A stretch of 21,222 nucleotides of DNA from positions 1-21,222 of the IMG/VR virus record IMGVR_UViG_3300044825_002823. The stretch is one strand, 5' to 3'. Each line of letters starts with the position of its first letter. Position 1 is the stretch's first letter. Source of the DNA: a virus. The notes under the pieces were generated by a model. It made no database searches. It was not told the DNA's origin and was given only the letters and a program-made list of their open reading frames with translations. Position numbers and translations under genes: made by a program. Shown piece after piece: positions 1 through 21,222 of the stretch.

Positions 1-289
1 GTTTCTCCTTGGTGAGTTGATCGATCCGGTCCTGGTGCGCAGCCAGCGCCTGGCTGAGCGCTTCGCCCCGGACCTGCGCGGCCGCCAGGGCGTTGGCGGC
101 TTGCTCGGCCGCTTGTTCGGCTTGCCGCGCCTGCTCGGCCTGCAGGCGTGCGCGGCCCAGGGTCCAGCCGCCCCAGCCACCAGTCGCCAATCCCAGCAGC
201 AGGGCCAGCAGGGGAATCACGCCGATGACGATGCGATAGGCCGTCCAGGCGCCCCAGCGCGCGGCGATGCCGTTGAACAGGGCCAGCAT
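1..289 (-). CDS. Rz-like inner-membrane spanin (i-spanin), 3' end cut by the window
   Basis: The visible 96 residues begin MLALFNGIAARWGAW. A single hydrophobic segment follows (about residues 19-42, rich in Leu, Ile and Val), then an Ala/Gln/Glu/Arg-rich stretch (about 48-96, with repeated EQA and QAA) that looks like a coiled coil. One N-terminal membrane anchor plus a periplasmic coiled coil is the usual i-spanin layout; such proteins help disrupt the outer membrane at the end of lysis. The ATG at 289 overlaps the stop of the transglycosylase gene (TGATG), so translation is probably coupled. The gene runs off the left edge, so its length and any nested Rz1 lipoprotein cannot be seen. The call rests on topology and its place as last gene of the holin-endolysin cassette; there is no diagnostic motif. 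Confidence 0.72.
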   Translation of the reverse strand, partial: MLALFNGIAARWGAWTAYRIVIGVIPLLALLLGLATGGWGGWTLGRARLQAEQARQAEQAAEQAANALAAAQVRGEALSQALAAHQDRIDQLTKEK

Positions 290-1014
290 CACGCAGTCCC
301 CCGGGGCTGCTGGAGCAGCGGCCCCCAGCCCGCATACAGCGGCTGCAGGCGGTCCAGGATGCGCGCCGGGTAGGCAAGGTTTTCTGGGCAATGGCTGGGG
401 TGGCGGCGCGCGCGGCCGCAGGCGGCATCGACGGCCGCGCGGCTGTCGCCCGCTGCCTGTCGAGCCTCGGCCTGCCAGTGGCCCAGGCCGCCGTTGTAGC
501 CGCGCAGCGCGACCCACATCCGGTCGTAGGCGGCGTAGCGCGCCGGCGTGCGGTCGAACAGGTACTTGTCGTAGCCGGCCAGCGCGCGCAGCGCCCAGGT
601 CGGGTTATTCGGCTGGCAGTCGAGCGGCGCCAGGCCGTTGAGCTCGCACCACCAGCGCGCGGTCTCGGGCATGAACTGGGCCAGGCCGTGCGCGCCGACG
701 CGGCTGACGGCCTGCGGGTTCCAGGCGCTTTCCTGGTGAACCTGAGCCGCCAGTGCCGCGACCGGGGCCTCCAGGCCCCATTGGCCGTGGGCCGCGCGCA
801 GCAGGGAGGCCTGGTAAGGTCGGGCCGCCGCCGGCGCCGATTGCGCCCAGGCGGGATTGGCGAGCAGGCAGCTGCCCAGCAGTGCCAACGTGATCGAGGT
901 CAGCGCCACGCAGGCCCAGACGACGATCAGCCCGGCCAGCGCGCGCAGGTGGCGCACGGACTGCTGCATGGAATGCCGGGCCGTGGCGGGATCGGTCGGG
1001 GGAATCACCGTCAC
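289..1014 (-). CDS. SLT-family lytic transglycosylase (phage endolysin) with N-terminal membrane anchor
   Basis: This is a peptidoglycan-cleaving muramidase of the soluble-lytic-transglycosylase (lysozyme-like) fold. The catalytic glutamate is probably E95 in HQESAWNP. It is followed by the family's GAHGLAQFMPETA block (about 107-119) and the RGYNGG motif (about 168-173). Residues about 23-55 are hydrophobic and end in AWAQSA, which could be a signal-anchor or a cleavable signal peptide, so export could be Sec-dependent and self-timed. The GTG at 1014 overlaps the holin stop (GTGA). A second in-frame GTG at 1008 is better spaced from the GGGAG at 1016-1020, and ATG 969 is also possible, so the N-terminus is uncertain by up to 15 residues. 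It sits between the holin and Rz genes and is transcribed leftward, away from the early and head genes. Confidence 0.88.
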   Translation of the reverse strand: MTVIPPTDPATARHSMQQSVRHLRALAGLIVVWACVALTSITLALLGSCLLANPAWAQSAPAAARPYQASLLRAAHGQWGLEAPVAALAAQVHQESAWNPQAVSRVGAHGLAQFMPETARWWCELNGLAPLDCQPNNPTWALRALAGYDKYLFDRTPARYAAYDRMWVALRGYNGGLGHWQAEARQAAGDSRAAVDAACGRARRHPSHCPENLAYPARILDRLQPLYAGWGPLLQQPRGTA

Positions 1015-1391
1015 GCTCCCAGGCCTATGGCCAGCATGGTGGCCGCCACGATGATGGCCCGGCGCAGCATGGCCATGCCCATCAGGTGCAGGAGCGTGGA
1101 GCTGGGCGCGAGCGCGATGTGCGAGGGCAAGCAGGCACCGTCATCATCGACCTCGATGCCCGACAGCTCCAGGAACACGTCGGGCCGCGCGTAGGGAAAC
1201 AGCGAGCGGTCGAGCCAGTAGCCGACCACGCCGGCCAGCGTGACCAGGCTGAGCTTGTAGAGGCTGACCGGCAACTGCTGCGGCGCGATCGCCAGCACGG
1301 CGCCGGCCAGCGCCAGGGTGATCAACAGCCAGCCGCTCAGGCGCGGCAGGCGCAGGGAAACGGGTTTGGGGTCGGGGAGTTGTGTCTGCAT
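1011..1391 (-). CDS. Putative phage holin
   Basis: A 126-residue protein with two closely spaced hydrophobic segments (about 19-38 and 42-60), a polar acidic middle containing FLELSGIEVDDDGA, and a hydrophobic C-terminal stretch (about 101-125). It resembles the small membrane proteins annotated as holins in Mu-like phages of beta- and gammaproteobacteria. Its place directly upstream of the transglycosylase, with a 4-base overlap, supports the role: making inner-membrane lesions that trigger lysis. The ATG at 1391 has no clear Shine-Dalgarno at normal distance; a GGGGAGG lies about 19 bases upstream in the transcript. An 18-bp palindrome is centred on this start codon (separate entry). The call is from topology and context. 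Confidence 0.72.
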   Translation of the reverse strand: MQTQLPDPKPVSLRLPRLSGWLLITLALAGAVLAIAPQQLPVSLYKLSLVTLAGVVGYWLDRSLFPYARPDVFLELSGIEVDDDGACLPSHIALAPSSTLLHLMGMAMLRRAIIVAATMLAIGLGA

Positions 1392-1399
1392 GCAGACAC
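1382..1399 (-). promoter_or_regulatory. 18-bp perfect palindrome centred on the holin start codon
   Basis: GTGTCTGCATGCAGACAC is self-complementary over all 18 bases. In the leftward mRNA it can fold into a 7-bp stem with a CAUG loop, so the AUG of the holin would sit in the loop. As DNA it could equally be a binding site for a dimeric regulator. Either role would affect lysis timing. The symmetry is seen directly; the function is inferred. Confidence 0.4.
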
Positions 1400-1443
1400 T
1401 GTGCCGGCAGGCCTCCCCTGGGACTCAGGAAAGCGCTTTAGTT

Positions 1444-2022
1444 TTAGTCCGGGGTCAGCATGCGCTCACCCAGATAGAACAGGCCCCAGAAAGTGATGGC
1501 CGTCATTTGCGCAACTGCAAACAAGATGACAAACAGTCCCAAGGGTGTGAGGTACTGCAAGCTGCTTGTCGGGAGCAACGTGCGCAGAGGATCGGCTAGC
1601 GTCAAGGCCGCAATAGCCAGCAAGGAGAAGAGGAAACTCAGTGCCGTCAGGTAAGCAAACATCGCGCTCAAGAAGCGCCGTCTGGTGGCTTCAACGGGTT
1701 GCAAGACGCCGTTGTGCTTCACTTCCATGGTCGGCGCCGGACTGGGCATCAACTTGTCGAGATGCGGGCTGTTGAACGAGGCAACCGCTGCCAAGGCAGC
1801 AATATAGAAGCCGGCCAGCGTCTGGATGAACTCCAGCAGCCTTTCCAACAACCCTTTCTCACCCAGCAAGTTCACTTGAACGTCGAAGTGCCAGACCAAC
1901 CATGTGAGCGCAAGTGAGAACAGTCCGGGTAGCAACCAGTTCACCCATCGGGGAAACCCAGACGGGTGTTTGACCGTGAGGTAGGCAAACGGCCTGAAGA
2001 GATCACCAAACATGGTCATCAC
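1444..2022 (-). CDS. Four-helix integral membrane protein, unknown function (cargo gene)
   Basis: I do not recognise this 192-residue protein. It has four strongly hydrophobic segments at about 26-46, 62-83, 117-142 and 158-186, with short basic and polar loops, for example EATRRRF before the third. There is no signal peptide and no catalytic motif. It starts with GTG at 2022 or ATG at 2019 or 2013, only 7 bases after the stop of the 322-aa gene, so the pair is almost certainly co-transcribed. Local GC is about 48% in a sampled 60-base line, far below the high-GC phage backbone, which suggests recent acquisition. A soluble protein paired with a four-helix membrane protein of this size resembles two-gene phage-defence or superinfection-exclusion modules such as Kiwa (KwaA about 200 aa, KwaB about 315 aa). 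The gene order is reversed here, and I see no sequence match I can vouch for. Confidence 0.75.
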   Translation of the reverse strand: MMTMFGDLFRPFAYLTVKHPSGFPRWVNWLLPGLFSLALTWLVWHFDVQVNLLGEKGLLERLLEFIQTLAGFYIAALAAVASFNSPHLDKLMPSPAPTMEVKHNGVLQPVEATRRRFLSAMFAYLTALSFLFSLLAIAALTLADPLRTLLPTSSLQYLTPLGLFVILFAVAQMTAITFWGLFYLGERMLTPD

Positions 2023-2029
2023 TTTACAC

Positions 2030-2998
2030 CTACGGAAGCGCCAGCAGGAGCGGCCGCATTTTCTGCAGCACGGTCGGGCTCAGGCTGGCTTGCTGGGCCT
2101 CCACATCCGTGTCGAACTCGATCCGCTCGTTGTGGGTGAATGTGGCGTCAAGGGCCTGAATTTGCAGCGTGGTCGCGCTCGATTTGCCCGACGGGCTCTT
2201 GTAGTGAATGCGAGCGGTGTCGAACCATGCTCCGTCCGGACCTCGCTTGAAATGATCAATCGCGTTGCGCAAAGCGGCACCGGTGACCGTTTTGGGCAGC
2301 GCGGCTTTCACCTTGACCACGCGCTCTTCAATCTGGAGGTTGCCCCCAGTGTCAAACTGCGAAACATCGTGCGCAATGAGTTCCAGTGACTCGAACTCCC
2401 CCGTTTGAAGCGCCTGGACGAGTGTTTGCCCCTTGTAGGCATAGTCCGTGAACTTGTATGACACCCGATACTGAACAGGCGTCCCGTCTGCTGCCTTGGC
2501 CCCCGAAGGGTGATCGAAGTGGAAAAGCGCATGGTTGGCCGGCAGGCCCGATGCCGCCTTGGCCAGATTCCTGAACAGCGTGGCGACATCGGCAATGCTG
2601 ATGCCGGCCCCCATCGTCATCAGCACGGTGACGCTGTGTCCGTTTGCATCAGGCTTGAGCAGGATGTGGCAGGAGGTTTCGATGCCCTCAATCTTCTGCT
2701 TGCCAGCTTTCCGCAGGGCCTTGGTGCTGAGATTGCGAAACGCCACATCTGACAGCGTTGCATCCGCCTTGTTGATCAGCAACTCGTAAAAGTTGTTGGC
2801 TGGGTCGTAGTTCCAGTCGGCCAAGACGGTCGAGACGTTTTGCGTTCGGGCAATCTCGACGGGCTTGCGTGCTGCCAGCCGCTGGAAGCACTGCAGCATG
2901 CTGGGAAAGTCGGTCGTGGACGGACTTTTGACATCGGTGCGTGTGTAGGACTGCATGACGATCTCATAAAAGTGGACCATCCGTTTTCGCGTGTGCAT
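2030..2998 (-). CDS. Unrecognised 322-aa soluble protein (cargo gene, possible defence or exclusion function)
   Basis: Not a family I recognise. The protein begins MHTRKRMVHFYEIVM, has no signal peptide or membrane segment, and alternates predicted strand and helix, for example HSVTVLMTMGAGISI near residue 120 and TPVQYRVSYKFTDYAYKG near 175. No Walker, nuclease HNH, TIR or zinc motif is visible. The ATG at 2998 is preceded by AGGA in GCAGGAAAAAGCAGAT; an internal ATG at 2980 is an alternative. It lies 15 bases after the stop of the Cys-rich membrane gene and 7 bases before the four-helix gene, all on the strand and in the direction of the repressor, so it should be made in the lysogen. GC is visibly lower than in the phage structural genes. 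Its place in the repressor operon suggests a gene that benefits the host or prophage; this is inference. Confidence 0.78.
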   Translation of the reverse strand: MHTRKRMVHFYEIVMQSYTRTDVKSPSTTDFPSMLQCFQRLAARKPVEIARTQNVSTVLADWNYDPANNFYELLINKADATLSDVAFRNLSTKALRKAGKQKIEGIETSCHILLKPDANGHSVTVLMTMGAGISIADVATLFRNLAKAASGLPANHALFHFDHPSGAKAADGTPVQYRVSYKFTDYAYKGQTLVQALQTGEFESLELIAHDVSQFDTGGNLQIEERVVKVKAALPKTVTGAALRNAIDHFKRGPDGAWFDTARIHYKSPSGKSSATTLQIQALDATFTHNERIEFDTDVEAQQASLSPTVLQKMRPLLLALP

Positions 2999-3013
2999 AT
3001 CTGCTTTTTCCTG

Positions 3014-3523
3014 CTATCGTTTTCTGTTGTTCGATGCCCGCCCCAGCACCCGTACCGCCTTGCGCGCAGTGAGCTGCGGCCCGATGAGCTGGCTCGTCGC
3101 GACAGCGCCCACCGCGATGCCGCCGATGGTCACGCCTCCTAGCTGCAGATGCATCGTCGAGGGCACTGGATGGCCCCAGAGGTTGAGGACTGTGAGTGCG
3201 ACCAGCAGGAATATCACCACCGCCGCCAGCAGCAACACGCCGCCCATCGTGTAGTCCAGTGCCGCATGGCGACGAACCAGGCGGCCGTCTTTGCAGCCCA
3301 GCGCCCATGTGCGGCAGGCGTGGTAGATGTCGCGCGCCGAGCAGTCCGAGTGCCGAATGACGGCTGCCAGTTCGTCGTGGCAGCACGCCGGCAGCAGATC
3401 CATCGCCCGCTGCTCGTAGCGGGACACGGCCCGGCACAGCTGTGGGCAAACGTGCTCGATATCCCGGCCCGCCACGAGCCCATGGATGTCGCCATGGAAG
3501 TGCTGATGAACCGTCGTGGTCAC
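3014..3523 (-). CDS. Cys-rich two-helix membrane protein with N-terminal HFHG/VAG motif, in the repressor operon
   Basis: A 169-residue protein. Residues 7-22, QHFHGDIHGLVAGRDI, resemble the repressor C-terminus. A cytoplasmic-looking segment with seven cysteines (C26, C30, C47, C48, C61, C70, C77) follows. Two hydrophobic segments lie at about 94-115 and 126-148, the second Gly-rich, and the tail is basic (NNRKR). The start is GTG at 3523 inside the repressor stop codon (GTGA overlap), with AAGGTGG about 5 bases upstream, so translation is coupled to the repressor. No enzyme motif is visible. Co-expression with the repressor and the shared motif suggest a membrane partner or effector in lysogeny, for example superinfection exclusion. 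That role is a hypothesis; the gene itself is well supported by its start context and tight packing. Confidence 0.78.
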   Translation of the reverse strand: MTTTVHQHFHGDIHGLVAGRDIEHVCPQLCRAVSRYEQRAMDLLPACCHDELAAVIRHSDCSARDIYHACRTWALGCKDGRLVRRHAALDYTMGGVLLLAAVVIFLLVALTVLNLWGHPVPSTMHLQLGGVTIGGIAVGAVATSQLIGPQLTARKAVRVLGRASNNRKR

Positions 3524-4005
3524 TGTCCACCTTCGTCCTTGTCGGTGCCGCGATAGATGATGTTGCCGCCGGCCACACCGCCCTGCACGGTGCCGTGGAA
3601 GTTCTGGATTGCGCCGGACCCAGAACCGGCCTTGGCCGTGGCGGATCGTGGCTGCGCCTTGGCGCGCGGCTTTACCACCCTCGGTGCTGCAGCCGCCCCA
3701 TGCAGCGCCCCGATGGCCGCCGCCTTGACGGCCAGTGGCGCTACGCGGAACAACGCCAGCAGCTCTTCTTCGTCCGTCGTCAGCGTGGGGGCAGGCTTGA
3801 CACCACCCGTTCTCTGGCCAGTGATGACGTAGAGGCAGTCGAAGCCCACTCGTGCAAGTGCTTCGAGTTGCACCGCTGTAGGGGAGGACGCACTCTTTTC
3901 CCAGTTGATCACGGTCGTTTTTCCGACCTGAGCCAACACAGCGACCTCTGGCTGCGTAAGGCCCAGGCGTTCACGTTCACTTTTGAAGCGTTCTGCGATA
4001 AGCAT
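3520..4005 (-). CDS. Phage repressor, HTH_XRE/Cro-C1 type, without a self-cleavage domain
   Basis: A 161-residue DNA-binding protein expected to hold the prophage silent by binding the operator beside its own start. The N-terminal helix-turn-helix (about 10-38) reads ERLGLTQPEVAVLAQVGKTT followed by VINWEKSASSP, typical of the XRE fold. Residues about 69-92 contain TDEEELLALFRVAPLAVKAA, and an Ala/Lys/Pro-rich linker follows. There is no S24/LexA-like peptidase domain, so classical RecA-stimulated cleavage is unlikely. The C-terminus carries a GSGSG linker and QNFHGTVQGGVAGGNI (134-149). I chose ATG 4005, with AAGAAGG 11 bases upstream, over an upstream in-frame TTG at 4038 that lies inside the operator. 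It is transcribed divergently from the early operon, and its stop overlaps the next gene. Confidence 0.88.
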   Translation of the reverse strand: MLIAERFKSERERLGLTQPEVAVLAQVGKTTVINWEKSASSPTAVQLEALARVGFDCLYVITGQRTGGVKPAPTLTTDEEELLALFRVAPLAVKAAAIGALHGAAAAPRVVKPRAKAQPRSATAKAGSGSGAIQNFHGTVQGGVAGGNIIYRGTDKDEGGQ

Positions 4006-4025
4006 AAAAAAATGGACCTTCTTGG

Positions 4026-4054
4026 TTGCATGGTTCAAAAATTTGAACCATAAT
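4026..4054 (+). promoter_or_regulatory. Rightward early promoter (sigma-70 type)
   Basis: TTGCAT at 4026-4031 and CATAAT at 4049-4054 are separated by exactly 17 bases. The predicted transcript would start near 4061 and lead into the Ner-like gene (ribosome site GAAGGA 4083-4088, ATG 4097) and the whole transposition operon. The spacer is filled by the 22-bp palindrome, so a bound repressor would block polymerase. This is the obvious lysis-lysogeny switch promoter of the phage. Confidence 0.65.
4030..4051. promoter_or_regulatory. 22-bp operator palindrome at the repressor/early-operon divide
   Basis: ATGGTTCAAA at 4030-4039 and TTTGAACCAT at 4042-4051 are perfect inverted repeats separated by AA. 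The symmetry and length suit a dimeric helix-turn-helix protein, either the repressor (3520-4005) or the Ner-like protein (4097-4294). It lies between the -35 and -10 of the early promoter and overlaps the -10 of the possible repressor promoter, so one protein could regulate both directions. I saw no second full copy nearby. Confidence 0.68.
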
Positions 4055-4075
4055 CACACCACAACTTCCCAACAA
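4047..4075 (-). promoter_or_regulatory. Possible leftward repressor promoter
   Basis: On the minus strand, TTGTTG (4075-4070) and TATGGT (4052-4047) are spaced by 17 bases. Transcription would begin near 4040, just upstream of the repressor ribosome site (4017-4023). The boxes are imperfect, so this is tentative. Overlap of its -10 with the operator would allow autoregulation and makes the two promoters face each other. Confidence 0.35.
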
Positions 4076-4096
4076 CTTACTAGAAGGACGCAACGC

Positions 4097-4294
4097 ATGA
4101 GCACTCCCGATCAAGTTCGTGAACGCTTCCGCCGCGAGGGCAAGACCCTGAGCCAGTGGGCGCGCGACAACGGCTACCAGCCCAACAAGGTCTACCGCGT
4201 CATGGCGGGCATCGACAAGGGCTACTACGGCGATGCCCATGACATCGCCGTGAAGCTGGGTCTCAAGCCGAACCCTTCCAAGACTGCGGCCTGA
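4097..4294 (+). CDS. Small Ner/Cro-like DNA-binding regulator, first gene of the early operon
   Basis: A 65-residue protein that is almost entirely one helix-turn-helix: TLSQWARDNGYQPNKVYRVM (about 17-36), then a second helical part, GDAHDIAVKLGLKP. It matches the small early DNA-binding proteins that Mu-like phages of proteobacteria carry where Mu has ner; in Mu, Ner lowers early and repressor transcription after infection. The ATG at 4097 has GAAGGA 8 bases upstream. A longer in-frame reading from 3983 would run through the promoter and operator, so I rejected it. It is divergent from the repressor and follows the early promoter directly. It probably competes with the repressor for the 4030-4051 operator, which is inferred. 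Confidence 0.82.
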   Translation: MSTPDQVRERFRREGKTLSQWARDNGYQPNKVYRVMAGIDKGYYGDAHDIAVKLGLKPNPSKTAA

Positions 4295-4317
4295 GACCCA
4301 TCCCCATCAACCAACCA

Positions 4318-4659
4318 ATGATTTTAGCCATGCAAACCAACCCACCGAGTGCCAGTCCTCGCAAGCTGGCCGAGCCGATCCGCAAGACCTGCGAACTGTT
4401 CCGGCTGCTGGCTGGCCACGAACTGCTGGGCCTTCCCCCGGGCGAGATCGCCAAGGGCCTGAGCGTGGCGCCGAGCTGGGTCAGCGTGAACCTGCCGGCG
4501 CTGGCCGACACCACCGGCTTTGTCGAACAGGTGCCCGGCACCAACCGCTGGCGGCTGGGCGTGCCCTTCGTGCGCATCGCCGTCAACGTCTCGACCCAGC
4601 TCGCCGCTGCGCGTGACCGCCTGGAACAAGTCGGCCAGCGCTACAGCGTCCGCCCCTGA
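4318..4659 (+). CDS. IclR-type winged-helix protein of the early operon
   Basis: A 113-residue protein with an IclR-like N-terminal winged helix: KTCELFRLLAGHELLGLPPG, then EIAKGLSVAPSWVSVNLPAL (recognition region), then a wing, GFVEQVPGTNRWRLG. It lacks the effector-binding domain of full IclR regulators (about 250 aa), so it is a stand-alone DNA-binding domain, as often seen in Mu-like phage early operons. The target is unknown; it may be early phage DNA or the transposase complex. The start is uncertain between ATG 4318 and ATG 4330; neither has a good Shine-Dalgarno. Most of the gene is unaffected by this choice. It lies 23 bases after the Ner-like gene and 35 bases before the next gene. 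Confidence 0.8.
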   Translation: MILAMQTNPPSASPRKLAEPIRKTCELFRLLAGHELLGLPPGEIAKGLSVAPSWVSVNLPALADTTGFVEQVPGTNRWRLGVPFVRIAVNVSTQLAAARDRLEQVGQRYSVRP

Positions 4660-4694
4660 CTCTCCCTCATCCAACCCCCTGAAAGGACAAGAAC

Positions 4695-5564
4695 ATGGCA
4701 CGACACCCCAATCCCACCGCCGAGGCCGTGGACATCGAGATCAACGCCACCGACTTGCAGCAGGACGTGCGCGCCGCCAACGAGCTGGCTTCGCTGGTGT
4801 TGGCCCAGCAGGCCGGCGCCGTCACCCTGGCGCGTGAGCTGGGCTACGAAGGCGCGCTGACCGTCGGTGCGCTGGAGGACGAGATCCGCTTCTACCAGCG
4901 CCGCAGCGTCGAGGCGCTGCTGGAGGCGGGCAAGCGGCTGCTGTTGCTCCAAGAGGTTACTCAGCGAGGTGAATTCGATCAACGCGTAGAGATGTTGGGC
5001 TTCTCGCGCCGTAGTGCCTATCGTTTCATGCAGGCCGCGAGCAAGGTCGCGAAAAGTGCCAATTTGGCACTGTTGAGTACCCAAGTCAAAAACTCCAGCG
5101 CCTTCCTGGAGCTGATCACCCACGATGACGACGTGATCGAAGGGGTTTCCCAGCTCGACGACATCGACCGCCTGAGCGCGAGCCAGCTGCGCGCCAAGGT
5201 GCGCGAGATGAAGGCCGAGGTGGCAGCCAAGGAGCAGCGCCTGGAGGTGGTGAGCCAGCAACGGGACGCCGCCGAAGAAAAGGCCGCGCGCATTGCCGTG
5301 ATGCCGCCGGATCAGCAGATCGCTGACCTCAAAAAGAAGGCGGTCGCCATCGCCGCCGATGCCGAGGGCGCCATCTTGGGTGGCCTGCGCCAGGCGCTGA
5401 TCGCCTTGCAGGCCGACGGCACCGACCATGGTGTCTTCATGGCCGGCCTGGTGGGCCAGGTACAGGCACGGCTCTCGGCCTTGCGCCAAGAGTTCAACCT
5501 GCCTGACGTGAGCAACGCGGCCGATGCCGAGCTTGCCAGCGAAGTGGCGCAGTGGGCCAACTGA
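4695..5564 (+). CDS. DUF3102-like early protein with C-terminal coiled coil
   Basis: A 289-residue protein. Residues about 60-120 (DEIRFYQRRSVEALLEAGKR, then a GFSRRSAYRFMQAASKV block) fit the DUF3102-like pattern of phage and plasmid proteins in which a helical region precedes a helix-turn-helix-like segment. Residues about 165-215 (RAKVREMKAEVAAKEQRLEV and on) are heptad-rich and likely a coiled coil. The molecular role is not known to me; a DNA-binding or partition-like accessory to early replication is plausible. The ATG at 4695 follows GAAAGGA at a normal distance. The stretch 4940-5100 has lower GC (50-58% in sampled lines) than its flanks and contains a 17-bp palindrome at 5055-5071, hinting at a recombination patch inside the gene. 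The transposase start follows 19 bases after the stop. Confidence 0.78.
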   Translation: MARHPNPTAEAVDIEINATDLQQDVRAANELASLVLAQQAGAVTLARELGYEGALTVGALEDEIRFYQRRSVEALLEAGKRLLLLQEVTQRGEFDQRVEMLGFSRRSAYRFMQAASKVAKSANLALLSTQVKNSSAFLELITHDDDVIEGVSQLDDIDRLSASQLRAKVREMKAEVAAKEQRLEVVSQQRDAAEEKAARIAVMPPDQQIADLKKKAVAIAADAEGAILGGLRQALIALQADGTDHGVFMAGLVGQVQARLSALRQEFNLPDVSNAADAELASEVAQWAN

Positions 5565-5583
5565 TCAACTTGGTGCCGCCGAC

Positions 5584-7368
5584 ATGCCGCTCAACCCCGT
5601 GCAAATCCAACGTCTGGTGCAGATCGCGCAGGCCGCTGCCACCGCTCCCAGCGGTGGCAAGCAAGCCGTCTATGACGATGCCTGCCGGGAGCTGTGCGTG
5701 AGCCGCGCGACGCTGCACCGCTACCTGAAACAGGTTGCCATGAAACCCGAACGCAAGCAGCGCAGCGATGCCGGCAAGGTGTCGCTGACGCGTGACGAGG
5801 CCATCGCCATCAGCGCCATGCTGATGAGCAGCCACCGCAAGACCGCCAAGCGCCTGATGTCCATCGGCCAGGCCGTGGAGGTGATGCGCGCCAACGGCGA
5901 AGTGCGCGCCGAGCGCACCGACCCGGTGACCGGCGAGGTGCGGCCCTTGAGCGACAGCGCAATTGCCAGCGCGCTGCGCGCCTATGGCATGCACCCCGAT
6001 CAGCTCAACCGCCCCGAACCGGCGGTCGAGCTCAAGAGCCTGCACCCGAACCACGTCTGGCAGATCGACGCCAGTCTGTGCGTTCTGTACTACCTCAACA
6101 CCCGCACCAAGACCGAAGCCGGCCTGCAGGTGATGGAGCGCGAGCGGTTCTACAAGAACAAGCCCGCGAACCTCAAGCGCATCGAGTCCGACCGCGTCTG
6201 GTCCTACGAGGTGACGGACCACTACAGCGGTACGGTGTTCGTCCACTACGTGCTGGGCGCCGAGAGCGGGGCCAACCTGGCCGAGAGCTTCAGCGCCGCG
6301 ATCCAGAAGCGGGACGCCGACCCCTTCCATGGCGTGCCCTTGATCCTGATGATGGACATGGGCAGCGCCAACACCAGCGGGTTGTTCGCCAACCTGGCGC
6401 GCAGGCTGCAGGTCAAGCTGATCGCTCACGCGCCGGGCAACGCGCGCGCCACCGGCCAGGTGGAGAAGGCGCGCGACCTGATCGAGCGCAGCTTCGAGGC
6501 CGGCCTGCGCCTGCAGCCGGTGGGCAGCCTGGACGAGCTCAATTCCCGGGCGCAGCGCTGGGCACGCTGGTTCAATGCCAACAAGGTCCACAGCCGGCAC
6601 GGCAAGACCCGCTACGACCAGTGGCTCACGATCACCGCCGAGCAGCTGCGCATTGCCCCGCCGCCGGCCGTGTGCCAGGAACTGCTGACGCACCACCCCG
6701 AATCGCGCTTGGTGAGCGACACGCTGACCGTGAGCTTCAAGGGCCGCGAGTACGACGTGCGCCATGTGCCCGGCGTGATGGTGGGCGAGAAACTGGCGAT
6801 CGCCCTGAACCCGTACAACCTGGACAGCGCCGTGGTGGTGGACACCGATGCCGATGGCAAGGAAGTCCTGCACACCATCCCGGTGGTGCTGCGCGACGAA
6901 GGCGGCTTCCGCGAGGAAGGGGCGAACGTCATCGGCGAGGACTGGGCGCGGCCGGCCGACACGGTGCTCGAAGGCAACCGGCGCGAGGTCGAGCGCTTCG
7001 CGATGGATGCTGCCACCGATGCCGAGGCAGAAGCCGCGCGCAAGGCCAAGGCCGTGCCGTTTGGCGGCCGCATCGACGCGCTCAAGGTGATCGACCAGAC
7101 GCCCGAGCGCACCTTCATCCCGAAGCGCGGCACCGATCTGGAGCCCACCGCCACCACCAGTCAGACGCCTCTGCCGGCGCGCGTGCTGACGCTGTTCGAA
7201 GCGGCCAAGGCCCTGGTAGCCATGGGCGTGACCATGGATGCCGCCAAGAACGCACAGGTGCGTGGCTGGTACCCGAATGGCGTGCCCGAGGAAGAGCTGG
7301 ATGCGCTGCGCGACCGTCTGACGGCTCGCGCCGGCCTGCGCGCGGTCGCTGGTGGGAGGGCCGCATGA
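5584..7368 (+). CDS. DDE transposase A, Mu A / BcepMu-like (rve core)
   Basis: This 594-residue transposase should bind the phage ends, cleave them and carry out strand transfer for integration and replicative transposition. An N-terminal helix-turn-helix lies at about 31-50 (DDACRELCVSRATLHRYLKQ). The catalytic core shows D162 in HVWQIDASL, D258 in LMMDMGSANTSG, and E294 in NARATGQVEKARD; the last two are separated by 35 residues, the classic D,D35E spacing. A beta-barrel-like region follows (FKGREYDVRHVPGVMVGEKL) and then a charged C-terminal part that may contact the B ATPase. I chose ATG 5584 because homologous proteins begin near MPLNPVQIQ. A longer in-frame start at 5524 would overlap the previous gene by 41 bases and has no better ribosome site. 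The stop overlaps the B start (ATGA). All catalytic residues are intact. Confidence 0.93.
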   Translation: MPLNPVQIQRLVQIAQAAATAPSGGKQAVYDDACRELCVSRATLHRYLKQVAMKPERKQRSDAGKVSLTRDEAIAISAMLMSSHRKTAKRLMSIGQAVEVMRANGEVRAERTDPVTGEVRPLSDSAIASALRAYGMHPDQLNRPEPAVELKSLHPNHVWQIDASLCVLYYLNTRTKTEAGLQVMERERFYKNKPANLKRIESDRVWSYEVTDHYSGTVFVHYVLGAESGANLAESFSAAIQKRDADPFHGVPLILMMDMGSANTSGLFANLARRLQVKLIAHAPGNARATGQVEKARDLIERSFEAGLRLQPVGSLDELNSRAQRWARWFNANKVHSRHGKTRYDQWLTITAEQLRIAPPPAVCQELLTHHPESRLVSDTLTVSFKGREYDVRHVPGVMVGEKLAIALNPYNLDSAVVVDTDADGKEVLHTIPVVLRDEGGFREEGANVIGEDWARPADTVLEGNRREVERFAMDAATDAEAEAARKAKAVPFGGRIDALKVIDQTPERTFIPKRGTDLEPTATTSQTPLPARVLTLFEAAKALVAMGVTMDAAKNAQVRGWYPNGVPEEELDALRDRLTARAGLRAVAGGRAA

Positions 7369-8557
7369 GCCTGGCCGTCGTCTTCAACGCCTTGGGTCTG
7401 AGCCAGCGCGACATCGCGCGGGCGTCGGGTCTGAGCCAACCCACCGTCAGCCGCATCGCCGCGCGCGGCGAGTGGCCGGCCCGTGGCGCGGCCCAGGCCC
7501 GCCAGAAGCTGGATATCTGCCTGCGCGCCCATGGCGCCACGCCGACCCAGCTGCTGGCCCTCTACACCACCCCTGAAAACAAGTTGGCCCCGGGCGTTGC
7601 ACCGCCCGAGGCCGCCCCCGAAGTCCCCAATCAACCTGAAACTCCTGAGGAGGAAACGATGCTACTGCAAAACCAATCCCTGAGCCCCGAGGCACGCGAG
7701 CACTTTGGCCTGCCGCGCAACCCGTTCCTGGACGACGTCCAGAGCCCCGACGACGTGTTCCAGACGCGCAGCGTGCGCTACGTGCGTGCCACGCTGATGG
7801 ACTGCGCGCAGCACCACGGCTTCGTCGCCGTGGTCGGCGAGTCCGGCGCCGGCAAGTCCACGCTGGCCGAAGACCTGGAGGAACGCATCAAGGCCGAGGG
7901 CCGCGAGGTTCTGGTCATGCGCCCCTACGTGCTGGCGATGGAGGAGAACGACACCAAGGGCAAGACGCTGAAGTCGGCGCAGATCGCCGAGGCGGTGATC
8001 CACGCGCTCGACCCGCATGCCAGCCTGCGCAGCAGCCCGCAGTCGCGCTTTCGCCAGCTGCACGAGCTGCTGCGCAACAGCCGCCGCGCTGGCCGGCGCC
8101 ACCTGCTGCTGATCGAGGAGGCGCATTGCCTGCCGGTGGCGACGCTCAAGCACCTCAAGCGCTTCCTGAGTTGAAGGACGGCATGCAACGCCTGATCGGT
8201 GTGGCGCTGATCGGCCAGCCCGAACTGCGGCAGCGCCTGGGCGGGCAAAGCGCCGAGCTGCGCGAGGTCACGCAGCGCTGCGAACTGGTCGATCTCGAAC
8301 CGCTGGACAACGACCTGGAGGGCTACCTGCGCCACAAGTTCGGGCGCTTCAGCCTCAAGTTCGAGGACGTGTTCGCACCCGACGCGGTCGATGCGATCCG
8401 TGCCCGCCTGGTCTACACGCCGCGCGGCGGCAAGGCCGGCGACGCGCGCAGCGTCTGCCACCCGCTGGTAGTCAACAACCTGGTGTGCCGCGCCATGAAC
8501 GCTGCCGCGCGCGCCGGCTGGCCGCAGGTCGATGCCCAGGTCATCGCGGGGTGCTGA
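7365..8557 (+). pseudogene. AAA+ target-capture ATPase B (Mu B / ExeA-like), interrupted by a one-base frameshift
   Basis: When the two frames are joined, this is a protein of about 397 aa. It has an N-terminal XRE-like helix-turn-helix (LSQRDIARASGLSQPTVSRI, 12-31), a Pro/Glu-rich linker (73-98), and an AAA+ domain with Walker A GESGAGKST (158-166, K164) and Walker B LLLIEEAH (247-254). The second frame has the sensor-like VALIGQPELRQRL and a C-terminal helical lid. Mu B-type ATPases coat target DNA and deliver it to transposase A. The first frame stops at 8172-8174 after KHLKRFLS; the second frame continues as LELKDGMQRL if one base is restored in CCTGAG near 8166-8170, where CTGGAG would be expected. 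As written, 269 residues are made, keeping Walker A and B but losing sensor and lid. No slippery heptamer is present. It may be a real lesion or a sequencing error. Confidence 0.85.
8183..8557 (+). CDS. C-terminal fragment of ATPase B, possible restart product
   Basis: The ATG at 8183 opens 124 residues beginning MQRLIGVALIGQPELRQRL, the sensor and lid half of the AAA+ domain. It lies 8 bases after the premature stop (8172-8174) and has AAGGA (8174-8178) 4 bases upstream, so terminating ribosomes could restart here and make the missing half as a separate chain. Whether two chains could restore activity is unknown. The simpler view is that this is just the 3' part of the disrupted gene. The frame stays open without gaps to 8557. 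Confidence 0.5.
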   Translation: MQRLIGVALIGQPELRQRLGGQSAELREVTQRCELVDLEPLDNDLEGYLRHKFGRFSLKFEDVFAPDAVDAIRARLVYTPRGGKAGDARSVCHPLVVNNLVCRAMNAAARAGWPQVDAQVIAGC

Positions 8558-8559
8558 GC

Positions 8560-9195
8560 ATGAGCGAACTGCATTGCCCGACCTGCGGCGCCGAGTTCGA
8601 CCTGTCCACGCTGTTCGCCAGCGAGGCCGACCAGCAGGCGTTTGACCGCATGGTCACGACGATCATGCCGATCGGCAGCCAGGTGCTGCGCTACATCGGC
8701 CTGTTCACGCCGCCCAAGCAGCGGCTGACGGCGGCCAAGAAGTTCAAGCTGCTCTACCAGCTCACGCCCGATCTGGAGCGTCGCACCATCAACTTCAAGG
8801 GCCGCGACTGGGCGGCGCCGCTGCCGGCCTGGGCGCTGGCGATCGACCAGATGCTGGCCAGCCGCGCCGCCGGCCGCCTTGAGCTGCCGATGAAGGGCCA
8901 CGGCTACCTCTACGCCATGCTCGCGGGCATGGCCGACAAGGCCGAGGCCAGTGCTGAGCAGCAGCGCGAGACCGAGCGCCGCACCCAGGCCGACCGGGGT
9001 GTCGTGCAGGTACGTGGTCAGGCCATGAGCGTCGGCCAGGCGCTGCCGGGCGCGGATCGGCCGAAAACGGTGCACGACGCCACGCTGGCCGCGCTCGATG
9101 CCCGCGACCGCAACGCCGCCCCGATGCCGCCCGAGGTGCGCGCCAGGCTGGCTGCCCTGCGCGGCCAAACCCAACCCACGAAAAGACAAGCATGA
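8560..9195 (+). CDS. Early-region protein with N-terminal zinc-ribbon-like motif, unknown function
   Basis: A 211-residue protein. It starts MSELHCPTCGAEFDL; the CPTC pair looks like half of a zinc knuckle, but I see no second Cys pair, so metal binding is uncertain. The body is helical and charged, with KQRLTAAKKFKLLYQLTPDL and a conserved-looking FKGRDWAAPLPAWALAIDQM near residue 75-95. It resembles phage hypothetical proteins that follow the B ATPase in Mu-like phages of Burkholderiales. The ATG at 8560 follows the ATPase stop by 2 bases with GGGGTG upstream, and its own stop overlaps the next gene (ATGA), so it belongs to the same operon. No function can be assigned. Confidence 0.8.
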   Translation: MSELHCPTCGAEFDLSTLFASEADQQAFDRMVTTIMPIGSQVLRYIGLFTPPKQRLTAAKKFKLLYQLTPDLERRTINFKGRDWAAPLPAWALAIDQMLASRAAGRLELPMKGHGYLYAMLAGMADKAEASAEQQRETERRTQADRGVVQVRGQAMSVGQALPGADRPKTVHDATLAALDARDRNAAPMPPEVRARLAALRGQTQPTKRQA

Positions 9196-9590
9196 GCATG
9201 AGCCCCGAATCCAACTTGATCGTCAAGTACTTGAAGGCATCTGGCTCCAGCACGCTGGACGAACTTCATGCCCAGCTGCCGCAGGAAGCCCGGCCCAAAT
9301 TTCTCAAGCGGATCAGCAACCTCAAGGCGATGGGATGGCTGCTCATCGAGACGGACTCCGACGGCCAGCGCCACTACCGCCTGGCCCCGTCTGCCGTGCG
9401 CAAGGCGGTGCTGCTGGAGAAGGCAAAACGCCTGGAAGCCGTTGCCACGACGGTGGAACCCCTGCCCATCGTGCCACCGCGTCGCCTCGATGTCATGCGT
9501 AGTGGCTTGTGGCGGCCTGATCCCGCCCCGGTCATGCGATCGGGTGCCGACGACCACCGTCGCCACCACAGCCTTGGCCTCCGCTGCTGA
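9192..9590 (+). CDS. Small winged-helix protein of the early operon
   Basis: A 132-residue protein whose first 70 residues look like a winged helix: SNLIVKYLKASGSSTLDELH, then a helix with RISNLKAMGWL, then a wing, TDSDGQRHYRLAP. Residues about 95-130 are a basic, low-complexity tail with two VMRSG repeats and RRHHS, seen in other Mu-like phage proteins of this position and perhaps a nucleic-acid-binding tail. The start is ATG 9192, overlapping the previous stop, or ATG 9198. It probably acts on DNA during early growth, but the target is unknown. The stop is followed by a 39-base gap with a ribosome site for the DUF3164 gene. Confidence 0.75.
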   Translation: MSMSPESNLIVKYLKASGSSTLDELHAQLPQEARPKFLKRISNLKAMGWLLIETDSDGQRHYRLAPSAVRKAVLLEKAKRLEAVATTVEPLPIVPPRRLDVMRSGLWRPDPAPVMRSGADDHRRHHSLGLRC

Positions 9591-9629
9591 ATGCCTACCT
9601 CCCTCATGACCCACGAAAGGACTGACTCC

Positions 9630-10262
9630 ATGACCGATGTTCAACTCCCCCCAGCTGGCGTGCCGGCCGGCTACTGGCAGGATGCCCAGGGCAACCTGAT
9701 TCCCGAGGGCAAGATCAAGGCGATCGACAAGCTGCGCGATCAGCTGGTGCGCGAGCTGTGCAACCAGGCACGCCAGCAGAGCGAGACGCTGGCCCGCTTC
9801 AAGCTGCTGTGCATGACCGAGGTGGCCGACTTCGTCGCGTTGAGCCTGGACCAGTACGGCGTCAAGACCGGCGGCACCAAGGGCAACATCACGCTGACCA
9901 GCTTCGATGGCCGCTTCAAGCTGGTGCGCCAGATGCAGGACCACATCGTCTTCGGCGAGCAGCTGATGGCGGCCAAGGAGCTGATCGACCAGTGCGTCCA
10001 TGAATGGGCCGCCGGTGCCAACGACAACATCCGGGCGCTGGTCAGCCACGCCTTCCAGGCCGACAAGGAGGGCAAGATCAACACCGCCCGCGTGCTGGGG
10101 CTGCGCCGCCTCGAAATCCAGGACGGCAAGTGGCGGCAGGCCATGCAGGCGATCGCCGACAGCATGCAGACCGCCAGCACCAAGCCCTACATCCGCTTCT
10201 ACCAGCGCGATGAGCAAAGCGGCGAGTACCTGCCGATCAGCCTGGATGTGGCAGCGGTATGA
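9630..10262 (+). CDS. DUF3164 family phage protein
   Basis: A 210-residue protein with the hallmark of this early Mu-like phage family: GYWQDAQGNLIPEGKIKAID near the N-terminus, then a long helical part, then GGTKGNITLTSFDGRFKLVR near residue 90, and a C-terminal IRFYQRDEQSGEYLPISLDV. The family is common next to the A and B transposition genes, but its biochemical role is not known to me. The ATG at 9630 follows GAAAGGA at normal spacing; an upstream in-frame ATG at 9591 lacks a ribosome site. It is the last sizeable gene before the early terminator, and a very short reading frame overlaps its stop. Confidence 0.87.
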   Translation: MTDVQLPPAGVPAGYWQDAQGNLIPEGKIKAIDKLRDQLVRELCNQARQQSETLARFKLLCMTEVADFVALSLDQYGVKTGGTKGNITLTSFDGRFKLVRQMQDHIVFGEQLMAAKELIDQCVHEWAAGANDNIRALVSHAFQADKEGKINTARVLGLRRLEIQDGKWRQAMQAIADSMQTASTKPYIRFYQRDEQSGEYLPISLDVAAV

Positions 10263-10330
10263 ATCACTGCCCCTGGTGGCCGGATGACGACGGCCAGGAC
10301 AAAACCCCGATCGGTCCGACCGATGTGTGA
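10259..10330 (+). CDS. Possible 23-aa leader-sized protein overlapping the DUF3164 stop
   Basis: An ATGA overlap with the preceding stop opens 23 codons starting MNHCPWWPDDDGQDK and ending at TGA 10328-10330. The one-base-shift overlap style matches several neighbouring gene junctions, so translation by coupling is possible. The product has a CPWW start and an acidic run; short phage ORFs of this kind often go unannotated. It could also be chance, because the frame is short and has no ribosome site of its own. Confidence 0.3.
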   Translation: MNHCPWWPDDDGQDKTPIGPTDV

Positions 10331-10378
10331 ACCACCTTCCCCTGATCAAGTCGTGCCCTCGGTGGCCGCTTGATGTCT

Positions 10379-10415
10379 CCCCGGCCGGGTTGCCCTGGTC
10401 GGGGCTTTTGCTTTC
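10379..10415 (+). terminator. Rho-independent terminator closing the early operon
   Basis: CCCCGGCC (10379-10386) pairs with GGTCGGGG (10397-10404), an 8-bp stem with one G-U pair and a 10-base loop, followed by CTTTTGCTTTC. It lies about 50 bases past the last possible early frame and before gemA, so it should separate early from middle transcription, or be read through when middle functions are needed. Confidence 0.72.
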
Positions 10416-10575
10416 AAGGCCCGGCCATGCCGATACGGCACAAACACGATTCAAAGCGATTCCAAGCCCCTCGATCGACCGCCGGTGATACGCCGCCTGC
10501 CCAGCGGCGCCAAACGCCTCCACGGCCGTTCTGTCGAAACATGAAACCTACCCCCTCAACCCGTCACACCACACC
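10416..10575. other. Gap upstream of gemA with a tandem 10-bp repeat
   Basis: No convincing gene is seen in this 160-base stretch. It contains two adjacent near-identical decamers, CGATTCAAAG (10447-10456) and CGATTCCAAG (10457-10466), spaced by one helical turn, which could be a regulator site for gemA-mor transcription. A weak promoter-like pair, TTGCTT (10408-10413) and GATACG (10432-10437), is present, but with an 18-base spacer and only three matches in each box. GemA's ATG has no clear Shine-Dalgarno. Confidence 0.3.
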
Positions 10576-11085
10576 ATGAGTCACCCACCTGTCAACCGTC
10601 AAAACCACCTGGCCGCGATCCACATGGCGCAGAAGGCGCTGGGTCTGTCGGCCGATGACGCCACGGCGTTGAAGCGGGCCGTCACCGGCGTGGCCAGCGC
10701 GGCCGACATGACGGCGCCGCAGCGCCGCCAGTACTTGGCACACCTGGCCGACTTGCAGGCGCGCGCAGCCGTGGCCCGGGGCGAGCGGCCCGCCTACCAG
10801 CCGCGCCGCCCGGCCCAGGCACGCAACGTCGATGACGAGCTCGACGAGCGCTGGAGCAAGGCGCGCGCGCTGTGGCATGCGCTGGCGACCGCCGGCGCGG
10901 TGCGTACCGATACCGATGCCGCGCTGATGAGCTACATCCGGCGCCAGACGCCGGTTGAGCACTGGCGCTTCTTGACCACGCACCAGATCAACCAGGTGAT
11001 CGAGGCGCTCAAGCGCTGGTGTCGGCGCGCGGGCGCGCAGGTCCAGCAACCCGCACCTTCGCACGATGGCGGGGTGGCTCGATGA
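10576..11085 (+). CDS. gemA: GemA-like regulatory protein (DUF1018)
   Basis: A 169-residue protein of the phage GemA family, known from Mu as a late-early protein that alters host gene expression and DNA topology. The N-terminal helical segment NRQNHLAAIHMAQKALGLSA is typical, as is the C-terminal block SYIRRQTPVEHWRFLTTHQI followed by NQVIEALKRWCRR. A disordered basic linker (about 70-90, PRRPAQARN) separates them. The ATG at 10576 has no obvious ribosome site. The stop overlaps the mor start (ATGA at 11082-11085), giving a gemA-mor pair as in Mu-like phages. It follows the early terminator, so it probably has its own or a read-through promoter. Confidence 0.87.
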   Translation: MSHPPVNRQNHLAAIHMAQKALGLSADDATALKRAVTGVASAADMTAPQRRQYLAHLADLQARAAVARGERPAYQPRRPAQARNVDDELDERWSKARALWHALATAGAVRTDTDAALMSYIRRQTPVEHWRFLTTHQINQVIEALKRWCRRAGAQVQQPAPSHDGGVAR

Positions 11086-11531
11086 CCCGGCGTTTCATGT
11101 CCAGCGCGGAAGTTGCCGTGCTCGAAGAGCTGCTGCCCGAGAAACTGACCGAGTCGATGCGCGGCGTGGCGGTCTGCATGTTCGAGGCGCTGGTGGTGCT
11201 CGATGAGCGCGCGGGCCAGAAGTCCCCCGACCGTGAGTGGCTTGAGCAACTGCAGACCTGGGCGGACCAGGTCTTGGCGCAGATGCAGCATCTGGCCGAC
11301 GTGGTGGGTGGCGAGGCGATCTACTTCGCCAAGGGCATCACGATGCGTTTGTCCGCGCGCGACCGCGAGATGGTCGCCAAGTTCCGGGGCAACAACATTC
11401 GGGCGCTGGCCAAGGAATACCGGATCACACCGACCCGGGTGCGACAGATCGTGGTGGCTGTGCAGCGCGAACAGTTCCTGCTGCGCCAGGGCTGCTTGCC
11501 CGGCCTGGAGCCGGCTGCCTCGGTAGCCTGA
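11082..11531 (+). CDS. mor: Mor-family activator of middle/late transcription
   Basis: A 149-residue protein of the Mor/C family, which in Mu binds as a dimer and recruits RNA polymerase to promoters lacking a good -35. The family's dimerisation part is visible as ADVVGGEAIYFAKGI (72-86). The C-terminal helix-turn-helix is GNNIRALAKEYRITPTRVRQ (103-122). I chose ATG 11082 because it overlaps the gemA stop and gives the usual family length; a longer frame from 11019 has no support. A terminator follows 24 bases after the stop. No separate C-type activator is seen, so Mor may turn on the late genes at 11628 directly. Confidence 0.9.
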   Translation: MTRRFMSSAEVAVLEELLPEKLTESMRGVAVCMFEALVVLDERAGQKSPDREWLEQLQTWADQVLAQMQHLADVVGGEAIYFAKGITMRLSARDREMVAKFRGNNIRALAKEYRITPTRVRQIVVAVQREQFLLRQGCLPGLEPAASVA

Positions 11532-11554
11532 CGCGCCCCAGCGCTTTCCCGAAG

Positions 11555-11580
11555 CCGGCCTCGTGCCGGTTTTTTTCTTC
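11555..11580 (+). terminator. Rho-independent terminator after mor
   Basis: CCGGC (11555-11559) and GCCGG (11565-11569) form a 5-bp GC stem with a 5-base loop (extendable by flanking GAA/TTC pairing beyond the T run), followed by seven or more T residues. It ends the gemA-mor transcript, so the late genes need a promoter in 11581-11627 or readthrough. Confidence 0.8.
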
Positions 11581-11627
11581 AAGGGTTTTCCTTCGCCCGT
11601 GGCGCTCCCTCCCGCGACAGTGGAGGC

Positions 11628-12773
11628 ATGACGCCAACACCGCTCCACATCTTCAAGCCTGGCCGGCACACGGCCATGTCGGGCGCCACGCTGAAGTTCA
11701 GCGAGGCCGTCCTCAAGGCTGCGGCCCAAGCCTACGATCCGGCCCGGCACGAGGCCCCGCTGGTCGTGGGCCATCCCCGCCACGATCTGCCCGCCTATGG
11801 CTGGGTGCAGTCCCTGCAGTACAGCGACGGCGCTGACGGCCATGAGCCCGGCCTGTACGCCTTGCCCGCACAGGTGAACCCCGACTTCGCCGACATGGTG
11901 GCGGCCGGGGCATTCAAGAAGATCTCGGCCAGTTTCTATTCCCCCGACGCGCCGAACAACCCGGCGCCGGGCCAGTACTACCTGCGCCATGTCGGCTTCC
12001 TGGGCGCGCAGGCGCCGGCCGTCAAGGGCCTGCAGCCACCGAAGATCGTCAACTACAGCGACGCCGAGGCCGGCGTGCTGACGTTCGGCGAATGGGATGA
12101 CGTGGACAACGCCAGCCTGTGGCGGGGTCTGCGCGACTGGATCATCGGCAAGTTCGGCCAGGCCGAGGCCGACACGGTCATCCCTGGCTACAAGGTGCAG
12201 AGCCTGGAACAAGGCGCACAGGACGAGCTGCGCGAGGTGCAGGCCGAAGCGGCCGCTGCCGACCCGACTGTCGCCAGTCCGGCCACTCCCGCATTCGCCG
12301 ATCCCGCATCCCCACCACCGGAGCCTTCCGTGACCCCCGAACAGAAAGCCGCTCTCGAAGCGGAGAACGCCCGCCTGCGCGCCGAACTGGCCCGCCAGCG
12401 CCAGACCACCCTGCACCAGGAGCACGTCGCCTTTTGCGATGGATTGGTCAGCCAGGGCTTCGCGCCGGCGTGGCGCGATTTCAGCGTCGCCACGCTCGAC
12501 CGCTTCGCTGCCGAGCCGCTGGAGTTCGGCGAGGGCGACGCGCGCAAACCGATGCTCGACACCTTCAAGGACTTCCTCAAGAGCCTGCCGCCCACCGTGC
12601 CCCTGGGCGAACAGATCACCTCGGGGCGAGCCGCCGAAGCGGTCAATTTCTCGGACCCCGAGTCGATCGCGGCGGCGGCCCTGGCCTACCAGGCGCAAGC
12701 CGAGCAGGCTGGTCGCCCCGTGCCCTATGCCCACGCGGTCGCCCACGTCGCCAGCACCCGCCAATCCACCTGA
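11628..12773 (+). CDS. Mu I-like prohead protease with C-terminal scaffold domain
   Basis: A 381-residue capsid maturation protease fused to a scaffold, like the Mu I protein. The N-terminal half holds EAPLVVGHPRHDLPAYGWVQ (H49 a candidate catalytic His) and FKKISASFYSP (S100 or S102 candidate nucleophile), then YYLRHVGFLGAQAPAVKGL, the typical order of phage prohead proteases. After a Pro-rich linker (about 212-233), residues 235-260 form a charged helix (TPEQKAALEAENARLRAELA) and the rest is scaffold-like. The ATG at 11628 has GGAGG just upstream (11622-11626). In Mu the scaffold Z is made from an internal start in the same gene, and a good internal start is present here too (separate entry). 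Terminase and portal genes do not precede it. Confidence 0.87.
   Translation: MTPTPLHIFKPGRHTAMSGATLKFSEAVLKAAAQAYDPARHEAPLVVGHPRHDLPAYGWVQSLQYSDGADGHEPGLYALPAQVNPDFADMVAAGAFKKISASFYSPDAPNNPAPGQYYLRHVGFLGAQAPAVKGLQPPKIVNYSDAEAGVLTFGEWDDVDNASLWRGLRDWIIGKFGQAEADTVIPGYKVQSLEQGAQDELREVQAEAAAADPTVASPATPAFADPASPPPEPSVTPEQKAALEAENARLRAELARQRQTTLHQEHVAFCDGLVSQGFAPAWRDFSVATLDRFAAEPLEFGEGDARKPMLDTFKDFLKSLPPTVPLGEQITSGRAAEAVNFSDPESIAAAALAYQAQAEQAGRPVPYAHAVAHVASTRQST
12330..12773 (+). CDS. Probable internal-start scaffold protein (Mu Z-like) nested in the protease gene
   Basis: An in-frame GTG at 12330 has GGAG at 12320-12323 with a 6-base spacer. It opens 147 residues beginning MTPEQKAALEAENARLRAEL, exactly at the boundary between the Pro-rich linker and the coiled-coil region. 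Mu and lambda (C/Nu3) both make their scaffold from such an internal start. The product would be the scaffold without the protease. The signal is good, but only protein data would prove it. Confidence 0.55.
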   Translation: MTPEQKAALEAENARLRAELARQRQTTLHQEHVAFCDGLVSQGFAPAWRDFSVATLDRFAAEPLEFGEGDARKPMLDTFKDFLKSLPPTVPLGEQITSGRAAEAVNFSDPESIAAAALAYQAQAEQAGRPVPYAHAVAHVASTRQST

Positions 12774-12794
12774 TTCCCACCGGAGATACCGACC

Positions 12795-13169
12795 ATGAGC
12801 AACCCCGAACTTTTCAAATCGTTCACCGCTGGCGGTGCGATCAACGCCTACCGCATCGTCAAGCTCAGCACGGCGACCACCGCGGTCGCTGCGGCAGCGG
12901 CCACCGACAGCTTGATCGGCGTCAGCGCGGACCTGACGGTCGCCAGTGGCGAACGTGTCGATGTCCTGCTCGAAGGCATCGCCTTCGTGGAAGCCGGCGC
13001 GGCGGTGACGATCGGTGCCCAGGTGACATCGGATTCGGTCGGTCGCTGCGTGACGGCCGCACCGGCCGCCGGCGTGAACAACCGCGTCATTGGCATCGCG
13101 ATGGAAGACGCCTCGGCCGCTGGCGACGTGATCCGCGTCCTGCTTTCGCCCTGCACGCTGCAAGGCTGA
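12795..13169 (+). CDS. DUF2190-family head protein (probable capsid decoration or stabilisation)
   Basis: A 124-residue, Ala/Val/Gly-rich, beta-sheet-type protein beginning MSNPELFKSFTAGGAINAYR. It includes TDSLIGVSADLTVASGERVD and ends in VIRVLLSPCTLQG. The pattern fits the DUF2190 family, which lies next to the major capsid gene in many phages and is thought to decorate or cement capsids. The ATG at 12795 follows GGAGA. It lies between the scaffold and capsid genes. It has no membrane segment or catalytic motif. The family assignment is from its pattern and place. Confidence 0.78.
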   Translation: MSNPELFKSFTAGGAINAYRIVKLSTATTAVAAAAATDSLIGVSADLTVASGERVDVLLEGIAFVEAGAAVTIGAQVTSDSVGRCVTAAPAAGVNNRVIGIAMEDASAAGDVIRVLLSPCTLQG

Positions 13170-13197
13170 CCCCCTCATCACCCCAAGGACCTGAACC

Positions 13198-14148
13198 GTG
13201 AGCACCACCGCTTTTCCCATCAATCCCGAGCTGACCGCCGTCGCGATCGGCTACAAGAACCGCGACATCGACCTGATCGCCGATCAGGTGCTGCCGCGCA
13301 TCACCACCGCGAAGAAGTTCGCCTACACCAGCTACAACAAGGCCGACGGCTACACCGTGCCGGCCACCCGCGTGGGCCGCAAGAGCGAGCCGACCATGGT
13401 CGACTTCGGCGGCACGCTGGTCAACGATGAATGCGTGGACTGGGGTCTGGACGATCTGGTGCCCAACGACGAGGTCGAGGCATGGAACGCGATGCCCAAG
13501 CCCGCAACTGCGGTCGGCCCGCTGGCCAAGAGCACCAGTCTGCTGACCGGCTTGGTGATGCTGGACCGCGAGATCCGCGTCGCCAACACCGTGTTCTCCA
13601 ACGCGACCTACCCGATCGGCAACAAGGTCACGCTCTCGGGCACCAGCCAGTGGAGCGATTTCAGCAACTCGAATCCGCTCGATGCCTTGCTCGCGGCGAT
13701 GGATGTGCCGCTGTTCCGGCCCAACACGGTCGTGCTGGGGCAGGCGGTTTGGACCAAGCTGCGTCAGCATCCCCGGGTGATCCAGGCGGCGAACGCCAGC
13801 GCGCAGACCGGCGGCGCCATCACGCGTCAGCAGCTGGCCGACCTGCTCGAGGTGCGTGACGTGCTGATCGGTACGGGCTTCTCCAACACCGCCCGCAAGG
13901 GCCAGACCCCGACGTTCAGCCGGGTCTGGGGCAAGCACTGCGCGCTGCTGTATGTGGGCACCGACCTGGCCAATGCGGACCAACCCTGCTTCGGCTTCAC
14001 GGCCCAGTTCGGCACCCGCATCGCCGGCGTGCTCGACGCGCCGCGCCAGGGCCTGCGTGGCGGGCAAATCGTTCGCACCGGCGAATCGGTCAAGGAGGTG
14101 ATCTCGGCCAGCGATGCCGGTTACTTCTTCGAAAACGTCATCGCCTGA
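13198..14148 (+). CDS. Major capsid protein
   Basis: A 316-residue protein with features of HK97-fold capsid proteins from siphoviral prophages. The N-terminal arm includes NRDIDLIADQVLPRITTAKK. A central region has VDWGLDDLVPNDEVEAW and DREIRVANTVFSNATYP. The C-terminal beta-rich part has FSRVWGKHCALLYVGTDLAN and ends SASDAGYFFENVIA. The start is GTG 13198 with AAGGA upstream, giving the expected N-terminus, MSTTAFPINPEL. It follows the protease-scaffold and DUF2190 genes and precedes small neck genes, the normal head-gene order. It is not close to Mu gpT in what I can see, which suggests the head genes come from a non-Mu siphovirus lineage. Confidence 0.88.
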   Translation: MSTTAFPINPELTAVAIGYKNRDIDLIADQVLPRITTAKKFAYTSYNKADGYTVPATRVGRKSEPTMVDFGGTLVNDECVDWGLDDLVPNDEVEAWNAMPKPATAVGPLAKSTSLLTGLVMLDREIRVANTVFSNATYPIGNKVTLSGTSQWSDFSNSNPLDALLAAMDVPLFRPNTVVLGQAVWTKLRQHPRVIQAANASAQTGGAITRQQLADLLEVRDVLIGTGFSNTARKGQTPTFSRVWGKHCALLYVGTDLANADQPCFGFTAQFGTRIAGVLDAPRQGLRGGQIVRTGESVKEVISASDAGYFFENVIA

Positions 14149-14158
14149 GGAGTCCGCC

Positions 14159-14335
14159 ATGGCCAAAACCTCCACCCGAGACATCGAGACCGTGCCCGTC
14201 GTGGCGCTCCGGCACATCGAGTACGACCAGCGCCGCATCGAGATCGGCGAGACCTTCGAGCCGCGCGTGACCGATCTGGCGCAGCTGCTGGAAGCGCAGG
14301 CCGTCGAGCGAATCGACGCTCCCGCGAACGACTGA
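14159..14335 (+). CDS. Small hypothetical head protein
   Basis: A 58-residue protein beginning MAKTSTRDIETVPVVALRHI. It is beta-strand and acid-rich with no motif I know. The ATG at 14159 follows TGAGGAG, which includes the capsid stop codon, so translation is closely linked. A similar small gene often lies between the capsid and DUF1320 genes in Mu-like phages (compare Mu gp35). It probably has a head or neck role. Confidence 0.72.
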   Translation: MAKTSTRDIETVPVVALRHIEYDQRRIEIGETFEPRVTDLAQLLEAQAVERIDAPAND

Positions 14336-14337
14336 TC

Positions 14338-14754
14338 ATGTACGCCACCCAGGCCGACCTGATCGACCGCTTCGGCGAGGCGGAGATTGCCCAGCTCAGC
14401 GACCGCGTCACCGGCAGCACGCCGGATGCCGACGTGATCGGCCGCGCGCTGGCCGATGCGCAGGCCGAGATCGATGCCTATCTGGGTGTGCGCTATGCGC
14501 TGCCCCTGGATACGGTGCCGCCCGTGATCGTGCGCCTAGCGGCCGATGTGGCGCGTTACCACCTCTACAGCGGCAACGGCAACGAGTCGGTGCGCCAGCG
14601 CTACCTCGACGCCGTCGGTCTGCTCAAGCGCCTGGCCAGCGGCGAGGTGCGCCTGGATGGCGCCGCCCAGCATCCACCGGCGACCGGCGCGATCACCGTG
14701 GGCGTGCGCGCGCCACGGCGCGTGTTCGGTGCCGACACGCTGCAGTCGTACTGA
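14338..14754 (+). CDS. Head-tail connector, DUF1320 (Mu gp36-like)
   Basis: A 138-residue, mainly helical protein with the DUF1320 signature: YATQADLIDRFGEAEIAQLS at the N-terminus, ADAQAEIDAYLGVRYALPL in the middle, and PPVIVRLAADVARYHLYSGN. It is considered a head-completion/neck protein. The ATG at 14338 is 2 bases after the preceding stop. The C-terminal HPPATGAITVGVRAPRRVF is more variable. Its size fits the family. The next gene follows after 10 bases with a GGAG site. Confidence 0.86.
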   Translation: MYATQADLIDRFGEAEIAQLSDRVTGSTPDADVIGRALADAQAEIDAYLGVRYALPLDTVPPVIVRLAADVARYHLYSGNGNESVRQRYLDAVGLLKRLASGEVRLDGAAQHPPATGAITVGVRAPRRVFGADTLQSY

Positions 14755-14764
14755 CGGAGCCTCC

Positions 14765-15190
14765 ATGGACATCGATCTGATCGTGACCCGGCTCAAGGGT
14801 CGTCTGACCGGCCTGAAATCGATCGGGAGCAGCGCTGACCTGGATGCCGCCATCAATGGCGTCGTGGCCTTGCCTGCTGCCTTCGTGCTGCCGCTGGCCG
14901 AACGGGCCAGCACCACGGCCGTGCTCGGGATGACCGAGTCGCGCGTCTCCGAGGCGTTCGGCGTGGTGCATGTGCTGAGCAACCGGCGCGACGCCCAGGG
15001 CGCTGCCGCGCTGTCCGACCTGTTGAGCCTGCGTGTCGCGTTGCGGGCAGCCCTGGTCGGCTGGGTGCCGGATGCAACCACCGGCGAATCGGTTCACTAC
15101 ACCTCGGGCCGCCTGTTGCAGCTCGACGGCAACGGTCGGCTGTGGTGGATCGATGAATTTCAGCTCACCACCTATTTCAGGACTTCGTGA
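14765..15190 (+). CDS. Tail terminator-like protein (Mu gp37 position)
   Basis: A 141-residue protein starting MDIDLIVTRLKGRLTGLKSI, with AFVLPLAERASTTAVLGMTE and a C-terminal TSGRLLQLDGNGRLWWIDEF block. The alpha/beta pattern and place after the DUF1320 connector fit tail terminator or head-tail joining proteins of siphoviral Mu-like phages. The ATG at 14765 has GGAG upstream; a longer frame from 14546 overlaps the DUF1320 gene and was rejected. Its stop overlaps the next start (TGATG). Confidence 0.72.
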   Translation: MDIDLIVTRLKGRLTGLKSIGSSADLDAAINGVVALPAAFVLPLAERASTTAVLGMTESRVSEAFGVVHVLSNRRDAQGAAALSDLLSLRVALRAALVGWVPDATTGESVHYTSGRLLQLDGNGRLWWIDEFQLTTYFRTS

Positions 15191-15381
15191 TGGCAAAAGC
15201 CCTTTCTCCGTCGCAAACCGCCGACGACGCAACCGATGCGATGACCTCCACTCCCGTCGCCGAGTGCCAGGCCAGCCCCGACAACACCCCGATCCCTGGC
15301 GGCGGCCGCTGGGCCTGGGATGACGTGGCGGGCCAGTGGGTCAGCCGCGACCTGCCTTCCAACCCCTCTCTCGCGGAGTAA
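15190..15381 (+). CDS. Small tail-region protein with GGGRWAWDDVAGQWV motif
   Basis: A 63-residue protein, largely disordered for 35 residues, then NTPIPGGGRWAWDDVAGQWV near the C-terminus. A short GGGxWxWD...G.W peptide of this kind occurs in small proteins beside tail-tube genes in related prophages; its role is unknown. ATG 15190 overlaps the upstream stop (TGATG), so coupling is likely. A GTG at 15187 is a possible alternative. The tail tube gene starts 3 bases after its stop. Confidence 0.68.
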   Translation: MAKALSPSQTADDATDAMTSTPVAECQASPDNTPIPGGGRWAWDDVAGQWVSRDLPSNPSLAE

Positions 15382-15384
15382 TTC

Positions 15385-16347
15385 ATGCCCCGTTACGTTG
15401 CCAATACCGCGCTCATCTTCAAGATCGAGACCACCCCGGGTATCGATGCGGTACCGACCGGCACGGCCGATGCCGTGCTGTTGACCGACATCACCGTCAC
15501 GCCGCTCGACGCCAACAACATCGACCGCCAGTTCATCCGGCCGTACTTCGGCGGCTTCAGCAAGCTGGTCGGCCCCGCCAGCGTCAAGCTCAGCTTCAGC
15601 GTCGAGCTGGGTGGCTCGGGCACGGCCGCCACGGCACCGCAGTGGGGTGATCTGCTGCTCGCCTGCGCGCACGCCGAGGCCCTGCTGACCACACCCAGCC
15701 GGGTCGAGTACACGCCGGTCAGCTCCAGCCTCAAGACCGCGACGATCTACTACTACGACGACGGCGTGATGCACAAGCTGCTGGGCTGCATGGGCAACGT
15801 CAAGCTGTCGGCTCCGGTCGGCGATCGGCCCAAGTTGTCGTTCGACTTCATCGGGCTCGACGGCGGCATCAGCACCGCTGCATTGCCGACGGTGGCCCTG
15901 ACGGCCTGGAACGCACCGCCGGTGGTGGCCAAGGCCAACGTGGTCGATGTCACGCTCGGCTGCACCTATGCCACCGGCGCCCTGACGGGTGGCACGACCT
16001 ACAGCAGCGCGGGCCTGGAAATCGACTGGGGCAACGACGTGAAGTTCACGCCGCTGCTCGGCAGCGAGAGCGTGGACATCACCAACCGCAACCTGTCGGG
16101 CAAGCTCAAGTTGGATTTGACCGCAGCGCAGGAGGTGGCGATGTATGCCGCGATCAAGTCCAACACGCTGCAGGGCCTGGGCTTCACGCTCGGCACGGTC
16201 TCCGGCAACAAGATGCTGATCCATGCGCCCCAGGTGCAGCTGGTCAACCCGACGAAAGAGGACGTCAACGGCCGGCGCCTGATCGGCTTCGACCTCGAAA
16301 TCGCTCCGCTGTCGGGCAACGACGACATCCGCATCGTCTGCGTCTGA
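15385..16347 (+). CDS. Phage tail tube protein (siphovirus-type)
   Basis: A 320-residue, beta-rich protein starting MPRYVANTALIFKIETTPGI, with the long beta-strand content of major tail proteins: SKLVGPASVKLSFSVELGGS, a central VMHKLLGCMGNVKLSAPV, and a C-terminal VNGRRLIGFDLEIAPLSGND. It should polymerise into the non-contractile tail tube. The ATG at 15385 follows GCGGAG. Directly after it come two tail assembly chaperones and a tape measure, and no sheath gene is present, so the tail is siphoviral rather than the contractile tail of Mu. A GC hairpin lies downstream. Confidence 0.83.
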   Translation: MPRYVANTALIFKIETTPGIDAVPTGTADAVLLTDITVTPLDANNIDRQFIRPYFGGFSKLVGPASVKLSFSVELGGSGTAATAPQWGDLLLACAHAEALLTTPSRVEYTPVSSSLKTATIYYYDDGVMHKLLGCMGNVKLSAPVGDRPKLSFDFIGLDGGISTAALPTVALTAWNAPPVVAKANVVDVTLGCTYATGALTGGTTYSSAGLEIDWGNDVKFTPLLGSESVDITNRNLSGKLKLDLTAAQEVAMYAAIKSNTLQGLGFTLGTVSGNKMLIHAPQVQLVNPTKEDVNGRRLIGFDLEIAPLSGNDDIRIVCV

Positions 16348-16353
16348 TCCCGA

Positions 16354-16373
16354 GCCGGTCCGGTCGGGCCGGC
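16354..16373 (+). other. GC-rich hairpin after the tail tube gene
   Basis: GCCGGTCC and GGCCGGC can form a 7-bp stem with one bulged T and a GGTCG loop. A pyrimidine-rich stretch follows, but no real U-run, so it is not a strong terminator. It could partly attenuate transcription, or protect the 3' end of the highly expressed tail tube message. Only the pairing is seen directly. Confidence 0.35.
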
Positions 16374-16405
16374 CATCCCTTCATTTCTGACCCTGGAAAA
16401 CCCTC

Positions 16406-16828
16406 ATGACCTTCATCCTCGCTCCCCAGACCAAGTTCACCGCGCCGGTTCACTTCCGTGTTCCCGCCGACGGCGGCAAGACGCAGAAGATCGCCTTCTC
16501 GGTGGTGTTCAAGCTGCTGTCGGCCGATGAGTTGGCGGATCTGCAAAAACGCGCCCGCGACTCCAATCTCAAGCAGCTTGCACTTATCAAGCAGCGCGAG
16601 CAGCAGTCGGACCTGGAGCACGATCCGTTGCCGGACCCAGAATTCAGCAACCGCGACCTGATCGACGAGGTGTTGATCGGCTTCGGCGATGACCTGCTCG
16701 ACGTCGATCGCCAGCCGCTCGCCTTCACGACCGAGAACCTGGAACGGCTGCTGAGCGTGCATGGCGCTGAGGCCGCAATCATCAAGAGCTTCTATGGGCA
16801 CCACATCGAGGCGCCACAAAAAAACTGA
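16406..16828 (+). CDS. Tail assembly chaperone (lambda G-like), zero-frame product
   Basis: A 140-residue, acidic helical protein beginning MTFILAPQTKFTAPVHFRVP. It has KIAFSVVFKLLSADELADLQ and a C-terminal IIKSFYGHHIEAPQKN. The place between tail tube and tape measure, together with the overlapping second frame, is that of the G gene of lambda-type phages; such proteins guide assembly of tape measure and tube and are not in the final virion. The ATG at 16406 has only a weak site (TGGAAAA). Its end has a slippery A AAA AAC just before TGA, so some ribosomes should make a longer fusion (separate entry). Confidence 0.82.
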   Translation: MTFILAPQTKFTAPVHFRVPADGGKTQKIAFSVVFKLLSADELADLQKRARDSNLKQLALIKQREQQSDLEHDPLPDPEFSNRDLIDEVLIGFGDDLLDVDRQPLAFTTENLERLLSVHGAEAAIIKSFYGHHIEAPQKN

Positions 16829-16880
16829 TGGACATCGTCCGCTTCCTTATGCGTCCTCGGCGCGAGGAGGTGGACGATGT
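16819..16880 (+). promoter_or_regulatory. Probable programmed -1 frameshift signal in the tail chaperone gene
   Basis: The heptamer A AAA AAC (16819-16825) is in the correct phase, CAA AAA AAC, immediately before the TGA stop. A GAGG (16808-16811) lies 7 bases upstream, a Shine-Dalgarno-like stimulator position. After a 6-base spacer, ACATCGTCC (16832-16840) pairs perfectly with GGACGATGT (16872-16880), enclosing an inner hairpin TCCTCG/CGAGGA (16854-16859, 16863-16868). A -1 slip leads straight into the open frame of the next gene and gives a fusion of 277 residues. Confidence 0.75.
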
Positions 16881-17238
16881 GACCCGACAGGAAAAGATTG
16901 GTGCGGCGCTGGCGTGTTTCGGGCTGCGCCTGGCCGACGAAGAGCATCAGGACGACGGGCCGGAGGCACCGCCAGCGCTTGAAGTCCATCCGGACAACCG
17001 GCGCGCGTGCGACCTGTTCCTGGCCGCGATGCACCACTTCCAGCTGGTACTCGGTGGCATGGGCGGCGTGCATTGGGCGGCGGTACGGCCGAGCGACGTG
17101 CGCCAGTTGATGGACTGGCTGCGGGTGCCTCGGCGCGATCAGCCCGATCTGTGGCGGCGCTACGGCGTGATGGAACAGGAGGCGCTGCGCCTCCTCAACG
17201 AGCGCGCGGCCGAGGCTGCACGCGCGGCTCAAGGGTAA
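16828..17238 (+). CDS. Tail assembly chaperone second frame (lambda T part of GT; DUF1799-like)
   Basis: 136 residues, from ATG 16828 (overlapping the upstream TGA) or, more likely, translated as the -1 frameshift extension of the 16406 gene. It contains RQEKIGAALACFGLRLADEE, then HPDNRRACDLFLAAMHHFQL and a C-terminal acidic-basic helix, RYGVMEQEALRLLNERAAEA. This resembles the helical extension that follows the G protein in siphoviruses. The frame offset is -1, as required. The fusion is expected to bridge tape measure and tail tube. The stop is 13 bases before the tape-measure start. Confidence 0.8.
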   Translation: MDIVRFLMRPRREEVDDVTRQEKIGAALACFGLRLADEEHQDDGPEAPPALEVHPDNRRACDLFLAAMHHFQLVLGGMGGVHWAAVRPSDVRQLMDWLRVPRRDQPDLWRRYGVMEQEALRLLNERAAEAARAAQG

Positions 17239-17251
17239 TGGGAGTGACAGG

Positions 17252-20200
17252 ATGTCCGAGGTAGCGATCACGATCACGGCGGATGGCAAGGCCGCCGTGC
17301 TGGCCGCCAAGCAAGCCGGCGATGCCATACAGTCACTCGGAAACCAGGCCGAGCAGGCAGCCTCCCATCTGCAGGCTGCCGGAAAAGCCGGGAGCGGCGT
17401 GGCGGCATCCGGTGCGGCCGCCAAGCAGGCCAGCGAGGCGATGCAGTCGCTCGGCAACCAGGCCGAGCAGGCGGCTGCGCATCTGCAGGCCGCAGGCAAG
17501 GCGGGCAGCAGCCTGACGACTTCCGGCGCGGCCGCCAAGCAGGCCAGCGAAGCGATGCAGTCACTCGGCAACCAAGCCGGGCATGCAGCAGCCCAGGCCC
17601 AGGCGGCGGGCAAGGCCACCGCCGACATGGCGAATCGGGCCGGTATGTCGGCCAAGGAAATGGCTGCTGCCATGCGCGGCATCCCGGCGCAGTTCACCGA
17701 CATCGTCACCAGCCTGGCATCCGGCCAGGCGCCGCTCACAGTGCTGCTGCAGCAGGGCGGCCAGCTCAAGGACCAGTTCCACGGCATCGTCCCGGCGGCC
17801 AAGGCCGTCGGCGAATATGTCGTTGGCCTGATCAACCCGTTCACCCTGGCGGGCGCCGCCGCCGCCGCGATGGGCTACGCCTATTTCCAGGGCCGGAAGG
17901 AGTCGGCCCTGTTCAACGAGGCCCTGCTCACGACCGGCAACATTACAGGCACAACCACCGGCCAGCTCAACGAGATGGCCAAGGCACTGGGGCAAGGCGA
18001 ATTCACGCGCGGCGCCGCTGCGGCCGCGCTGGCTCAGATGGCCGGCACGGGCGCAATCGCGATGCAAAGCCTGCAGGGCCTGGGCAAGACCGCGCTGGAG
18101 ATGCAGCGCTATGTCGGTGTTCCGGTGGAGGAGACAGCCAAGGTCTTCAAGGCCCTGGGTGATGAGCCTGTCAAGGCATCGCTCCAGCTCAACGACAGCC
18201 TGCATTACCTGACGCGCACGCAGTACGAGCAGATCAAGTCGCTGGAGGAGCACAGCAGGAAGACCGAGGCAGCAGCTCTGGCGCAGCAGGCCTGGTCGGA
18301 TGCGCTCAAGCCGCAGATTGATTCGGCCCGCGCGAATCTGGGGTACCTGGAAACGGCCTGGTCTGGTGTCGCGAAGGGTGCCAAGGAAGCCTGGGATTCC
18401 ATGCTGAACGTGGGGCGCCAGGTCAACCTGGAGGATCGGCTGGCGGGTGCCAAGCAACTTCTGGCCGATTTCGAGAGGACTTCTTCCGGTAAGCGAACGA
18501 CCGAACAGGTTGCGCTCATGGCAAAGGCTGGCGGCGTCGAGGGGCTGAAGGGGCAGATCGCCGGCCTGGAGGAGCTGATCGATACCCAGAAAAAGGCGGC
18601 CCAGGCCGACGCCGAGCGCCAGAAGGTCCAGGAGGCGGGCATCAAGTGGTCGCAAAAAGTTGAGCAACGCCTCTCCAATGAGCTGCGGCTCAAGAAGGAG
18701 ATCAGCGATATCGAGGCCCTGGGTAAGGCGGCCAACATCGATCCCAAGAAGATCGCCGACCTCGTGGCGCTGACGCGCCAGGACTACGACAAGGCGGTGG
18801 CGTCCGCCAATGCCGACGCCCTGATCACGGCAGCCAAGGGCAACGCCAAGCGCTACGGCGACTACTACAAGCAGGAGTTGGACGCCTTCCGGCTCTCGAC
18901 GGCGGACTACCTGGAGCAGGTCCGGGCGCTGGACACGCAGGCCCTGCAGGTCGAGCGCCGCGCCGTGGCGGGCGAGAAGCCAGTCACGGCCGAGGACCGG
19001 ATACGCCAGAAATCCCGCCTGTCCGAACTCGATGCCCAGATCCGCGAGGTCGGGGAGAAATACAACCGCGCGGTCGAGGACAATGACCTCAAGAACCAGC
19101 AGGTGCTTGAGCGTCTGGGGCAAGCGGCGGGTAAGTCGCTCGATCCCATGACGCAGGCCGGGCAGACCTTCGCGAGCCAGTATGGCGCCATCATGCGCCG
19201 TGCCGCCACCGACGGCAACGAGGCCATCCTGGAGGCGGGCCGGGCAGTCTGGGATTCGATGACCGACAAGGTCCAGTTCGACAGCGCCAAGAAGCTATAC
19301 GAGGACCTGTTCGCCAAGCTGACGACAGAGCTGGAAGCCGTGCGCCAGGCGGCCGACCTGGACGGTGGCCTGTTCGCCCACCTGGATGCCGCCGGCAAGG
19401 CTCAGGAGATCAAGAAGCGCCTGCTGCCCTCGATCGACGAGGCCACGGACCGAATGCGCCAGTTCGCGGGCACCGACCCGGTCAGCGACAAGGCCGTGGT
19501 CGAGGCCGAGGCCAACGTCAAGAAACTGACGACCCAGGCTGATCCCTATTTCAAGAAGATGGCCGATGGCCTGGAGACCTCGCTGACCGACGCGCTGATG
19601 CGGGGTTTCGAGAGCGGCAAGGGCTTCGGGAAAAACCTGGTCGATACGGTCAAGAACCTGTTCAAAACCCTGGTGCTGCGGCCGGTGGTCCAGGCGGTGA
19701 TCAGTCCGGTGTCCGGGGCTCTGACCGGAGCCCTCGGGCTGGGCGGAACTTCCGCTGCGATCGCAGGCCAATCGGGCGGATCGGCGGCTGGAAGCGCCTT
19801 GAGCCTAGCCGGCGCTGCCAGCAGTGCCTACAGCCTGCTGACCAACGGCATCAGCGCGTCGATCCAATCAGGCTTTGCCAAGCTGGCATCCAACGGCTTC
19901 GGCGAAAGCCTGGGCCTGGCGCAACCGACCGGTTACACGACCGGCTCGGGCGTGCAGTACGGACTCAACGAGACGGGCTCGTCCATCGGATCAGCCCTGG
20001 GTGTCGCCGGCAACGCGCTGGCCGGCTACGGTCTGAGCAAAGTGCTGTCCGGCGGCTACCAGCTCGGTGGCGGTGGCCTCATGAACGCCGCCACGCTGGC
20101 GGCCAGCGCCTATTTCGGGCCAATCGCGGGCGCCGTGACCGGCCTGCTTAACCGCGCCTTTGGCAGCAAGCTGGCCGACAGCGGGCTGCAGGGTTCCTTC

Positions 20201-21222
20201 GGCGGCGCGGCCGGCTTCACGGGCAGCAACTTCACGGACTATCAGGGCGGCTGGCTCCGCTCCGACCGGACCGACACCAGCGCGCTCGATCCGGCGCTGC
20301 AATCCGGCCTGGCGCAGCAGTTCAAGGCGCTGCAGGTCTCGACCGGTCTGATGGCGACCACGCTGGGCCTGTCGAGCGACACGGTGCGCGACTTCACGGC
20401 CAGCATCCGACTCAGCTTCCAGGGGCTGACCGAGGCGCAGATCCAGACCAAGCTGACGGAACAGTTCACTTCGATCTCCGAGCAAATGGCCGCCGCGACG
20501 CTGGCGACCACCGACTACACGCACATGGGCGAGACGGCGGCGCAGACGTTGACCCGCCTGTCGGGTGCCCTGAGCACCGTGAATGGCAGCTTCGACACGC
20601 TGGGCCTGACGCTCTACCAGGCCAGCTTGAAGGGAGCCGACATGGCCAGCCAGCTGGCCGACCTGTTCGGCGGCCTCGACAACTTCAAGACCGCCACGGC
20701 CGCGTACTACCAGGCCATCTACACCGACGAGGAGCGGCTGGCCAAGACCCGCGAGCAGCTGACCACGCAGTTCTCGACCGCGTTTGGCATGGCCGTGCCA
20801 AGCACGTTGGAGGCGTACAAGGCGTTGGTCAGTGCGCAGGATCTGACGACCGAGCTGGGCCGCAAGCAGTACGCGACCCTCATGCAGCTGGCCCCGGCGT
20901 TTGCCGAGGTCACGAAGGCTGCCACGACCGCCGCCGACGCCGCGCAACAGCAGGCGACCGCCACGCTCGATGCCCTGCGGTCCAGCGGCAAGGGAATCAG
21001 CGACTGGCTGGCGAAGATCCAGGGCAGCACCGGGTCGTCAGCTGTATCGCTGGCCAGCGCGCGTGGCCAGTACCTGCAGACCCTGAACCTGGCCCGGGGC
21101 AACGACCAGACCGCGCTGGGGTCGATCACCGGCATGGCAGACAGCTACCTGCAAGCGGCCAAGGCCCAGGCGACCAGCGGGGCGCAGTATGCCGCCATCG
21201 TGGCCCAGGTCAGCGCCGAGAT
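17252..21222 (+). CDS. Tape measure protein (TMP_2-like), 3' end cut by the window
   Basis: At least 1,323 residues are visible, with no stop. The protein sets tail length and is packed in the tail lumen. The N-terminus MSEVAITITADGKAAVLAAK is typical. After the 38-residue tandem repeats comes the family block AMRGIPAQFTDIVTSLASGQ and PLTVLLQQGGQLKDQFHGIV, then a hydrophobic segment, VVGLINPFTLAGAAAAAMGY (about 190-209). The middle is long and helical, with Lys/Glu-rich coiled coils; a Gly/Ala/Ser-rich region with possible membrane-active helices follows (about 835-970). The ATG at 17252 has GGGAG 7 bases upstream. The lambda H family resemblance supports a siphoviral tail. Confidence 0.93.
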   Translation, partial: MSEVAITITADGKAAVLAAKQAGDAIQSLGNQAEQAASHLQAAGKAGSGVAASGAAAKQASEAMQSLGNQAEQAAAHLQAAGKAGSSLTTSGAAAKQASEAMQSLGNQAGHAAAQAQAAGKATADMANRAGMSAKEMAAAMRGIPAQFTDIVTSLASGQAPLTVLLQQGGQLKDQFHGIVPAAKAVGEYVVGLINPFTLAGAAAAAMGYAYFQGRKESALFNEALLTTGNITGTTTGQLNEMAKALGQGEFTRGAAAAALAQMAGTGAIAMQSLQGLGKTALEMQRYVGVPVEETAKVFKALGDEPVKASLQLNDSLHYLTRTQYEQIKSLEEHSRKTEAAALAQQAWSDALKPQIDSARANLGYLETAWSGVAKGAKEAWDSMLNVGRQVNLEDRLAGAKQLLADFERTSSGKRTTEQVALMAKAGGVEGLKGQIAGLEELIDTQKKAAQADAERQKVQEAGIKWSQKVEQRLSNELRLKKEISDIEALGKAANIDPKKIADLVALTRQDYDKAVASANADALITAAKGNAKRYGDYYKQELDAFRLSTADYLEQVRALDTQALQVERRAVAGEKPVTAEDRIRQKSRLSELDAQIREVGEKYNRAVEDNDLKNQQVLERLGQAAGKSLDPMTQAGQTFASQYGAIMRRAATDGNEAILEAGRAVWDSMTDKVQFDSAKKLYEDLFAKLTTELEAVRQAADLDGGLFAHLDAAGKAQEIKKRLLPSIDEATDRMRQFAGTDPVSDKAVVEAEANVKKLTTQADPYFKKMADGLETSLTDALMRGFESGKGFGKNLVDTVKNLFKTLVLRPVVQAVISPVSGALTGALGLGGTSAAIAGQSGGSAAGSALSLAGAASSAYSLLTNGISASIQSGFAKLASNGFGESLGLAQPTGYTTGSGVQYGLNETGSSIGSALGVAGNALAGYGLSKVLSGGYQLGGGGLMNAATLAASAYFGPIAGAVTGLLNRAFGSKLADSGLQGSFGGAAGFTGSNFTDYQGGWLRSDRTDTSALDPALQSGLAQQFKALQVSTGLMATTLGLSSDTVRDFTASIRLSFQGLTEAQIQTKLTEQFTSISEQMAAATLATTDYTHMGETAAQTLTRLSGALSTVNGSFDTLGLTLYQASLKGADMASQLADLFGGLDNFKTATAAYYQAIYTDEERLAKTREQLTTQFSTAFGMAVPSTLEAYKALVSAQDLTTELGRKQYATLMQLAPAFAEVTKAATTAADAAQQQATATLDALRSSGKGISDWLAKIQGSTGSSAVSLASARGQYLQTLNLARGNDQTALGSITGMADSYLQAAKAQATSGAQYAAIVAQVSAE
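17303..17644 (+). repeat. Three tandem 114-bp (38-residue) repeats in the tape measure
   Basis: Units begin at 17303, 17417 and 17531. The protein unit is AAKQAxxAxQSLGNQAEQAA followed by xHLQAAGKAGSxxxxSGA. Copies 1 and 2 are near-identical in most of the unit; copy 3 diverges after LGNQAG. Each could add about 5-6 nm of helix, so unit gain or loss would change tail length. Confidence 0.8.

Follow-up and report, generated by a model that had tools for sequence, protein, structure and literature searches.

In the tail module of a Mu-like transposable phage, we found a very probable signal for lambda G/GT-like programmed −1 ribosomal frameshifting, which would join a tail assembly chaperone to a DUF1799 domain in a fusion of 277 aa. 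The slippery heptamer of this signal ends in C and is directly followed by the stop codon of the chaperone gene, and this arrangement is kept in a large and diverse group of tailed phages. The conservation of the stop next to the slip site, which exceeds by far what the encoded protein would produce by itself, suggests that the stop codon is a selected part of the signal.

Results

Tail module and gene order

The window, by which we mean the whole stretch of 21,222 bases that was analyzed, is a virus record that belongs to a Mu-like transposable phage and includes genes for a long tail. On the plus strand, the tail tube gene (15385–16347; PF18906, E 2.5e-28) is followed by the chaperone gene (PF08748), by a DUF1799 domain in the −1 frame, and by the gene of a tape measure protein (17252–21220; PF06791, E 6.4e-71) that runs off the record. 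The chaperone is encoded by a zero-frame ORF of 140 aa (16406–16828, including the TGA) and was recognized as a gpG-like protein by the Pfam profile Phage_TAC_4 (PF08748; 25.3 bits, cut-off 21.1) and by phrog_569 (E 1.2e-12). The gpT-like extension in the −1 frame comprises 137 codons from CTG (16825–17238, including its stop); it matched phrog_680 (E 4.9e-10) and, with a score of 20.1 bits that is below the cut-off of 26, DUF1799 (PF08809, E 7.5e-4). The first ORF is thus a tail assembly chaperone gene between the tube and tape measure genes, as is characteristic for the lambda G/GT class, and homology together with gene order points to a role of the chaperone and of its fusion in tail assembly.

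Elsewhere in the window, a Mu-like transposase (5524–7368), a head maturation protease (11628–12773), and a major head protein (13198–14148) are encoded, and the transposable phage carries a siphovirus-type tail module here, in contrast to the contractile one in Mu. Near its 5′ end, the tape measure gene contains a tandem repeat (17302–17617; unit of 114 bases, 2.8 copies, 81% matches), which has no indels and therefore stays in frame, with repeated segments AAKQASEAMQSLGNQAEQAA...AGKAG. Neither tRNAs nor Rfam matches were found in the window.

Slip site and −1 frame

The 3′ end of the chaperone gene reads CCA CAA AAA AAC TGA. The in-phase heptamer A_AAA_AAC (16819–16825, plus strand) lies inside a run of seven A and adjoins the zero-frame TGA (16826–16828) without any codon in between. 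The earlier note on this DNA had recognized the heptamer before the TGA but had not remarked on their contact, and this position relative to the stop is common to most of the relatives described below. The −1 frame is free of stop codons up to position 17235 and ends with the stop at 17236–17238, and the second domain can thus be reached from the slip site without a stop, again as in the lambda class. The 140 aa of the chaperone and the 137 codons of the extension add up to the predicted TAC_4–DUF1799 fusion of 277 aa, the length that had been claimed; the 136 further residues that had been counted for the −1 frame are correct if one starts at the internal ATG at 16828 instead of the CTG at 16825. 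In the ORFs of at least 90 aa in the window, 29 in-phase XXXYYYZ heptamers occur among 16,647 slots, and the A_AAA_AAC at 16819 is the only one of these with a plus-strand stop no more than 30 nt away.

We infer the following course for the slippage, including the movements of the tRNAs, the frequency, and the part played by the stop. Most ribosomes would read AAA AAC and terminate at the TGA, which results in the 140-aa chaperone. A minority would slip back by one base, with tRNALys and tRNAAsn moving on A_AAA_AAC to AAA AAA, and would then go on at CTG to synthesize the 277-aa chaperone–DUF1799 fusion. A hairpin that begins 6 nt downstream would delay the ribosome while the heptamer occupies the P and A sites. 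We favor slippage while AAA occupies the P site and AAC the A site, because the spacing of 6 nt fits this position, whereas a ribosome with the stop codon in its A site would have only 3 nt left. The stop may assist the weak C-ending heptamer, either by slowing the ribosomes, which could be delayed or queued there, or by keeping non-shifting ribosomes from melting the hairpin. Going by lambda, each tail would require few copies of the fusion, and a low rate of its synthesis would be fitting for such a chaperone.

Downstream hairpin and upstream GAGG in the window

Folding predicts a strong stimulatory hairpin whose 5′ arm (16832–16848) starts 6 nt past the heptamer, a distance within the expected range of about 5–8 nt, and whose 3′ arm is formed by positions 16864–16880 of the same strand. 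The earlier note had described a perfect 9-bp stem at this place; its start and nine Watson–Crick pairs from 16832 were confirmed, but the stem is longer, with 17 contiguous pairs including G-U pairs. The second, enclosed hairpin that had been noticed is also predicted, as a 5-bp apical stem (16851–16855 with 16859–16863; the whole apical hairpin 16851–16863) that tops the main stem after a 2-nt bulge. The minimum free energy of the structure is −36.4 kcal/mol, which corresponds to z = −5.4 relative to dinucleotide shuffles and to z = −3.1 relative to synonymous-codon shuffles that keep the −1 protein. Six outermost inverted repeats with 9 bp or more and a short span occur in the 21 kb, and the stem is one of them.

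A GAGG at 16808–16811 (plus strand) is indeed found 7 nt before the heptamer and might act as an internal Shine–Dalgarno stimulator. It is not established as an element of the signal in the window, because 78% of the synonymous shuffles of the chaperone gene do equally well, and we regard it as a weakly supported candidate. Group-wide, there is a modest Shine–Dalgarno-like bias in the region 4–13 nt upstream of the heptamer (p 2e-7 versus synonymous shuffles). The earlier description as a textbook site with all three elements thus holds for the heptamer, the hairpin, and the lambda G/GT-like reading; for the GAGG it is weakly supported, and the word textbook does not do justice to the heptamer's ending in C and its contact with the stop, both of which are unusual.

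Conservation of the junction in relatives

Few or no relatives were retrieved when the chaperone or the DUF1799 protein itself served as the query. As the chaperone was too divergent for such searches, the tail tube protein was used to fetch relatives from annotated phages and viral contigs by tail tube alignment, and genomes were additionally searched with Pfam and PHROG profiles. Phages related by their tape measure protein were not used as relatives on that ground, their tail modules not being alignable by BLAST; when three of them were searched with the TAC_4 profile, the same adjoining heptamer was found there as well. Loci with a different or disrupted module after the tail tube (L059, L061, L062, and L063) were left out of the motif counts. 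In L062 and L063, an unrelated ORF of 146 aa stands right after the tube gene in the chaperone's place, and the module looks rearranged.

The first set consisted of 111 sites, or 88 after removal of chaperones with at least 70% identity, and was partly chosen by the motif. An in-phase heptamer adjoins the zero-frame stop in 104 of these 111 sites (81 of the 88 nonredundant ones), and these adjoining heptamers are only AAAAAAC or GGGAAAC. Because of the partial motif selection, the survey was redone with chaperone and DUF1799 profiles from which the junction residues had been removed. This gave 163 distinct viral loci; DUF1799 lies in the −1 frame in every one, and the heptamer adjoins the chaperone stop in 153 of them (about 94%), with AAAAAAC in 121 and GGGAAAC in 32 cases. 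An in-phase slippery heptamer in the overlap is thus kept in relatives, as it is in the lambda G/GT class, and 25 of 26 homologous −1 products matched DUF1799. The first −1 residue after the heptamer is Leu in each of the 86 nonredundant loci, and the −1 protein is conserved from this first codon onward (L-x-E-A-A-R-x-W). The hosts of named members are alpha- and gammaproteobacteria and cyanobacteria.

The assignment to tail chaperone frameshifting that had been proposed for the window is therefore borne out by gene order, by Pfam matches, and by a heptamer, frame, and hairpin that are kept in more than 160 relatives. Relatives that lack both heptamer and stem, which had been named as the observation that would speak against the signal, were looked for, and the group at large turned out to keep the heptamer and, in most cases, the hairpin.

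Selection on the hairpin

When the folding energies of the relatives were corrected for GC content, a single sharp minimum appeared at the 3′ side of the heptamer (z about −12.6 in 50-nt windows). It is confined to windows that start between −6 and +6 nt of the heptamer end, and the background level is reached again by +12. Measured against synonymous recodings of the −1 protein, the hairpins of the stop-abutting loci (154, counting the window) have a mean z of −1.69 (Stouffer −21, a pooled significance that is overstated because the loci are related). In 22 loci that share one helix register, 91.8% of the cells pair and compensatory changes are found in 7 of 10 hairpin pairs, whereas pairing reached only 28–47% in a control in which the partner strand was slid. 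The position of the loop varies between groups, and the window, with its long stem, uses a separate register. In the synonymous-shuffle test, some stop-abutting relatives, for example L018, L019, L034, and L037, give no hairpin signal. As judged from these sequence comparisons, the hairpin is under selection across the group.

The adjoining stop codon

The letters of the adjoining stop come from the −1 Leu codon and the base after it. From background CTN Leu codons, an adjoining stop would be expected in 12.5% of cases, but it occurs in 81 of the 86 nonredundant loci. The codon CTA is used at the −1 Leu in 26 of the 86 loci, as compared to 4% of background Leu codons. By a quick tree computed from the fusion proteins, the type of the stop changed at least 21 times with the adjacency kept, and the adjacency was lost five times. 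These data argue for selection on the stop itself, and a conserved stop next to the slip site is also the hallmark of the stop-assisted frameshifting type known from plant viruses.

The few exceptions fall into several kinds. Five viral loci have G-ending heptamers, and none of these adjoins the stop: in L155, L161, L164, and L172, which apparently represent mostly one lineage, AAAAAAG is located 15 nt upstream of the stop, and in L296, GGGAAAG is found 6 nt before it. A hairpin signal is absent in these five loci (mean z −0.07), and it is likewise absent in four C-ending loci with a separated stop (mean z +0.23). The association of the heptamer ending with stop adjacency (p 1.4e-7) ignores kinship, and the G-ending heptamers may have only two origins; kinship is also ignored in the comparison of the hairpin between adjacent and non-adjacent loci (p 4e-4), and both p-values are not independent, since non-adjacent loci are few and partly belong to one lineage. 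In L080, AAAAAAC is followed by TGG, the chaperone runs on for 25 codons, and there is no hairpin signal; a single natural base change seems to have removed the adjoining stop here. L029, where TTTTTTC is 60 nt away from the stop, and L096, where GAGAAAC adjoins it, are outside the rule. In the four AAAAAAG loci, the −1 protein still has N-L at the usual junction position.

Discussion

The split of the two reading frames could in principle have other causes than ribosomal slippage. The window is a single virus record with a run of seven A, and an assembly or sequencing error that removed or added a base in this run could have split one gene into two. This idea is refuted by the relatives, as each of the 163 distinct loci has the identical −1 split at this place, as do sequenced phage isolates, and the probability of such an error is negligible. 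The same run might permit transcriptional slippage, in which RNA polymerase adds an A and some mRNAs encode the fusion, and one extra A would indeed give the right frame. Efficient transcriptional slippage usually needs longer runs, however, and only six A are present in 50 of the 86 nonredundant relatives, while 17 have GGGAAAC and therefore no run; moreover, the conserved RNA hairpin and its fixed spacing would be left unexplained, which makes this alternative highly improbable. Termination–reinitiation would produce a separate DUF1799 protein from the ATG that overlaps the chaperone stop in the window (TGATG, 16826–16830). Such a pair of genes should have a conserved start codon near the first stop, but an ATG within the first −1 codons occurs in only 3 of the 86 nonredundant loci, the window being one of them. 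The nearest start codon of any kind has a median distance of 22 codons from the junction, and in 25 of the 86 loci there is none before codon 30, although conservation of the −1 protein sets in at its very start. In addition, the nearest Shine–Dalgarno-like GAGG is 16 nt away from the ATG, and the conserved heptamer would have no explanation. We therefore consider reinitiation very unlikely, and as general explanations, both reinitiation and transcriptional slippage fail by the sequence evidence.

The frameshift could also be real with the adjoining stop as a passive element, which either provides a clean end of the short protein or results from selection for a C-terminal Lys-Asn or Gly-Asn. 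This reading has merit, as a zero-frame tail encoded over constrained −1 codons might be harmful, and as a clear hairpin is missing in some of the stop-abutting relatives. However, tail chaperone shifts in other phages have on average 26–36 nt from the slip site to the stop (PMC10885494), and thus a clean end is not generally required; the G-ending heptamers moreover lack the adjacency, and the exchange of the stop for a sense codon in PEMV reduces frameshifting more than 3-fold (PMC4737148). We see about equal reason to accept and to doubt a passive stop. It is possible, and we suggest this only tentatively as we lean slightly toward doubt, that the stop is instead a required third element in this large and diverse group of tailed phages: together with the AAC heptamer and the hairpin, it would compensate for poor A-site slippage, it would have been lost along with the hairpin in the G-ending lineages, and it would be a bacterial counterpart of the stop-assisted frameshifting in some plant viruses.

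In its kind, the signal of the window is ordinary, as −1 frameshifting in tail chaperone genes is known. The lambda heptamer is GGGAAAG. As in lambda G/GT, the phage would produce a short chaperone and a −1 fusion, the genes follow the order tube, chaperone, tape measure, and the heptamer is near the end of the first ORF; unlike in lambda, the heptamer of the window ends in C, adjoins the stop, and is followed by a hairpin. In lambda, the fusion recruits tube protein to the tape measure protein but does not become part of the virion (PMC5009743), and the frameshift in tail genes forms a conserved class (Xu et al., 2004, as cited in PMC5009743). What sets the present group apart is the combination of heptamer and stop. 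In E. coli, heptamers ending in AAC are inefficient, and according to the rules of Sharma et al. (2014), the second codon should be all purine or all pyrimidine, with AAG as the best one (PMC4066793). The window and nearly all relatives have AAC and thus do not possess an efficient E. coli heptamer. These rules predict weak heptamers, and yet the group keeps AAC with an adjoining stop, mostly accompanied by the hairpin. That A_AAA_AAC can function in bacteria at all was demonstrated with IS1 insA-insB′, where the A6C motif yields about 2% frameshifting (PMC12428005). The heptamer is identical to that of the window, but the insA stop is located 15 nt further on, and the product is a transposase, an unrelated protein.

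Single cases in which the slip site abuts the stop are known from phages. For gp18/gp19 of Burkholderia phage KL1, a shift has been predicted at GGGAAAC right before TGA, with a possible stem-loop (PMC3483164); this heptamer adjoins the stop as in the window. The gp49/gp50 genes of Rhodobacter phage RcapMu are homologous to those of the window, and GGGAAAC adjoins TGA also there; this shift is likewise predicted, and the homologous gene is annotated as ‘potential -1 frameshift’ in the RcapMu record. KL1 and RcapMu are single predictions, and a group-wide rule or selection on the stop was not described there. No paper was found in a literature search on DUF1799 and frameshifting, with many subscription papers, including Xu et al. 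(2004), being beyond this search. As far as the searched literature goes, the group-wide rule is apparently undescribed, but it may be reported elsewhere.

A likeness with regard to the stop is seen in plant viruses of the tombusvirid and luteovirid groups. In BYDV and RCNMV, the stop follows directly after the slip site, and in PEMV 3 nt after it (PMC4737148); as in the window, the stop is next to or near the slip site at the base of a stem. In contrast to the phages, these are RNA viruses that use eukaryotic ribosomes and long-range RNA pairing, and they are unrelated by descent. An effect of the BYDV stop was seen in a reporter, whereas full-length RNA did not show it. If the stop also helps in the phages, stop-assisted −1 slippage on bacterial ribosomes would become directly testable with natural variants, and L155, L161, L164, and L172 provide a natural comparison in which the slip site is apart from the stop and the hairpin signal is missing. 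For annotation, the arrangement offers a simple rule, as an in-phase AAAAAAC or GGGAAAC that ends at a stop marks genes that are now split in two. DUF1799 proteins are at present annotated from arbitrary later start codons, and in RcapMu and others, the annotated DUF1799 start is indeed located downstream of the junction.
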